Assembly: GCA_021776615.1 (NCBI GenBank)
Contig: JAJFFO010000002.1
Coordinates: 1-64,000 of the forward strand
Origin: Robiginitomaculum sp.
GTDB lineage: Bacteria > Pseudomonadota > Alphaproteobacteria > Caulobacterales > Maricaulaceae
Direction: 5' to 3'
DNA: 64,000 nt
The notes beneath the pieces are model-generated. The model did not search any database. It was not told the DNA's origin and saw only the letters and a program-made list of their open reading frames with translations. Position numbers and translations under genes: made by a program. Of this stretch, positions 1 through 64,000 are shown one piece after another; position 1 is the stretch's first letter, and every line of letters begins with the position of its first letter.

Positions 1-140
<140 letters not shown>

Positions 141-152
141 GACTTAATCATC

Positions 153-190
153 GAACGCGGCGTCCCTTAGGGCGCCGCGTTCACTTATTC
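153..190 (+). terminator. Hairpin between tuf and rpsJ
   Basis: A perfect 10-bp inverted repeat (GAACGCGGCG at 153-162, CGCCGCGTTC at 173-182) encloses a loop whose CCC and GGG can pair further. Only a weak T-rich stretch follows (ACTTATTC), so it may be a terminator or attenuator separating the str (tuf) and S10 transcripts rather than a complete stop. Confidence 0.7.
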
Positions 191-215
191 ACCAGCTTAA
201 GTTCGGACGAAAATT

Positions 216-530
216 ATGGACCGCCAAAATATACGTATTCGCCTCAAGGCGTTCGACCACCGGGTGTTAGATCACTCTGCGGTTGAAATTCTGAACACCG
301 CCAAGCGCACAGGTGCTTCGGTTCGCGGACCTATTCCGCTGCCGACCCGCATCGAAAAGTTTACGGTGAACCGTTCGCCACACGTCAATAAAAAGTCGCG
401 CGAACAGTTTGAAATTCGCATCCACAAGCGGGTATTGGACATTGTTGATCCAACGCCGCAAACGGTTGATGCCTTGATGAAGCTTGATTTGTCGGCTGGT
501 GTCGACGTCGAAATCAAGTTGGGAGCGTAA
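216..530 (+). CDS. rpsJ: 30S ribosomal protein S10
   Basis: S10 sits in the head of the small subunit and, in the family generally, also acts as NusE with NusB in transcription antitermination. The 104-residue protein has the normal length and carries the expected [13 protein letters not shown] start and the RGPIPLPTR loop segment. It is the first gene of the S10 operon, 25 nt after the tuf-side hairpin, with rplC beginning 3 nt after its stop, so the two are almost certainly co-transcribed. Confidence 0.98.
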
Positions 531-533
531 GTT

Positions 534-1274
534 ATGCGTTCAGGCGTTATTGCAAAAAAACTGGGCATGAGCCGCGTCTTCGCTGAAGACGGCGCGCATG
601 TGCCGGTTACTGTCCTCGAACTGGGTGGTTGCGCGGTTGTCGCGCAGCGTACCGTCGAGCGTGACGGTTATGTGGCCCTGCAATTGGGAGCTGGTAAAGC
701 TAAGGTTTCGCGCACATCCAAAGCGTTGCGCGGGCACTTTGCCAAAGCCGAAATTGAGCCGCGTCAGCAGGTTACCGAGTTTCGGGTTTCCGATGATTGC
801 TTGCTCGAAGTGGGCGCAGAGCTTTCTGCAGAACACTTCGTACCGGGGCAAAAAGTTGATGTGGCGGCTGTTTCCATCGGTAAAGGTTTTGCCGGGGCGA
901 TGAAGCGTCACAACTTTGGCGGTTTGCGGGCTACCCACGGTGTGTCGATCTCTCACCGTTCGCACGGTTCTACTGGCCAGTGTCAGGATCCGGGCAAAGT
1001 CTTCAAAGGTAAGAAGATGGCCGGTCATATGGGTGCCAGCCGCGTTAGCACGCAAAATCTCGTTGTGGTTCGCACCGATGCGGATCGCGGTTTGATTTTG
1101 GTGCGCGGTGCGGTGCCGGGTTCCAAAGGTAGCTGGATTGAAATTCGTGATGCCGTTAAGGGCACGGGCGCTGATGTGCCAGTGCCGGGCGTTGTGAAAA
1201 CTGTATCTGCGCCGGCTGAAGCCCCCGCAGAAGCGCCGGTTGTCGTACCGGCTGCTGAGAAGGATGCAACGTGA
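534..1274 (+). CDS. rplC: 50S ribosomal protein L3
   Basis: L3 is an early-assembly protein next to the peptidyl transferase centre. The 246-residue product has the hallmark loop [20 protein letters not shown] around residue 150, where the glutamine methylated by PrmB in other bacteria lies. After about residue 212 it has an Ala/Pro/Val-rich tail not needed for the fold, a C-terminal extension typical of alphaproteobacterial L3. The stop TGA overlaps the ATG of rplD by one base, indicating translational coupling. Confidence 0.97.
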
Positions 1275-1894
1275 TGAAAATTAAAGTCACAACCCTTGGC
1301 GCAAAAGCCGCTGGCGAGCTTGAGCTTGCTGACGACATTTTTGGCCTCGAGCCGCGCAAAGACATTTTGCACCGCATGGTGCGTTATCAATTGGCCAAGC
1401 GCCAAGCGGGTACGCACAAGGTAAAAGGTCGTTCGGAAATCAACCGTACCGGCAAGCGTTTTGGTAACCAAAAAGGTGGTGGTACTGCCCGTCACGGTTC
1501 GCGTCGCTCCAACATCTTTATTGGTGGTGGTCGCGCTTTTGGACCGGTGGTTCGCTCGCACGCTCACGATCTGCAAAAGAAAGTTCGCCGCATCGCTATC
1601 AAGCATGCGCTGTCGGCCAAGGCTGGTGCGAATGAGATCATCGTGGTCGATGAGGCCAAGATGAAAGCACCAAAGACCAAGGAGTTGCGCGATTCATTTG
1701 CCAAATTGGGTATTGAGAATGCGCTGATCGTTGGTGGCGCCGAGCTCGACAAAAATTTCTCCCTTGCGGCCCGCAACATTCCCAATGTGGATGTGCTGTC
1801 CAGCAATGGGATCAATGTTTATGACGTTTTGCGTCGTCACACTCTGGTTTTGACCAAAGCTGCGATTTCTGATTTGGAGGCACGGTTTAAATGA
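1274..1894 (+). CDS. rplD: 50S ribosomal protein L4
   Basis: L4 (206 residues) lines the peptide exit tunnel with an extended loop, seen here as [16 protein letters not shown] (around residues 58-75). In Escherichia coli L4 also represses its own S10 operon; whether it does so here cannot be told from the sequence. I use ATG 1274, giving a 1-base overlap with rplC (TGATG); an in-frame GTG at 1271 immediately before it would add one residue. The 3' end overlaps rplW by 4 bases (ATGA). Confidence 0.96.
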
Positions 1895-2190
1895 GCACCG
1901 AGCGCCATTACGACACCATTCTTTCTCCCGTGATCACGGAAAAAGCGACCTTGCTCTCTGAGCAAAACAAAGTTGTTTTCAAAGTGCCGTTGACCGCGAA
2001 TAAGAAAGAAATTTCCGAGGCCGTTGAAGCTCTCTTCAAGGTCAAGGTTGAAAAAGTAAACACCATCCGCACCCCAGGCAAGGTCAAGCGTTTTCGCGGC
2101 CGTTTGGGCAAGCGCGTGGACGTGAAAAAAGCCATCGTGACACTCGTCGAAGGACATTCCATCGACATCACGACGGGCCTTGGAGGCTAG
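1891..2190 (+). CDS. rplW: 50S ribosomal protein L23
   Basis: L23 sits at the tunnel exit and is the docking site for trigger factor and signal recognition particle. The 99-residue protein has the conserved [13 protein letters not shown] opening and the [15 protein letters not shown] segment, which belongs to the loop reaching into the tunnel. Its start overlaps the rplD stop (ATGA), so translation is probably coupled. Confidence 0.97.
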
Positions 2191-2200
2191 GGTAGTTAAA

Positions 2201-3043
2201 ATGGCTCTTAAAACATTCAAACCAACCTCTCCAGGTCGCCGCGCACTGGTCATTGTTGACCGCGCCGGTCTGTGGAAAGGTCGCCCTGAAAAGGCCCTTA
2301 CCGAGGGTTTGACCAAGAATGGTGGCCGCAATAGCACCGGCCGCATCACCATGCGTCGTCGTGGTGGTGGCGCTAAACGTCTTTATCGTATGGTGGACTT
2401 CAAACGCCGCAAATACGATATGGTCGGCACGGTTGAGCGTTTGGAATATGATCCCAATCGCACCGCCTTTATCGCGCTTGTCTCTTATGAGGATGGCGAA
2501 AGGACCTATATTCTGGCCCCGCAACGTTTGGCGGCTGGCGATAAGGTAATTTCATCGATGAAGGGTGCGGACGTGAAGCCCGGCAATTGTATGCCGCTGC
2601 GCGCCATGCCCGTGGGTACTATCATCCACAATGTGGAAATGAAGCCTGAAAAAGGCGGTCAGATCGCTCGTTCAGCCGGTGCCTATTGCCAGCTGGTTGG
2701 TCGTGATGGCGGTTTTGCGCAATTGCGGCTCAAATCTGGTGAAATGCGTCTTGTTCCCGATGGGTGCATGGCCAGTGTGGGCGCGGTTTCAAACCCGGAC
2801 CACATGAACACCAATAAGGGTAAGGCTGGTCGTAATCGCTGGTTGGGCAAACGCCCAAGTGTTCGCGGTGTGGCCATGAATCCGGTCGATCACCCCCATG
2901 GTGGTGGTGAAGGTCGGACTTCAGGTGGTCGCCATCCGGTTACCCCTTGGGGCAAACCAACCAAGGGTGCTCGTACCCGCAAGAAAAATAAACCTTCAGA
3001 CAAGATGATAATTCGTTCTCGTCACCTGAAGAAAAAGCGTTAG
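2201..3043 (+). CDS. rplB: 50S ribosomal protein L2
   Basis: L2 (280 residues) bridges the subunits and is needed for peptidyl transferase assembly. The C-terminal segment [20 protein letters not shown] contains the conserved histidine of the family (His229 in Escherichia coli), followed by the basic tail ending HLKKKR. The start is ATG 2201 ([12 protein letters not shown]), matching the family; an in-frame codon seven triplets upstream lies inside the rplW end region and is not favoured. It follows rplW by 10 nt. Confidence 0.97.
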
Positions 3044-3052
3044 GAGATCGAC

Positions 3053-3331
3053 GTGCCACGTTCGGTTTGGAAAGGTCCTTTTGTTGATGGTTATCTGCTT
3101 AAAAAAGCAGAAGCAGGCCACGCTGATGGACGCAAAAAAGCAATTAAAACCTGGTCGCGCCGCTCGACCATTCTGCCGCAATTTGTTGGCCTGACTTTTC
3201 AGGTTTACAACGGCAAGAAATTTGTCCCGGTGCTGATTAACGAAGACATGATTGGTCACAAGCTTGGTGAGTTTTCACCGACGCGTACCTTTTATGGTCA
3301 CACGGCCGATAGAAAGGCGAAGCGGGGTTAA
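3053..3331 (+). CDS. rpsS: 30S ribosomal protein S19
   Basis: S19 lies at the top of the 30S head and contacts S13 and the A-site tRNA region. The 92-residue protein begins with GTG (3053) preceded by TAGGAGATCGAC, a clear ribosome binding site. The family signature [14 protein letters not shown] and the C-terminal [13 protein letters not shown] are intact. It is 9 nt after rplB and 2 nt before rplV. Confidence 0.97.
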
Positions 3332-3333
3332 TT

Positions 3334-3714
3334 ATGGGTAAGTCTGCAAATCCTCGTCGCGTCGGCGACACGGAAGCTTTTGCCAAGGCCCGCAATTTGC
3401 GCGGCAGTGCCCAAAAGCTAAACCTTGTGGCGCAATCCATTCGCGGTTTGAAAATCGAGAAGGCCTTGGCCGCACTTGAGTTCTCAAACAAGCGTATCGC
3501 ATTGCCGGTTCGTAAATGTCTGGAATCAGCCATCGCCAATGCCGAGAACAATCACGGCTTGGACATTGACCAATTGGTGGTTGCGCAAGCCTTTGTCGGC
3601 AAAAATCTGGTGATGAAACGCTGGCGTGCTCGGGCACGTGGTCGCTCAGCCAAGATTTTGAAACCGTTTTCCGAGATCACCATTGTGGTTCGTGAAGTTG
3701 AGGAGCAAGCCTGA
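3334..3714 (+). CDS. rplV: 50S ribosomal protein L22
   Basis: L22 (126 residues) contributes a long beta-hairpin to the wall of the exit tunnel. The tip region is recognisable as [15 protein letters not shown], the site where macrolide-resistance changes occur in other species; nothing unusual is seen here. The stop TGA shares one base with the start of rpsC. Confidence 0.97.
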
Positions 3715-4418
3715 TGGGTCATAAGGTCAATCCGATCGGGCTTCGGCTCGGTATTAACCGCACGTGGGATTCTCGTTGGTACGCCGGTTCCAAAGAGTAC
3801 GGACGTCTGTTGCATGAAGACCTGCGCTTGCGCAAATTCATCAAACAGCGTTTGAGCCAAGCGGGTATCTCCAGAATTGTTATTGAACGTCCGCACAAAA
3901 AGTGCCGTATCACCATTTATACCGCTCGTCCGGGCGTGGTGATCGGTAAAAAAGGTGCTGATATTGAAACCCTGCGCAAAGCGCTCAGCAAAATCGTCAA
4001 TGACGAAGTGTTTGTGAACTTGGTTGAAATCCGCAAAGCGGAAATCGATGCCACTTTGGTTGCCGAAGGTATTGCCCAACAGCTGGAACGCCGCATGGCA
4101 TTTCGCCGGGCAATGAAACGCGCCATGCAAACGGCTGTTCGTATGGGCGCCAAGGGTTGCAAAATCAAAATGGGCGGCCGCTTGAACGGCGCAGAAATTG
4201 CACGCACCGAGCAATATGCTGATGGTTCTGTGCCATTGCATACGTTGCGCGCTGACATTGATTATGGCGTAGCCGAAGCCAAAACGGCGATGGGCATTAT
4301 CGGGATTAAGGTCTGGATCTACAAAGGTGAGATCATGGAACACGACCCGATGGCACAAGATCGTAAAGCTGAAGCCAGCGGCGAAAACCGTGCGCGTTCC
4401 TCGCGCGCAACCGCGTAA
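3714..4418 (+). CDS. rpsC: 30S ribosomal protein S3
   Basis: S3 forms part of the mRNA entry channel with helicase activity on structured mRNA. The 234-residue protein begins [14 protein letters not shown] and has a KH-type RNA-binding motif [16 protein letters not shown] near residues 75-90. The C-terminal tail beyond about residue 210 is charged and low in complexity, as commonly seen in the family. It starts on the last base of the rplV stop. Confidence 0.97.
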
Positions 4419-4440
4419 TTTAAAGGTATAGGGCAGGACC

Positions 4441-4857
4441 ATGCTGCAACCAAAAAAGACCAAGTTTCGTAAAATGCACAAAGGCCGCATCAAAGGTACG
4501 GCTAAGGGTGGATTTGCGTTGAATTTTGGCTCCTATGGCCTCAAGGCCCTGGAGCCGGAGCGGGTTACGTCGCGCCAGATTGAAGCTACTCGTCGTGCCA
4601 TTACCCGGCATATGAAACGGGCTGGTCGCGTGTGGATTAGAATTTTCCCCGATGTACCGGTTTCCAAGAAACCAACAGAAGTACGTATGGGTAAAGGTAA
4701 AGGCTCGGTCGAGTTTTGGGCCGCCAAGGTCAAGCCCGGCCGGATTATGTTTGAAATTGATGGCGTTACCGACGCCGTTGCGCGTCAGGCATTGGAACTT
4801 GGTGCTGCCAAGCTGCCAATCAAATGCAAAATCGTCACCCGTAAGGGTGAGGGTTGA
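4441..4857 (+). CDS. rplP: 50S ribosomal protein L16
   Basis: L16 (138 residues) organises the A-site on the 50S subunit. The sequence has the expected [20 protein letters not shown] opening and [20 protein letters not shown], around the arginine that is hydroxylated in Escherichia coli. It begins 22 nt after rpsC with an AGGGCAGG-type ribosome binding site. Confidence 0.97.
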
Positions 4858-4877
4858 GCCGCGCTGGAGAGTAAGTG

Positions 4878-5117
4878 ATGAACGCTACAGAAATTCGCGC
4901 ATTGAGCGCCGATCAAATTAAAGATCAGATCATTAGCCTGAAGAAGGAGCAGTTCAATCTGCGCTTTCAACAAGCTACCGGTCAGTTGGAAAATACTGCG
5001 CGTGTTCGTGTCGTCAGACATGATATTGCGCGGCTTAAAACGGTCTTGCGTGACAAGGCCAATGAAGTCGTCGCGGCAGATGCTGCCAAGACTAAAGTTT
5101 CAAAGGGAGAGGGCTGA
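4878..5117 (+). CDS. rpmC: 50S ribosomal protein L29
   Basis: L29 is a small helical-hairpin protein next to L23 at the tunnel exit. The product (79 residues, slightly longer than the usual 63-70) has the core [20 protein letters not shown] and the [14 protein letters not shown] helix; the extra length is a C-terminal Ala/Lys tail. ATG 4878 is preferred over the GTG one codon earlier. The stop overlaps the rpsQ start by one base. Confidence 0.95.
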
Positions 5118-5350
5118 TGCCCAAACGTCTTCTGACCGGTGTTGTCGTCAGCGACAAGGGAGCCAAAACCGTTGTGGTGAAAATCGAACGGACCTTTTTG
5201 CACCCGCTATATCGCAAGACAGTACGGCGGTCCAAACGCTATCACGCTCATGATGAGCAGAGTGCGTTTAAAGTCGGTGACAATGTCACCATTCAAGAGT
5301 GTGCGCCGAAGTCTAAACTGAAGCGTTGGGAAGTGGTTGCGCAGGCCTAA
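5117..5350 (+). CDS. rpsQ: 30S ribosomal protein S17
   Basis: S17 (77 residues) is a primary 16S rRNA binder with an OB fold. The segment [20 protein letters not shown] and the following [16 protein letters not shown] match the family. It starts on the last base of rpmC. A 39-nt gap with a T-run (5352-5359) separates it from rplN, but no hairpin precedes the T-run, so it is not a terminator. Confidence 0.97.
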
Positions 5351-5389
5351 TCTTTTTTTGGGAACCACGCGATTTAGGAGGATCCTGCT

Positions 5390-5758
5390 GTGATCCAGAT
5401 GCAGAGCAATTTACAGGTCGCCGATAATTCCGGCGCCCGTCGTGTCCAGTGCATTAAAGTACTGGGCGGTGCCAAGCGCCGTTATGCGCATGTTGGCGAT
5501 ATTATCGTTGTCTCGGTTAAGGAAGCGATTCCCCGGGGCCGCGTCAAAAAGGGTGAGGTACGCAAAGCTGTTGTTGTGCGTACCGCCAAGGATATTCAAC
5601 GCGCCGATGGCTCGGTGATCCGCTTCGACGGCAATGCCGCGGTGCTGATCAACAATAATAACGAGCCGGTTGGAACGCGTATCTTTGGCCCTGTGCCCCG
5701 CGAGCTTCGTGCCAAAAAGCACATGAAGATCATCTCGCTTGCGCCGGAGGTGCTGTAA
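5390..5758 (+). CDS. rplN: 50S ribosomal protein L14
   Basis: L14 (122 residues) contacts 16S rRNA helix 14 to form an intersubunit bridge and is the binding site of the silencing factor RsfS. The signature [20 protein letters not shown] is intact. Translation starts at GTG 5390, with a strong AGGAGG 9 nt upstream (5376-5381). The TAATG junction overlaps rplX by one base. This gene is conventionally the first of the spc operon. Confidence 0.97.
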
Positions 5759-6075
5759 TGGCTGCCAAGATAAAAAAAGGTGACAAGGTCATCGTGCTTA
5801 CCGGGAAAGACAAAGGTCGTTCCGGTGAAGTGATGAAAATGATCACCGAAAAAAATCGGGCCATCGTTTCTGGTATCAATATGGTCAAGCGCCACACGCG
5901 TCCGACCCAATATGATCCAGGCGGGATTAAAGATCAGGAAGCTGCCATTCAGGTTTCCAATCTGGCGGTTGCCGACCCCAAGACGGGTGAAGCAACGCGG
6001 GTTGGTTTTAAAACCCTGAAAGATGGCAAGAAAGTTCGCTTTGCGAAAAAATCAGGCGAGGTTATCGATGTCTGA
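5758..6075 (+). CDS. rplX: 50S ribosomal protein L24
   Basis: L24 (105 residues) initiates 50S assembly. The N-terminal KOW motif [20 protein letters not shown] is clear. The 3' end overlaps the start of rplE by 8 bases (ATG 6068, TGA 6073-6075), an arrangement that couples their translation. Confidence 0.97.
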
Positions 6076-6634
6076 GACAACTTATGAGCCACGGATGAAG
6101 GCCCGTTATCGCGAAGTGGTTCGCGATAAAATGGCCAAACAATTCGGCTATAAAAACGAAATGCAGATCCCACGTCTTGATAAGATTGTTATCAATATGG
6201 GCGTTGGTGAAGCGGTGCAGGATTCCAAAAAAATAGCCAGCGTGCTGAATGATTTGGCGTTGATCGCCGGTCAGAAGCCAGTGGCAACCATGGCCAAGAA
6301 ATCCATTGCCGGCTTTAAGCTGCGCGACGGCATGGCCATTGGTGCCAAAGTTACGCTGCGCCGGGATCAGATGTATGAGTTTATGGATCGGCTAGTGAAT
6401 ATCGCTCTGCCACGGGTTCGCGACTTTCGCGGCCTAAAATCCAAGAGCTTTGACGGCCGTGGCAATTTTGCCATGGGCCTGAAGGAACACATCGTGTTCC
6501 CCGAGATCGAATACGACAAGATCGATCAGATTTGGGGCATGGACATTATTGTCTGCACGACCGCAAAAACGAATGATGAAGCAAAAGCCTTGTTGGCTGA
6601 GTTTGATTTTCCCTTTCAGGGCAAAAATAACTAA
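6068..6634 (+). CDS. rplE: 50S ribosomal protein L5
   Basis: L5 (188 residues) binds 5S rRNA and contacts the P-site tRNA. The motifs [16 protein letters not shown] and [18 protein letters not shown] are conserved. ATG 6068 ([14 protein letters not shown]) is chosen because homologues begin there and because the reading frame before it lies entirely within rplX. A small hairpin (TGCGGG/CCCGCA, 6647-6664) lies between L5 and rpsN, ahead of the rpsN ribosome binding site. Confidence 0.96.
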
Positions 6635-6679
6635 CGCATCGAGGAATGCGGGTATTCGCCCGCAATTGGAGGATTACTA

Positions 6680-6985
6680 ATGGCTAAAAGTAGTGCCATT
6701 GAACGCAATAATAAAAGGATCCGTATGGTCGAGCGTTATGCCGCCAAACGGGCCCGTCTGAAAGAACTGGCACGCAATACCGAATTGCCCATCGAGGAAC
6801 GGATTGCCGCTCAGATCAAGCTTTCAGAAATGCCGCGCAATTCAGCGCAAACGCGGGTGCGTAATCGGTGTGAACTCACCGGGCGTCCACGCGGGTATTA
6901 TCGTAAATTTAGAATGTCACGGATCGCATTGCGCGAACTGGCCAATCAAGGCCAGCTTCCCGGTGTGACCAAGTCGAGCTGGTAG
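6680..6985 (+). CDS. rpsN: 30S ribosomal protein S14
   Basis: S14 belongs to the head of the 30S subunit. This is the 101-residue zinc-independent form: the zinc-ribbon CxxC pairs of the short form are absent, and [20 protein letters not shown] is the conserved core. TTGGAGG sits just upstream of ATG 6680. Confidence 0.97.
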
Positions 6986-6994
6986 GAGGCATCA

Positions 6995-7390
6995 ATGGCG
7001 ATTAGTGATCCATTGGGCGATATGCTCACGCGTATCCGCAATGCTTTAATGCGTCGGCGCGGTAAGACCGTAACCCCGGCGTCGAGACTGCGTAAGCGCG
7101 TTCTTGATGTGCTGGAGCATGAAGGTTACATCCGCGGCTATTCCGAAGTTGAGAAAGACGGTTTCTCGACTTTTGAAATCGAGCTTAAATATTATGAGGG
7201 CGAGCCAGTAATTTCGGAGATAAAACGTGTCTCCAAACCTGGTCGCCGTGTGTATTCATCGGTCAAAGACCTGCCACGTGTGCAAAACGGGCTTGGTATT
7301 TCCATCGTCTCTACCCCCAAGGGTGTGATGTCGGATACCACAGCGCGCGAACACAATGTTGGTGGCGAAATTCTTTGCCAGGTTAGCTAG
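6995..7390 (+). CDS. rpsH: 30S ribosomal protein S8
   Basis: S8 (131 residues) is a primary binder of the central domain of 16S rRNA, and in Escherichia coli it is the translational repressor of the spc operon. The sequence begins [15 protein letters not shown] and ends with [20 protein letters not shown] and GGEILCQVS, the strongly conserved C-terminal RNA-binding face. Confidence 0.97.
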
Positions 7391-7402
7391 GGGAGAACGG
7401 AT

Positions 7403-7936
7403 ATGTCACGTATTGGCAAACAACCGGTTGAACTCCCTGCAGGTGTAACCGCGGAGCTTAACGGCCGGGCCTTTAAAGTTAAGGGCCCAAAAGGTGAGTT
7501 GAGCATGACTTTTGTTGAAGAAGTCAAAACCTCACTCGATGGCAATGTGCTGACGGTAACGGCGGCAGATGATAGCCAACGGGCGCGCGCCATGTGGGGC
7601 TTGCAACGCTCCTTGGCTGCCAATCTGGTTGAAGGCGTCACCAAAGGTTATCAAAAAGAGCTTGAATTGCGCGGTGTTGGTTATCGGGCACAAATGCAAG
7701 GCACGAATGTGGTCATGCAATTGGGCTTTAGCCACGAGATAAGGTATACGCCGCGTCCCGGCGTTGCTCTGGCAACCCCAAAAGCAACGCAAGTCATGGT
7801 CACCGGCATTGATAAACAAGCCGTCGGCCAAACCGCTGCGGAAATTCGCAACTTTCGTCCACCAGAGCCTTATAAAGGCAAGGGTGTTCGCTATGTTGGC
7901 GAATTTGTTCGCTCCAAAGAAGGCAAGAAGAAATAG
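7403..7936 (+). CDS. rplF: 50S ribosomal protein L6
   Basis: L6 (177 residues) has two similar alpha/beta domains and lies near the sarcin-ricin loop. [15 protein letters not shown] at the start and the C-terminal [16 protein letters not shown] motif are diagnostic. It sits 12 nt after rpsH with a GGGGAGA ribosome binding site and is followed by rplR 2 nt later. Confidence 0.97.
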
Positions 7937-7938
7937 CC

Positions 7939-8295
7939 ATGATCGATCCACGCACAAAATTAAAGCGGCGTTCCGCACGCAATCGCGTCCGGCTCAAAAA
8001 ACTGTCTGGCGACAAGCTTCGTTTGTCGGTTTTTCGCTCGAACAAATACATTTACGCTCAGGTTATCGACGATTCCAAAAGCTCGACTTTGGTGCAGGCT
8101 TCTTCCTTAGAGAAGGAAGCGGACGCCAAGGCACCGGGCAATACTGAGGCAGCTGGCAAGGTTGGTGAATTACTCGCCAAACGCGCCAAAAAGGCTGGTA
8201 TCAAGGAAGTCGTGTTTGATCGCGGCGGCTACATTTATCATGGACGTGTCAAGGCGCTGGCGGAAGCCGCGCGTGACGGCGGCCTGAAGTTCTAG
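7939..8295 (+). CDS. rplR: 50S ribosomal protein L18
   Basis: L18 (118 residues) binds 5S rRNA together with L5 and L25. The basic N-terminus ([17 protein letters not shown]), [18 protein letters not shown] and the C-terminal [20 protein letters not shown] are family hallmarks. It is followed after 10 nt by rpsE. Confidence 0.97.
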
Positions 8296-8305
8296 GAGAG
8301 CGGAC

Positions 8306-8896
8306 ATGGCAGGTCATAACGACAATAAGCGTAATGAAAAACGTGGTCGCAAAGACGAGCGCGAAAAGGATGAATTCATCGATCGCCTGGTTTTCATCAA
8401 CCGTGTTTCCACGGTGGTGAAGGGTGGTCGGCGTTTCTCTTTTGCCGCTCTGGTAGTGGTTGGCGACGAAAAGGGCCGCGTTGGTTTTGGCCACGGTAAA
8501 GCCCGTGAAGTGCCTGAAGCCATTCGCAAAGCTACTGAAGAAGCCAAGAAAACGCTTATTCGGGTTCCACTTCGTGAAGGCCGCACGCTGCATCATGATG
8601 GCAAAGGTCATCATGGCGCCGGCAAGGTGCTGCTTCGCGCAGCGCCTCCAGGTACTGGCGTTATCGCCGGTGGTCCCATGCGGGCCGTGCTGGAAGCGCT
8701 TGGGGTTCAGGACGTGGTGGCGAAAAGCCAAGGCTCGTCCAACCCGTACAACATGGTCCGGGCAACGTTTGATGCTTTGCGCAAGCAAGGCAGCCCTCGT
8801 TCGGTCGCCGCTAAGCGTGGCAAAAAGGTCGCTGACCTTGTTGCCCGTCGTCAGGATGGCGCCAGCGCCCCTGAAGCGGTCGGCGCAGAAAGTTAG
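8306..8896 (+). CDS. rpsE: 30S ribosomal protein S5
   Basis: S5 (196 residues) is involved in translational accuracy and mRNA entry. The double-stranded RNA-binding-like domain is visible in [20 protein letters not shown], and [20 protein letters not shown] forms the second domain. Compared with the roughly 166-residue Escherichia coli protein it carries a charged N-terminal extension of about 20 residues and a C-terminal tail. Confidence 0.97.
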
Positions 8897-8904
8897 GAAG
8901 TAAA

Positions 8905-9099
8905 ATGGCTAAAGCGAAAACTGTGACGGTACGCCAAACCGGCAGTCACATCCGCCGTCCCAAGGATCAGCGTCAGACGCTGGTTGGTCTTGGGCTTGGT
9001 CGGATCGGTAAAGTGCGCACTTTGGAAGATACCCCTGCCGTGCGCGGCATGATCGCCAAAGTATCACATATGATCACCATTGTTGAAGAAAACGCCTAA
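8905..9099 (+). CDS. rpmD: 50S ribosomal protein L30
   Basis: L30 is a small 50S protein; the 64-residue product contains [20 protein letters not shown] and [20 protein letters not shown], as in other bacteria. Its TAA stop lies inside the loop of a perfect hairpin (9086-9110) that ends just before the rplO ribosome binding site. Confidence 0.96.
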
Positions 9100-9110
9100 A
9101 GCGTTTTCTT
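9086..9110 (+). promoter_or_regulatory. Hairpin spanning the rpmD stop, next to the rplO ribosome binding site
   Basis: AAGAAAACGC (9086-9095) is perfectly complementary to GCGTTTTCTT (9101-9110), with a 5-nt loop that contains the rpmD stop codon. The 3' arm ends two bases before the GGAG that serves rplO (ATG 9123). In the mRNA this places a stem directly against the ribosome binding site, so translation of rpmD through the stem could affect rplO initiation. This role is inferred. Confidence 0.5.
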
Positions 9111-9122
9111 TGGAGAAGTAAG

Positions 9123-9605
9123 ATGAGACTGAACGAACTGAGCGATAATGCCGGCGCAAACGCCAAACGCACACGCGTTGGCCGTGGTGCTGGCTCTGGC
9201 AAGGGCAAAACTGCTGGTCGCGGCGTAAAGGGGCAAAAATCCCGTTCCGGCGTAGCCATTAAAGGCTTTGAAGGCGGGCAGATGCCGCTGCATATGCGTT
9301 TGCCTAAGCGTGGGTTTACCCCGCACAATCAATCGAAATATGCCGAAGTCAGCCTGGCCAAATTGCAAACCGCAATTGATGCCAAGAAACTCGACGCCAA
9401 AGCGGCGATTGATGAGGATGTTTTGGTGTCTTCCGGTGTAGTACGCCGCAAGCGCGATGGCATTCGCCTCCTTGCAAATGGCACGTTGAAGACCAAAGTA
9501 TCTTTAACGCTTACCGGCGCTACCAAGGCAGCAATTGCCGCGGTGGAAAAAGCTGGCGGCACGGTAACGATCGTGGCCAAAAAGGCTGCACCAACGAAGG
9601 AATAG
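9123..9605 (+). CDS. rplO: 50S ribosomal protein L15
   Basis: L15 (160 residues) is a late-assembly 50S protein. The glycine-rich N-terminus ([17 protein letters not shown], then [20 protein letters not shown]) is typical. TGGAGAAGTAAG precedes ATG 9123. It is the last ribosomal gene before secY and is followed by a terminator-like hairpin. Confidence 0.97.
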
Positions 9606-9607
9606 AG

Positions 9608-9630
9608 ACCAAGGGACATCCCTTGGTTTT
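9608..9630 (+). terminator. Terminator-like hairpin between rplO and secY
   Basis: ACCAAGGG (9608-9615) pairs with CCCTTGGT (9620-9627) across a 4-nt loop, followed by TTT. The stem is perfect but only 8 bp with a short T-run, so partial termination (attenuation) that lowers secY expression relative to the ribosomal proteins is more likely than a full stop. Confidence 0.55.
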
Positions 9631-9659
9631 CACCCTGAATAGACCGGAACAGGATCATT

Positions 9660-11006
9660 ATGGCCTCAGCCGCTGAACAGCTTGCCGCGAATATGAATTT
9701 CGGCGCCTTTGGTAAGGCCAAGGAGCTGCAAAAGCGTATCTGGTTTACCTTGGGTGCGCTGATTGTGTATCGGCTGGGTACCTATATCCCTATTCCGGGT
9801 ATTAATCTCGATGCCTATGCCGCCGTGTTTGAAACCACGCAAAAGGGCATTTTGGGGATGATGAATATGTTCTCCGGGGGCGCCATTAGCCGCATGGCGA
9901 TCTTCACCCTTAATGTGATGCCCTACATTTCGGCCTCCATCATCATGCAATTGATGAAAACCAGCGTACCGTCATTGGTGGCGCTGAATAAAGAAGGCGA
10001 GACGGGTAGGCAAACCATCAACCAATACACCCGCTATCTCACGGTTTTGCTGGCCACCGTACAGGCGTTCGGCATTTCTGTTGGGCTTGAAAGCTCGCAA
10101 GGTGTGGTTGAGGATCCCGGCCTGTTTTTTCGCGCCTCCACCATTATTTCGTTGGTTGGCGGCACCATGTTCCTGATGTGGCTTGGCGAACAGGTTACCG
10201 CGCGCGGCGTTGGTAATGGTGTGTCACTGATCATTTTCGCGGGCATTGTTGCGGCTTTGCCAACGGCGGTTTTCCAAGCCCTGGACATGACCCGGGTTGG
10301 CCAGTTCAGCTTTCTTGGTCTGGTTCTGTTGACCGCTCTGGCCATTGGTTTGGTGTTGTTTATCGTGTTTATCGAGCGCTCGCAGCGCCGTTTGCTGATC
10401 CAGTATCCCAAGCGCCAACACGGTAATAAGGCTTTTGGCGGCGATTCTTCGTTTCTGCCGCTGAAACTCAACACGGCTGGCGTTATCCCGCCAATCTTTG
10501 CCTCATCGCTTTTGTTGCTGCCAGCGACCTTGGCTGGCTTTTCGCAACAAACCACTGGCGGTGGCTGGTGGGCAGAAACTTTGCGTATCGTCACCGCTTC
10601 ACTGGGCCAAGGCCAACCGCTTTATATGATTTTCTATGGCGGGATGATTATGTTCTTCGCCTTCTTCTACACCTCCATTGTGTTTAACCCGGAAGAAACC
10701 GCTGACAATCTGCGCAAGAATGGTGGCTTCCTGCCCGGCATTCGCCCCGGCAAGCGCACGGCTGAATATCTTGATTATGTTTTGTCGCGCCTGACCATGA
10801 TCGGTGCCATCTATCTGACCGCCGTATGTTTGCTGCCGGTGTTTTTGGTCAACGCCTATAGTGTACCTTTCTATCTTGGCGGCACCTCGATCCTGATTGT
10901 TGTCAGCGTTACCATGGATACGGTTTCGCAAATTCAATCGCATTTGCTGGCGCACCAGTATGAAGGCCTGATCAAGAAAACCAAATTGCGGGGCCGCCGC
11001 AGATGA
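9660..11006 (+). CDS. secY: Preprotein translocase subunit SecY
   Basis: SecY is the channel of the SecYEG translocon in the inner membrane. The 448-residue protein has the expected ten hydrophobic segments, the RIWFTLGALIVYRLGTYIPI start of TM1, the plug region after IPGINLD, and a basic C-terminus LIKKTKLRGRRR. The cytosolic loop QRRLLIQYPKRQ is also conserved. It is preceded by an AGGATC site and overlaps adk by 4 bases (ATGA), as in other alphaproteobacteria. Confidence 0.97.
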   Translation: MASAAEQLAANMNFGAFGKAKELQKRIWFTLGALIVYRLGTYIPIPGINLDAYAAVFETTQKGILGMMNMFSGGAISRMAIFTLNVMPYISASIIMQLMKTSVPSLVALNKEGETGRQTINQYTRYLTVLLATVQAFGISVGLESSQGVVEDPGLFFRASTIISLVGGTMFLMWLGEQVTARGVGNGVSLIIFAGIVAALPTAVFQALDMTRVGQFSFLGLVLLTALAIGLVLFIVFIERSQRRLLIQYPKRQHGNKAFGGDSSFLPLKLNTAGVIPPIFASSLLLLPATLAGFSQQTTGGGWWAETLRIVTASLGQGQPLYMIFYGGMIMFFAFFYTSIVFNPEETADNLRKNGGFLPGIRPGKRTAEYLDYVLSRLTMIGAIYLTAVCLLPVFLVNAYSVPFYLGGTSILIVVSVTMDTVSQIQSHLLAHQYEGLIKKTKLRGRRR

Positions 11007-11569
11007 ATTTGGTGCTCTTCGGTCCTCCCGGTGCTGGCAAAGGCACCCAAGCCAAACGGCTGGTAGCGGATCGCGGCTATATTCAATTGTCGACCGGCGA
11101 TATGCTGCGCGCAGCGCGCAAGTCCGGCTCGGCGCTTGGTAAACAGGTTGCCGCGATTATTGATCGTGGTGATTTGGTTTCGGACGAAATTGTAATTGGC
11201 TTGATTGAAGAACAATTGGACCTGCACAAGGACGCCCCCGGTTTTATTTTTGACGGCTTTCCGCGTAATATTGCGCAGGCCGAAGCCCTTGATACCTTAT
11301 TGAGTGGCCGCGGCGTGCAGGTGGATTGTGTGATTCGCCTGGTGGTTGATGATGTGGCGCTATTGGCCCGTATTGCCCAGCGGTTTGAAGAGCAGGGCCG
11401 CGAGGATGACAATCCCGAATCGTTCAAGGTTCGGCTTGGTGCCTATAACAAACAGACAGCACCGCTTTTGCCGTTTTATGACGGTAAGAAACTGCTGAAA
11501 GAAGTGAATGGCATGAATGATATCGACACCGTAGCTGGTGCCGTAGCGCTTGTGCTGGATTTGGACTAA
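11003..11569 (+). CDS. adk: Adenylate kinase
   Basis: Catalyses ATP + AMP to 2 ADP in the cytoplasm. The P-loop GPPGAGKGTQAKRL occupies residues 7-20, FDGFPRNIAQAEAL is the AMP-binding signature around residue 82, and RFEEQGREDDNPESF marks a short LID: the zinc-type LID insertion of about 25-30 residues is missing, which gives 188 rather than about 214 residues. This short form is usual in alphaproteobacteria. It overlaps secY by 4 bases and is followed by 139 nt without a gene before rpsM. Confidence 0.96.
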   Translation: MNLVLFGPPGAGKGTQAKRLVADRGYIQLSTGDMLRAARKSGSALGKQVAAIIDRGDLVSDEIVIGLIEEQLDLHKDAPGFIFDGFPRNIAQAEALDTLLSGRGVQVDCVIRLVVDDVALLARIAQRFEEQGREDDNPESFKVRLGAYNKQTAPLLPFYDGKKLLKEVNGMNDIDTVAGAVALVLDLD

Positions 11570-11708
11570 TCAAGGTGTCTCTGCTGGTTGACGGCAGGGG
11601 GTTGAGAAGGATAGAAAGCGCGCTCCGCAAAAGGGCATTGAGACTGGCGATTGCAAAACTAGCGATCGGCGGCTGTTTGTTTGCGGCGTCTTTTATGGAG
11701 AATGAATA

Positions 11709-12077
11709 GTGGCTCGTATTGCCGGTGTTAACATACCAACGAATAAGCGCGTAGAAATCGCGCTGACCTACATTCACGGGATTGGTCCCGCGATGGCAAA
11801 AGAGATTTGCGAGAAAGCAAGCATTACGGCAGAGCGCCGCGTTGCTGACCTTTCTGACGCAGAAGTTCTCAAGGTTCGCGAAACCATTGACGGTGATTAC
11901 ATGGTTGAAGGCGACTTACGCCGCGATACCGCCGTTAATATTAAGCGGCTGATGGATTTGGGACTTTACCGGGGGCTTCGCCACCGTCGCGGTCTTCCCG
12001 TCCGTGGTCAACGCACTCATACAAATGCGCGTACGCGCAAAGGTCCGGCAAAAGCCATTGCTGGCAAGAAGAAATAA
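11709..12077 (+). CDS. rpsM: 30S ribosomal protein S13
   Basis: S13 (122 residues) contacts tRNA and forms bridges with the 50S subunit. The start is GTG 11709 ([20 protein letters not shown]), preceded by TGGAGAATGAATA. The C-terminal [20 protein letters not shown] segment is diagnostic. It opens the alpha operon (rpsM-rpsK-rpoA-rplQ). Confidence 0.97.
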
Positions 12078-12089
12078 GGCGAATAAATA

Positions 12090-12482
12090 ATGGCCAAAGA
12101 ACCCACCACACGGATACGCCGTGCCGACCGCAAAAACATCACCTCTGGTGTTGCGCACGTCAGCTCGACTTTTAATAACACTATGATCACCATTGCAGAT
12201 GCCCAGGGCAATGCCATTGCGTGGTCAACGGCTGGCGTTATGGGCTTTAAAGGCTCACGCAAATCCACACCTTATGCGGCGCAGCTTGCCGCAGAAGATG
12301 CCGGCAAAAAAGCACAGGAACACGGCATGAAAACCCTTGAGGTTAATGTTTGTGGTCCGGGCTCTGGTCGCGAATCCGCTTTGCGCGCTTTGCAGGCCAT
12401 TGGGTTCACTATTACCGCCATTCGCGACGTGACACCGATTCCGCATAATGGGTGCCGTCCGCCAAAACGCCGCCGGGTATAG
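12090..12482 (+). CDS. rpsK: 30S ribosomal protein S11
   Basis: S11 (130 residues) lies on the 30S platform near the E site. [20 protein letters not shown] and the C-terminal [18 protein letters not shown] are nearly invariant in the family. It is 12 nt downstream of rpsM. Confidence 0.97.
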
Positions 12483-12533
12483 GTTAGCGTTATATTTTCA
12501 TCCGGCGGTGTGATTATTCTCCCCGGATTAACC
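12482..12533 (+). promoter_or_regulatory. Inverted repeat in the rpsK-rpoA spacer
   Basis: Two nested complementary pairs, GGTTA (12482-12486) with TAACC (12529-12533) and ATCCGG (12500-12505) with CCGGAT (12523-12528), could fold the 64-nt spacer into a bulged stem just upstream of the AGAGG ribosome binding site of rpoA. No T-run follows. A role in setting the rpoA level relative to the ribosomal proteins is only a guess. Confidence 0.35.
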
Positions 12534-12546
12534 AAGAGGTAAAGCC

Positions 12547-13557
12547 GTGCTGGAAAAAAACTGGCAAGAATTGATCCGTCCCATGAAGCCCGTCATTAAG
12601 TCGGGCCATAATGAGGCGTGCAATGCCCAGATCATCGCCGAGCCACTGGAACGTGGTTTTGGTACGACATTGGGCAATGGCCTGCGCCGCGTATTGTTGT
12701 CGTCCTTGCAGGGCGCTGCGGTAACGGCAATTCAGATTGACGGCATTGTGCACGAGTTTTCCTCGATTGAGGGCGTGCGTGAAGATGTCACTGACCTGGT
12801 GCTTAACGTCAAGAAAATTGCCCTGCGTATGCACAATGAAGGCCCCAAGCGCGTCACCCTGACCGCCACAGGCCCCTGTGAAGTTACCGCAGGCATGATT
12901 GAAGATACTGCTGATGTTGAGGTTCTGAATAAGGACCACGTATTGTGCATGCTCGATGATGGCGCGCAGATCCGCATGGAATTCACGGTGAATACCGGCA
13001 AAGGCTATGTGCCTGCCGATAAGAACCGCCCAGAGGATGCCCCTATTGGTTTGATCGCCGTAGATTCGCTGTTCAGCCCGGTTCGCCGCGTGGCGTTTTC
13101 CGTGGAAAACACCCGCGAAGGCCAGGTGCTTGACTATGATAAATTGATCATGGACATCGAGACCAATGGTGCGGTCACACCAGAAGACGCGGTGGCGTTT
13201 GCCGCGCGTATTTTGCAAGATCAATTCCAGACCTTCATCAACTTTGAAGAGCCGGAAGACGAGAAAGCCAATGACGCGTCGCAGGAGCTTGATTTCAATC
13301 CAGCGCTGCTCAAGAAAGTCGACGAATTGGAACTTTCTGTGCGCTCCGCCAATTGCCTGAAAAATGATAACATCGTCTACATTGGTGATCTTATCCTCAA
13401 GTCAGAAGCTGAAATGTTGCGGACGCCGAATTTTGGCCGCAAGTCCTTGAACGAAATCAAGGAAGTTTTGGCATCTCTTGGCCTGCATCTGGGTATGGAA
13501 GCACCAAGTTGGCCGCCAGAAAATATTGATGAGCTGGCCAAGAAACACGACGAATAA
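12547..13557 (+). CDS. rpoA: DNA-directed RNA polymerase subunit alpha
   Basis: The alpha subunit dimerises to nucleate the RNA polymerase core. The 336-residue protein has the N-terminal assembly domain ([20 protein letters not shown], residues about 35-54) and, after an acidic linker, the C-terminal domain with [15 protein letters not shown] and [14 protein letters not shown], which binds UP elements and activators. The start is GTG 12547, preceded by AAGAGGTAAAGCC. Confidence 0.97.
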
Positions 13558-13614
13558 GTTTAGTTTATTAAAGTTGGGACGTTTGAAACGCCCACCCTTT
13601 TAGGAGAGACCGCC

Positions 13615-14037
13615 ATGCGCCACGGTATTGCGCACCGCAAACTCAATCGGACGCACGAACATCGCAAAGCGATGTTCGCCAATATGGCTGCGTCGCTTAT
13701 CACCCATGAGCAAATCACCACCACATTGCCAAAAGCCAAGGAATTGCGTCCCATCGTGGAAAAGCTGATTACCCTGGCGAAGAAAGGCGATTTGGCTTCC
13801 CGCCGTTTGGCCGCAGGGCGTTTGCGCGATGAAGCGGCAACCGCAAAACTGTTCGCGGTAATGGGCGAGCGCTATAAAGAGCGTCAAGGCGGTTATGCGC
13901 GGATCATGAAAGCCGGTTTTCGCTATGGCGATAATGCGCCGATCGCGGTTATCGAGCTTGTGGATCGCGATGTCGACGCCAAAGGCAAGGGTGATCGCGA
14001 ACGCGTCGCCGTTGAAGAGGCTGCGACAGAAGGTTGA
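13615..14037 (+). CDS. rplQ: 50S ribosomal protein L17
   Basis: L17 (140 residues) lies near the exit tunnel. [20 protein letters not shown] and [20 protein letters not shown] are conserved. TAGGAGAGACCGCC precedes the ATG. It is the last gene of the ribosomal array, closed by the terminator at 14067. Confidence 0.97.
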
Positions 14038-14066
14038 TCCGCTAAGCGGTAAATACACGAATTAAC

Positions 14067-14098
14067 AAAGGGCAGCCCCACGGGCTGCCCTTTTGTTT
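14067..14098 (+). terminator. Rho-independent terminator of the ribosomal array
   Basis: A perfect 12-bp stem (AAAGGGCAGCCC at 14067-14078, GGGCTGCCCTTT at 14082-14093) with a 3-nt loop is followed by TTTTGTTTT. It lies 29 nt after the rplQ stop. Confidence 0.95.
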
Positions 14099-14235
14099 TG
14101 GGCCCTCTTGTTTTGGTTTTGCGGCAAAATGTTACAATTTTTAACTTATAATCCGCCCGCCCCCTGCCTATATGGATAAGCATTAGGGCAGCTATTGCCA
14201 AATTTGCGCCATGATTGTTATGGAAAACAGCAACT

Positions 14236-15660
14236 ATGAAAACACTCCTTCTTAGCCTCTTGTCCCTGTTTCTTGTGCCCTTTACGGCAAATGCGCAGGC
14301 GATACCGTTTGAGCCGCAAGTGCCGCAAAGTGCCGGGCAAATGCAATTATCCTTCTCGCCTTTGGTGAAAAGCACCGCGCCCGCCGTGGTCAACGTTTTT
14401 TCCAAGAAAACCGTACGCCGTTCGGCATCGCCATTTTCCGGCGATCCATTTTTTGGCCGCCTGTTTGGCGAAGGCTTTTTCGGTCCACGCGAACGGGTGG
14501 AGCAATCTTTGGGTTCGGGCGTCTTGGTGCGCAAAGATGGCGTGATTGTCACCAATAATCATGTGGTCAATGGCGCCGATGAATTGCGCGTCGTGCTGGC
14601 CGATCGGCGTGAATTTGATGCGACCCTATTATTGTCCGACACTCAGGCCGATTTGGCGGTGCTGAAAATTGACGCCGGAGATGAAGATTTGCCAATAATG
14701 CAATTTCACGATTCCACTGAAGCCGAAGTCGGTGATTTGGTATTGGCCATCGGCAATCCGTTTGGCGTTGGCCAGACCGTGACCTCCGGTATTGTTTCGG
14801 CGCTGGCCCGCACCGATGTCGGGGCCAGCGATTATTCCTATTTCATCCAGACCGATGCGGCGATTAATCCCGGCAATTCCGGTGGTGCTCTGGTCGGTAT
14901 GGATGGCAAATTGCTGGGCATTAATACGGTTATATTGTCCCGCTCTGGCGGCTCCCACGGGGTTGGCTTTGCCATTCCATCGGTAATGGTCGAGCGTGTG
15001 GTTGATGCGGCCCTGAGCGAAGGTGGCGACCATGTGGTGCGCCCGTGGTTCGGCGCACGCCTGCAAGAAGTGGATCGTGATTTGGCCGCCTCCTTAGGGC
15101 TGGACCGCCCCCAGGGCGCTTTGGTGTCCGAACTGTATCCGAAAGGCCCGGCGGCCAAAGCCGGGGTGCTACGCGGCGATGTGGTGACTAAGGTGGATGG
15201 CCATGATGTCAATAGCGAGCAAGGTCTGCGCTTTCGTCTGGCCACGCATAAAGTTGATGAAACCGTGCCGCTCACAGTAATTCGCGATGGCAAAACCATG
15301 GCTCTTAACGTGAGAACCCTGGCCGCGCCCGAAGCGCCCAAGCGCAATGAGATCGTGTTGGAAGGGGTGAACCCGTTTGCCGGTGCCAAAGTTGCCAATC
15401 TTTCACCGGCTTTGGCTCAGGAGATTCGCACGGATGAATTTGCCAAGGGCGTGATTATTCTGGCCATCGCCCCGCGCAGTGCCGCCAGTTATTATGGCCT
15501 TCGCCCGGGCGATATTGTTGAAAGCGTGGCCGAGATTGAGATCAAAACCGTAGACGATATTCGCGATGCTCTGGACGCCAATGACGGCGAAAGTCGCTGG
15601 CCGGTATCTATAGTGCGCAATGGCCGTCCAACATCGGCAGTTATCCGCTTGCGCAGCTAA
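14236..15660 (+). CDS. Periplasmic Do-like serine protease (DegP/DegQ/MucD type)
   Basis: A 474-residue HtrA-family protease with a signal peptide (MKTLLLSLLSLFLVPFTANA, cleavage near residue 21). The trypsin-like catalytic triad is visible: His in TNNHVV (about 109), Asp in ADLAVLKID (about 139) and Ser in NPGNSGGAL (about 215). Two PDZ domains follow (roughly residues 265-355 and 375-470). It should degrade or chaperone misfolded envelope proteins. ATG 14236 is chosen because it directly begins the signal peptide; a TTG seven codons upstream is possible. It stands alone after the ribosomal terminator, 25 nt before rarA. A TATAAT hexamer lies at 14147-14152 but without a recognisable -35. 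Confidence 0.93.
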   Translation: MKTLLLSLLSLFLVPFTANAQAIPFEPQVPQSAGQMQLSFSPLVKSTAPAVVNVFSKKTVRRSASPFSGDPFFGRLFGEGFFGPRERVEQSLGSGVLVRKDGVIVTNNHVVNGADELRVVLADRREFDATLLLSDTQADLAVLKIDAGDEDLPIMQFHDSTEAEVGDLVLAIGNPFGVGQTVTSGIVSALARTDVGASDYSYFIQTDAAINPGNSGGALVGMDGKLLGINTVILSRSGGSHGVGFAIPSVMVERVVDAALSEGGDHVVRPWFGARLQEVDRDLAASLGLDRPQGALVSELYPKGPAAKAGVLRGDVVTKVDGHDVNSEQGLRFRLATHKVDETVPLTVIRDGKTMALNVRTLAAPEAPKRNEIVLEGVNPFAGAKVANLSPALAQEIRTDEFAKGVIILAIAPRSAASYYGLRPGDIVESVAEIEIKTVDDIRDALDANDGESRWPVSIVRNGRPTSAVIRLRS

Positions 15661-15685
15661 CCGGCCTTCATGCTAGGCTGGGGCC

Positions 15686-16984
15686 ATGAGCACGTTATTT
15701 GAAGCTGCAGGGCTGGAACACAACGCCCCACGTCCGCTGGCCGATTTGCTGCGCCCGCAAAAACTTGATGACGTCGCCGGGCAGGACCATTTGCTGCAAG
15801 CTGACGGCCCGATTGGTCGGATGCTGGGTGCAAACCGTTTGTCATCCATGGTGTTGTGGGGCCCGCCAGGCGTTGGCAAAACCACCATTGCGCGATTGTT
15901 GGCCGATCATTGCGCTTTGCATTTCGAGCCGCTCTCGGCGGTTTTCTCCGGCGTTGCAGATTTGCGCAAAATCTTTGCCGCCGCCAAGGCACGCCGCGCG
16001 GCCGGGCAGGGTACATTATTGTTTGTAGACGAGATCCATCGCTTTAACCGCGCCCAGCAGGACGGTTTTTTGCCATTCGTCGAAGAGGGCGTGGTGACGC
16101 TGATTGGCGCGACCACGGAAAATCCTTCTTTCGAGCTTAATGGCGCATTATTATCGCGCTGTCAGGTGATGGTGCTCAAGCGTCTTGATGATGAGGCTCT
16201 GGAGGCCCTGCTGGCGCGTGCAGAAGCCCTGAAAGCGGCGAAGCTACCGCTGGAGCCGTCGGCGCGTGAGGCCTTGCGGGCAATGGCCGATGGCGATGGG
16301 CGCTATGTGCTTAATCTGGCCGAAGAGGTGTTTGCTTTGCCCGGCGACACGCCTTTGGATGCCAAGGCTCTGGCCGCCGCTTTGCAAAAGCGCAGCCCGG
16401 CCTATGATAAAAATCGCGACGAGCATTACAATCTCATCTCGGCTTTGCACAAATCCGTGCGGGCTTCTGACCCGGATGCGGCGCTTTATTGGTTTGCGCG
16501 GATGTTGGCGGGCGGTGAAGACCCGCTATATCTGGCCCGCCGTCTGGTGCGCATGGCCAGTGAAGATATTGGCCATGCCGACCCGTCAGTGTTGCAAACC
16601 GCCATGGCCGCCACCGAGACTTATCGGTTTTTGGGCAGCCCCGAGGGTGAGCTGGCCTTGGCGCAAACCGTGGTGCATTTGGCCTGCGCCCCCAAATCCA
16701 ATGCGGTGTACACGGCGTTTAAGCAGGCCAAGGCGGCAGCGCAGGCCACCGGCTCGCTCATGCCGCCCAAACACAGCCTTAATGCGCCGACCAAAATGAT
16801 GAAAGAGCAGGGCTATGGCGACGGCTATGCTTATGACCACGACACACCCGAAGGCTTTTCCGGGCAAAATTATTTCCCCGATGAAATGCCGCGTGGGTGC
16901 TATTATGAACCCTCCGGCCGCGGCTATGAAAAAGCCGTTGCCGAACGGTTACGCAAATGGCGGGAGCAACGAGGAGAGGGCTGA
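15686..16984 (+). CDS. rarA: Replication-associated recombination protein A (MgsA/RarA AAA+ ATPase)
   Basis: RarA acts at stalled replication forks and is related to clamp loaders. The 432-residue protein has Walker A GPPGVGKTTIARLLA (about residue 60), Walker B LLFVDEIHRFNRAQQD, the sensor 1 region GATTENPSFELN, and the C-terminal tetramerisation region including DIGHADPSVLQTA and CAPKSNAVYTAFKQAK. An SNAVYTAF-type motif and GYAYDHDTPEGFSGQNYFPD near the end are characteristic of the family. It follows the DegP-like gene closely and may be read from the same transcript. Confidence 0.95.
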   Translation: MSTLFEAAGLEHNAPRPLADLLRPQKLDDVAGQDHLLQADGPIGRMLGANRLSSMVLWGPPGVGKTTIARLLADHCALHFEPLSAVFSGVADLRKIFAAAKARRAAGQGTLLFVDEIHRFNRAQQDGFLPFVEEGVVTLIGATTENPSFELNGALLSRCQVMVLKRLDDEALEALLARAEALKAAKLPLEPSAREALRAMADGDGRYVLNLAEEVFALPGDTPLDAKALAAALQKRSPAYDKNRDEHYNLISALHKSVRASDPDAALYWFARMLAGGEDPLYLARRLVRMASEDIGHADPSVLQTAMAATETYRFLGSPEGELALAQTVVHLACAPKSNAVYTAFKQAKAAAQATGSLMPPKHSLNAPTKMMKEQGYGDGYAYDHDTPEGFSGQNYFPDEMPRGCYYEPSGRGYEKAVAERLRKWREQRGEG

Positions 16985-17018
16985 GTTGAGTGGCGGAGAG
17001 CCGGGTCGGGGCTGTAAA

Positions 17019-17720
17019 TCAACCTTCTGGCGAGAATTGCTGCGTATTCAGTTTTGCTTCCCAGACCTGAATTTTCTTTCGTATTAACGGGACGGCAAAG
17101 GCGATGCGAAACGACACAAAAACCACGGCAGCAAAAACCAACCCGGAAAGTATGCGGTAAAACAACACCAGCGAAGAAAACAAATAATTATCCGGATTGG
17201 CTCGTACATTAGTCAGGGCCAGATCAAACACTTCGAAGGTGTCGGTCAAACTGCCCCTTAGCGATTGATCAATGACAAATAAGACAAAATCCAGATGGCT
17301 GAACGCCGTGCTTTGGGTGGGCACGCCATCCAACGTCAGGGCGAAGGTGCCGGGCATAAACCAGTTTTGCTGTGCCGCTATCACGCCCAATAAACCACCC
17401 GGAACAATCATGCCAACAAAAATCAGCGCCGCTGCATTGCGCGCTACGGTCATGAAAGCAGAGGCGGCGAAAGCCTTGGAACGCGCAATTCTTCTTTTGA
17501 TAGAGGCATTTTTTTTAGGCATTTTGCCGGGTATGATTTCCAAAATATCAGTTTGGTTAAAACCACGCACCCGCAGCAGTAGACAAACCGCCGCCAAGGC
17601 CGATAAAGCCAGTATGGCGATGATGGCAAGCCAGCTATACACATGAAAGGCAAGATCGGTGGTCAGCCATATTTGCAGGTTTTTCAATACCTCAGATACG
17701 CTTTCACCTAAATCATCCAT
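17019..17720 (-). CDS. Uncharacterised membrane protein
   Basis: I do not recognise a family. From ATG 17720 (MDDLGESVSEVLKN) the protein has 233 residues with three strong hydrophobic segments (about residues 25-48, 90-112 and 195-218), a basic cytosolic loop (KRRIARSK) after the first, and a likely extracytoplasmic stretch between the second and third. A GGGGGGTA sequence 6-12 nt upstream supports this start; the open frame continues upstream another 79 codons, with a possible additional hydrophobic segment, but lacks a convincing ribosome binding site there. It is flanked by convergent rarA and an intergenic region with dispersed repeats. Confidence 0.6.
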   Translation of the reverse strand: MDDLGESVSEVLKNLQIWLTTDLAFHVYSWLAIIAILALSALAAVCLLLRVRGFNQTDILEIIPGKMPKKNASIKRRIARSKAFAASAFMTVARNAAALIFVGMIVPGGLLGVIAAQQNWFMPGTFALTLDGVPTQSTAFSHLDFVLFVIDQSLRGSLTDTFEVFDLALTNVRANPDNYLFSSLVLFYRILSGLVFAAVVFVSFRIAFAVPLIRKKIQVWEAKLNTQQFSPEG

Positions 17721-17972
17721 GCTGCTACCCCCCTGTAGAACTTCAATCCACGCCCCTTTTCTACGTCGGCGCACGAAACTCCACAAGAGAAGTGAAATTC
17801 CCCCTATCATAAGCCAAGCTGGGCGGGGGCGGATAAGTTTGACTTTTGCGTGTATGTAGTATTGCAAAGCCACCATTGGGGCCGGGACGACGAAGCCTGA
17901 TATGCAAAATCTGGTGTGACCCTGAGGATAGCCAACCAAGGGTCGCCTGAGTATCAATTGACCCTCATCAAC

Positions 17973-18044
17973 TGTCCCTTAACTGCCCCTCATTGGTCCC
18001 TTATGTGATGCTTATGACGCTGATCGTGGAGCCAAACTGCCCCT
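17973..18044. repeat. Dispersed intergenic repeat, copy 1
   Basis: The roughly 400-bp interval between the start of the membrane protein gene (17720) and the NUDIX gene end (18123) has no further convincing gene. It holds repeated short words: TGTCCCTTAA (17973-17982), CTGCCCCTCA (17983-17992), GGTCCCTTA (17995-18003) and TGCCCCT (18038-18044). The first two, read on the minus strand as TGAGGGGCAG and TTAAGGGACA, recur at 33591-33621, so this looks like a dispersed repeat of REP type. Confidence 0.5.
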
Positions 18045-18122
18045 AAAGTTGGCCATATTGTGGCTTATCGTCCGTTGAGTATGGCCGCAGTTTTGGTTTT
18101 TAGCGGTTTTGCCGGAACCAAC

Positions 18123-18842
18123 TTACAAATGCTCGCGCAAATGTTTGCCAAAGCGGGCATGATAAAACGGCGCAGGACGCGCTGCATCGCGCAGGCGCTT
18201 GGCGACATCATCAAGTACGATGGAGGTAATGGCTGGTAAATCCAGCGTCTTGGTTTGCGCCAGGGTGAACCATTCCAGCGCTTCCAACTCGCCACTGGCC
18301 TGATATTGCGGCAAATCTATCAAATTGTCGGCGCGAGCGGCAAAAAACCAGGTGTCAAATCGTTTGGGGTGATAGGGCGGGGTGATGGCCCGGGCGACGA
18401 CTTCGAGCGCCCCCAAATCTGCGCCAAGGCTGCGTTCTCGAAAATCTTGCCAGCCCTTGGGCGCGGGTTTCCCCGGCGGTACTGTCAAACTGTTCGCCAA
18501 AAAAAGTCCGGTTTCTTCAAAGGTTTCCCGGATGGCAGCACTGGCTGCCGCGTGGGCGCGGCCCGGGCTTAAATGCTTATGCAATATGGTTTTGGTGGTT
18601 GCGGGCAAGGCGCTTGCTGCCGGGGCAAAGGCGTCGCTGCGTTCGGCCCGCCCGCCCGGAAACACCATTTTTGATGGCATAAAGCCGTGCCCGGCGGCGC
18701 GTTTGCCCATTAAAACCTGCGGCGTATTAACGTCGCCGCGCAGTAAAATCAGTGTGGCAGAAAGCTTGGGCCGCGAGGCTCGTCCAACGCGTTTGGTGTC
18801 GGCGGGGTCGGTGTCGCGCTTATGTTCCTTGTGCGCATTCAT
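18123..18842 (-). CDS. NUDIX hydrolase
   Basis: A 239-residue protein with a NUDIX box around IRETFEETGLFL (about residue 105), the magnesium-binding REXXEEXG core of hydrolases acting on nucleoside diphosphates linked to another moiety. The upstream glutamate of the full consensus (GX5EX7REUXEEXGU) is replaced by His, which is seen in some subfamilies. The substrate cannot be predicted. A second conserved patch is YHPKRFDTWFFAA. Its start overlaps the end of the RNase R gene by 4 bases (ATGA), so the two are one operon downstream of topA. Confidence 0.85.
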   Translation of the reverse strand: MNAHKEHKRDTDPADTKRVGRASRPKLSATLILLRGDVNTPQVLMGKRAAGHGFMPSKMVFPGGRAERSDAFAPAASALPATTKTILHKHLSPGRAHAAASAAIRETFEETGLFLANSLTVPPGKPAPKGWQDFRERSLGADLGALEVVARAITPPYHPKRFDTWFFAARADNLIDLPQYQASGELEALEWFTLAQTKTLDLPAITSIVLDDVAKRLRDAARPAPFYHARFGKHLREHL

Positions 18843-21094
18843 TGGCGCTTCTTGCGCCGGTGCTTGGCAGCTTTGCCTGTATGCCCTGAACGACTACCTG
18901 CATATTTTCCGGGGCCCGAACGTCCAGCGCGCGCGGCTTTGCCGGGGCGCGGGCCGGGCAAAGGCGGGGTTTGCATTTCAAAAAGCAAGCCGCCGGTAAG
19001 TGGTGTCGCTTCTAAAAGCTCGGCTTTTACTTCTTGGCCCAAGGCATAGCGACCGCCGGTATCACGGCCAATCAGTGCGTGGGCTTTTTCGTCATGGATA
19101 AAAAATTCAGAACCCAAATTGCGTACCGGCACAAAGCCATCGGCACCGGTTTCGTCAAGGCGCAGGAAAAGCCCAAAGCGGGTAACGCCGCCAATGCGGG
19201 CAGTGAAGACGCTGCCGACATGTTCGGACAAATAGCTGGCAATATAGCGGTCCGTGGCGTCGCGCTCGGCGGCCATGGCGCGCCTCTCATTGCCAGTGAT
19301 TTCTTCGGCAATAGATTTTAACTGGCTTTGTTCGGCGTCATTGGCCCCGTCCGCCCCAAGGCCGCAAGCGCGAATAAGCGCCCGGTGTACAATCAGATCC
19401 GCATAGCGGCGAATCGGCGAGGTGAAATGCGCATAGCGGTCCAGATGCAGGCCAAAATGACCAACATTCTGGGTGTCGTAAATTGCCTGCATTTGCGTGC
19501 GTAACACCATTTGATTGATGATTTCGACGAATTTTCCATTTTTCGATTTGGCAGTTAATTCATTGAAACGGCTGGTGGTTATGCGCTCTCCCTTGGCCCA
19601 TTTAATGCCAAGTGTCTGTAAAAAATCACTCAAATTATGGAGTTTTTCGGCGCTCGACGCCTCATGTACCCGGTAAATCAACGGGCAGCGCTTTTGCTCC
19701 AGCGTTTCGGCGGCGCAGACATTGGCGGCGATCATGAACTCTTCGATCAAGCGGTGCGCGTCAAAGCGCTCCTGCTTGGTGATTGATGCAATCTGGCCTT
19801 GTTCATTGACGCGGATTTTGCGTTCGGCACTCTCAATCTCCAGCGGATCGCGCTTGGCGCGGGCGATTTTAAGCGCTGCATAAGCGCCCCACAGCGGCTT
19901 TAATACGTTTTCCAGCACCGGGCCTGCGGCATCGCCGCCTTTGCCGTCTATGGCCGCCTGAGCCTGTGTATAGGTAAGGCGCGCCGCCGAGCGCATCAGT
20001 CCGCGAACGAATTTGTGGCCGCGCTTATGACCATTAGCGTCGAACACCATTTCCACGGCCAGACAGGCACGGTCTTCTTTGGGCCGCAGGCTGCACAAAT
20101 CATTGGACAGATTTTCGGGCAACATCGGGACGACGCGATCAGGCAGATACACTGAATTGCTGCGTTTTCTCGCCCCCCGATCCAGCGCCGAATCGCCGGG
20201 TACATAGGCGGCGACATCGGCAATAGCCACCATGACCACCCAGCCGCCGGGGTTTTTGGGGTCATCATCGGCACGCGCATGAACCGCATCGTCAAAATCG
20301 CGCGCATCATCGGGGTCGATGGTGACCAGCGGAATTTGGCGCAAATCAGTGCGTTTGCCAATGGTTTGCGGTTTGGCGGCCTCGGCCTGCTGAATTTCCT
20401 CATCGGAAAAGCCTTGCGGCACACCGTGTTCGACCAAGGCAATCATGCTGGCGGCGCGCGGCTGGTTGGCGTCGCCAAGGCGTTCCACCAATTTGGCCAG
20501 AATTATGCCGTGGCGGCGTTCGCGGGTCGGGGCGACTGCGACTAAATCGCCATCCTCAACCTTGTCGCAATCCAGTGGGCGCAACACCAATGTGTTTTTG
20601 GTTTTCTTGTTGATGGCTTCTATTTGAACACCGTCGCGAACTTTGCGGGCCACGCCCAACAAACGTTGGGTATCGCTTTGCCCCAGCTTTTTTACGATCC
20701 TGGCGTCATAGCCTTCATCGCTTGTGCTAACGCGGATCAGGGCTTTTTCGCCAATGCCAATGGCGGCACTTTTGCTGCCATCGGCTTCGCCGGGCACCAG
20801 CATGATTTTGGGTGGGGGAAGCGTGCTGGTCCAGTTTAACGGCCGGGCCAGTAATTCACCATCCAGATCACGATCGTAAAATTCGGCGACAAATACCGCG
20901 GGCAAATGCCCGGCCAGGACGTATTTACGTTTGTCCTGGCGTTCAATCTGGCCGCTATCCTCAAGCGCTTGCATGGCGGTTTTGAGCGCAGTTTTTTGTT
21001 CGCCCTTGAGGCCAAGTTCTCTGGCAAGGTCACGTTTGGTGAGACCTCTGCTGTGGCCCTTCAAGGCATTCAGAATGCTTTTATCCAGAGCCAT
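18839..21094 (-). CDS. rnr: Ribonuclease R
   Basis: RNase R is a processive 3'-to-5' exoribonuclease that degrades structured RNA. The 751-residue protein has an N-terminal winged-helix region (ALKGHSRGLTKRDLARELGL), cold-shock-like domains, the RNB catalytic domain with DPDDARDFDDAVHA (about residue 270), HFTSPIRRYADLIVHRAL, and a C-terminal S1 domain (VGSVFTARIGGVTRFGLFLR). A Lys/Arg/Gly-rich tail ends the protein, as in other members. It starts 9 nt after topA and overlaps the NUDIX gene by 4 bases. Confidence 0.96.
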   Translation of the reverse strand: MALDKSILNALKGHSRGLTKRDLARELGLKGEQKTALKTAMQALEDSGQIERQDKRKYVLAGHLPAVFVAEFYDRDLDGELLARPLNWTSTLPPPKIMLVPGEADGSKSAAIGIGEKALIRVSTSDEGYDARIVKKLGQSDTQRLLGVARKVRDGVQIEAINKKTKNTLVLRPLDCDKVEDGDLVAVAPTRERRHGIILAKLVERLGDANQPRAASMIALVEHGVPQGFSDEEIQQAEAAKPQTIGKRTDLRQIPLVTIDPDDARDFDDAVHARADDDPKNPGGWVVMVAIADVAAYVPGDSALDRGARKRSNSVYLPDRVVPMLPENLSNDLCSLRPKEDRACLAVEMVFDANGHKRGHKFVRGLMRSAARLTYTQAQAAIDGKGGDAAGPVLENVLKPLWGAYAALKIARAKRDPLEIESAERKIRVNEQGQIASITKQERFDAHRLIEEFMIAANVCAAETLEQKRCPLIYRVHEASSAEKLHNLSDFLQTLGIKWAKGERITTSRFNELTAKSKNGKFVEIINQMVLRTQMQAIYDTQNVGHFGLHLDRYAHFTSPIRRYADLIVHRALIRACGLGADGANDAEQSQLKSIAEEITGNERRAMAAERDATDRYIASYLSEHVGSVFTARIGGVTRFGLFLRLDETGADGFVPVRNLGSEFFIHDEKAHALIGRDTGGRYALGQEVKAELLEATPLTGGLLFEMQTPPLPGPRPGKAARAGRSGPGKYAGSRSGHTGKAAKHRRKKRQ

Positions 21095-21102
21095 AGAATG
21101 AT

Positions 21103-23700
21103 TTAGGCCTTTGCCTTGGGTTTTGGTTTGGCTTTGGGCTTCGCCGCGGCTTTAGGCTTTGGCTTGGCTTTCGCTTTAGGCTTAGCTTTCGCTTTAGGCT
21201 TGGCTTTTGCTTTTGTCGGTTTTTTGGCTTTGGCTGCGATTAATTCCAGCGCTTGCTCCATGGTTACCGTCTCCGGTTCCATGCCTTTTGGCAAGGTGGC
21301 GTTGATTTTTTCGTATTTTACATACGGTCCATAGCGTCCGTCCATCACCCGCACGGCTTTGCCGGTGTCCGGGTGATCGCCAAGTTCTTTAAGCGCTGTA
21401 GCCGGTGCACGCGCTTTGCTGCGTTTTTCCGCCAAAACATCAACGGCGCGGTTAAGGCCAACCTCGAACACATCTTCGACCGAGGGTAAATTGGCATAGG
21501 TTTTTACGTGGTGCACATAGGGGCCATAGCGGCCAATGGCGGCGGTGATCATTTCGCCATCTTCCGGGTGTGCACCGACTTCACGTGGTAGGCTCAACAG
21601 CTTTAACGCGCGCTCCAAAGTCAAACTTTCCGGTGCCCAGGTTTTGGGCAGGCTGGCGCGTTTTGGTTTTTCTTCCTCGCCTAATTGCACATAGGGGCCA
21701 AAGCGGCCGCTTTTAAGCAATACCGGCAGGCCCGATTGCGGATCATCACCCAATGCTTCATCGGCACCGGCACCATTGGCTTGGTCGTCCGCATTGCTTA
21801 ACGGGCGGGTAAATTTGCATTCCGGATAGTCCGAGCAACCAATAAACGCCCCATAACGGCTAAGTTTCAGGCCAAGTCGGCCTTTTTCGCATTTAGGGCA
21901 GATGCGCGGGTCGGGATCGCCTTCATCGCGCGGAAAAAGATGTGGTGCCAAAGCTTCATCAAGCGCATCCAACACATGGGTTACGCGCAAATCGGCAATT
22001 TCATCAATAGCCGTAGAAAATTCTTTCCAGAAATCGCGCAGCAGCACTTTCCAGTTCAGATCACCGGCGCTGACCTCGTCCAACTGTTTTTCCAAATTGG
22101 CGGTAAATTCATACTGCACATAGCGGGCGAAGAAATTTTCAAGAAAGGAGGTAACTACCCGGCCTTTGTCATGCGGAATGAAGCGTTTCTTGTCGAGCGT
22201 CACATAGTCGCGATCTTGCAGGACCTGCATGATCGACGCATAGGTGGACGGGCGACCAATGCCCAATTCTTCCATGCGCTTGACCAAGGATGCTTCGGTG
22301 AAGCGCGGTGGCGGCTGGGTGAAATGCTGTTCGGCATTCACTTTGGAAATATCGACCGGGATTCCTTTTTCAAGCCGCGGCAGTTTGGCCTGGCCTTCGT
22401 CCTGCTCGTCATCCTTGCTTTCCTGATAAAGGTCCAAAAACCCCGGAAACAAAATAACCGTGCCACTGGCGCGAAGGCCGGTCTGTTTACTTTCGTCTTC
22501 AAGCTCAATGGTGGTGCGCTCGAGGCGCGCACTTTCCATCTGGCTGGCGCAGGCGCGTTTCCAGATCAGCGCATAGAGTTTGGCTTCATCATCGGTCAGA
22601 CGTAAATCGTCCGGATGGCGGAAAAATGAGGTCGGGCGGACGGCTTCGTGGGCCTCTTGTGCATTTTTGGCCTTTGACGCGTAATAGCGTGGCTTTTCCG
22701 GTAAAAAGTCTTTGCCAAAGCGTTTGGTAATCAAGGATCGCGCCTGTGAAACCGCCTCCGGAGTCATTTGTACGCTATCGGTACGCATATAGGTGATGAG
22801 ACCGGTATTCTCACCGTCGATTTGCATGCCTTCATACAGCTTTTGCGCGGTGCGCATGGTCCGTGTGGCAGAGAAACCCAGCTTGCGCGCGGCTTCTTGC
22901 TGCAAGGTTGATGTCGTAAACGGCGGTGCCGGGTGGCGCTTTGCCGGTTTGGCTTCAACGGAGGCAACATGAAACACACCTCTTTCAACGGCGGCTTTGG
23001 CATGATCGGCGGCGGCTTTGTCGCCAAGTGTGAGTTTGCCAAGCTTTTTGCCGTCCAAATTGGTCAAGCGAGCCGGGAAGGGGGCTTCTTGTTGCGCGGT
23101 TGTTTGTGCACCAACGCTCCAATATTCGTCAGAGCGAAATTTTTCAATTTGAAGTTCACGATCGCAAATAAGCCGCAAAGCAACAGATTGCACCCGCCCT
23201 GCCGAACGTGATCCGGGTAATTTGCGCCATAAAATCGGTGAAAGTGTGAACCCGACCAGATAATCCAGAGCCCGTCTTGCCAGATAGGCTTCGACTAATT
23301 CCATATCCACTTCGCGCGGTTGCGCCATGGCGGCCAATACCGAGGATTTGGTGATCGCATTAAAAACAACCCGTTGAATGGGCGTGTCTTTTTTAAGCGC
23401 ACGTCGGGCGCGCAGGGCTTCAATAAGGTGCCAGGATATGGCCTCACCTTCGCGATCCGGGTCAGTCGCCAAAATAAGAGTGTCGGCACCTTTTACCGCA
23501 TCGGCGATTTCTTTTAAGTGGCCTTTGGAGCGCGCGCTCACTTCCCAGCTCATGGCAAAGTCTTCATCGGGAAGCACGGAACCATCTTTGGGTGGTAAGT
23601 CGCGAACATGACCAAAACTGGCAAGAACATGAAAGTCCTTCCCCAAATATTTGTTTATGGTCTTTGCTTTCGCCGGGGACTCAACGACGACAACCTTCAT
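21103..23700 (-). CDS. topA: DNA topoisomerase I
   Basis: Type IA topoisomerase that relaxes negative supercoils. The 865-residue protein begins with the TOPRIM domain (VVVESPAKAKTINKYLG; acidic residues in ATDPDREGEAISWHL), has the active-site tyrosine in GLITYMRTDS (about Tyr304), a four-cysteine zinc finger (CPKCEKGRLGL...CSDYPEC) and C-terminal Topo_C-type repeats (GRYGPYVHHVK, GRYGPYVKYEK). The last ~45 residues are alternating Lys-Pro-Lys-Ala, encoded by short DNA repeats. ATG 23700 is chosen because AGAGGA lies 8 nt upstream and homologues begin MKVVVVES. It is the first gene of the topA-rnr-NUDIX run. Confidence 0.97.
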   Translation of the reverse strand: MKVVVVESPAKAKTINKYLGKDFHVLASFGHVRDLPPKDGSVLPDEDFAMSWEVSARSKGHLKEIADAVKGADTLILATDPDREGEAISWHLIEALRARRALKKDTPIQRVVFNAITKSSVLAAMAQPREVDMELVEAYLARRALDYLVGFTLSPILWRKLPGSRSAGRVQSVALRLICDRELQIEKFRSDEYWSVGAQTTAQQEAPFPARLTNLDGKKLGKLTLGDKAAADHAKAAVERGVFHVASVEAKPAKRHPAPPFTTSTLQQEAARKLGFSATRTMRTAQKLYEGMQIDGENTGLITYMRTDSVQMTPEAVSQARSLITKRFGKDFLPEKPRYYASKAKNAQEAHEAVRPTSFFRHPDDLRLTDDEAKLYALIWKRACASQMESARLERTTIELEDESKQTGLRASGTVILFPGFLDLYQESKDDEQDEGQAKLPRLEKGIPVDISKVNAEQHFTQPPPRFTEASLVKRMEELGIGRPSTYASIMQVLQDRDYVTLDKKRFIPHDKGRVVTSFLENFFARYVQYEFTANLEKQLDEVSAGDLNWKVLLRDFWKEFSTAIDEIADLRVTHVLDALDEALAPHLFPRDEGDPDPRICPKCEKGRLGLKLSRYGAFIGCSDYPECKFTRPLSNADDQANGAGADEALGDDPQSGLPVLLKSGRFGPYVQLGEEEKPKRASLPKTWAPESLTLERALKLLSLPREVGAHPEDGEMITAAIGRYGPYVHHVKTYANLPSVEDVFEVGLNRAVDVLAEKRSKARAPATALKELGDHPDTGKAVRVMDGRYGPYVKYEKINATLPKGMEPETVTMEQALELIAAKAKKPTKAKAKPKAKAKPKAKAKPKPKAAAKPKAKPKPKAKA

Positions 23701-23780
23701 GGACAACATCCTCTGGATTGGCCCGGCGCACTATTTCGCAGGCTGGCGCGAAACTGAAGGGCTAAGTTTGCAATTGTCAA

Positions 23781-23802
23781 TGCAATGGGGGTTTCCATTG
23801 CA
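23781..23802. promoter_or_regulatory. Inverted repeat upstream of topA and the 68-residue gene
   Basis: TGCAATGG (23781-23788) and CCATTGCA (23795-23802) form a perfect 8-bp inverted repeat with a 6-nt spacer in the 157-bp divergent region between topA and the small + strand gene. This is the geometry of a dimeric repressor operator; no T-run follows, so a terminator is unlikely. Confidence 0.4.
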
Positions 23803-23857
23803 CAAAATTCATCTATACATGCGTTATTATAAAATGCACGTAATGCGGGAGTCGATG

Positions 23858-24064
23858 ATGAATGTTGAACCACGGGCTAACATTTTAGCAAATTCCGTAC
23901 ACTCAAAACATGATGCTGCTGACTTTCTGGCTGCCATATTGCCAGAGCTCGCTACGATTGCCCGCAATAGCGGTATTGAGGAGTTGGGCGTGCAGATTGA
24001 TCAAAGTGCGGCGCTGGCTCTCAAAATAGCTTCGCGACATGTGTCCCGCAAGTCGAATGACTAG
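23858..24064 (+). CDS. Small hypothetical protein (68 residues)
   Basis: No known family recognised. ATG 23858 has GGGAG 6 nt upstream (23847-23851); the ATG one codon earlier is possible. The product is predicted soluble and mostly helical (HDAADFLAAILPELATIARN), ending in a basic tail. It is divergent from topA and convergent with the hybrid kinase, whose stop lies 11 nt beyond. Confidence 0.55.
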   Translation: MNVEPRANILANSVHSKHDAADFLAAILPELATIARNSGIEELGVQIDQSAALALKIASRHVSRKSND

Positions 24065-24074
24065 GGGCTGGAGC

Positions 24075-26285
24075 TTAGGCGCGCCGGGCCTTTCTTTTAG
24101 GTTCTGCTGATTCCTTGGGGGCCGCGTTTGCGGCACCGGCCCGGGCAATGGCGGTGAGCAGGACACGTGGGTCCAAAGGTTTAGGTACATAATCGGTCAT
24201 TCCGGCCTCCAGGCATTTTTCGCGATCGCCGCTCATGGCGTTAGCGGTCATGGCGATCACCGGTATTGCCGTATTCTTCCCCTTGGTCGCGCGCAATTCA
24301 CGGGTGGTGGAGATGCCGTCCAGGCGCGGCATTTGCACATCCATCAAAACCAGGTCGAAATGGTTGGCGGCGAGTTGCTCTAGCGCCTCAACACCATCTT
24401 GCACCATGGTAATATCGTGATTAAATGGCTGCAAGAAAGCCGTGAGCACCTTTTGGTTCAGTGGATTGTCCTCGGCAGCGAGAATACGTAAGCGCTGCTT
24501 TGTGACCTTGGGTTTCGGTTGCGATGAAGATCGCAGTTTTTGCGCTGGCTGTATCTGGTTTTCCACCGAAACGGTTTCAGCTTCTAGAGTGAAGGTGAAA
24601 CAAGTACCTTCGGCCACTTTTGAAGTGACCGTTATGTCGCCATTCATCAATTGGGCCAGGTTTTTGGCAATAGCCAGTCCTAAGCCGGTGCCACCAAATT
24701 TGCGCGTGACCGACTTGTCTGCCTGCTCAAACGACAAAAACAGCCGACTTTGCGCTTCTTCGCTAATCCCCACGCCGGTGTCTTTCACCTCGAAAGAGAG
24801 GGTGGATTTGCCCTTGACAGTTGGCGTGGCGGTAACGTGCATTGATACCTCGCCCTCGTCAGTAAATTTTACGCCGTTAGAGAGAAGGTTGTACAAAATT
24901 TGTCTAATGCGGGTGATGTCACCGTAAATCACCGAAGGTACATCGTCGGCGATATGACAGTTCAGCGTTATGCCCTTGTCTTTGGCATTAGGTCCCCAAA
25001 GTCGCTCGAGCCGCTGCACCGCATGACGGACATCGACGTCAACGGATTCCATTTCGAGCTTCCCAGCTTCAATTTTCGAAATATCAAGGATGTCATTAAG
25101 TACCGTCATTAGCATTTCACCGCCATCGGTGACAGAGGTAATATATTCGCGCTGTTGGGCGTTTAATTTTGTTCCCTTCAGCAGCTCGGCCATGCCAAGT
25201 ACCGCATTCATTGGTGTGCGCAATTCGTGGCTCATCATTGCCAGAAATTCCGATTTGGCCTGATTTGCATGTTCGGCTTGTTCGCGCGTTTCGAGCAATT
25301 CGGTAATATCCCGTCTTATGGCCACACACTGTGTGATTTCACCATTGGCGTCGTTTACTGGCGAAATTGTGCTGTCACCCCAATACATGCTGCCGTCTTT
25401 CGCCTTGTTTTGCAGCATGCCAGTCCACACTTTGCCTTGACGCAAGGTCGCTTCAATTTCTTTGAAAAGCGCCGTCGGATGGGCCTCGGTGTCCAAAATA
25501 CTGTGGTTTTGGCCGATAAGTTCTTCTCGAGAATATTGCACTTTCTCGCAAAAAGCATCATTGACCGAAGTTAAAATGCCTTCCGGGGAACTGATAGAGA
25601 CCATGGCGTGGGCATCCAGAGCCTGATTGATGGCGAGCAAATGTGCATTGGCGTTCTCGGCTTTTTCTTTTTCATCGAGCGCCGATTGCAAAGCCTCTTT
25701 CTTTTGGGCGAAGACCTCGGCAATCCAGTTATAGGCTTTAGCACCGCTTGCCAAAAATAACACGATACCGCCAAAAACAGCCAATAGGTTGATAAAGCTA
25801 ACGCTGCCGACGCTGAAGGCGTGTATTGGCAGCACGAAAAATGCAATCACATAAGGCGTGATGGATATGGTATATAAAAACCTTGATTGAGACAAATAGA
25901 CGCTAATGTGCACTAAGGCGGAGCTGAGCATTAGCATGGCAAATAGTTTCCCCGCCGTGCCGCCCACCAGCCATAGCACCGGGCCAAGTATGGCAAATGA
26001 GCTGGAGGACAGGAATACCGACCCAATAACCATCGCCACCCCCAATCGCGGGGGAAGACCGTTGGTGCGGATGCCCTTGAGCAGCCAGAAGACCGCCGCG
26101 TCAATGCATTGCGAGATAAATACGCCAGCAACCCACATGAGCACGTAAACCGGTGGGATAATCATGCAGGCCAGAAGCGCAATGGTTAAGCCGGCAACAG
26201 AGCGGCTGACGCGTCCCTCATTCCGATTCTTCGCGGCATATTCCAAACTTTCTACCCACCGACACAATTGCTCTGCTTTGTCCAT
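24075..26285 (-). CDS. Membrane-bound hybrid sensor histidine kinase
   Basis: A 736-residue hybrid kinase. An N-terminal membrane module with about five or six hydrophobic segments (residues ~30-190) and a short coiled coil is followed by a PAS domain (~225-335, with GQNHSILDTEAHPTALF), the HisKA dimerisation domain (H-box MMSHELRTPMNAVLG), the HATPase domain (N-box LYNLLSNGVKFT, DTGVGI, GGTGLGLAIAKNLA), and a C-terminal receiver (phosphoacceptor Asp in DLVLMDVQMP; Lys in YVPKPL). The stimulus is unknown; PAS with the integral membrane module suggests an intramembrane or redox cue. ATG 26285 has a GAGA-type ribosome binding site; a start 14 codons upstream lacks one. No partner regulator is adjacent. 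Confidence 0.9.
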   Translation of the reverse strand: MDKAEQLCRWVESLEYAAKNRNEGRVSRSVAGLTIALLACMIIPPVYVLMWVAGVFISQCIDAAVFWLLKGIRTNGLPPRLGVAMVIGSVFLSSSSFAILGPVLWLVGGTAGKLFAMLMLSSALVHISVYLSQSRFLYTISITPYVIAFFVLPIHAFSVGSVSFINLLAVFGGIVLFLASGAKAYNWIAEVFAQKKEALQSALDEKEKAENANAHLLAINQALDAHAMVSISSPEGILTSVNDAFCEKVQYSREELIGQNHSILDTEAHPTALFKEIEATLRQGKVWTGMLQNKAKDGSMYWGDSTISPVNDANGEITQCVAIRRDITELLETREQAEHANQAKSEFLAMMSHELRTPMNAVLGMAELLKGTKLNAQQREYITSVTDGGEMLMTVLNDILDISKIEAGKLEMESVDVDVRHAVQRLERLWGPNAKDKGITLNCHIADDVPSVIYGDITRIRQILYNLLSNGVKFTDEGEVSMHVTATPTVKGKSTLSFEVKDTGVGISEEAQSRLFLSFEQADKSVTRKFGGTGLGLAIAKNLAQLMNGDITVTSKVAEGTCFTFTLEAETVSVENQIQPAQKLRSSSQPKPKVTKQRLRILAAEDNPLNQKVLTAFLQPFNHDITMVQDGVEALEQLAANHFDLVLMDVQMPRLDGISTTRELRATKGKNTAIPVIAMTANAMSGDREKCLEAGMTDYVPKPLDPRVLLTAIARAGAANAAPKESAEPKRKARRA

Positions 26286-26644
26286 TTTTATCGTCTCTTG
26301 CTTGTTTGGAAAACCAAGATAAGGCAAAATGGTAAATTATGTGCTCAATGCGTATGTGTTTATGCGATCAGTGTTTTTTTGGGATCATTGGTTGCAAAAA
26401 GCTATAGAATGATTCTATAGAGTATGAGGGTGGAAATGTTACTTTTATATGGCAAAGGGATGTTGGGTGGGTAGAATAAAAACTATCTGACCCAATGCTA
26501 TTCCTACACAAATTAGCCACTCAGAGCATGGTCCAAATTGCGAATTTTCTGATACACATGAGTTGGGGCCTGAACCCAATTGAGTTTGGACCCTAGGTAA
26601 AAATTGGGATGCGCCGCCTATATAAGGAAATCGGAGGGGATGCG
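26286..26644. other. Divergent intergenic region between the hybrid kinase and the amidohydrolase
   Basis: No gene is supported here. The region is AT-rich and contains a perfect palindrome (26402-26420), an interrupted inverted repeat GGTCCAAA (26530-26537)/TTTGGACC (26585-26592), and TATATAAGG shortly before the amidohydrolase ribosome binding site, so it probably carries both divergent promoters. Confidence 0.5.
26402..26420. promoter_or_regulatory. Perfect 19-bp palindrome, candidate operator
   Basis: CTATAGAAT-G-ATTCTATAG is a perfect odd palindrome with 9-bp arms, in the divergent promoter region of the hybrid kinase and amidohydrolase genes. Length and symmetry fit a homodimeric repressor site. 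The lack of GC-rich pairing and of a T-run argues against a terminator. Confidence 0.5.
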
Positions 26645-27976
26645 ATGATAATGCGAATAACATTGTTGATTTTGAGCGGGACGCTATTGCTTGGCTCACC
26701 AAGCCAAGCCGGTACAGAGTTGCGAAAAGCAATCGAAAACGATTACGCACATTTGGAGGCGTTATACACGCATCTGCATCAAAACCCCGAACTGAGTTTT
26801 CAAGAGGTTCAAACCGCCAAGCGCATTGCAAGCGAATTACGCGCTGTTGGGTTTGACGTCACTGAGGGTGTCGGTGGAACCGGGTTGGTCGCGGTAATGC
26901 GCAACGGCCAAGGGCCAACACTTCTTCTTCGCACGGATCTCGATGCGCTTCCTGTCAAAGAGCAAACCGGCAAGCCGTATGCGTCCTTGGCAATCGGCAA
27001 TAACCATCTTGGGGATGAAGGTCTTCCGATCATGCACGCCTGCGGCCACGATGTGCATATGACTTCTTTGGTCGGCACCGCTCGGCGGCTGTCTTCGCTG
27101 AAAGATAAATGGGCCGGTACGTTGGTGCTGATCGGGCAACCCGCGGAGGAACTTGGTCTTGGGGCGAGCGCAATGCTGGATGATGGGCTTTATTCGCGCT
27201 TTCCTAAACCCGATTATAATTTGGCAATGCACGTCAATGCCAGCCAACCGGCCGGGACAATCAGCTACACCTCGGGATATGCGCTCGCCAATGTGGATTC
27301 TGTTGATATTGAAATTAAGGGTGTCGGTGGGCATGGCGCTTATCCGCACACCACCAAAGACCCTATCGTACTGGGTGCCTATATCGTTACAGCTCTGCAA
27401 ACCTTAGTCTCCAGAGAGATTGATCCACAGGCTCCCGCTGTGATCACAATTGGGTCTTTTCACGCAGGTAGCAAGCACAATATAATTTCCAACCGCGCGC
27501 ATCTAAAACTGACGGTTCGTTCTTATTCGGATGAGGTTCGGGACACTTTGCTCAATGGCATTCGCCGGATTGCAAAAAACCAAGCGCGCGCTTTTGGTTT
27601 GCCGGAAGATTTATTGCCAGTGGTCGAAATGGAGCCAAACTACACGCCAGCGACATTCAACACCCCTGCATTGGTCGAGCGGGTCGTCGGCGCTATTAAA
27701 GCGGAAATTGGTGCGAAGAATGTTTTTGCAAAGGCGGCGGTAATGGGCGGCGAGGATTTTTCGCAATATGGCCGCACGGCTGATAAAATCCCCAGCTTTA
27801 TCTTCTGGGCCGGTGCCGTAGACCCACAAGTTTATGCGCAAACCAAGGAAGCAGGGGAGGCATTGCCATCGCTGCATTCGTCGCTTTTTGCCCCTGATGC
27901 ACAACGGACAATTATCACCTCAGTTGAAGCGATGAGTGCTGCAGCTTTGGATTTGCTGGAGAAAGCTAATGACTGA
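26645..27976 (+). CDS. Exported M20 family amidohydrolase
   Basis: A 443-residue M20D-type metallo-amidohydrolase (hippurate hydrolase/IAA-amino acid hydrolase-like), preceded by a signal peptide (MIMRITLLILSGTLLLGSPSQA). Metal ligands of the family are seen in MHACGHDVHMTSLVG (Cys and His), PAEELGLGA (Glu pair) and the late MGGEDFSQYG and LHSS motifs. The dimerisation insertion contains VGGHGAYPHTTKDPI. It should cleave an N-acyl amino acid or related amide in the periplasm; the substrate is not predictable. GGAGGGG precedes ATG 26645. Its stop overlaps the Rid gene start by 8 bases. Confidence 0.9.
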   Translation: MIMRITLLILSGTLLLGSPSQAGTELRKAIENDYAHLEALYTHLHQNPELSFQEVQTAKRIASELRAVGFDVTEGVGGTGLVAVMRNGQGPTLLLRTDLDALPVKEQTGKPYASLAIGNNHLGDEGLPIMHACGHDVHMTSLVGTARRLSSLKDKWAGTLVLIGQPAEELGLGASAMLDDGLYSRFPKPDYNLAMHVNASQPAGTISYTSGYALANVDSVDIEIKGVGGHGAYPHTTKDPIVLGAYIVTALQTLVSREIDPQAPAVITIGSFHAGSKHNIISNRAHLKLTVRSYSDEVRDTLLNGIRRIAKNQARAFGLPEDLLPVVEMEPNYTPATFNTPALVERVVGAIKAEIGAKNVFAKAAVMGGEDFSQYGRTADKIPSFIFWAGAVDPQVYAQTKEAGEALPSLHSSLFAPDAQRTIITSVEAMSAAALDLLEKAND

Positions 27977-28358
27977 CATACGTCGCGCATTTTCCGGTAC
28001 GCCCTGGGAAGAACAAGTGGGATATTGCCGTGCCGTGCGCCAAGGCGCACACATTTGGGTCAGTGGTACCGCGCCGGTGGCTGACGATGGAACGACCTAC
28101 GCCCCTGACGACCCCTATGCGCAAACCGCGCGCTGCATTGCCCTGATTGATAAAGCATTGTCAGAATTGGGAGCGGGGCTGGAGAATGTGGTGCGAACCC
28201 GGTTGTATGTCACCGATATAACCCGGTGGGAGGCCATGGGGCGGGCCCATGCGGCTGCATTTAAAAATGCACCACCAGCGACAACTATGGTGCAGGTGTC
28301 GGCGTTGATTTCTCCCGATATGATGGTGGAAGTGGAAGCCGACGCATTTGTGAATTAG
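27969..28358 (+). CDS. Rid (YjgF/YER057c/UK114) family protein without the catalytic arginine
   Basis: The 129-residue protein has the Rid fold signature (VSGTAPVADDG, VVRTRLYVTDITRWEAMG, MVQVSAL, VEVEADAFV). In true RidA imine deaminases the stretch before the last strand reads VARL with an essential Arg (Arg105); here it is VSAL, so Arg is replaced by Ala and deaminase activity is doubtful. Such members belong to the less understood Rid subgroups. The start lies inside the amidohydrolase stop (8-base overlap), so it is translationally coupled to that exported enzyme although no signal peptide is seen here. Confidence 0.85.
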   Translation: MTDIRRAFSGTPWEEQVGYCRAVRQGAHIWVSGTAPVADDGTTYAPDDPYAQTARCIALIDKALSELGAGLENVVRTRLYVTDITRWEAMGRAHAAAFKNAPPATTMVQVSALISPDMMVEVEADAFVN

Positions 28359-28396
28359 GGTGTTGTTAATTGTCGCTTCAGTGAAGAGGAAACCCC

Positions 28397-29242
28397 ATGC
28401 GCTTGTTTGTTATTTTGTTTGCCCTTTTAGTGGTGGGAGCGGTGCCATCCTTGGCGCAGGAAAACCAGGAATGGCGTAAGGTTGACCCGCAAAACCTGCT
28501 GCTTATTGAAACCCTTCATGGCGACGTCGCCATCGAGCTTAATGCCAGGTTTGCGCCAAACCATGCGCAAAGAATGCGCGGATTGGCCAAAGCGCAGTTT
28601 TATGACGGGCTTAGCTTTTACCGCGTGATTGAAGGGTTTGTCGCGCAAGGTGGCCGTGAGGAAGGTGATCTTCCTGACTGGCCGGTATTAATTAATGAAA
28701 ATGATCGGCCAACAGAGGGCCTAAATTTTGTCCCCACCGGGTCGCCTGATTTGTATGCGCCGATAGCGGGGCATGAGGGCGGTTTTGCCGCGGCCCATAA
28801 CCCCGACACTGGCAGAGCGTGGCTCATGCATTGCGTGGGGGCGATGGCCATGGCGCGCGATGAAGCTCCGGACACCGGCGACACTGACTTTTACATCGTG
28901 ATTGGGCCAAGTACGCGCTATCTGGATCGGAACTTGACCATATTTGGCCGGGTGATTGACGGCATGGAGTTTATTCAGAAGCTAAATCGCGGGGATCGCG
29001 CTGTGGGCAATGGGGTGATTGAAGACGAAGCCATGCGCGACCCGATTGTTTCTATGCGAGTGGCGGCTGATTTACCGGCTGAATCGCGTCCGGTTTATGA
29101 AGTCATGCGTGATGACAGCAAAGCTTTTGAAGATTTCAAAACCTCGAAGCGGGTGCGCAATGCGGCCTTCTTCTACCGCCATCCGCCGGAAGTTATTGAG
29201 GCGTGCAATGTGCAGGCCCCGGCCCGGCGTGTTGTGCCTTGA
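28397..29242 (+). CDS. Periplasmic cyclophilin-type peptidyl-prolyl isomerase
   Basis: A 281-residue protein with a signal peptide (MRLFVILFALLVVGAVPSLA) and a cyclophilin domain: YDGLSFYRVIEGFVAQGG (catalytic Arg and surrounding strand), then MAMARD and DTDFYIVIGPSTRYLDRN, and FGRVIDGMEFIQKL. It is expected to assist folding of exported proteins at proline bonds. A C-terminal extension of about 60 residues lies beyond the cyclophilin domain. It is 38 nt after the Rid gene on the same strand and is followed by ruvX. Confidence 0.9.
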   Translation: MRLFVILFALLVVGAVPSLAQENQEWRKVDPQNLLLIETLHGDVAIELNARFAPNHAQRMRGLAKAQFYDGLSFYRVIEGFVAQGGREEGDLPDWPVLINENDRPTEGLNFVPTGSPDLYAPIAGHEGGFAAAHNPDTGRAWLMHCVGAMAMARDEAPDTGDTDFYIVIGPSTRYLDRNLTIFGRVIDGMEFIQKLNRGDRAVGNGVIEDEAMRDPIVSMRVAADLPAESRPVYEVMRDDSKAFEDFKTSKRVRNAAFFYRHPPEVIEACNVQAPARRVVP

Positions 29243-29272
29243 TGGGAGAAGTCTGCCAAGGTGGGTCCGGCC

Positions 29273-29722
29273 ATGGCCCTCATTGAGTTGAGCCAAATGG
29301 CGCCGGTCGGTGCGTTATTGGGGTTGGACCCTGGCACCAAAACGCTGGGCGTGGCGGTGTCGGATGGTGCGCGTATTGGTGCCAATCCTATCGAAACTAT
29401 TCGCCGGACGAAGTTCAAAGCCGATATGGAGCGTCTTTTTGCGCTCTATGATGATCGGCAATGCGTTGGTATCGTGCTCGGCATGCCGACAAATATGGAT
29501 GGCACCTCTGGTCCGCGCGCGCAAAGCGTGCGGGCGTTCGCCGCCAATGTGCTGGCTACGCGGGATGTGCCCATTGCGTTTTGGGATGAGCGCCTTTCAA
29601 CTGTCGCCGTTGAACGCACTTTGCTGGAAGCCGATACACGCCGCGATCGGCGCCGCGCGGTGATCGACAAAATGGCAGCCGCTTATATATTGCAAGGGGC
29701 GTTGGATCGCCTGCGGCAATAG
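29273..29722 (+). CDS. ruvX: Holliday junction resolvase-like protein RuvX (YqgF)
   Basis: A 149-residue RNase H-fold protein; the family functions in 16S rRNA 5'-end maturation and/or recombination. Conserved acidic motifs are LGLDPGTKTLGVAVSD (residues about 16-31), the middle VLGMPTNMDGT, and FWDERLSTVAVE; the late DKMAAAYILQ supplies the last acidic residue. ATG 29273 is preferred, with AAGGTGG upstream; GTG 29261 would add four residues. Confidence 0.93.
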   Translation: MALIELSQMAPVGALLGLDPGTKTLGVAVSDGARIGANPIETIRRTKFKADMERLFALYDDRQCVGIVLGMPTNMDGTSGPRAQSVRAFAANVLATRDVPIAFWDERLSTVAVERTLLEADTRRDRRRAVIDKMAAAYILQGALDRLRQ

Positions 29723-29774
29723 TGGTGGGCGATCCGCTATCACAACTAAAGCTTACAAAACAAGGGAGAGCACA

Positions 29775-29936
29775 TTGTCGAAAAAATTAATGGCCATAGG
29801 GTTGGCTACGGCGATTGGGTTATTGCTGCTTATTGTTCTTGGGCATTTTGGCTTCAGCTTTCCGGGTTTCATCAATTGCGCCATCGTTGGGTTGGTCAGC
29901 GCCAGCTTAAGCGTTGTGTTTTTGAATCGCCGCTAA
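29775..29936 (+). CDS. Small inner-membrane protein (53 residues)
   Basis: A TTG start at 29775 with GGGAG 6 nt upstream begins a 53-residue frame with one long or two short hydrophobic segments (ATAIGLLLLIVLGHFGFSF, then INCAIVGLVSASLSVVFL) and basic ends (SKKL, NRR), typical of a small membrane protein. No family recognised. It is 52 nt after ruvX, and its TAA overlaps the convergent stop of the LOG gene by 4 bases. Confidence 0.55.
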   Translation: MSKKLMAIGLATAIGLLLLIVLGHFGFSFPGFINCAIVGLVSASLSVVFLNRR

Positions 29937-30475
29937 AACCCGAGTTTTTGTAAGGCCTCTTGCGGCGAATGCGCCCGCATAGCTTGGTCGCGAACGCTTG
30001 CCGACGTAAAGCCCTCATTAATGGAATGTTCCAGCAGCGTAAAAAAACCATCCCAATAGCCATTGTGATCCAAAAATACGGTTTTCATCGGGAATAGACC
30101 AAGATTGGTCCAACTCAGGACTTCCACGACCTCTTCCATCGTACCTAAGCCGCCTGGCAAAACCACAAAGCCGGCACTTTCGGTGGCCATGCGCGCTTTG
30201 CGTTCATGCAGCGTTTCGACAATTTCAAGGGTGCAATCGTCGAAGGCGTTTTCCGCGGACGAGAGAAACCCTGGCATAATGCCCAGCACCTCGCCGCCGC
30301 CCTCGCGCGCGGCGCGCGCGGCAACGCCCATCAACCCAATGCCACCACCGCCATACACCAGGCGCAGCTTTTGTGCGGCCGTTTCTCGCCCAAAGGCGTG
30401 GGCGAGGTCAGCATAGGCGCTGGACTTTCCGTTTCGGGACCCGCAAAAGAGACAGACTGAGCGCTGTTTTGGCAT
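29933..30475 (-). CDS. LOG family protein (cytokinin riboside 5'-monophosphate phosphoribohydrolase type)
   Basis: The 180-residue protein has the family signature PGGLGTMEEVVEVLSW (PGGxGTxxE) and the nucleotide-binding GGGGIGLMG, with VCLFCGSR at the start. Related enzymes remove ribose 5-phosphate from adenine-type nucleotides; in bacteria the physiological substrate is often unclear (AMP nucleosidase-like). ATG 30475 has GAGG 8 nt upstream; ATG 30481 is too close to it. It is divergent from the LysM gene, sharing a 90-bp promoter region. Confidence 0.92.
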   Translation of the reverse strand: MPKQRSVCLFCGSRNGKSSAYADLAHAFGRETAAQKLRLVYGGGGIGLMGVAARAAREGGGEVLGIMPGFLSSAENAFDDCTLEIVETLHERKARMATESAGFVVLPGGLGTMEEVVEVLSWTNLGLFPMKTVFLDHNGYWDGFFTLLEHSINEGFTSASVRDQAMRAHSPQEALQKLGF

Positions 30476-30565
30476 GTTCATGACCTCAATTTGAACACAA
30501 CTTTTTTATTTGTGCTCATACCGACAATCAAGGTATTGTGATTCCGGTAAAGTGAAAGGCAAATT

Positions 30566-31549
30566 ATGTCGACAACCCGCGGATTTATCATCGCGCTCAT
30601 ATTCGCCGCCATAATTGCGGCCATGGTGATCGGCTTTGCCAGATTTCGCGGCGATAAAGAGCCAGTTGTCTCGACTGAGACTGCCCAAGACACCCAGCAA
30701 GTCGACACCAAGGGTGGACCTTCTTTAGGCCCATCCTTTGACATTGTACGCGTTGACCCGCAGGGCACGGCGGTGATTGCCGGCCGGGCCGAGCCTAATG
30801 CTCATATTGTGTTGCAGGCCAATGGCCTGCCGGTTGCCGAGACCTATGCCAGCAGCAATGGCGATTGGACCATTATTATCAATGATCCTTTGGACGCGGG
30901 CGCGCTGGAACTTACGTTGGATATGGAAACTGAAGACGGGCGCACGGTGCGCTCTGACCAGGTGGTGGTGGTGTCGATACCGCGTGGCCGCAATAAGCGC
31001 CCGCTAGTGGTGCTGGGGCGCTCTGGCGGCCCTAGCCGTGTATTGCAAAGCCCTGATGATGGTATTCAAACCGGGCCATTGGTTCTTGAGGCGGTTGATT
31101 ATGATCGTGCCGGTGGTGTGGTGTTTTCAGGGCGGGCATTGCCCAATTCTGGTATTCGCGTTTTGGCCGATGGCAAGCTGTTGGGGCAAACACGGGCCAA
31201 TGATCAGGGCCAGTGGATTCTTGAAGGCGTCGAACCATTGGCTCCCGGCGTTTACGATTTGCAAGTGGACCAGGTTGGCCCCGATGGCCGCGTTAGTGCC
31301 GTCATTGCCTTGCCTTTTGAGCGCGCCAGCCCGCAATCGATTGCCGATGCGCCGCCCGGCTCGGTGATTGTGCAACCGGGTAATTCATTGTGGCGTATCG
31401 CCCGGCGGCTGTATGGTTCTGGCTGGCAATATACCATCATTTACCGGGCGAATTCGGGTCGTATTCGAGATCCGGACCTTATATATCCCGGCCAAATTTT
31501 CTCTATTCCCGAGACGGCACAAAGCAGTGATCTGTCTAATGACGGATAA
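30566..31549 (+). CDS. Membrane-anchored protein with Ig-like repeats and C-terminal LysM domain
   Basis: The 327-residue protein has an N-terminal membrane anchor (GFIIALIFAAIIAAMVIGF), two related extracytoplasmic repeats (GRAEPNAHIVLQANGLPVAE and GRALPNSGIRVLADGKLLGQ, each followed by a GDW/GQW strand), and a LysM domain (residues about 270-320: IVQPGNSLWRIARRLYGSGW, YPGQIFSIP). LysM binds N-acetylglucosamine polymers, so it probably docks on peptidoglycan. It lies upstream of the Atm1-type exporter on the same strand, 76 nt apart. Confidence 0.88.
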   Translation: MSTTRGFIIALIFAAIIAAMVIGFARFRGDKEPVVSTETAQDTQQVDTKGGPSLGPSFDIVRVDPQGTAVIAGRAEPNAHIVLQANGLPVAETYASSNGDWTIIINDPLDAGALELTLDMETEDGRTVRSDQVVVVSIPRGRNKRPLVVLGRSGGPSRVLQSPDDGIQTGPLVLEAVDYDRAGGVVFSGRALPNSGIRVLADGKLLGQTRANDQGQWILEGVEPLAPGVYDLQVDQVGPDGRVSAVIALPFERASPQSIADAPPGSVIVQPGNSLWRIARRLYGSGWQYTIIYRANSGRIRDPDLIYPGQIFSIPETAQSSDLSNDG

Positions 31550-31625
31550 GGCCTGAACGGTAAAATTTGCTGGTTACGGCCGACACCTGTCTTGCAACTG
31601 GCGACGATCGGCCTAAGTAGGTCTG

Positions 31626-33479
31626 ATGAGCGCCGAGCACCCGCACAATTTCGATGATGATGACATTAAGTCTGCCGATGGCGGGCTTGGCCGCGCCCTG
31701 GCCAAGGTGTTTCAATTGCTGGCCCGGCCAGCGTTAAAATCATATCGCCCGATTATGGGTTTTGCGATTATTCTGACGCTGGTTGGCAAAGTTCTCTCCG
31801 TGGCATCACCGGTATTTTTCGGCGAGGCGGTGAATGTGGTGGCGTCCGGCAAGGGCGCGGCGGTTACTGGCACCCTGCTTGGTTTGCTGGCCCTGTGGGG
31901 CTTTACCCGGGTGCTGGCCGGTGCGTTACCACAAATTCGCACCATGATTTTTGCGCCGGTTAGTCAGGAAGCCCAGCGCATTGTCGCCGTTGAAGCGTTT
32001 GCGCACGCCAGCAATCTGTCCTTGCAATTTCACCTTACCCGCCGCGCCGGTGCCCTCAACCGGGTTATTGAGCGCGGCGCGGCGGCCATTGATTTTCTCC
32101 TTCGCTTTCTTGCTTTCAACATCGTGCCAACCTTGATTGAGCTGGCCTTGGCTTCAGTTTTATTGGCTGTGCGTTATGGGCCAAGTTTTGCCCTGATTGC
32201 GGTTGCCACGGTGGGGCTGTACGCGGGTTTCACCGTTTGGATTACCGAATGGCGGGTCAAACAACGGCGCGAGATGAATGAAGCGGATTCAAACCTGCGG
32301 GCCAGCATTGTCGACTCGCTGACCAATTTTGAAACCGTAAAAGCCTTTGCCGCCGAAGAACGCGAAGCCAATAAATTCAGCAATAGCCTCAGCAGCTTTA
32401 ATCTCAAATATGTCGCGGTAGTGCGCTCACTCTCGGTGCTCAATGGCGGCCAGGAATTTGTGATGACCCTCGGGCTGGTTGCGGCCGCTTTGGTGGCTGG
32501 TCTTGGGGCGTTGAGTGGGCGTCTCTCCATTGGTGACATGGCTGCTGTGGTGATGATTTTGATGAACATTTTCCGCCCCCTTGGTATTTTGGGCTTTGCC
32601 TGGCGCGAAATTAAGCAAGGTGCTGTGGACCTTGAAAAACTCGATGGTTTGTTGGCGATGCAGCCCGATATTGCCGATGCGCCCAACGCCCCGGCTTTGC
32701 AGCTTAAAGGCGGCGCGGTGCGCTTTGAGCATGTCGCTTTCACCCATGAAGGTCGCACTGACGGCTTGGACAATGTCAGCTTTGACGTGCCGCCCGGTGC
32801 GCGGATTGGCATTGCCGGGCCAAGCGGCGCTGGTAAATCGACCATATTGCGGCTGCTTTTTCGGTTTTATGACCCGCAATCGGGGACGATTTCCATCGAT
32901 AGGCAGGATTTGCGCGGGATAACCCAACAATCCTTGCGCGACGCCTTGGCATTGGTGCCGCAAGATGTGGCTTTGTTTAACGATACGCTGCGCGCCAACA
33001 TTGCCTATGCCAAGCCCGACGCCAGTGATGAGCACATTATGCAAGTGGCAAGCCGGGCGCACCTTGGCGAGTTTATTCGCGCTTTGCCCTTGGGGCTTGA
33101 TACGCGGGTTGGCGAACGCGGCCTTAAACTTTCGGGCGGCGAGAAACAACGGGTTGGCATTGCCCGCGCCATCATGAAGGACCCGGCAATCCTGATCCTC
33201 GACGAAGCCACCTCCAGCCTCGATAGCGAGACCGAGAATGAGGTGCAGGCCGCCCTTAATGAGGCCGCCAAAGGCCGGACCACCTTGGCCATCGCCCATA
33301 GGCTCTCCACCATTGCCGATGCCGACCTTATTGTGGTGGTTGATCAGGGGCACATTGCGCAAAGCGGCACCCATGAAGACTTGCTGGCTGCCAAAGGCCT
33401 CTATGCGCGCATGTGGCAGCGGCAGATTGAATCGGGCGAAATCAGCCAAACCCTCGCCGCCGACCGAACATCCAAATAG
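31626..33479 (+). CDS. Atm1/HMT1-type ABC exporter (fused permease-ATPase)
   Basis: A 617-residue half-transporter with a six-helix exporter domain (residues ~40-345) and an ATPase: Walker A GPSGAGKSTILRLL, Q-loop LVPQDV, signature LSGGEKQRVGIARAI, Walker B ILILDEATSSLD and H-loop IAHRLSTI. The segment HLTRRAGALNRVIERG in the membrane part is characteristic of the Atm1/ABCB7 group, which exports glutathione-related or sulphur compounds involved in Fe-S biogenesis and metal tolerance. The substrate here is inferred from family only. Confidence 0.92.
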   Translation: MSAEHPHNFDDDDIKSADGGLGRALAKVFQLLARPALKSYRPIMGFAIILTLVGKVLSVASPVFFGEAVNVVASGKGAAVTGTLLGLLALWGFTRVLAGALPQIRTMIFAPVSQEAQRIVAVEAFAHASNLSLQFHLTRRAGALNRVIERGAAAIDFLLRFLAFNIVPTLIELALASVLLAVRYGPSFALIAVATVGLYAGFTVWITEWRVKQRREMNEADSNLRASIVDSLTNFETVKAFAAEEREANKFSNSLSSFNLKYVAVVRSLSVLNGGQEFVMTLGLVAAALVAGLGALSGRLSIGDMAAVVMILMNIFRPLGILGFAWREIKQGAVDLEKLDGLLAMQPDIADAPNAPALQLKGGAVRFEHVAFTHEGRTDGLDNVSFDVPPGARIGIAGPSGAGKSTILRLLFRFYDPQSGTISIDRQDLRGITQQSLRDALALVPQDVALFNDTLRANIAYAKPDASDEHIMQVASRAHLGEFIRALPLGLDTRVGERGLKLSGGEKQRVGIARAIMKDPAILILDEATSSLDSETENEVQAALNEAAKGRTTLAIAHRLSTIADADLIVVVDQGHIAQSGTHEDLLAAKGLYARMWQRQIESGEISQTLAADRTSK

Positions 33480-33546
33480 CACCATTCTATTGCCGTCTCA
33501 GAGGGTGAGGATAAACCCGGCTTCCCGAACACCCTTGTCAGGGACG

Positions 33547-33656
33547 AAAAGGGACAATTCAGCGCAGACTCTTGCAGCATATTATGGGCCTGAGGGGCAG
33601 ATAAGGGGCGTTTAAGGGACACCGAAGGGGCAGGGCAGAGGGGCAAGTGTCCCTTA
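33547..33656. repeat. Dispersed intergenic repeat, copy 2
   Basis: The words AAAAGGGACA (33547-33556), TGAGGGGCAG (33591-33600), TTAAGGGACA (33612-33621) and TGTCCCTTA (33648-33656) recur here. TGAGGGGCAG and TTAAGGGACA are identical to the minus strand at 17973-17992, where they are contiguous; here 11 bp separate them. The last word is inverted relative to the others, so the region could fold. Confidence 0.5.
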
Positions 33657-33746
33657 GCGTTACCCATCAAAACCTAACGGGGTGCAGCCCCAGCGCAAGC
33701 GGCGGTGCGCGGTTTTTCTGCATATTTTGCTTGCAATTATTATAAA

Positions 33747-33780
33747 CCAGTTGTACCCATAGGTCACACGGCACAACTGG
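33747..33780. promoter_or_regulatory. Candidate operator of the GntR gene
   Basis: CCAGTTGT (33747-33754) and ACAACTGG (33773-33780) form a perfect inverted repeat with an 18-nt spacer that itself contains ACCCATAGGT, a near-palindrome. It ends 12 nt before the start codon of the GntR regulator, an arrangement that fits autorepression as known for YtrA-type regulators. Confidence 0.45.
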
Positions 33781-33792
33781 GACATTTAATTT

Positions 33793-34182
33793 ATGGAAAT
33801 AGTCATCGATATTGACGGCGCGGATCCGTTGTTTGCCCAATTGGTCGCGCAGATAAAGCAAGCGGTTTTGGACGGTAAAATTTCGCCCGGCGATCCCTTG
33901 CCATCAATTCGACAATTGGCGAACGATTTGGCCCTCAATAATAAAACCGTGGCCAAGGCCTATCGTTTATTAGAGCGCGATCAGGTTATTCAAGCCAAGG
34001 GCTATCGCGGGACCTTCATTCACCCCGACGCCATCGCCAATAGTGGTGTTGATTTGAATGCGTGGGTTTTGAGCAGTTTGCATCAAACCATTAACGCCTT
34101 GCGCGGCGGCGGTGTCACCGATTCCGAGATTAGAATCGCGTTCACCAATGCCATGAGCAATCAAAATTTAAAAGGAAATTGA
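33793..34182 (+). CDS. GntR family transcriptional regulator (YtrA subfamily)
   Basis: The 129-residue protein is an N-terminal winged helix (PLFAQLVAQIKQAVLDGKI, LPSIRQLANDLALNNKTV, AYRLLERDQVIQAKGYRGTF) with only a short C-terminal helical tail, the architecture of the YtrA group, which lacks a large ligand-binding domain. YtrA-type proteins usually repress a neighbouring membrane protein or ABC transporter operon. The next gene, a membrane protein, begins 1 nt after the stop, so the pair is one operon. Confidence 0.9.
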   Translation: MEIVIDIDGADPLFAQLVAQIKQAVLDGKISPGDPLPSIRQLANDLALNNKTVAKAYRLLERDQVIQAKGYRGTFIHPDAIANSGVDLNAWVLSSLHQTINALRGGGVTDSEIRIAFTNAMSNQNLKGN

Positions 34183-34183
34183 G

Positions 34184-35071
34184 ATGTTGATCGAGTTTTT
34201 ATTTTACGCCGTGTTTTTGGGGCAGGTTTTTATCATTTCCTATGATTACCCCAAAAAAGTGCTAAAGCGGAATGATTATGTGCTGACCAATTATCCAGCC
34301 AGTGAATACCCAAAACTGTATCAAAACGCATATTATGCGGACCCGGCAAAAGTGATCCGCAAGGTGCTGTCGAGGTTTCGGTTTATGAATCTGGTAATGG
34401 TATTGCTAGGCGTGGGCTTGCTGTTGGCCATGGCCGTGACCGGCTATGCGCCAAGCGGTATTAAAGAAAATCAACATATTTTGCTGGTGGTCGTTTTCTT
34501 TTTTCTGCAGATTGCCCCGCATATCTATATCGAAATCACCACCTTAAAATGGTATCGGCTCATGCGTGACGCAGTGAAAAACAGTGTCCGCAAGGCTGAT
34601 TTGCGCCCTCGGCATCTGTTCGATTTTGTCTCGCCAGTTTTTGTGGTTTTGGCAGTTCTTCTCTATGTGGCGTGGCTGGTTTTCTACCTTTACGAACGTG
34701 GGCTAACTACGCCTTGGGAATGGGAACAATATGTCACTGTGTCCTTGATTACCGCCGTAAATCTGTTCAATGCGGTGACAATTTTCAAATTCGTAAACGG
34801 CAAAAAACTGGACCCGCATCAAGCTTATGATGACCAGTTAAAACTCATCGAAGCCATGGTTAAAGTCCATGTGTTTGCCAGTATCTGCATGAGTGCCTTT
34901 CTCATCATTATGCAGTTGGTCAACACCTATAATCTGGACCTGTTTGAGCCGGTGTTTTTAAGCGCTTACTTTCAACTGATTGCGGTGTTTGGCATTGGGC
35001 AAATGATGCGGACATTCACCATCGATACCGTCGATTTCGACGTCTATAAAGAGGCTGCCTCCCCAAGTTAA
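34184..35071 (+). CDS. Multi-pass membrane protein, unknown function
   Basis: A 295-residue protein with about seven hydrophobic segments (residues ~1-20, 66-88, 100-120, 150-172, 185-205, 225-250, 260-280). Between the first two is a hydrophilic stretch containing KKVLKRNDYVLTNYPASEYP. No transporter signature or catalytic motif is recognisable. It is directly coupled to the GntR regulator (1-nt gap), which suggests that its level is controlled by that protein and perhaps by envelope-active compounds, as for other YtrA-controlled membrane proteins. Confidence 0.7.
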   Translation: MLIEFLFYAVFLGQVFIISYDYPKKVLKRNDYVLTNYPASEYPKLYQNAYYADPAKVIRKVLSRFRFMNLVMVLLGVGLLLAMAVTGYAPSGIKENQHILLVVVFFFLQIAPHIYIEITTLKWYRLMRDAVKNSVRKADLRPRHLFDFVSPVFVVLAVLLYVAWLVFYLYERGLTTPWEWEQYVTVSLITAVNLFNAVTIFKFVNGKKLDPHQAYDDQLKLIEAMVKVHVFASICMSAFLIIMQLVNTYNLDLFEPVFLSAYFQLIAVFGIGQMMRTFTIDTVDFDVYKEAASPS

Positions 35072-35196
35072 AAGCGTCGCCCGCCGTTAAGGCCTGCGCG
35101 CCTTTGATAAGCGCAGCCAGCGGCGGAGCTATGCCCAAACCCTCCAAAACTTCAGCCCAAACTCAACCCAAATTCAATCTTATAAGAGGTGATAAT

Positions 35197-37605
35197 ATGC
35201 GTATTAGAAAACTGACAGGCATTGCTGTTTTAGCAAGCCTGACCTTGGTGGCGGCGGCCATGAGTGGTGTTGCCGTTCTGGGCACGCCAGTACTGGCAGC
35301 CAATGATCGTGATGATTTGCAATCGCGCCTTGAAAACCTGGCTTCGGAATTAGAGAAAAAGCGTCAGGAATATCATATTCCGGGCATGGCCATTGCGGTG
35401 GTCAAAGATGACCAGATTGTTTTTGCTCGCGGGTTCGGTGTTAGTAATATGGAGAAAGACACACCGGTTACACCGCAAACCCTGTTTGCCATCGGTTCTA
35501 CGTCCAAAGCCTTTACCGCAACTTTGGTTGGCATGTTGGTCGATGAAGGCAAAATGGGATGGGATGATCCCATCACCAAACATATTCCGTTTTTGCAATT
35601 CCCGCTTGAGAATAAAAATGACCACGTCACCGTGCGCGATATGCTGTCGCATCGAAGCGGCTATTCGCGCAATGATATGCTGTGGTTTAATGGCCAGACC
35701 AGTCGCGATGAAATATTGCATGACGCCATAAATGCCGAAGCCTTTAGCGGGTTTCGCGAGAAATTTAATTATAACAATGTGATGTATCTCGGTGCGGGCG
35801 TCGCGTCGGCGCGTGCGGCTGATAGTGATTGGGATAGTTTACTCGAAGATCGCCTGCTCAAACCTTTGGGGATGAGCGAAACCACTTCGCGCCATAAATT
35901 GGCACAACAAAATACGCAACATGCTCTTGGCTATATGTGGGACGGGGAAGCAGAAAAACATCAACAATTACCTATGCGCGATCTTGCCAATATTGCGCCG
36001 GCGGGTGGCATCAATTCCACGGTTTTGGATATGGCAAAATGGGTGCGTTTTAATCTGGCGGGCGGCGTCTATGATGGCCAACGCCTGATCAGCGAAAAAA
36101 ACCTGAACGAAATGCAGACCGGGCAAATCAAGGTCTCTGGCGATGTGGATTACGGCTTGGGTTGGTTTTTGCGCGATTGGCGCGGCCAGCCAGTGGTTGA
36201 ACATGGCGGCAGCATTCACGGCTTTGCCGCGCAAGTGGCGTTATTGCCCGAATCCAATCTTGGGTTTGTCTTGCTGACCAATGTTGGTTCGACGCCGCTG
36301 CAACAGCTTTCCATGAAGATGGTGTGGGAGCACTTGCTCGATGAAAAAGCGCAAACCGCCCGAAAAAATACACAGTTTTATGCGCAATATGAGGGTGATT
36401 ACATCGCCAATTTTGGCTCGTTCAGAAATGACATCATTACCTTTTTCATGAAGGACAATGTGCCAGCCATCGACGTGCCGGGGCAGCAAGTTTACACGCT
36501 CAAAGACCCGAATGCGGACGGTGAATGGGTTTTTGAACTTACCGATAAGGTTTCGGTCTCCTTCGATAGAGATGATGCCGGCAAGCTTACGGCCATGCGC
36601 ATGCATCAAGGCGGGATGAATTTTGAACTGCCGCGCAAAGGTGTACCGATTATACCGCAATTCAGCCCTGAAGAATTACAAAAATATCTCGGTAAATATA
36701 CGTCCAGCGCCTTTAAGGGTGACGTAACCACGCTGATCCAAAATCACCGTTTGGCGGTGGATATCCCTGGCGAGATGGTGTTTGAGTTGTATGAGCCGGA
36801 CGCTGACGGGCGTTGGCATTTTCGTGTTAAACCGGAAATGGGCATCGGTTTTGAAACCGATAAAAGCGGGAAAATCTCGGCGTTAAGTCTGTATCGCGGC
36901 GAGAAAAAAATGGATACCGCGCCGCGTGCCGCCGCATCAAGTGTCGATTTACCAAGCGTTGATGAGATTATAGCCTTGCGCCAGACATCGATACGAAAAG
37001 CGGCGTTGGCCAAAGCCGGTGGTATGCGCATTAGCGGCACCATGACCATGGCGCAAGCCGGGGTGGGCGGCAAAGTTGTCTATAGTATTGATGGTGTTGA
37101 CCGCTATCGCGTCGATATAGATTTTGGCAAAAACGGCCAAATGCACACGGCGTCGAATGCGGATGGCGCAGCGACTGACGGCATTCAGCCCTATATTGAA
37201 TATCAGGGCAAATACCTTGAACAGGTTCGCAATGACCATCCGCTGGTCGATTTGGATTGGCGCGACTTCTACCAAAGCATCGAGGTGCTGAGCGCTGGGG
37301 AGTTGGATGGCAAAAAAGGCTATACCCTCGCGCTAAAAGGCAAGGAGACGCCGGCGGCAACATTGTTTATTGATGGCCAAACCGGCGATGTTCTCAAGCG
37401 CGAAACGCGTATTCTGGTGCCCGGTGGTGGTCGGGTCCGGGTTAAAATGGTTTATGCAGACTATCGCGAAATTCACGGCCTGCGTATTCCCTTCAAAACC
37501 ATTGCCGAAAACCAATTGGTTGGCCGAGCCGTGGTTGAATATGAGACGGTGGAAGCGAATTTGCAGTTCGATCCGGAATTGTTTGTGATTAACGATCCGA
37601 AGTAA
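35197..37605 (+). CDS. Exported serine hydrolase of the class C beta-lactamase family with C-terminal extension
   Basis: An 802-residue protein with a signal peptide (MRIRKLTGIAVLASLTLV... to about residue 36). The beta-lactamase/penicillin-binding fold has the SxxK motif in GSTSK (Ser101, Lys104), the YxN motif YNN (about 192) and an HGG motif in VVEHGGSIHG (about 336), replacing the KTG box as in esterase/peptidase relatives. After residue ~370 come two similar beta-rich repeats (DNVPAIDVPGQQVYTLKDPN and HRLAVDIPGEMVFELYEPD) and, from ~600, a LolA-like outer-membrane-type beta domain. True beta-lactamase activity should not be assumed. AGAGGTG precedes ATG 35197. Confidence 0.85.
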   Translation: MRIRKLTGIAVLASLTLVAAAMSGVAVLGTPVLAANDRDDLQSRLENLASELEKKRQEYHIPGMAIAVVKDDQIVFARGFGVSNMEKDTPVTPQTLFAIGSTSKAFTATLVGMLVDEGKMGWDDPITKHIPFLQFPLENKNDHVTVRDMLSHRSGYSRNDMLWFNGQTSRDEILHDAINAEAFSGFREKFNYNNVMYLGAGVASARAADSDWDSLLEDRLLKPLGMSETTSRHKLAQQNTQHALGYMWDGEAEKHQQLPMRDLANIAPAGGINSTVLDMAKWVRFNLAGGVYDGQRLISEKNLNEMQTGQIKVSGDVDYGLGWFLRDWRGQPVVEHGGSIHGFAAQVALLPESNLGFVLLTNVGSTPLQQLSMKMVWEHLLDEKAQTARKNTQFYAQYEGDYIANFGSFRNDIITFFMKDNVPAIDVPGQQVYTLKDPNADGEWVFELTDKVSVSFDRDDAGKLTAMRMHQGGMNFELPRKGVPIIPQFSPEELQKYLGKYTSSAFKGDVTTLIQNHRLAVDIPGEMVFELYEPDADGRWHFRVKPEMGIGFETDKSGKISALSLYRGEKKMDTAPRAAASSVDLPSVDEIIALRQTSIRKAALAKAGGMRISGTMTMAQAGVGGKVVYSIDGVDRYRVDIDFGKNGQMHTASNADGAATDGIQPYIEYQGKYLEQVRNDHPLVDLDWRDFYQSIEVLSAGELDGKKGYTLALKGKETPAATLFIDGQTGDVLKRETRILVPGGGRVRVKMVYADYREIHGLRIPFKTIAENQLVGRAVVEYETVEANLQFDPELFVINDPK

Positions 37606-37633
37606 GCTTTCGGCAAAACTATTGTTTATGAAT

Positions 37634-37669
37634 GGGGGTTTCGAATAATGTATTCGGAACCCCTGTTTT
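37634..37669 (+). terminator. Terminator after the beta-lactamase-fold gene
   Basis: GGGGTTTCGAATA (37635-37647) pairs with TATTCGGAACCCC (37651-37663), 13 bp with one G-T pair and a 3-nt loop, followed by TGTTTTGTT. It lies between two convergent genes; the T-run is on the + side. Confidence 0.88.
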
Positions 37670-37721
37670 GTTATGCATTAGGTCCCGATCCTAACCTGCT
37701 AAAACACCAAAATCCGCAGTG

Positions 37722-39884
37722 TTAAGGCGCGTTGCGTCGTCGGGTCAGTAAATCGATCAGGGAAAGGGCGGCTTTGGCGGCGACGGTGCCGGGCAGGAAC
37801 ACTTCGGCGGCACCCATGGTTTTCAAAACCGGTACATCATTGGGCGGGATGACCCCGCCAACAATCAGTTTGATATCGCTGCGGTTGGCTTGGTCCAAAG
37901 CGGCTTTAAGCAAGGGCACAAAGCTTAAATGCCCGGCGGCCAAGGAGGAGGTGGCAATGATGTCGACATTGTTCTCTATGCCCAATGTCGCCGCTTGCTC
38001 CGGTGTTTGGAATAGCGGCCCGATGACCACATCCCATTGCAAATCGGTAAAGGCGCTGGCCATCACTTTTTGCCCGCGATCATGGCCGTCCTGGCCGAGT
38101 TTGGCGATGAGAATGCGCGGGGCGCGGCCATAAGTTTTGGCGTATTCCTGTGCCGCCAGCTTGGCATTGGCCATCAAGCTGTCATTGCCGCCTTCGCGCA
38201 AATACACGCCTTTTAGCGCTTTTGGCTCGGCTTGGTGGCGGCCATAGACCACTTCCAGCGCTTTTGACATTTCGCCGACGCTGGCCATGGCGCTAGCGGC
38301 GTCTATGGCTAATGCCAGCAAATTGCCGCTGCCATTGCGCGCCGCGTCGGTCAGGGCTGCCAGTTTTAGTTGGGTTTCCGCCTCATCACGTTCCGCCCGC
38401 AATTTTTGTAAGCGGGCGACCTGATTGGCCCGCACTTTGGCATTGTCGACTTTCAACACTGGCACATCTTCTTGCTCGCCCGCGGGCAGCAGGTATTTAT
38501 TGACGCCGGTTATGGTTTGCGTGCCGCTGTCTATACGTGCTTGGGTGCGCGTCGCCGCTTCTTCAATACGTAACTTTGGCACTCCGGCTTCAATGGCTTT
38601 GGCCATGCCGCCAAGCGCGTCAATTTCGCGAATATGGGCCAATGCGCGGCTGGCCAAATCAGCTGTCAGGCGCTCGATAAAGTAAGAACCGCCCCAAGGG
38701 TCGATGGATTGGGTGAGGCCAGCTTCTTGCGCCAAAAATAATTGGGTATTGCGGGCAATGCGGGCGGAAAAATCCGTCGGCAGGGCCAACGCCTCGTCAA
38801 GCGCGTTGGTGTGTAGCGATTGCGTGCCACCATCGACGGCGGCCATGGCTTCAAGGCAGGTGCGGGTGATGTTGTTGTAAACATCCTGCGCCGTCAGTGA
38901 CCAGCCAGAGGTCTGGCAATGGGTGCGCAGGCACAGGGATTTGGTGTTTTTGGGCGCGAAATTTTCCTGCATGAGCTGCGCCCATAACAAGCGCCCGGCG
39001 CGCAATTTTGCAATTTCCATGAAGGAATTCATGCCAATCGCCCAAAAAAAGCTTAGGCGCGGCGCGAAACTGTCGACATCCATGCCCGCTTCAATGCCGG
39101 CACGGACATATTCAATGCCATCGGCCAGTGTATAGGCCAATTCCAGATCCGCACTCGCGCCGGCTTCTTGCATATGGTAGCCGGATATCGAGATCGGGTT
39201 GAACTTCGGCATGTTTTTTGAGGCATAAGCGAAAATGTCGGAAACAATGCGCATGCTCGGTTCGGGCGGGTATATATAGGTGTTGCGCACCATAAATTCT
39301 TTAAGAATGTCATTTTGTATGGTGCCGGTGAGAGCCGCTGTGGCCACGCCCTGTTCATGGGCGGCGGCCACATAAAGCGCCAAAATTGGTAATACCGCGC
39401 CATTCATGGTCATGGAAACCGACATTTGATCCAGCGGGATCTGATCGAACAAAATGCGCATGTCCAACAGACTGTCTATGGCCACCCCGGCCATGCCCAC
39501 ATCGCCGGACACCAGCAGGTCATCAGAATCATAGCCCCTGTGGGTGGGTAAATCGAACGCGATGGAGAGGCCCTTTTGTCCGGCTGCCAGATTGCGCCGG
39601 TAAAATGCATTGGAATCTTCGGCGGTGGAAAATCCGGCATATTGCCGCACCGTCCATGGGCGCTGGACATACATGCTGGGGTAGGGGCCACGCACAAATG
39701 GCGCTATGCCCGGCAGGCTTTGAGTGAAGCCAAGCCCGTCACAATCGTCCGGGCCATAAACCGGCTTTATGGCTATGCCTTCGGGGGTGGCGCGGGTGTG
39801 CGGTGTTGATGGTGGCGTATCCGGCGCGGCCTCGGCGCTCAGCGGTATTTGGGTAAAGTCGGGAAATTCGAATGGCGCACTCAT
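37722..39884 (-). CDS. Methylmalonyl-CoA mutase, large (catalytic) subunit
   Basis: Adenosylcobalamin-dependent interconversion of (R)-methylmalonyl-CoA and succinyl-CoA, used in propionyl-CoA metabolism. The 720-residue protein has the N-terminal CoA-binding segment ([20 protein letters not shown]), the barrel motifs [11 protein letters not shown] (catalytic His) and [15 protein letters not shown], and the C-terminal cobalamin domain with [12 protein letters not shown], whose His is the lower axial cobalt ligand (DxHxxG). Length and motifs are normal. Its start overlaps the end of the small-subunit gene by 4 bases, so the two are one operon transcribed leftward. Confidence 0.95.
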
Positions 39885-41455
39885 AATTCTCCCGCTTTGC
39901 CACCCTCAAATGGTGCGCAAAAACGAATAGGCAAAAAGTCGGCAATCGGATCGCCTCCAATTTGCGGTGTGATGCAGGCTTTATTAGCGGCGGCGTGCAC
40001 ATATTCGTCGACTGAAAATTCAACCGGGAAGGGCGTGCCTTTTGGCGCGGGCAATGGCGGTGCGGCGCGCGGCGAAACCGGCGGGACTTCATCCTGTTGT
40101 ACAAAGGCATTCACCCCGAGCAGCTTCCTTTTGCCACTTTTGATTTCGTCCATCAGGGTTTGGCGTTGCGCAGTAATGAATTCTCCCAACCAGCCGGACA
40201 AAGCCGCTTTCGCCAATCCGCCTTTGCTTTCAATGTCTTGGAATATTGCCCATGCGGCTTGGGCCAAATCATCACTCATGGCCTCAATGGTGTAAGAACC
40301 GCCCATGGGGTCGGCGACCATGCCGGCACCGGCTTCTTCTTGCAGAATAATCTGCGCATTGCGGGCCAGCCGCCGGGCTGCCGGATATTGCGTGCCAAGC
40401 GCCAAATCATGGGGTTCAACGCTGATATATTGCGCGCCGCCAAGCGCTGCGGCGAAGGCGGCGGTGCTGGTGCGTAATACATTGGTATAGGGCGCGGCCT
40501 TGCTCATCATGGCGCGCGAGGTTCCGGCGTGAATATTCATCGCCGCGTCTGCCCCTTCGCAGCCCAAAGCCGACATAATATTGGCCCACACCCGCCGGGC
40601 CGCGCGCAATTTGGCGACACCTAAAGGCACATCGGCCTCCATGGAAAAATCAAACAAAATGGTCTGTGCCGCTTGCGAAGGACTGAGGCCGCCTTCAACA
40701 AAGGCTTTGACATAGCTAAATCCCCCGGCGGCGGCAAAAGCAATCTCCAGCGCGGCGGAACCTCCGGCTTCATGGATGAGCGAGGCGGTAATGGTCACGG
40801 TGCGCAAATTTGGCGTATTTTGCGTGCACCATTTGGCCAAGCGCGTGGCATTGCCAAGGCGCGTCGGCAGAGTTTGCGGTTGCAGGCCCTTAAATACGGT
40901 TTGTCCGATCGGTGACAAGCCAAGCGAACCGCTAAGGTCGGTCATGTTGACGCCGCGTTTTTTGGCGATGGCCAACAGCATGGCCGCGTATTGCAGGCTA
41001 TCCGGGCATGGCCGCATTAGAATCGGCGCTATGCTCAAATCGACGCCGTCGAGGGCAGTTTCCATATCTTCAATGGTATGCACGGCGGTGCCGTTGACGC
41101 CGGTGGAATCAAAAACCAGACACACGGCCGACCCGCCGCCTTGCAGGTCGTCCAGCATGTCCGCATTGGCGCCTTTTGGGCTGCCAGCGCGCGAATACTG
41201 AGTGATGTGCCATGGCCGCGCGGTATTAATGTGCGGTTCTATACCGCGTACAAACGGGAATTGTCCCGGTGCGCCGGTTTGTGCCCCAATATCGGCTTGG
41301 GTGTGCAGCGGGCCGCGGACTGTGCCATCCGGGGTTTTGTGCACCAGTGTTTCGTCAAAATCCGCGCCGCGCAGGGCCTTATCTACCAATGCGCGCCATT
41401 CTTTTTGGCTGGGTGCGGCAAAACCTGTCCCCAGAATCTCGTCGTTTTTGCTCAT
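39881..41455 (-). CDS. Methylmalonyl-CoA mutase small subunit, lacking the C-terminal domain
   Basis: The 524-residue protein is homologous to the barrel of the mutase ([55 protein letters not shown]). In the heterodimeric enzymes the small subunit (about 620-640 residues) has a degenerate, non-cobalamin-binding C-terminal flavodoxin-like domain; here the protein ends at [14 protein letters not shown], right where that domain would begin, and the large-subunit gene starts immediately. The small subunit is non-catalytic in the known dimer. The frame is open and no remnant of the domain is seen. Confidence 0.88.
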
Positions 41456-41566
41456 AAGGATAGAAAAACCAGTGTCGCGCTTTCGTCAACCCGTGGATTG
41501 TATCTGGCTTGTCCAACCCCGCATTTTGCCCGGTTAATATGGGGTTTTCCACTAAGGATGACCTGC

Positions 41567-42124
41567 ATGCACGAGCAAATTCAAACCCTGGTGAACGGCT
41601 ATAATAGCGGCTTCGCCCTTTCCCCGCGCTCGCTTGAGCGCCTTGGCGGCGTGCATAAGGGTTTAGCCGCCATTGTCCGGCGTGCGATTTTACTAAGCGC
41701 GGTTGATTTTACCGTGCTTGAAGGCCGCCGCACATCGGCGCGGCAAAAATTACTGGTCGAGCAAGGGGCCAGCAATACCATGAATTCGCGCCATTTATCC
41801 GGCCATGCGGTCGATCTTGGTGCGTGGATTGGCGGCGCAGTGCGTTGGGACTGGCCGCTTTACGAGAAAATCAACCACGCCATGCAATTGGCCGCCGCAG
41901 AAGCCGGGGTGCACGTTGAGTGGGGCGGCGATTGGAAAAGTTTTCGCGATGGGCCGCACTTTCAACTGCCGTGGGCGGATTATCCTCTCCTTCGACAAGC
42001 TCAGGATGAGGAGGTTTGGGGCGTGGAAGCTCAGGATGAGGTTTGGGGCGAGGAAGTTCAGGACGAGGACGTGCGGAATGGAGAAGCTCAGGATTTGGAA
42101 AACCAGAATGATAGGGTGGTTTGA
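41567..42124 (+). CDS. M15-family peptidoglycan endopeptidase (endolysin-like)
   Basis: A 185-residue protein related to phage L-alanyl-D-glutamate endopeptidases and CwlK. Zinc ligands are recognisable in SRHLSGHAVDLGAW (His and Asp) and in WKSFRDGPHFQL (His). It lacks a signal peptide, as do phage endolysins that depend on a holin. After the catalytic domain (to about residue 140) the tail is a run of 9-10-residue acidic repeats (AQDEEVWGVE, AQDEVWGEE, VQDEDVRNGE) encoded by copies of a REP-like DNA element. ATG 41567 has AAGG 9 nt upstream; ATG 41558 is an alternative. Its stop overlaps the holin start. Confidence 0.85.
   Translation: MHEQIQTLVNGYNSGFALSPRSLERLGGVHKGLAAIVRRAILLSAVDFTVLEGRRTSARQKLLVEQGASNTMNSRHLSGHAVDLGAWIGGAVRWDWPLYEKINHAMQLAAAEAGVHVEWGGDWKSFRDGPHFQLPWADYPLLRQAQDEEVWGVEAQDEVWGEEVQDEDVRNGEAQDLENQNDRVV
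41987..42090 (+). repeat. In-frame REP-like repeats in the endolysin 3' end
   Basis: Four imperfect copies of about 27 bp built on GAAGCTCAGGATGAGG (copies around 41994, 42025, 42053 and 42083). The first is preceded by CTCCTTCGACAAGCTCAGG, a sequence that resembles widespread intergenic palindromic-type repeats of proteobacteria. The copies preserve reading frame and code for the acidic tail of the endolysin. Confidence 0.65.
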
Positions 42125-42519
42125 TGGGGATACTAAGCAGCATTATTGGCCCGCTTACCGGCATTATCGATAAAGCGGTGCCAGATGCGGATTTGCGCCG
42201 CGAGCTAATATTCAAAATCAATGCTATGGTGATTGAACAAGAGGGCAATCTGACCAATGCGGCGCGCGATGTTTTGGTTGCCGAAGCGCAAGGGGAGAGT
42301 TGGTTGCAGCGAAATTGGCGACCACTGACCATGCTGACCTTCGCCGCAATCATCGCCAATAATTACCTTATCGCGCCTTATGTACAGGCATTTGGCGGGG
42401 TGGCGGTGGTGCTGGAAATCCCCGACGGCATGTGGGGCCTCCTTACCATGGGCCTTGGCGGCTATGTTGTTGGTCGCACATTGGAGAAAACTGGCAGCCG
42501 TTTGCGGGTTGGGGGTTAG
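42124..42519 (+). CDS. Holin of the three-TM gene-transfer-release type
   Basis: A 131-residue protein resembling the GTA holin family (Holin of 3TMs, for gene-transfer release). An amphipathic N-terminal region (SSIIGPLTGIIDKAVPDADL) is followed by the diagnostic SWLQRNWRPLTMLTFAAIIA, a second hydrophobic segment (YVQAFGGVAVVLEI) and a third (GMWGLLTMGLGGYVVGRTLE) with a basic tail. It would form the inner-membrane hole for the adjacent endolysin. It starts on the last base of the endolysin stop (TGATG). Confidence 0.82.
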   Translation: MGILSSIIGPLTGIIDKAVPDADLRRELIFKINAMVIEQEGNLTNAARDVLVAEAQGESWLQRNWRPLTMLTFAAIIANNYLIAPYVQAFGGVAVVLEIPDGMWGLLTMGLGGYVVGRTLEKTGSRLRVGG

Positions 42520-42611
42520 CGCCCTAACCGAGATTGTTAGGAAAAATTTGGCTGGCTAAGGCCGCGCAATTACGGTATTGGCCGCTTCTCAATATACGCG
42601 GCGGAACCACA

Positions 42612-43985
42612 ATGCTTTCATCCTTTGATCTTTTTAAAGTTGGGCTTGGGCCATCCTCTTCCCACACCACCGGGCCGATGAAGGCGGCATTGCGTTTTGT
42701 TGAGTTCTTGGCAGATCAAGAAAATGGCGACGCCATTAAGCGCCTTGATGTGCGGCTATATGGTTCGCTGGCGCTTACCGGCGCGGGTCACCATACGGAC
42801 CGGGCCATATTGCTGGGGCTTAGCGGCCATGCGCCGGAAACGCTGGTGCCAGCGCGCGTTGATGCGATGATTGCGCAAATTGTGGCACAAAAGAAACTGA
42901 ATTTGGGCGATCGCCTGACTATTGATTTTGACCCGCAGACTGACATTCGTTTTGAAGGGCAAACCAGCCTGCCATTTCATACCAATGGCATGCGCTTTAA
43001 CGCCTTTGACCGGCACGGCGATTTGATTGCCAGCCGGATTTATTATTCCGTTGGCGGCGGCTTCGTGCTCGATGAAGACGAGGCCGGGCGCAATGCGCCA
43101 GATGAAATGAAGGCCGAAGCGGCGCACCCGTTTGAAAATGCCAAGGAATTGCTGGAACGCGCCGAAGCTGCTGGACTAAGCATTGCCCAGCTTATGCTGG
43201 AAAATGAGTGTGCTTTGCGCCCCGAAGCCGATGTCCTGAAAATGCTGGACGGCATATGGCGGCATATGCACGAATGCATGGAAAACGGCATCGCCCGTGA
43301 AGGCCTGCTGCCCGGCAAGCTAAGAGTGCGCCGCCGCGCCGCTGACCTCAATGCCAAGCTGAAAAACCGCGACCCCAACCCCCATATCTCCTGCGAACGC
43401 TCCGATTGGGTGAATTTATGGGCAATGGCCGTGAATGAGGAAAATGCCTCGGGCGGCCGCGTGGTCACCGCGCCAACCAATGGTGCCGCCGGGGTGCTGC
43501 CAGCGGTGATCAATTATTATTTGCACTTTGTTGACGGGGCGGATGATGACGGCGTGCGCCGGTTCTTGCTGACCGCCGCGGCGATTGGCGGGCTTTATAA
43601 ACGTAATGCTTCAATCTCTGGCGCCGAAGTCGGGTGTCAGGGCGAGGTCGGGGTGGCGTGTTCGATGGCGGCCGGGGCGCTTACCGCCGTTTTGGGTGGC
43701 AATAATGCGCAGATTGAAAATGCCGCTGAAATTGGCATGGAACATAATCTGGGCATGACTTGTGATCCGGTGGGCGGTCTGGTGCAAATCCCCTGTATTG
43801 AACGCAATGCCTTTGGCGCGGCCATGGCCATTCAGGCCGCCCGTCTGGCCATGTTGGGCGATGGCAAACATGCGATCAGCCTCGATGAAGTCATCAAAAC
43901 CATGTTCGATACCGGGCGCGATATGAGCACCAAATACAAGGAAACCTCACAAGGCGGGCTGGCGGTAAATATCGTCGAGTGCTGA
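42612..43985 (+). CDS. sdaA: L-serine ammonia-lyase (L-serine dehydratase), iron-sulphur, single chain
   Basis: Converts L-serine to pyruvate and ammonia using a [4Fe-4S] cluster. The 457-residue protein has the N-terminal beta-domain (SSFDLFKVGLGPSSSHTTGP) fused to the alpha-domain with TAPTNGAAGVLPAVINYYL, SISGAEVGCQGEVGVACSMA and LGMTCDPVGGLVQIPCIERN; these cysteines match the cluster ligands. ATG 42612 begins exactly at the conserved MLSSFDLFKVG, so the upstream in-frame codons are excluded, though the ribosome binding site is weak. It stands alone between the lysis pair and the DUF4910 gene. Confidence 0.95.
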   Translation: MLSSFDLFKVGLGPSSSHTTGPMKAALRFVEFLADQENGDAIKRLDVRLYGSLALTGAGHHTDRAILLGLSGHAPETLVPARVDAMIAQIVAQKKLNLGDRLTIDFDPQTDIRFEGQTSLPFHTNGMRFNAFDRHGDLIASRIYYSVGGGFVLDEDEAGRNAPDEMKAEAAHPFENAKELLERAEAAGLSIAQLMLENECALRPEADVLKMLDGIWRHMHECMENGIAREGLLPGKLRVRRRAADLNAKLKNRDPNPHISCERSDWVNLWAMAVNEENASGGRVVTAPTNGAAGVLPAVINYYLHFVDGADDDGVRRFLLTAAAIGGLYKRNASISGAEVGCQGEVGVACSMAAGALTAVLGGNNAQIENAAEIGMEHNLGMTCDPVGGLVQIPCIERNAFGAAMAIQAARLAMLGDGKHAISLDEVIKTMFDTGRDMSTKYKETSQGGLAVNIVEC

Positions 43986-44080
43986 GTTTATAACGCTTTG
44001 GCGTTGGCGCTGACCGCGGGTAAATTGATACCTCCATTGCCCGTTACGGTGGCGAATAGAATCAGGGCAGGGTGCGGGCT

Positions 44081-45379
44081 ATGTATGATGCGCAAACCCT
44101 GCAAGCTGGCGCCGAGATGCACGCTTTGGCGCGGCAGCTTTTTCCGATTTGTCGCAGCCTTACCGGCAACGGGGTGCGCGAGACTTTAAGCGTGCTGCAA
44201 GGCCACATTCCAAATTTACAAATCCATGAAGTGCCAAGCGGTACCCAATGTTTTGATTGGCAAATTCCGCCCGAATGGAATATCAGCCAAGCATGGATAG
44301 AGGCGCCGGACGGTAATCGCATTGTTGATTTTGCCGACCATAATTTGCACGTGGTCGGCTATTCCACGCCGGTCGATCGCACCATTGGCCTCGATGAATT
44401 GCAAAAGCATTTGCACTCTTTGCCGGATCAGCCCGACGCCATCCCCTATATCACGTCCTATTATCAGGAACGCTGGGGTTTTTGCCTTACCGAAAACCAG
44501 CGCCGCACGCTCAAGCCGGGTGATTATAAGGTGAAAATAGCGGCCACGCTGAACCCGCACGGCAGTCTGACCTATGCAGATGTGCTAATTCCGGGGCACA
44601 GCAAAGAGGAGATGTTTCTCTCCACTTATGTCTGTCATCCATCTATGGCCAATAATGAGCTTTCCGGTCCGATGGTCGCCACTTGGCTAGCGAAATGGGT
44701 CAGCGAAAAGCCGCGCCGCTACAGCTACCGCTTTGTGTTTATCCCCGAGACCATTGGCTCGATCTGCTATCTCTCCAGACATTTGGCGCATTTGCAGGCC
44801 CATGTACGCGCCGGGTTTAACCTCACCTGCATAGGCGATGAGCGCACATTTTCCTTCCTGCCATCGCGGGCCGGCGATGGCTTCAGCGATCGCGCCGCTT
44901 TGCACGTGCTGAACGCCATGGCACCGGACTTTGTGCGCTATGACTGGCTGGATCGCGGCAGCGATGAGCGGCAATATTGCGCCCCCGGTGTGGATTTGCC
45001 GATGGCCAGCATCATGCGCTCCAAATTTCATACTTATCCTGAATATCACACTTCGCTGGACGATCTTGATTTTGTTACGCCAAGGGGGCTGGCGGGTGGT
45101 TATCTGGCCATGCAGCGGGCCTTGGAAGCGTTAGAGGCAAACCGGGTTTGGCGCGCCGCGCTGTTGTGCGAGCCGCAAATGGGGCGGCGCGGGCTATATT
45201 CGACTTTGGGCACGCGCACGCCGGAAACTGCTACGCGCTTGCGTATGCATATTCTCTCTTGCGCGGACGGGAATCATGATGTGTTGGCATTGGCGGAGAA
45301 ATTGCGCACGCCGATTTGGGAGTTAGTGCCGTTTATTGAGGAATTGGCGGCACATGGATTGTTGGAGGAAGTGGGATGA
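44081..45379 (+). CDS. DUF4910-type zinc aminopeptidase-like protein
   Basis: The 432-residue protein matches the group of DUF4910/DUF2172 peptidases. It begins with the helical ALARQLFPICRSLTGNGVRE, then VPSGTQCFDWQIPPEWNI; metal ligands lie in STYVCHPSMANNELSG (His, Glu) and in the ETIGS and GSDERQYC stretches, with a late His in FHTYPEYHTSLDD. A C-terminal winged-helix-like end (LRTPIWELVPFIEELAAHGL) follows. Members are often encoded in surface-polysaccharide or natural-product gene sets and may act on amide bonds of sugar or peptide intermediates. It overlaps the methyltransferase by 4 bases, so they act together. ATG 44081 is chosen; GTG 44072 is possible. Confidence 0.83.
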   Translation: MYDAQTLQAGAEMHALARQLFPICRSLTGNGVRETLSVLQGHIPNLQIHEVPSGTQCFDWQIPPEWNISQAWIEAPDGNRIVDFADHNLHVVGYSTPVDRTIGLDELQKHLHSLPDQPDAIPYITSYYQERWGFCLTENQRRTLKPGDYKVKIAATLNPHGSLTYADVLIPGHSKEEMFLSTYVCHPSMANNELSGPMVATWLAKWVSEKPRRYSYRFVFIPETIGSICYLSRHLAHLQAHVRAGFNLTCIGDERTFSFLPSRAGDGFSDRAALHVLNAMAPDFVRYDWLDRGSDERQYCAPGVDLPMASIMRSKFHTYPEYHTSLDDLDFVTPRGLAGGYLAMQRALEALEANRVWRAALLCEPQMGRRGLYSTLGTRTPETATRLRMHILSCADGNHDVLALAEKLRTPIWELVPFIEELAAHGLLEEVG

Positions 45380-46272
45380 GCGATAAGAAAACCGTGGCGG
45401 TGGCCGATCATTACAATGCGGTGGTTGATGACTATCACCTCAATTATGATGATGATGCCCATAAAACCCTGCCGCATTATCCGGCGAACTATTTTCGCCT
45501 GAAAATGCTCAAGCGCGAAGTGAAAAAGCTGGGCGCAACCTCCATGTACGAAACTGGGCTGGGTGAGGGGACGCCATTGGCGCACATGGCCAATATGGGC
45601 CTGCGGGTGGCTGGCAGCGATATTGCGCAAAATATGGTGGCTGCCGCCAAAGCCAATTTTAGCCGTCGTGGTCTGGACCCGGATGTGGTGCAGATCGGTA
45701 ATATTGATGATCCGGCCAGTTATGCCAATCAGTTGGAAGGCGGCTTGTTTGACGCGATGATGGCATCGGGCGTGTTGCCCCATGTGGCTGATGACCAGCA
45801 AGCACTGCGCAATATGCGCGCCATTGTGCGCCCCGGTGGCTCGGTGTTTATTGAGTTTCGCAATAAAATGTTTTCGCTATTCACGCTTAATCGCTTCACC
45901 AAGGAGTTTTTTCTGGACGAATTGCTGCCCGGTGTATCCGCGCCTATTCGCGATGCTGTCGCGCAAGAGCTGGATCAGCGTTTGGCGACCAACTTGCCAC
46001 CGCTGCGCGATAAAAATGAGGGCGGCGACGGGCCTGGCTATGACCTTATTCAGGCGAACTATCACAACCCGCTTGAATTGTTGGAGCAGTTTGAGAAATT
46101 GGGTTTCTCCAACATGAAAATCCACTGGTATCATTTCCATCCGGCTCCCCCAATGTTGGAAAATGCTATTGGACCGGCTTTTCGGGAAGCGGCGATGCAG
46201 ATGGAGTTTGATAGCTCGTGGCGCGGCATGTTCCTGTGTTCGGCCGGCGTGGTGCAGGCGGTGCGTTCGTAA
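45376..46272 (+). CDS. Class I SAM-dependent methyltransferase
   Basis: The 298-residue protein has motif I in MYETGLGEGTPLAHMANMGL, the acidic end of strand 2 in VAGSDIAQNM, and the motif IV/V region FDAMMASGVLPHVADDQQAL with MRAIVRPGGSVFIEF, all of the Rossmann-fold methyltransferase family. The first half after the N-terminus (DHYNAVVDDYHLNYDDDAHK) resembles small-molecule methyltransferases. The substrate is unknown. It is translationally coupled (ATGA) to the DUF4910 protein. Confidence 0.85.
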   Translation: MSDKKTVAVADHYNAVVDDYHLNYDDDAHKTLPHYPANYFRLKMLKREVKKLGATSMYETGLGEGTPLAHMANMGLRVAGSDIAQNMVAAAKANFSRRGLDPDVVQIGNIDDPASYANQLEGGLFDAMMASGVLPHVADDQQALRNMRAIVRPGGSVFIEFRNKMFSLFTLNRFTKEFFLDELLPGVSAPIRDAVAQELDQRLATNLPPLRDKNEGGDGPGYDLIQANYHNPLELLEQFEKLGFSNMKIHWYHFHPAPPMLENAIGPAFREAAMQMEFDSSWRGMFLCSAGVVQAVRS

Positions 46273-46409
46273 GCGCCTCGGCGCGCGGTGTTTGAGGTTC
46301 TGCAATTACAGGCGCTGTGATTGAAGATCTGTGGTTTTGCGCTTTGTTCACTTCGCTTTAAGCGAATAGGGTCATCTTGCGAATCACAAGGGGTGGTCAG
46401 GTTCGAGAT

Positions 46410-47720
46410 ATGAGTTTTACGGCACGGATTCTTGTTGTTGCGCACGAAGAAGGTGCCCTTAGCGAGGCCGCAGAGCGGCTGGATCGCCTTGGGCTGAAAA
46501 CAATACAAGCTAGTTCTGATGAGGAAGCGGAAATTGCCGCCACCGATTTTGCCGTTGAAGCGGTGATGATTGATGGACTTGGGCGTTCTTTTGACGACGT
46601 TGTCGCTTTGGCAAAGCGTATCAAGGCGGCGGTGGGTGAGCGTCCTTTACCAATTTTGGCGGTGGCCGAGCAAAGTGAAAACACACCCGGCGAGGGATTG
46701 TTTGCCAGTCTGCTGCGCCCGCCCGTACACCCGGCGCAATTAGAGGCGCGCCTGCAAGCGGCATTGCGGGTTGCGTTGATGGAAGAAGAGGCGGTGCAGC
46801 GGCGCAAAACCATGGCCTCGCTGGGCGAAGACGCATTTGCGGATTTTCCGGCGGGCATGGATAAAGAGCCGCCAGCGATTTTGTTTGTTGGTGCCGCCGC
46901 GCCGCAATTTATTGCTCTTAAAAACGCGCTGGAACAGGCGGGTGCCCACGTGACCGCGGCCATGACCTCCTTCACCGCGTTTGATTATCTGCATGACCGC
47001 AGTTTTGATGCGATTGTGCTCAATGCTCTTGGCGAAAACGAACCGGCTTTCACCATTGTTGCCGCCATGCGGCGCAATACGCGCCTGTTTCATGTCCCGG
47101 CAATATTGCTGGTCGACCCCAATAAATTTGATGAAGTTGACGAGGCCTATGCCCGTGGGGCTAGCGACTTGATGCACGCCAATGCCAATGAGGCAGTGAC
47201 CCGTCAGCGCATTTTAGGCTTGGCACGCGAACGTCGTCGTCATGAGCAGACCAAAGCCATGTTTGAAAGCGTGCGAACCACCGCCGTGATCGACAAAGAG
47301 TCAGGCCTGTTTAATCCGACATTTTTCGCCAATCATCTGGCGCGTATGACGCGGCGCGCGCGCGAGATAAACCGACCGCTTTCTCTGGCGGTGTTGCGCG
47401 CGTCGACGCCACCAAATATCGAACAGCTTTATCGCGAATCGGCGCGGCGGCAATTGGGCGGCATGTTGCGCCATCTGGTGCGTGCTGAGGACATGGCATC
47501 GCGCCTTGGGGCCGGTGCGTTTGCCATTGTTATGCCGGGCACGGCGGAGGTTTCAGCAGCGATTGCGGCCAAGCGGATCGAGGGTGTGATTGATTGCACC
47601 GCCTTTGAAAGCGGCAATGACGAGAAGCCATTTCAGTTGGAGTTGGAAACCCGCGTGGTCGGATTGCGCGCCCGCGAATCCAGTGAAGGCTTACTGCAGC
47701 GCGCGTTAAATGACGCCTAA
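46410..47720 (+). CDS. PopA-like response regulator with degenerate GGDEF domain
   Basis: A 436-residue protein with the PleD architecture. Receiver 1 (residues ~5-120) keeps a possible phosphoacceptor Asp in AVMIDGLG; receiver 2 (~160-275) has Asn in the equivalent place (AIVLNALGENE). The GGDEF domain (~300-430) begins DKESGLFNPTFFANHL, but the catalytic GG(D/E)EF is GAGAF (RLGAGAFAIVMPG), so cyclase activity is not expected. This is the pattern of PopA of Caulobacter, a c-di-GMP effector in cell-cycle control. It is close to divK-pleD here, supporting the assignment. ATG 46410 is chosen from context (MSFTARILVVAHEE). Confidence 0.8.
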   Translation: MSFTARILVVAHEEGALSEAAERLDRLGLKTIQASSDEEAEIAATDFAVEAVMIDGLGRSFDDVVALAKRIKAAVGERPLPILAVAEQSENTPGEGLFASLLRPPVHPAQLEARLQAALRVALMEEEAVQRRKTMASLGEDAFADFPAGMDKEPPAILFVGAAAPQFIALKNALEQAGAHVTAAMTSFTAFDYLHDRSFDAIVLNALGENEPAFTIVAAMRRNTRLFHVPAILLVDPNKFDEVDEAYARGASDLMHANANEAVTRQRILGLARERRRHEQTKAMFESVRTTAVIDKESGLFNPTFFANHLARMTRRAREINRPLSLAVLRASTPPNIEQLYRESARRQLGGMLRHLVRAEDMASRLGAGAFAIVMPGTAEVSAAIAAKRIEGVIDCTAFESGNDEKPFQLELETRVVGLRARESSEGLLQRALNDA

Positions 47721-47747
47721 GGTTCGTGGCGCTTTGTGGGGCTTTGC

Positions 47748-49040
47748 TTATTTGCTCTTCGGCTTTTTAACCTTCTTTGATTGATCCAAAGCGCGACCCT
47801 TTTGTATTGCGGTGTCGCCAAATTTGGCACGGGCTTCGTCCATAGCCCGTTCGGCCAAGGCCCGGCGAGGGGCCTCATTGTCCAATAAATCATGATATTG
47901 GTCGCCCTCTTGGGAAGCGCAGAGCGACGAAAACCCGGCACCGATAAGACGAAAGGCGCGGCCATCAGCGAGTTTTTGCAGACTGGGTTGCAAGGTGCGA
48001 AACAGAATGTCGGCCAAATCGCTGGGCGGATTGAGCGGTTTCTGGCGGGTAATGATCTGGTGGACATTGTCTTTCAGCTTCAGCACTGCGGTGCCACCGG
48101 CCAGCTTTTTGGCTTTGGCCATGCGGGCGGCGCGCTCGCATTGGCGCCATAAATGCCGCTCTAACGTCTGCAAATCGGTAATATCATCGTTAAATGTGGT
48201 TTCAGAAGAAATCGATTTTCGTTTTTGCGCAGGCGAGACTTTGCGTGTGTCTATGCCGCGCGCCAGGCGTGCCAATTGTAGGCCTTGTTCGCCAAAATGC
48301 TTGGCCATATCGGCATCCGGACGGTTTTGAATATGGGCAATTTTGGTAAGCCCTTGCGCGGCCAGCTTGCGGCTTAAGGCCGGGCCAACGCCAAAGATGA
48401 AATCCACCGGCTTTTGCGCAAGAAAGGTCAAGGTTTCCGCCTCGCCAATCATTGAAAAGCCGCTGGGCTTATCAAGGTCCGAGGCAATTTTGGCTAGAAA
48501 TTTATTGTAGGACAGGCCGATGGAGACGGTGATGCCCATTTGCTGGCGTATTCTTTGTTGCAGCCGCAACAAGGTTTGCACAGGCGGTCCGTGATGCACC
48601 CGTTCGGTGCCGGTCAGATCCAGAAAGGCTTCGTCAATGGAAACCGGTTCGACCAAGGGGGTCAGGGTGCGCATAAGCTCGCGAAGCCGTTCACCTTCCG
48701 CAACATATTTGGCCATATTTGGCGACAGAATTTTGGCGACCGGGCATTTTCGCTTGGCCTGATATATCGGCATGGCTGAGTGCACGCCAAAGGCACGCGC
48801 CAGATAGCAGGCGGTGGAAACCACCCCCCGTCGGCCATTGCCGCCAATGATTAGTGGTATCGCCGCCAAGCTCGGATCGTCACGCTTTTCAACGGCGGCG
48901 TAGAAGGCATCGCAATCAATATGGGCGATGCCAAGCTTGGCGGCATCCTTATGGCTGAGTACGTCCGTGCTGCCGCAGGATGCGCAAGAGTGCGCATCTG
49001 GTGCTGCGCAAAAGCAGGAGCGGCACCAATGCTCAAGCAT
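47748..49040 (-). CDS. dinB: DNA polymerase IV with N-terminal zinc ribbon
   Basis: A 430-residue Y-family translesion polymerase. Residues 1-30 contain Cys pairs (CRSCFCA, CASCGS) of a zinc-ribbon extension usual in alphaproteobacteria. The catalytic residues are in HIDCDAFYAAVEKRDDPSL and SIDEAFLDLTG; GVGPALSRKLAAQGL is the thumb helix-hairpin-helix. ATG 49040 has AGGAG about 9 nt upstream; an upstream TTG in frame is not favoured. It is convergent with the PopA-like gene and divergent from divK, and an SOS box lies 71 nt upstream. Confidence 0.94.
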   Translation of the reverse strand: MLEHWCRSCFCAAPDAHSCASCGSTDVLSHKDAAKLGIAHIDCDAFYAAVEKRDDPSLAAIPLIIGGNGRRGVVSTACYLARAFGVHSAMPIYQAKRKCPVAKILSPNMAKYVAEGERLRELMRTLTPLVEPVSIDEAFLDLTGTERVHHGPPVQTLLRLQQRIRQQMGITVSIGLSYNKFLAKIASDLDKPSGFSMIGEAETLTFLAQKPVDFIFGVGPALSRKLAAQGLTKIAHIQNRPDADMAKHFGEQGLQLARLARGIDTRKVSPAQKRKSISSETTFNDDITDLQTLERHLWRQCERAARMAKAKKLAGGTAVLKLKDNVHQIITRQKPLNPPSDLADILFRTLQPSLQKLADGRAFRLIGAGFSSLCASQEGDQYHDLLDNEAPRRALAERAMDEARAKFGDTAIQKGRALDQSKKVKKPKSK

Positions 49041-49110
49041 TGGAGCGCGCTCCTGCCGCCAGCCGACACGTCCGCCATTGCGCAAAATATGGATAATGAT
49101 TTCGGTTAAT

Positions 49111-49125
49111 GTTCATGGTATGTTC
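49111..49125. promoter_or_regulatory. LexA (SOS) box upstream of dinB
   Basis: GTTC-ATGGTAT-GTTC at 49111-49125 matches exactly the alphaproteobacterial LexA consensus GTTC-N7-GTTC. It lies in the dinB-divK intergenic region, 71 nt before the dinB start on the minus strand and 121 nt before divK, so it most likely makes dinB damage-inducible. Confidence 0.85.
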
Positions 49126-49246
49126 ATTATCTGGCGATTTAATAGGCGGATCAAGGGTTATTTAAGGGTTTAGGCGTATAACGGTTTTTAAGAATAAAAA
49201 TGTGTTGGATGAACAGGTGGTGGGCGCAAGCGCCATGCTAAAGGCT

Positions 49247-49609
49247 ATGCCAAAGAAAGTCTTAATTGTTGAAGATAATGAGCTGAACATGAAATTATTC
49301 CATGATCTGCTTGAAGCTCATGGCTATGAGACCTTGCAAACCCAAGAGGGTTTGAAGGCTTTGGACATTGCCCGCGAACATCGGCCAGACCTTATCTTGA
49401 TGGATATTCAATTGCCCGAAGTTTCAGGCTTGGAAGTCACTAAATGGCTCAAAGCTGATGAAGATTTGGCGGCTATTCCGGTCATTGCCGTGACGGCTTT
49501 TGCCATGAAGGGCGATGAGGAGCGTATTCGCGAAGGCGGCTGCGAGGCCTATATTTCCAAGCCGATAACGGTAAGCACATTTTTGGAAACCATCCGCAAG
49601 CATTTATAG
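49247..49609 (+). CDS. divK: Single-domain cell-cycle response regulator DivK
   Basis: A 120-residue stand-alone receiver. The sequence [40 protein letters not shown] (Asp phosphoacceptor), [20 protein letters not shown] and SKPI are the characteristic DivK sequence. In Caulobacter it is phosphorylated by DivJ and dephosphorylated by PleC, controlling the CtrA pathway through DivL and CckA. It is followed 13 nt later by pleD, the classic gene pair. ATG 49247 (MPKKV) is chosen; ATG 49235 is possible. Confidence 0.95.
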
Positions 49610-49622
49610 TGGGACGGCAGAG

Positions 49623-51020
49623 ATGAGCGGTCGCATTCTTGTTGTTGACGATATTGATGCCAATGTTCGGCTGCTTAAAGCCAAATTGGAAGTCGAATAT
49701 TTTGACGTAATCACTGCCGACAATGGCCCCGATGCCATTGCCTTGGCGCGCAAAGCCATTCCGGACCTTATTTTGCTCGACGTTATGATGCCCGGCATGG
49801 ACGGGTATGAGGTTTGCCGCAAGCTCAAAGACGATCCGCGCACCCGGCATATTCCGGTGGTTATGGTCACGGCGTTGGACCAGCAGGAAAACCGGGTCGA
49901 GGGCTTGCAGTCGGGCGCTGATGATTTTCTGGCCAAACCCATTGATGATGTAGCTTTGTTTGCGCGGGTGCGCTCGCTATTGCGGCTAAAAATTGTCATG
50001 GACGAATTGCGTCAACGCGAGGCCAGTGGGCGGGCGTTGGGCGCGATTAACGATCTGCTTCCCGATGCGGCGCAAGAAGATACGCCAGCCAGAATTATGA
50101 TTCTGGAAGACGATGAACATCAGGGACAACGCCTGTCCGAGAAATTGGGTGGGGACTATATTCATGTTCTGACCTGTGATCCGCGTGAGGCGTCGGAACG
50201 CTTGCGCACCGAGCGGTTTGATCTGTTCATCGTAAATCTGGCGGCCCGCGGTTTTGACGGTTTGCGCCTGTGTGCGCGTATTCGCTCCGATGAAAAAGGT
50301 CGTTTGATGCCGATTTTGGCGTTGGTAAATGGTGATAATCGTGAACGTACAGTGCGGGCGTTGGACATTGGTGTGAATGATATTTTACCGCGACCGGTCG
50401 ATAAGAATGAGTTGGTGGCGCGGGTGCACACGCAATTAAAGCAAAAAAAATACGTCGATACTTTGCGTCAATCCCTGGATGCCAGTTTTGAGATGTCGAT
50501 TACCGATCAACTCACTGGCTTGCACAATCGCCGCTTTATGAAGGCCCGGCTGGACGATGCATTGGCACGGGCGGCGCGCGGTATTGAACCAGCCTCGGTG
50601 ATGATTGCCGATGTGGATTTCTTCAAACCAGTGAATGACACGTATGGCCATGATGCGGGCGACAGAGTGTTGCAAGAATTGGCGGTGCGTTTAAAGGCCA
50701 ATATGCGCGCTATCGACGTTGTCTGTCGTTATGGCGGCGAAGAATTTGTGGTGGTGATGCCGGGCTCCGATGACATAGCCGCCCTGCAGGCGGCGGAACG
50801 CTTGCGCATTGCCGTTGCCGCTGAGCCATTTGCGCTTGGTCAAAATCAACGCAGTATTGACATCACCATCAGTGCGGGCGTGGCGCAAATAAGGGCAGGC
50901 GAGGACAATGAGGCGGCCTTGAAACGGGCCGACCACGCGCTCTATCGCGCCAAGCAGGACGGGCGAAATCGCGTCGTTATGGATGAGCAATCAATAGCAA
51001 AGACGGCGTCTGGCCAATAG
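49623..51020 (+). CDS. pleD: Response regulator diguanylate cyclase PleD
   Basis: The 465-residue protein makes c-di-GMP when phosphorylated. Receiver 1 has phosphoacceptor Asp in LILLDVMMPG; receiver 2 (residues ~155-280) has Asn instead (LFIVNLAARG) and acts as a dimerisation adaptor in the family. The GGDEF domain begins SITDQLTGLHNRRFMKARL; the active-site motif is GGEEF, preceded by RAID, the RxxD inhibitory site for product feedback. ADVDFFKPVNDTYGHDAGD is also normal. It sits 13 nt after divK and is convergent with rpmG. Confidence 0.97.
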   Translation: MSGRILVVDDIDANVRLLKAKLEVEYFDVITADNGPDAIALARKAIPDLILLDVMMPGMDGYEVCRKLKDDPRTRHIPVVMVTALDQQENRVEGLQSGADDFLAKPIDDVALFARVRSLLRLKIVMDELRQREASGRALGAINDLLPDAAQEDTPARIMILEDDEHQGQRLSEKLGGDYIHVLTCDPREASERLRTERFDLFIVNLAARGFDGLRLCARIRSDEKGRLMPILALVNGDNRERTVRALDIGVNDILPRPVDKNELVARVHTQLKQKKYVDTLRQSLDASFEMSITDQLTGLHNRRFMKARLDDALARAARGIEPASVMIADVDFFKPVNDTYGHDAGDRVLQELAVRLKANMRAIDVVCRYGGEEFVVVMPGSDDIAALQAAERLRIAVAAEPFALGQNQRSIDITISAGVAQIRAGEDNEAALKRADHALYRAKQDGRNRVVMDEQSIAKTASGQ

Positions 51021-51082
51021 CCAAACACCTGATAAAGCAAGCAAGATAAAAGGGCCGAGCGTAGGAGCTTGGCCGAATATAT

Positions 51083-51250
51083 TTACTTGATTTTGCCTTC
51101 TTTGAAATCAACGTGTTTGCGCACAACAGGGTCATACTTTTTCAAAACCAATTTCTCGGTCATGGTGCGCGAATTCTTTTTCGCGACGTAGAAAAAGCCG
51201 GTGTCCGCCGTAGAGTTTAGACGAATTTTGATGGTGGCAGCTTTAGCCAT
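51083..51250 (-). CDS. rpmG: 50S ribosomal protein L33
   Basis: L33 (55 residues) is near the E-site. [20 protein letters not shown] and [15 protein letters not shown] fit; it lacks the four cysteines of the zinc-binding form. The start is ATG 51250. Position next to pleD is conserved in alphaproteobacteria. A weak GGCC-AGC/GCT-GGCC stem (51055-51075) lies just past its end. Confidence 0.97.
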
Positions 51251-51321
51251 CGGTATGATTCCCTTATCTTTCCGGGTGTCCCCGGCGCAAGCCGCGCAAC
51301 ATACTGCCCGCGTGCGCCCTG

Positions 51322-52503
51322 TCAACCACGCTGTTGTAGTGAGCGCAGCAATGCCGTCAGTGGATAAATCAGGCCAATCAGTAATAAGCCCAACAACGCG
51401 CCATCGGGGTTGATAAAGTCCAAAAGTGGACCGACCAGAAGCGGGCCAAACAGCGCCCCAACACCATACATGGTCACCAACGCCGCATTGGCATTGGTCA
51501 TTTCTGCGGTTTTGAATTTTTGTCCAATAATGCCCATGGCCAATACATACAGCCCTTCAATGATGCCCACATAAAGAAAGAAAATGAGATATACGGCCGG
51601 GGAAAGGGTGAGGCCGGAGAAATACAACAGAATCGGCGCAATCAAAGCTGCCGCCGCGCACGCCAGCATTAAGCGATAGCGATCTACATAATCGCCCAGC
51701 CAGCTGATTGGCAATTGTAGCAATATCACGCCCAATGCGCCTACCGCGATGAGCAATTGTGCGTTGGTTTCGCCATAGCCCGAACGATAAGCCCAGATCG
51801 GGCCAAAATGCATGGCTGAGGTTTCAACCGCACCAAATACCAAAGCGGCGACCATAATGCGCGGCGCCTTGAAAATAGTAGTCATCATGGCGCGAAAATT
51901 ATTGGCGGTGGTTTTGCTGATCTGCAAATCAGGACCGGGCAGCAAAAGCGGTAGAATCGCAATGAGACATAGCACCGCCCCGGCCAAAAACGGCGCCCAG
52001 CCGCGCACGCCCAACACCGCGACGGTCAGGCCGCCCAGCCCAAAGCCCGCGCCCAACACCATGGAGTATATGCCCAAAACCCGCCCGCGCATTTTTTCCG
52101 GCGCCAATTGAATAATCCACGTTTCACTGGCGACAAACAGCAAGGCAACAGCCGCGCCCGAGGTAAAGCGCAGCGCCATCCATACCGGTACGGACGGAAA
52201 TAGCTTGTAAGCAACGAAGCTAAACGCCGTATAAGCCAAGCAGGCAATAAGGAAGGGCCGGGTGGGTACCCGCGCCAAAATCGCTGGCGCGAACGGGGCA
52301 ATGAGAATTGTAGACAGCGCCGCCATCAACGCATTGAGGCCGATAATGATGCCCAAGCCGGTCATGAACTCCAGATTGAACGCCAAAAGCGGCAGGCCCA
52401 GCCCAAAAGACATGCCGGCAATGCTGACGCACGAAATCGCAGCAGCGGCAGAGGTTTTCCAGCCCGGCAGGGGAGCGTCAGGGTTTTGGGTCTCAGGGGA
52501 CAT
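51322..52503 (-). CDS. MFS transporter
   Basis: A 393-residue protein with 12 predicted transmembrane segments. After the second helix the cytosolic loop is [14 protein letters not shown], and [20 protein letters not shown] after helix 4-5 resembles the YcaD/UMF-type group of small MFS proteins. [15 protein letters not shown] is the second half-loop (motif A, GxxxDRxxR). The substrate is not predictable. ATG 52503 is chosen because the in-frame codon before it (52521) is TTG. Confidence 0.88.
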
Positions 52504-52754
52504 GGTGGCAATAACAGTCAAATAGGAGGTAAGAGAAGGTGTGGGTAATGGTCTAGACCCGCATTGTCATCTAATTTTCGGATACTAAACTAAACACAGA
52601 GAAATTGGTGGCATTATCGCCACATTAACTTTTGCAATGCACGCCTAGAGCGCAACGAGTCTTGCATGTCCATATGGGTATGCTGATATGCAAAGCTTGA
52701 GTTTGGAATTCGAATCGGGCGTATCGGCCCGCCCGGCATGGAAATAAGGATAAG

Positions 52755-53384
52755 ATGATGAAAGATCCACAAGACGTAATGATGAATTTGGTGCCGATGG
52801 TGGTTGAGCAGACCAGCCGGGGTGAACGCGCCTTTGATATTTTCTCGCGCCTGCTCAAAGAGCGCATTATTTTTCTCACCGGTCAGGTTGAGGACGGCAT
52901 GGCCAGCCTGATTACTGCGCAGCTTTTGTTTTTAGAATCAGAAAACCCGAAAAAAGAAATTTCCATGTACATTAATTCACCCGGCGGCGTGGTAACGTCC
53001 GGCCTGGCGATTTATGACACCATGCAATACATCAAATCACCGGTTTCGACCGCCTGCATTGGTCAGGCGGCTTCCATGGGGGCCTTGCTACTGACGGCCG
53101 GGGAGAAGGGCCTGCGCTTCGCCACGCCAAATGCACGGGTTATGGTGCACCAGCCATCGGGTGGTTTTCAGGGCCAAGCATCGGACATTGTGCGCCATGC
53201 AGAGGATATTGTTAAAGTCAAGCGCCGGTTGAACGAAATTTTCGTTAAACATACCGAGCAACCTTATGATGTTATTGAGGAAACTCTGGACCGTGATCAC
53301 TTCATGACTGCCGATGAGACCAAGGAATTCGGCCTTATTGATCAGGTTTATGAGCGCCGCGAGGGCGATGACGGCGAGGATTGA
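52755..53384 (+). CDS. clpP: ATP-dependent Clp protease proteolytic subunit
   Basis: The 209-residue serine peptidase forms the 14-mer chamber that works with ClpX and ClpA. Catalytic residues are Ser107 (GQAASMGA), His132 (MVHQPSGG) and Asp181 (DRDHFMT). AAGGATAAG precedes ATG 52755. In alphaproteobacteria clpP-clpX turn over CtrA, linking this locus to the cell-cycle genes nearby. It is followed by a 300-bp gap before clpX. Confidence 0.97.
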
Positions 53385-53684
53385 TCAATCGGCAGGACCG
53401 CCAATTGATATAATCCAGATGGTGATTGAAGAGTTGAAGGCTTGGCTTATTTTATTGCCGTAAATCGCGATGAAGTGGGTGGTCGGCGGTCTGGTGGTAA
53501 TAACCCTCGGTGAAGATGTCGAAAGCTGAGGCGGTGTTTGGCCGTTAAGCATATATTGAAGACTTGTAGTTGATACTGGGTTTTAGGGTTTGAATGTTGT
53601 GGGCCTTGGCCTATTATTCGAATATGTGATCGTGGCTATCGGCTGATAAAGGCCGGGCGGGTCAACGGAATTGTGGAGCGTGAC
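53385..53684. other. Intergenic region between clpP and clpX
   Basis: The 300 bp contain no convincing gene, strong terminator or recognisable operator. Its length suggests that clpX has its own promoter here. Confidence 0.5.
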
Positions 53685-54959
53685 GTGAGTAAATCAAGCG
53701 AAGACGGTGGGGACTCAAAAAGCACACTGTATTGTTCGTTTTGTGGGAAGAGCCAGCATGAGGTTCGTAAGCTCATTGCCGGACCGACGGTGTTCATTTG
53801 CGATGAATGCGTCGAATTGTGCATGGACATCATTCGTGATGAAGCCAAAAACATTCTCACCAAATCCAGCGATGGCGTACCGACGCCGCGCGAGATTTGC
53901 GATGTTCTGAATGATTATGTCATCGGCCAATCCTACGCCAAACGGGTTTTATCGGTGGCCGTGCATAACCATTATAAACGGCTTAACCACGCCGCACAAA
54001 ATTCTGATGTTGAATTGGCTAAGTCCAATATTTTGCTGATCGGCCCAACCGGCTGCGGCAAAACCTTGCTGGCGCAAACGCTGGCGCGGATTTTGGATGT
54101 GCCCTTCACGATGGCGGATGCCACCACGCTGACCGAAGCGGGCTATGTTGGTGAAGATGTCGAAAACATCATTTTGAAATTGTTGCAAGCCGCTGACTAT
54201 AATGTCGAGCGGGCGCAGCGCGGCATTGTTTATATCGATGAAGTCGACAAAATTAGCCGTAAGTCTGACAACCCGTCTATCACCCGCGATGTGTCGGGCG
54301 AGGGCGTGCAGCAGGCCTTGCTGAAAATCATGGAAGGCACCGTTGCTTCGGTGCCGCCGCAAGGCGGGCGCAAGCACCCGCAGCAAGAGTTTTTGCAAGT
54401 GGATACCACCGATATCCTGTTCATTGTTGGCGGTGCGTTTGCTGGACTGGAAAAAGTAATCTCGCAACGGGGTAAAGGTTCATCCATCGGCTTTGGTGCC
54501 GATGTGCAAGATGAAGACGCCCGCGCCGTTGGCGATATTTTGCAAGGCGTTGAGCCCGACGATTTAATGCGCTTCGGCCTGATCCCGGAATTCATTGGCC
54601 GTTTGCCAGTCATAGCGACCTTGGAAAACCTGGACGAAGACGCTTTGGTGACCATCCTTACCCAGCCCAAAAATGCGTTGATCAAGCAGTATGAGCGCCT
54701 CTTCGATATGGAAGAGGTAAAGCTGACCTTCTCCGAAGACGCGCTGAACGCTGTGGCTCGCAAAGCCATTGCCCGCAAGACCGGCGCGCGTGGTTTGCGT
54801 TCAATCATGGAAGGCATTTTGCTCGACACCATGTTTGATCTGCCGGGACATGAAGGCGTTGAGGAGGTTGTAGTCAATGCTGAAGTGGTAGAGGGCGAAG
54901 CCCAACCCCTGCAAATCTATTCCGATAAAAAGAAAAAGGTCGCCTCCAAGGCATCATAG
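53685..54959 (+). CDS. clpX: ATP-dependent Clp protease ATP-binding subunit ClpX
   Basis: The 424-residue AAA+ unfoldase has the N-terminal zinc-binding domain ([13 protein letters not shown] with [10 protein letters not shown]), Walker [15 protein letters not shown], Walker [11 protein letters not shown], the pore loop region GYVGEDVEN and the IGF loop SSIGFGADV, which docks ClpP. GTG 53685 has GGAG 6 nt upstream and fits homologue starts; GTG 53673 is a less likely alternative. Confidence 0.97.
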
Positions 54960-55013
54960 CCCCAAGTCGCAAGCCCACACTGCTATAAGGCAGTCGTATG
55001 TCCGGTGACGACC

Positions 55014-55199
55014 CTACCGTGTGATAAATGCGACATTGGCCTTATACAGCCAATAGTGGTCTAATTTAGAGCTAATGGCATAGGGGGCTGCGGATCGACG
55101 AACCGGCACGCCAAAATCCACTACGCCCATATTATAGTGGGGTGACTCGCTGCCAAAAGTGGCGCCGATCTTGTAACTTCCGGACAGTAAAATAAACAA
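55014..55199 (-). pseudogene. Decayed C-terminal fragment of an M18 aminopeptidase
   Basis: The minus-strand frame reads SYKIGATFGSESPHYNMGVV, then DFGVPV, PYAISSKLD, YWLYKAN and VAFITR, closely matching the last ~55 residues of the intact M18 protein encoded at 56100-57551 (which has PYAISSKLD, YWLYKAN and AAFITR). Homology covers only about 165 bp (about 55017-55180) with many silent and replacement differences; upstream of it there is no M18 sequence. It is the end of a deleted, old second copy. Confidence 0.8.
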
Positions 55200-55311
55200 A
55201 GGTGTAAAGCTGGAGGTTGAGGAACTGACTGGGCATTGTGATGAGCTTGACGAGGCTTTTGTGCTGCCTGTTGAGGCTTTTTATGGTTCATTGGGTAATT
55301 TCTGGTACTGA
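55177..55311 (+). pseudogene. Possible 5'-truncated gene remnant
   Basis: A + strand frame without a start codon reads KGVKLEVEELTGHCDELDEA and ends with FYGSLGNFWY at a TGA (55309-55311). The composition looks protein-like, acidic then aromatic, but no family is recognised. It may be the tail of a lost gene; it could equally be chance. Confidence 0.2.
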
Positions 55312-55481
55312 TCGATAACGCCCCTCCCCAACGGATTTATCGCTTTGTTTTTGACGTTGCCGTATATTATAATTGGGCACCATAGCCCTTATGTGCTATA
55401 AACTTGCCTTGTATTTCGTGCTATTGTGAAGTTCCATTCGATTATTTTGGGGGAACCACTCTTGAAACATGGAGGCAGGTT

Positions 55482-55985
55482 ATGAGAAATGCACAACTAT
55501 TTTTGTTGTCAGTATTTTTGATAGGTTTATTCATTTTGCCGAAACAGGCGTTTGCAGACGCTGGTGAATGCGCCTGTTATAATGCTGGAAGAGTTGCCGC
55601 CCGAGAGGGGGATTCTTCAATAAGTAGGCCAGATAAGGATGGATGCGGACGCTATTTGGCCGGGGAAGAATATCGCCGTGCCTGGAGATATGGGTTTGAC
55701 GGCGATAGCGGCAGCCAATTTTGTTCATCAGGGAACAATTCCAATTCTAACGCTGGTTCAGGAAGCGTTTATCGTGCTGACTGGATGGTCTGGCTGCATG
55801 AAGGGCAAACCATATCAGGTTGTCCGTCCGGTTATCCAACCCTACATCGCGGTTATTGTTATGCCACATGCCCCAGCGGGTATGATGGCTATCATCTGAC
55901 GCGTGGTGACGTTTGCGTAAGCTGTCCAAGCGGTGCGTCACGGGTTGACTTGCAATCCGACGGGCAGGTTTATTGCTACCAATAG
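55482..55985 (+). CDS. Secreted Cys-rich protein, unknown
   Basis: A 167-residue protein with a signal peptide (MRNAQLFLLSVFLIGLFILP, cleavage near ...AFADA) and a mature part with ten cysteines, an even number that would allow five disulphides. The motif CPSG occurs three times (SGCPSGYP, ATCPSGYD, VSCPSGAS) in the C-terminal half, and an Asn/Ser/Gly-rich linker (SSGNNSNSNAGSGS) divides it. GGAGG 6 nt upstream supports ATG 55482. No family recognised. The flanking M18 fragment and intact M18 gene suggest a small insertion between them. Confidence 0.7.
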   Translation: MRNAQLFLLSVFLIGLFILPKQAFADAGECACYNAGRVAAREGDSSISRPDKDGCGRYLAGEEYRRAWRYGFDGDSGSQFCSSGNNSNSNAGSGSVYRADWMVWLHEGQTISGCPSGYPTLHRGYCYATCPSGYDGYHLTRGDVCVSCPSGASRVDLQSDGQVYCYQ

Positions 55986-56099
55986 GGGCCGGTTGGGGAC
56001 CGCCTACCATGTCATTACCCGACGTGTTGGGGCAATCCAGAGGCGGCCTTTGCATTATTACCGGGTGCAAGCCCGGTAATAATGGCAGGACGGTATCAC

Positions 56100-57551
56100 T
56101 CAGCGCGTGATAAAGGCGGCATTGGCTTTGTACAGCCAATAGAGGTCCAACTTAGAGCTGATGGCATAGGGCGTGTGGATCGACAGCACCGGCACGCCAA
56201 AATCCACCACATCCATATTGTAATGAGATAGCTCGCCGCCCAAAGTGCCGCCGCCGCCTCTGCCAACCTTATACGTGGCCGTCTGCCATGGCACATTGGC
56301 ATCGTCCATCATGGCGCGGATCCATGCGGTATATTCGGAATTGGCGTCATTACCACGGCCATAGACTTTCAAATTAACCCCATAGCTGTGCTTGGGGGCA
56401 TTGCCGCCTTCCCATGCCGACGGCCATAGGGGGTTAATGCCGGGATTCACGTCAGTGGACACGACTTTGGTCGCCTTCAAGGCGCGCTTTAAATGCGGCT
56501 CGCGATAGGCATCGCCCATCTGCGCCAATAGCAAATCGGCAAACAGGTCGACAAAATAAGTCGAGTGCGCGCCGGTATTATTGCGATTGCCAACCTCTTC
56601 ATTGTCAGCCAACCACACAAAGGCGGTTTTCTTGGGGGTTTTGGCTTCCAATATGGCCCGTATAGATGCATAGGCCGATAATCGGTCATCCTGCCCGTAA
56701 GCGGCAATAAGCGCGCGGTCAAAGCCGACATCGCGCGGTGCAAAAGCTGGTACCAGTGACAGTTCGGCGGAGACCAAATCGTTAAGGCCAATGTCATAGG
56801 TTTCGCGCAAATAAGAGACGATCAGGGCCTTGGCGCCTTCCTTCTCATTTTTTTCGCGGTGTCCGGCAATCGGGTCCATTTCCTCGGCGGCGATGACATC
56901 GCGGTTTTTGCGGCCGCGCAAACTGACATCCACATGGGGTGACAGGCCGGGGATGATGAAAACCGGATCATCAGCTTTCAGGCCGACGGAGATATCAACT
57001 CTGGTGCCGTCTTTGCGGTCGACATGGCCCAAAAGTGCCAGTGGGATATTGGTCCATTGGTAGTTTTTAATGCCGCCATGATAATTGGTCTGAAACAGCG
57101 CAAAGCCGGATTTGGCATATAATGGACGCCCTTTTAACTCGAGGCGCGGCGAGTCAATATGCGAGGCTGAAAGCCGTGCTCCGGCCTGCAGATCATCCTC
57201 GCCAATAATGAACAAGGTCAGGGAACGATCGCGATTAACGTCATAATATTTCGCGCCCGGCTTTACTGAAGCCCCCAGACTCCACGGCTTAAAGCCCGCG
57301 GCTTTGGCCAGCTTTACCGTTTGCGTCACCGTGGTGGTTTCGGTGCGCGCCAAATTCATAAAGCGCTTATAATCCTTGGCGAACTTCTCAACGTCTTTTT
57401 CCTGCTGCGGGCTTATGCCCACCCAATGACTGGGGCAGGATTTTTCTTCGCAGGGGCCGATGGCCTGTGCGGACCCGGCAATTAAAGCGGTAGAAAGCGC
57501 AATGGCGCAGATAGCCGCGCGCGCGAAAATTGGTGAGTTTATATTTGGCAT
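56100..57551 (-). CDS. Exported M18 family aminopeptidase
   Basis: A 483-residue M18-type metallopeptidase (aspartyl aminopeptidase family) with a signal peptide (FARAAICAIALSTALIAGSA), which is unusual since most family members are cytosolic. Metal-binding signatures: SASHIDSPRLELKG (His), AYGQDDRLSAYA (Asp), ADNEEVGNRNNTGAHS (Glu pair, His) and VSTDVNPGIN. The C-terminal PYAISSKLD is family-typical. Two Cys (CEEKSCPSHW) follow the signal peptide. ATG 57551 has AAGGGG upstream. It is divergent from lon. Confidence 0.88.
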   Translation of the reverse strand: MPNINSPIFARAAICAIALSTALIAGSAQAIGPCEEKSCPSHWVGISPQQEKDVEKFAKDYKRFMNLARTETTTVTQTVKLAKAAGFKPWSLGASVKPGAKYYDVNRDRSLTLFIIGEDDLQAGARLSASHIDSPRLELKGRPLYAKSGFALFQTNYHGGIKNYQWTNIPLALLGHVDRKDGTRVDISVGLKADDPVFIIPGLSPHVDVSLRGRKNRDVIAAEEMDPIAGHREKNEKEGAKALIVSYLRETYDIGLNDLVSAELSLVPAFAPRDVGFDRALIAAYGQDDRLSAYASIRAILEAKTPKKTAFVWLADNEEVGNRNNTGAHSTYFVDLFADLLLAQMGDAYREPHLKRALKATKVVSTDVNPGINPLWPSAWEGGNAPKHSYGVNLKVYGRGNDANSEYTAWIRAMMDDANVPWQTATYKVGRGGGGTLGGELSHYNMDVVDFGVPVLSIHTPYAISSKLDLYWLYKANAAFITR

Positions 57552-57739
57552 TAATTTGGCACCCCTTGGCCGTATTAGACATAAAGCCATGATGCTGATG
57601 CCAAATGGAGCTGGCAAGAGGGCTGCACATTACCAATTTGAAACCTTGAAGGCGGCGGGGCGCATCGCCACGTCCTATTCAGGCCCTGTTATGTTTTCTT
57701 TGCTACACTGGGCACGAATCGTTTTCCGTAATAGGGCAG

Positions 57740-60172
57740 ATGCCGACTAAAAAAGGACAAATTGTTTTTATGCGTAATTCTCCTCAAATTCTGCCGGTTT
57801 TGCCGCTTCGCGATATTGTGGTTTTCCCTCATATGATCGTACCGCTTTTCGCCGGGCGCGAAAAATCCATCAAAGCGTTGGAGCAGGTCATGGAAGGCGA
57901 GAAGACCATTGTTCTTCTTACCCAGCGCGAAGCTTCAACGGATGATCCGCAAGCCGAAGACCTTTATGACATTGGCTGCGTGGCAAAAGTGTTGCAATTG
58001 CTCAAATTGCCCGACGGCACGTTGAAAGTGCTGGTTGAAGGTGTGAGTCGCGTATCGGTAAGTAATATTACGCCCAAAGATGACCATGTAGAGGCCCAGA
58101 TCACCGATTTGCCGATCGAAGGCATGGAGGGCGACGACAGCAAAGCGCTCATGCGCGCAGTGGCCGAAAACTTCGAAAACTATGTACGGCTTAACAAAAA
58201 GATTGCCCCTGATGTGGTGGCCTCTTTGGGCGAAATTGATGACCCCAGCCGGCTTGCCGACACCATTGCCGCGCATTTGGCGATTAAGCTTGGCGAAAAG
58301 CAGAAATTGCTCGAAACCACCGGCGTTGCCAAGCGTTTGGAGATGGCCTTTGCCGCTATGGAAGGCGAAATTGGCGTATTGCAAGTTGAGAAAAAAATCC
58401 GCCGCCGGGTTAAAGGCCAGATGGAAAAATCCCAGCGCGAATATTATCTGAACGAGCAGATGAAAGCTATCCAGCGCGAATTGGGCGATGGTGATGAGGC
58501 GCGCGACGAACTTGATGAGTTGGCGACCAAGGTCAAAGACACCAAATTGTCCAAAGAGGCGCGCACCAAAGCCGAAGCCGAGTTAAAGAAATTAAAGCAG
58601 ATGAGCCCGATGTCGGCCGAATCTACGGTGGTACGAAACTATCTTGATTGGATGACTTCGATACCTTGGGGCAAGAAGCGCCGCGCTTCGGTCAATCTGG
58701 AAAAGGCCGAAACCGTTCTTGATGAGGATCATTACGGGCTGGAAAAAGTCAAAGAGCGTATTTTGGAGCATTTGGCGGTACAGGCCCGCACCAAAAAGTT
58801 GCGCGGACCAATACTGTGCCTTGTCGGCCCTCCGGGCGTTGGCAAAACCTCGCTTGGCAAGTCGATTGCCCGGGCGACGGGGCGCAATTTCGTGCGCGTA
58901 TCCTTGGGCGGCGTGCGCGATGAGGCGGAGATTCGCGGCCACCGGCGGACCTATATAGGTTCCATGCCTGGTCGCATCATCCAATCCATGAAAAAGGCCA
59001 AGTCGAATAATCCGCTATTTTTGCTCGACGAAATTGACAAATTGGGTGCTGATTTTCGCGGTGACCCGGCAGCGGCGCTGCTTGAGGTGTTGGATCCCGA
59101 GCAAAATGCAACTTTCAATGACCATTATCTGGAAGTTGATTACGACCTGTCCAATGTCATGTTTATCACCACGGCTAATTCACTGAACATGCCGCGTCCG
59201 CTTATGGACCGCATGGAGATTATCCGTATTCCCGGATATACTGAAGACGAGAAAGTCGAGATTGCCATCCGCCATTTGATTCCCAAGCAATTGGAGCATC
59301 ATGGGCTAAAGGACGGCGAGCTGGAAATTGACGACTCTGCCCTTCGCAATATTATTCGCTATTATACCCGCGAAGCCGGTGTGCGTGGTTTGGAACGTGA
59401 AATTGCCAATCTGGCGCGCAAAAGCGTGCGCGATCTGGAAAGCGGTAAACGTACCGAAGTGCGGGTCAACGCAGACTCGCTTGGTGAATATTCCGGCGTG
59501 CGCAAATACAGTTATGGCGAAACTGATCGCGAAGATCAGGTCGGCGTGGTTACCGGTCTGGCGTGGACGGAAACCGGCGGCGATTTGCTGACCATTGAAG
59601 CGGTAAAAATGCCGGGCAGGGGCCGGATGACGGTTACCGGCAATTTGCGCGATGTAATGAAGGAATCCATTTCTGCGGCCAATTCCTATGTCCACTCTCG
59701 CGCCGCTGCTTACGGCGTAAAGGCCTCCGAATTTCGCAAATCTGATATCCACGTGCACGTGCCCGAAGGCGCAACGCCAAAGGATGGACCATCAGCCGGT
59801 GTCGCTATGGCCGTGGCCATTATTTCGGTCTTGGCCGGGATTCCCATTCGCAAGGATATTGCCATGACCGGCGAGATTACCTTGCGTGGCCGGGTGCTGG
59901 AGATTGGCGGTTTAAAAGAGAAATTGCTGGCGGCGCTACGCGGCGGTGTAAAAACCGTTCTGATTCCCGCTGCCAATGCCAAGGATTTGGCCGACATTCC
60001 GGACAATGTGAAAAACCAATTGGAAATCATTCCCGTGCACACGGTGGCAGAGGTGCTGGAAAAAGCCCTGACCGCGCCGCTAAAGCCTGTGGAGTGGAAT
60101 GAGGCCGATGAACAAGCGCTTAGTGCTGGTTCGGCGGGCAATAATGACCCGGATAGTTTAAGCGCTCATTAG
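57740..60172 (+). CDS. lon: ATP-dependent protease Lon
   Basis: An 810-residue LonA protease with an N-terminal substrate domain (LPVLPLRDIVVFPHMIVPLF), the coiled-coil region (QREYYLNEQMKAIQRELGDG), an AAA+ module with Walker A GPPGVGKTSLGKSIA and Walker B FLLDEIDKLGADF, and the protease domain with Ser685 in PKDGPSAGVAM and Lys728 in GGLKEKL. In Caulobacter-type bacteria Lon degrades CcrM and DnaA. ATG 57740 is used; ATG 57770 (MRNSPQI) is possible. It is followed by a terminator, then hupB. Confidence 0.97.
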   Translation: MPTKKGQIVFMRNSPQILPVLPLRDIVVFPHMIVPLFAGREKSIKALEQVMEGEKTIVLLTQREASTDDPQAEDLYDIGCVAKVLQLLKLPDGTLKVLVEGVSRVSVSNITPKDDHVEAQITDLPIEGMEGDDSKALMRAVAENFENYVRLNKKIAPDVVASLGEIDDPSRLADTIAAHLAIKLGEKQKLLETTGVAKRLEMAFAAMEGEIGVLQVEKKIRRRVKGQMEKSQREYYLNEQMKAIQRELGDGDEARDELDELATKVKDTKLSKEARTKAEAELKKLKQMSPMSAESTVVRNYLDWMTSIPWGKKRRASVNLEKAETVLDEDHYGLEKVKERILEHLAVQARTKKLRGPILCLVGPPGVGKTSLGKSIARATGRNFVRVSLGGVRDEAEIRGHRRTYIGSMPGRIIQSMKKAKSNNPLFLLDEIDKLGADFRGDPAAALLEVLDPEQNATFNDHYLEVDYDLSNVMFITTANSLNMPRPLMDRMEIIRIPGYTEDEKVEIAIRHLIPKQLEHHGLKDGELEIDDSALRNIIRYYTREAGVRGLEREIANLARKSVRDLESGKRTEVRVNADSLGEYSGVRKYSYGETDREDQVGVVTGLAWTETGGDLLTIEAVKMPGRGRMTVTGNLRDVMKESISAANSYVHSRAAAYGVKASEFRKSDIHVHVPEGATPKDGPSAGVAMAVAIISVLAGIPIRKDIAMTGEITLRGRVLEIGGLKEKLLAALRGGVKTVLIPAANAKDLADIPDNVKNQLEIIPVHTVAEVLEKALTAPLKPVEWNEADEQALSAGSAGNNDPDSLSAH

Positions 60173-60198
60173 GTTTCAAATTTAACAAATGTGTCAAT

Positions 60199-60236
60199 AA
60201 AGGCCGCCCCTACGCTGATTGGGGCGGCTTTTTTAT
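60199..60236 (+). terminator. Terminator after lon
   Basis: GCCGCCCC (60203-60210) pairs with GGGGCGGC (60221-60228) across a 10-nt loop, extended by A-T pairs, followed by TTTTTTTATT. It separates lon from hupB. Confidence 0.93.
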
Positions 60237-60367
60237 TAAATATGCACGATTTGAACGCTTTTCCCTGTGAAAAACCCACCAAAGCCTTTGCAGTATAAGG
60301 GTTTTGGGGCAACACTTTGGTCATCTCGCCGATGATTCGGTGATAATTTTCAATATGGGGAGACACC

Positions 60368-60643
60368 ATGAATAAAAGTGAGCTAGCAGAAGCCGTTGCC
60401 GCCAAAGCGGGTTTTACCAAATCTCAAGGCGCTGACGCCGTTAATGCCGTTGTCAGTGCTATTGAAGAATCTCTTGCCGCCGGTGGCGATGTTCGCATTC
60501 CGGGTTTTGGTTCCTTTTCCGTCGCCCATCGCGCCGCCGGTAAAGCCCGCAACCCACGCACTGGCGAATTGGTTGACCGTCCGGCTTCCAAGCGTCCAAA
60601 ATTTAAAGCAGGCAAATCCTTTAAGGATTGCGTAAACTGCTAA
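60368..60643 (+). CDS. hupB: HU family DNA-binding protein
   Basis: A 91-residue nucleoid protein. MNKSELAEAVAAKAGFTKSQ, then DVRIPGFGSFSVAHRAAGKA and ARNPRTGELVDRPA are the HU motifs, with the DNA-binding arm residues RNPRTG. GGGGAGACACC precedes the ATG. Its position directly after lon is conserved in many proteobacteria. It is followed by its own terminator. Confidence 0.97.
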   Translation: MNKSELAEAVAAKAGFTKSQGADAVNAVVSAIEESLAAGGDVRIPGFGSFSVAHRAAGKARNPRTGELVDRPASKRPKFKAGKSFKDCVNC

Positions 60644-60664
60644 CATAAGAAGTTTACTGCTGTG

Positions 60665-60695
60665 GAAAGGGCTGGCATTTGCTGGCCCTTTTTCA
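60665..60695 (+). terminator. Terminator after hupB
   Basis: AAAGGGCTGGCA pairs with TGCTGGCCCTTT (two G-T pairs, 2-nt loop), followed by TTCAGTTTT. It lies 22 nt after the hupB stop, ahead of tRNA-Val. Confidence 0.8.
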
Positions 60696-60747
60696 GTTTT
60701 GCTCTTGCCCTGAAATTGTTTTCGGGCATATTCCGCGAAAGATTGAT

Positions 60748-60823
60748 GGGCGATTAGCTCAGCTGGGAGAGCGCCACGTTTACACCGTGGATGTCGGGAG
60801 TTCGAGCCTCTCATCGCCCACCA
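60748..60823 (+). tRNA. tRNA-Val (anticodon TAC)
   Basis: A 76-nt cloverleaf: acceptor GGGCGAT with ATCGCCC, D-arm AGCTCAGCTGGGAGAGC, anticodon stem CCACG/CGTGG around loop TTTACAC (anticodon TAC), T-arm TTCGAGCC. The CCA end is encoded (60821-60823). Its place after hupB matches many proteobacteria. Confidence 0.97.
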
Positions 60824-60832
60824 TCTCTTTTT

Positions 60833-60924
60833 TGTGCTATCGCGGTGCTTACGCCCGCTATTTGAGCACGAGAGTATTGTGCTACCGGCGGTGCTAACGC
60901 CCGCTATAGTGAGCACAGGAGTAT
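60833..60924 (+). repeat. Tandem imperfect repeat between tRNA-Val and tRNA-Asp
   Basis: Two copies of about 45-47 bp (60833-60877 and 60878-60924), each beginning TGTGCTA, containing GGTGCT.ACGCCCGCTAT and ending GAGCAC..GAGTAT. Within each copy GTGCT and the closing AGCAC are complementary, so a stem is possible. A truncated third unit (TGCGCCACCGC) may follow. No coding potential was seen. Confidence 0.7.
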
Positions 60925-61044
60925 TGCGCCACCGCTTTCGCGTGAATGGTGCATGACTGCGAAGATATGGTTGACGCGTCGGCGTTGGCACCGTATCTGA
61001 CGGCCTCCTTTGTCGGCGCTTGTCGGCGAGGAATTATGAAATGA

Positions 61045-61121
61045 GCGGGTGTAGCTCAGTTGGTTAGAGTGCCGGCCTGTCACGCCGGAGGTCGCGGGTT
61101 CGAGTCCCGTCACTCGCGCCA
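61045..61121 (+). tRNA. tRNA-Asp (anticodon GTC)
   Basis: A 77-nt cloverleaf: acceptor GCGGGTG with CACTCGC (one G-T pair), D-arm AGCTCAGTTGGTTAGAGT, anticodon stem CCGGC/GCCGG around CTGTCAC (anticodon GTC), T-arm GCGGGTTCGAGTCCCGT. CCA is encoded (61119-61121). Confidence 0.97.
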
Positions 61122-61133
61122 TTTCATAAAGAC

Positions 61134-61168
61134 AAAAAAGGCGCGTGCTGCGAAGTGCGCGCCTTTTT
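61134..61168 (+). terminator. Terminator after tRNA-Asp
   Basis: AAAAAAGGCGCG and CGCGCCTTTTT flank an inner TGCT/AGTG stem (two G-T pairs) with the loop GCGA. The T-run follows immediately. Confidence 0.9.
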
Positions 61169-61285
61169 GCTTTTCCCCGTTCAATAATTTCTGTTGCATT
61201 GCAGCAAGCATACTATTGCGTGCCGCGCCATTCGCCGTCACCATAATGCCCCAAGCCATGAAATCTGATTAGATGAGGTTGAGGT

Positions 61286-64000
61286 GTGTCCGGTTCGAAG
61301 CTGCCCAAAGTAAATGCCCCGATCGAGCAATGGAGCCAATGGTGCATTGCCCAATTGCAGGACTATGAACACGAAGTTGCCTTCGACCCACTGACCAATT
61401 CTGTACGGCGACTGGGGTATGCGTTGTTTCAGGCGCAGGAGCGCGGCGAAATCGATGGTGCAAGGCTTAGTGCCATTGCCAAAAGCTTTTGTGATGCGGC
61501 CCTGATCCGGCGTGCCGATGCTTTTGCGGCCAGTCACCAACATGGTGTTATCTCGCAGGCGCAAATCGACGACATGCTGTCTCCTTTGAGCGCCATGACT
61601 TTTGCGGCGGCGCAAAGCGAGCTTGAGCGCACACGCGCCGGCATTGTGTTTACCGCCCACCCAACCTTTGCCATGTCAAAGGCCCTGCGCGGTGCAGTGG
61701 CGGCGTACGCATCAACCGAGGATGGCGTGGCCCGGACCAAAGCAGTAAAGCAGATTACCGCCTTGGCCCATGCACCGGATGCCCGCATTAGTCTGGCGGA
61801 TGAACATGAAGCCTCGCAATTGGCCATTAATAATGCGCAAAAAGCCGTTCAGAACATTACCGCCAAGATTTTAACCTGGGCCCGCAAAGCCTTTCCCGAT
61901 GATTGGGCAAGGCTTACCCCGACGCCCGTCAGCATTGCCAGTTGGGTCGGCTATGATCTGGACGGCCGGACCGATATTCATTGGGGCCAAACCTTCCGCT
62001 TTCGCCTTGCAGAAAAGGCCTCGGCGTTGGCCGATTATGCAAATTCGCTTGAGGCTATTGCGCTGGGGCATTTGGAGGATAAGCGCGATGCGATTGTAAC
62101 GGCCCTGCGGGCGGCATCCCGGCTTGCCGCTAAACAGGCGGCGCAATTTGCGGGCGATCTGGACGACCCACAAGTGGTCACCAAGGCGGCTAATGGCCTG
62201 ACTATGGACGACCCGGCCCGCTTGGTGAGTCTGGCACCAATAGGGCGTGAAATTGACGCCCTTATCGACCAGTCCGATGATCAGGATGCGCGGCTGGCGC
62301 TTTGTGTGCTGCGGGCGCAAATGCGCAATCTGGGCCTTGGCGCGGCGCGCATTCATTTGCGGATTAATGCGGCGCAATTGATCTCGGCCCTGCGCGCAGA
62401 TTTGGGGCTGGCACCGGGCCGCGAATTTTCCGATAGAACCGCCTTGGAGATGGCGGCTGAAAAAGCCAAAACCGTTACGCCGCGGCGGATTAATGTGGCG
62501 TCTATCTTTTTGGAGCCAATGACCGCGCGGCGGCAACTGATGTTGTGCGCGCAATTTGCCAAGCATGTGGATGGCGATACGCCAATCCGGTTTTTAATCG
62601 CCGAATGCGAAACCCCGGCCACCGTCATGGGCGCGATTTATCTGGCCCGGCTTTACGGGGTTGAGCAGATGTTGGATATCTCTCCCTTGTTTGAAACACC
62701 CGACGCGATGGAGCGTGGCGGCCGCCTGATTGAGCGGCTATTGGCTGAAGATGAATATGTTGCCTATATTCGCGCGCGCGGGCGCATTTCCATACAGATC
62801 GGGTTTTCGGATTCGGGGCGGTTTATGGGCCAGATTGCCGCCAATTGCGCGATTGAGCGGCTACAAATATTGCTGGCCCGGGCGCTGGCGGCCAAAGACA
62901 TTCGCGATGTTGAAGTGCTTGTTTTCAACACCCACGGCGAATCCATGGGCCGCGGTGCCTATCCCGGCACGCTGAAAGAGCGTTTTGATTATCTGATGAC
63001 GCCGTGGACCCGGGCCCGTTTTGCGCATGAAGGCATAAAGCTCAATGCCGAAGCCAGCTTTCAGGGCGGCGACGGGTTTTTGCATTTCGAAACCGAACAC
63101 CTTGCCGGGGCCACCACTGCGGCGCTTTTGCAATGGGGATTTGGCCAACCAAAGGCCGACAAAGCGGATAAATACTATGCCGACATCAATTATTCATGGG
63201 ATTTTTACCGCGGCATAAAGACCTGGCAGGAAAACCTGTTCGAGAATGAGGATTACCAAATTTCGGTGGGCGCTTTCGCGCCCAATTTGCTGTTTACTAC
63301 CGGATCGCGCAAAGCCCGGCGGCAAAGCGGGGCGGCGATAACTGGACCCAAATCCCTACGTGCCATTCCCCACAACGCCATCTTGCAACAACTGGCTGCG
63401 CCGGTGAATATTTTTGGCGGTGCCGGGCACACGGCCGGGTTAGAGCCGGAGCGACTGGTCGAGCAAATCATTGGTTCGGGGCGTATGCGCGAGTTAATTG
63501 GCATGATCCGCAATGCCCGGGGACTGGCCAGCCTGCCGGTCATGCGCGCTTATGCGGTTTTGTTCGATGCCAGTTTTTGGGTAGGCAAAGCGGCCAGCGA
63601 GACCGATCCAAGCATGGTCTTTGCGTGCGAACAATTGGCCAGCCATTTGGGCACGCGGCAGACGCCAATAGCGATGAACCGTTTTGCCAACCATATTGCC
63701 GCTGATTTAGCGCGGCTTGATAAGGTTTTCGAGGCCGTGGATGGCGAGCAATATGTAGAGGAACGCCATGCTGACAGGCGGAGCATGCATGCGCTGCACG
63801 CCATACGTCAGGCAATGATCATGAAAGCCTTTATGCTGACCGCCAGCCTGCCATCTTTCTCGCAGCGCCATGATTGCACGCGAGCGACGGTGCTAGATTT
63901 GGCCTTCGCGTTGCGCTTTGGCGAGTTGGCAGATTTATTGGCCGATATTTTCCCCGCCAATGACGCTGGTTCTGCTTCCTTAAGCGGTATCGTCGAACCG
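61286..64000 (+). CDS. Divergent phosphoenolpyruvate carboxylase family protein (3' end outside window)
   Basis: An open frame of 905 codons from GTG 61286 (GAGG 7 nt upstream) to the window edge. Counterparts of PEP carboxylase motifs are visible in order: VFTAHPTFAMSK (TAHPTE), GYDLDGRTDI (GGDRDGNP), GFSDSGRFMGQIAANCAIER (YSDSxKDxG), NTHGESMGRGAYPG (FHGRGGSIGRGG), TTGSRKARRQSG (GSRPAKRR) and SLRAIPHNAILQQLA (LRAIPWIFAWTQ). Several catalytic positions differ, including Lys to Arg in the SDS motif and a shortened HG loop. The normal reaction is PEP + bicarbonate to oxaloacetate; whether this protein does it is uncertain. The length is close to the family's ~900. Confidence 0.8.
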   Translation, partial: MSGSKLPKVNAPIEQWSQWCIAQLQDYEHEVAFDPLTNSVRRLGYALFQAQERGEIDGARLSAIAKSFCDAALIRRADAFAASHQHGVISQAQIDDMLSPLSAMTFAAAQSELERTRAGIVFTAHPTFAMSKALRGAVAAYASTEDGVARTKAVKQITALAHAPDARISLADEHEASQLAINNAQKAVQNITAKILTWARKAFPDDWARLTPTPVSIASWVGYDLDGRTDIHWGQTFRFRLAEKASALADYANSLEAIALGHLEDKRDAIVTALRAASRLAAKQAAQFAGDLDDPQVVTKAANGLTMDDPARLVSLAPIGREIDALIDQSDDQDARLALCVLRAQMRNLGLGAARIHLRINAAQLISALRADLGLAPGREFSDRTALEMAAEKAKTVTPRRINVASIFLEPMTARRQLMLCAQFAKHVDGDTPIRFLIAECETPATVMGAIYLARLYGVEQMLDISPLFETPDAMERGGRLIERLLAEDEYVAYIRARGRISIQIGFSDSGRFMGQIAANCAIERLQILLARALAAKDIRDVEVLVFNTHGESMGRGAYPGTLKERFDYLMTPWTRARFAHEGIKLNAEASFQGGDGFLHFETEHLAGATTAALLQWGFGQPKADKADKYYADINYSWDFYRGIKTWQENLFENEDYQISVGAFAPNLLFTTGSRKARRQSGAAITGPKSLRAIPHNAILQQLAAPVNIFGGAGHTAGLEPERLVEQIIGSGRMRELIGMIRNARGLASLPVMRAYAVLFDASFWVGKAASETDPSMVFACEQLASHLGTRQTPIAMNRFANHIAADLARLDKVFEAVDGEQYVEERHADRRSMHALHAIRQAMIMKAFMLTASLPSFSQRHDCTRATVLDLAFALRFGELADLLADIFPANDAGSASLSGIVEP

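Follow-up and report, generated by a model that had tools for sequence, protein, structure and literature searches.

Probable origin of the C-terminal tail of a Robiginitomaculum endolysin from a dispersed palindromic repeat

Introduction

In Rickettsia, palindromic elements (RPEs) are found in frame within proteins (Ogata et al., 2000, 2002; PMC10969869, PMC3767692). The locus described here resembles them, as far as those accounts go, in that palindromic repeats lie in frame within unrelated proteins, orthologues share the site of the repeat, different groups of element occur close together at one gene, and placement is exposed and outside the core. By the same description RPEs are set apart as elements of ~100-150 bp of the Rickettsiales, whereas the unit here is 26 bp long, occurs singly or as an inverted pair and belongs to the Maricaulales. 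It is also unlike the RPEs, as there described, in that the repeat lies at the end of a gene which overlaps the start of the next.

Intragenic GTAG/CGTC REPs offer a second parallel (PMC3733652). They are likewise palindromes of 20-40 bp occurring as singles and dimers, and the same recB site is occupied in two Xanthomonas species. The repeats studied here differ from them in having neither a GTAG nor a CGTC tag in the consensus, in persisting over about ten species with turnover of the REP type, and in being read in two frames only.

The gene concerned is an endolysin gene followed by a holin gene. This arrangement is like that of the R. capsulatus GTA lysis pair rcc00555/rcc00556 (PMC3423380), which consists of a lytic enzyme gene and a holin gene. 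C. crescentus is without such a lysis pair (PMC9632790, PMC13236601). Our literature search yielded no paper containing the repeat sequence or its peptides and, as far as we could find, protein-coding palindromes are known for Rickettsia and have not been reported for Robiginitomaculum-like bacteria. The new elements here are that such palindromes occur in this host group, that one gene end shows a series of states, that only two frames are used and, possibly, that the element serves twice at an overlapping junction.

Results

The endolysin gene and the layout of its tail

The window is the whole stretch of DNA analysed, 64,000 nt of a Robiginitomaculum genome (G000) that is a MAG of 2.16 Mb, 71% complete. 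There is an M15_4-type endolysin gene at 41567..42124 on the forward strand, encoding 185 aa and ending in a TGA stop at 42122-42124. The protein belongs to Pfam family PF13539 (Peptidase_M15_4; E=1.2e-11, 45.4 bits against a curated cut-off of 25) and matches PHROG 465 endolysin (E=6.1e-58); the gene is present in 16/18 genus genomes. Alignments place the conserved core at 41567..41986 (+), ending in ..PHFQLPWADYP, and most homologues without a tail stop at this point ('..PHFQLPWxxYP') or a few residues later. The 45 codons past the core (41987..42121, +) make up the REP-derived acidic C-terminal tail. AlphaFold2 returned a confident core and pLDDT values <50 for residues 144-168 and 170-182, and the tail is predicted to be disordered. 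Judging from the conservation of the frame and of the overlap with the next gene, it is probably translated.

The original prediction was that this C-terminus contains a REP-like element in frame, in four copies of ~27 bp. There is indeed a complete type-1 REP, CCTTCGACAAGCTCAGGATGAGG, at 41989..42011 (+), an exact match whose boundaries are taken from 52 copies and which is read as LRQAQDE. It is followed on the same strand by the partial tandem copies AAGCTCAGGATGAGG (42027..42041), AAGTTCAGGACGAGG (42054..42068) and AAGCTCAGGATTTGG (42084..42098). Four repeat starts (AAGYTCAGGAY, at 41997, 42027, 42054 and 42084) are thus present as predicted, but they are spaced 30/27/30 nt apart and just one of them, the first, belongs to a complete REP. 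Analysis of the tail with TRF gave 2.5 copies of ~27 bp (score 104), and AAGCTCAGGATGAGG with <=3 mismatches has five matches in the window against 1.07 expected, 4/5 of them inside the tail. The acidic repeat of 9-10 residues (AQDE-VWG-E) that had been noticed after the catalytic domain is read in frame as AQDEEVWGVE / AQDEVWGEE / VQDEDVRNGE / AQDLENQND. Because copies 2-4 are without the left arm of the REP, they most likely arose by partial tandem duplication of the right half of one REP, and four separate insertions are ruled out.

The REP family in the genome and the genus

A search outside the endolysin gene, as originally suggested, found exact copies of the REP in the same genome at C14:40576 and C21:464, and the element is abundant in relatives. 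The consensus of 52 distinct genus copies is a 26-bp unit, CATCCTTCGACAAGCTCAGGATGAGG, with a 6-bp stem (CATCCT/AGGATG) and no conserved flank. In the general sense it is a REP, being a short palindrome with up to 112 copies per genome, and ~80% of 165 examined copies lie outside a supported coding frame. Many forward/reverse pairs are found 36-77 bp apart, as in BIMEs. The consensus contains neither a GTAG nor a CGTC tag, so the element is not of the GTAG/RAYT type by its tag. Counting with <=2 mismatches gave 0-112 copies per genome across the genus: tailed species have 4-112, the tail-less sister clade has 0-3 and the tail-less species G010 has 7. The reversed-pattern control gave 0 in every genome. 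Outside the genus the REP is scattered (13/141 other sampled genomes of the class). Phages are ruled out as its main carriers, since 2.9 million viral contigs held only 20 stretches with a REP. Y1_Tnp is present in 6/18 genus genomes, which are incomplete MAGs. A RAYT was considered as the mover of the REP, but no RAYT/Y1 transposase was found in the 71% complete G000 or in several REP-rich relatives, among them G017 and G002, which is a point against the insertion proposed below. A second dispersed inverted repeat (CCCCTCATCCCGACCTTCTCCC...GGGAGAAGG) was seen in the same genome (L013, L017, L019, L020).

Other translated copies of the REP

The context of REP copies was read from sampled genome stretches, with genes identified from simple scores of the reading frames. 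By hexamer score, 33/165 distinct copies lie in genuine-looking reading frames, leaving out four one-sided cases in which the REP precedes a likely start; the 165 take in most of the copies of G007 and G002, many of those of G005 and a few from other genomes. The REP is read as (L)RQAQDE in 20 of these coding copies and in reverse as PHPELVE in 13, and the open frames FDKLRMR and LILSLSK are used by none of the 33. With a chance of one half each, such a restriction to two frames has by simple arithmetic a probability of 0.016 for six families or 0.002 for nine separate elements, REP copies inside one family being non-independent.

The six families with coding REPs comprise the endolysin and a GNAT protein (both at the C-terminus), PDH E2, a lipoyl-bearing PDH E1beta and a second E2 (all three in linkers), and a TM-TPR family, in which the REP comes right after the TM helix. 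The PDH E2 linker differs among species, some having a REP and others none. In mode of action the element therefore resembles the protein-coding palindromes of Rickettsia, as it is read in frame within a number of genuine proteins that are unrelated to one another. The original view of the endolysin as a case of a noncoding repeat made coding holds, but the endolysin is not unique, as several proteins of the genus contain translated REPs.

Lipoyl-enzyme linkers with in-frame REPs are found at L313:1534-2787, L078:1205-2506, L353:1780-3069, L372:1698-2972 and L368:1003-2397. Beside the REPs these linkers also carry the repeat peptide PSPQGEG / GGEGRGEG, apparently from another family of translated repeats. 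The TM-TPR genes are often in tandem, and many paralogues carry a REP or REP pair (ILRQAQDE...PHPELVEG) after the TM helix (L314, L326, L328, L368, L381, L382, L059 and L074). The GNAT acetyltransferase at L358:1477-2043 ends in LHPELVEG, a second protein C-terminus formed by a REP.

The endolysin/holin junction in relatives

At the same place, where the endolysin core gives way to the holin start, an in-frame REP is present in 10/11 clade-B species, G000 included, although some are degenerate. A single unit, decayed to varying extent, is found in G007, G017, G003, G001 and G009; in G009 only the end of the tail is REP-like. G005 and G004 carry composite tails in which two type-1 REPs flank an inverted element of a third kind (read PHGE-VEP). 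In G012 and G002 it is formed by a second REP type that is also dispersed in their genomes; the peptide is ILHPSRxPSVAPQDE, and the type-2 REP is preceded by ATCCTTC, the leftover left end of a type-1 unit. Tail length differs among species. There is no tail in G010 or in the five sister-clade species.

Among 160 further loci in other genomes or in viral contigs there were nine tailed Robiginitomaculum genes, three unreadable loci and 148 genes without a REP tail. Most of the 148 end 7-16 residues past the last active-site His, and 13 bear other, unrelated extensions. On the comparison originally suggested, the tail is absent outside the tailed species, in these 148 homologues, and variable within the tailed clade, and this survey rules it out as an old conserved domain. 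The pattern originally named as a refutation, in which distant homologues would share the acidic tail but encode it with unrelated codons and the element would have no copies elsewhere, was not seen. Together, the dispersed copies and the absence of the tail from the 148 homologues support the view that a noncoding repeat was turned into coding sequence.

In trees of a GTA protein, of methylmalonyl-CoA mutase with serine dehydratase and, with weaker support, of the lysis pair, G010 falls among the tailed species. In the same trees G012 and G002 group with G007 or within its group, beside a type-1 species. G010 and the tailed species have a common gene neighbourhood where this is visible, and the sister-clade pair is located elsewhere. 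Where seen in the tailed clade, the lysis pair adjoins methylmalonyl-CoA mutase genes (gene names by sequence reading). In the tail-less sister species G015 (C12) and G016 (C196) a single contig holds both the endolysin gene and the GTA TIM-barrel gene, ~22-25 kb apart.

Codon conservation and the age of the proposed insertion

Core dS between tailed species is mostly 1-2.5, which is close to saturation for synonymous sites; where the core residue is the same, about half of the codons are identical. In G000, G004, G005, G007 and G017, 6/7 REP codons are exactly shared, compared with 12/69 codons of the conserved core that are identical in all five (P ~2e-4, which is indicative as the five were picked for an intact REP). 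Near-saturated core dS together with shared REP codons suggests that the dispersed copies have refreshed the tail or that it was inserted anew.

The near-identity of REP codons despite high core dS could also mean that REPs inserted repeatedly and independently at a hotspot, instead of one old insertion having been refreshed. The occupation of this site by another REP type, the G010 junction AAATGAGC, which resembles the ancestral junction, and comparable sharing of sites in PDH-E2 linkers and TM-TPR proteins all agree with this. However, G004 and G005 have a similar composite layout, the type-2 tails retain a type-1 left end, the degenerate tails of early branches (G001, G009) suit an old event, and no target motif was found. 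We regard repeated insertion as possible but clearly the less probable course.

The holin start and the GTA context

The holin gene (GTA_holin_3TM; 42124..42519, +) matches PF11351 (E=2.1e-15) and PHROG 3427 holin, and its ATG overlaps the endolysin stop (TGATG). Overlaps of such kinds accompany translational coupling (PMC12548453). The overlap is ATGA in tail-less species and TAATG or TGATG in tailed species. A GTA TIM-barrel gene family is present in 18/18 genus genomes, and the PF11351 holin adjoins the endolysin in genomes that also hold a GTA cluster gene. Since the TIM-barrel family is found in all 18, the endolysin/holin pair is plausibly a GTA lysis module.

The 20 nt 5' of the holin ATG (42104..42123, +) contain a Shine-Dalgarno-like stretch, GATAGGGTGG, with a dG of -8.2, which is unremarkable as 20% of shuffles reach it. 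In most tailed species REP bases are part of this stretch, the REP end GGATGAGG contributing, and GGATGAGG(GGG/AGG) sits 8-12 nt before the ATG. Over these 20 nt the tailed species pair with the anti-SD at -8.2 to -12.7 kcal/mol, compared with -5.2 to -6.1 for the sister clade and -10.2 for the tail-less G010; when set against shuffled sequence, the pairing is strong in G002, G003, G009 and G012.

These data raise the question of whether the REP acts at the nucleotide level only, its RNA setting the translation of the holin through a Shine-Dalgarno sequence and/or a hairpin, with the peptide as a by-product. The placement of GGATGAGG in most tailed species, the strongest anti-SD pairing among the compared species (-12.7 kcal/mol) and the same synonymous codons kept in five species are consistent with this. 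Nevertheless, we consider it rather improbable: G010 and the sister clade do without a REP, the Shine-Dalgarno stretch of the window lies outside any whole REP, and coding REPs in the linkers of other genes have no start codon downstream. A Shine-Dalgarno sequence supplied by the REP may be a reason why insertion at the junction was tolerated, rather than proof of function.

Possible selection on the tail peptide

The tail of G001 differs from the REP consensus by five synonymous changes to one nonsynonymous (P 0.007 against neutrality), and there is no synonymous excess in the tails of G003 and G009. Among these three decayed tails a signal of selection on the peptide is therefore seen in G001 only. 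An acidic repeat peptide co-opted and held by selection, for example in restraining or timing the endolysin or in binding the cell envelope, would fit the G001 result, the persistence of the tail in 10/11 species across core dS mostly >1 and the tandem amplification of the acidic motif in G000. It is unlikely, however, given that G010 is tail-less, that G003 and G009 show no such excess, that length and sequence vary freely, with a different peptide in type-2 tails, and that the same peptide is found in unrelated proteins.

Finally, although the later three copies alone could be a plain minisatellite, the idea that the tail is just chance low-complexity sequence or a common tandem repeat with no relation to REPs is refuted by 23 bp that match a dispersed family exactly and have exact copies elsewhere, by zero control hits and by site-specific REPs at the orthologous place in relatives.

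Discussion

Taken together, the data suggest that a REP probably inserted at the endolysin/holin junction in the ancestor of the clade and became coding, with later turnover and refreshment or re-insertion. Observed are the identity of the REP, its frame, its conserved site, its variation, its presence or absence among species, the predicted disorder, and further coding copies confined to those two frames; from these we infer insertion and conversion as the process behind the tail. A dispersed REP-like element would have inserted, in the ancestor of one clade, between the last core codons of the endolysin and the overlapping holin start. Insertion would have displaced the old stop, and the REP would have become coding in the frame ILRQAQDE, giving a hydrophilic, acidic and disordered tail past the folded domain. 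Later turnover at the site may have included partial tandem duplication (in G000), replacement by a second REP type (in two species), formation of composite clusters (in two) and absence of the tail (in one). The REP family of the genome may have refreshed or re-inserted the tail in several species. Three features may have made the tail tolerable: it forms a disordered end, the TAATG/TGATG overlap persists, and the purine-rich GGATGAGG end of the REP can be part of the holin ribosome-binding site.

A broader proposal, which we put forward tentatively and think less likely than the origin above, is that the REPs of the genus are a standing source of protein sequence, entering disordered linkers and C-termini in just two of the four open frames and being homogenised by the dispersed copies while translated, with one element of the lysis operon serving as both endolysin tail and holin ribosome-binding site.

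For annotators these results are a warning that LRQAQDE and HPELVEG peptides are translations of REPs. They extend protein-coding palindromes from the Rickettsiales to another alphaproteobacterial order, the Maricaulales. At one orthologous site the species form a replicated natural series, in which the repeat is absent, single, of a second type, composite, in tandem or missing again, and which traces the passage of a noncoding mobile repeat into protein; this makes it testable whether REP peptides are tolerated passengers or working parts.
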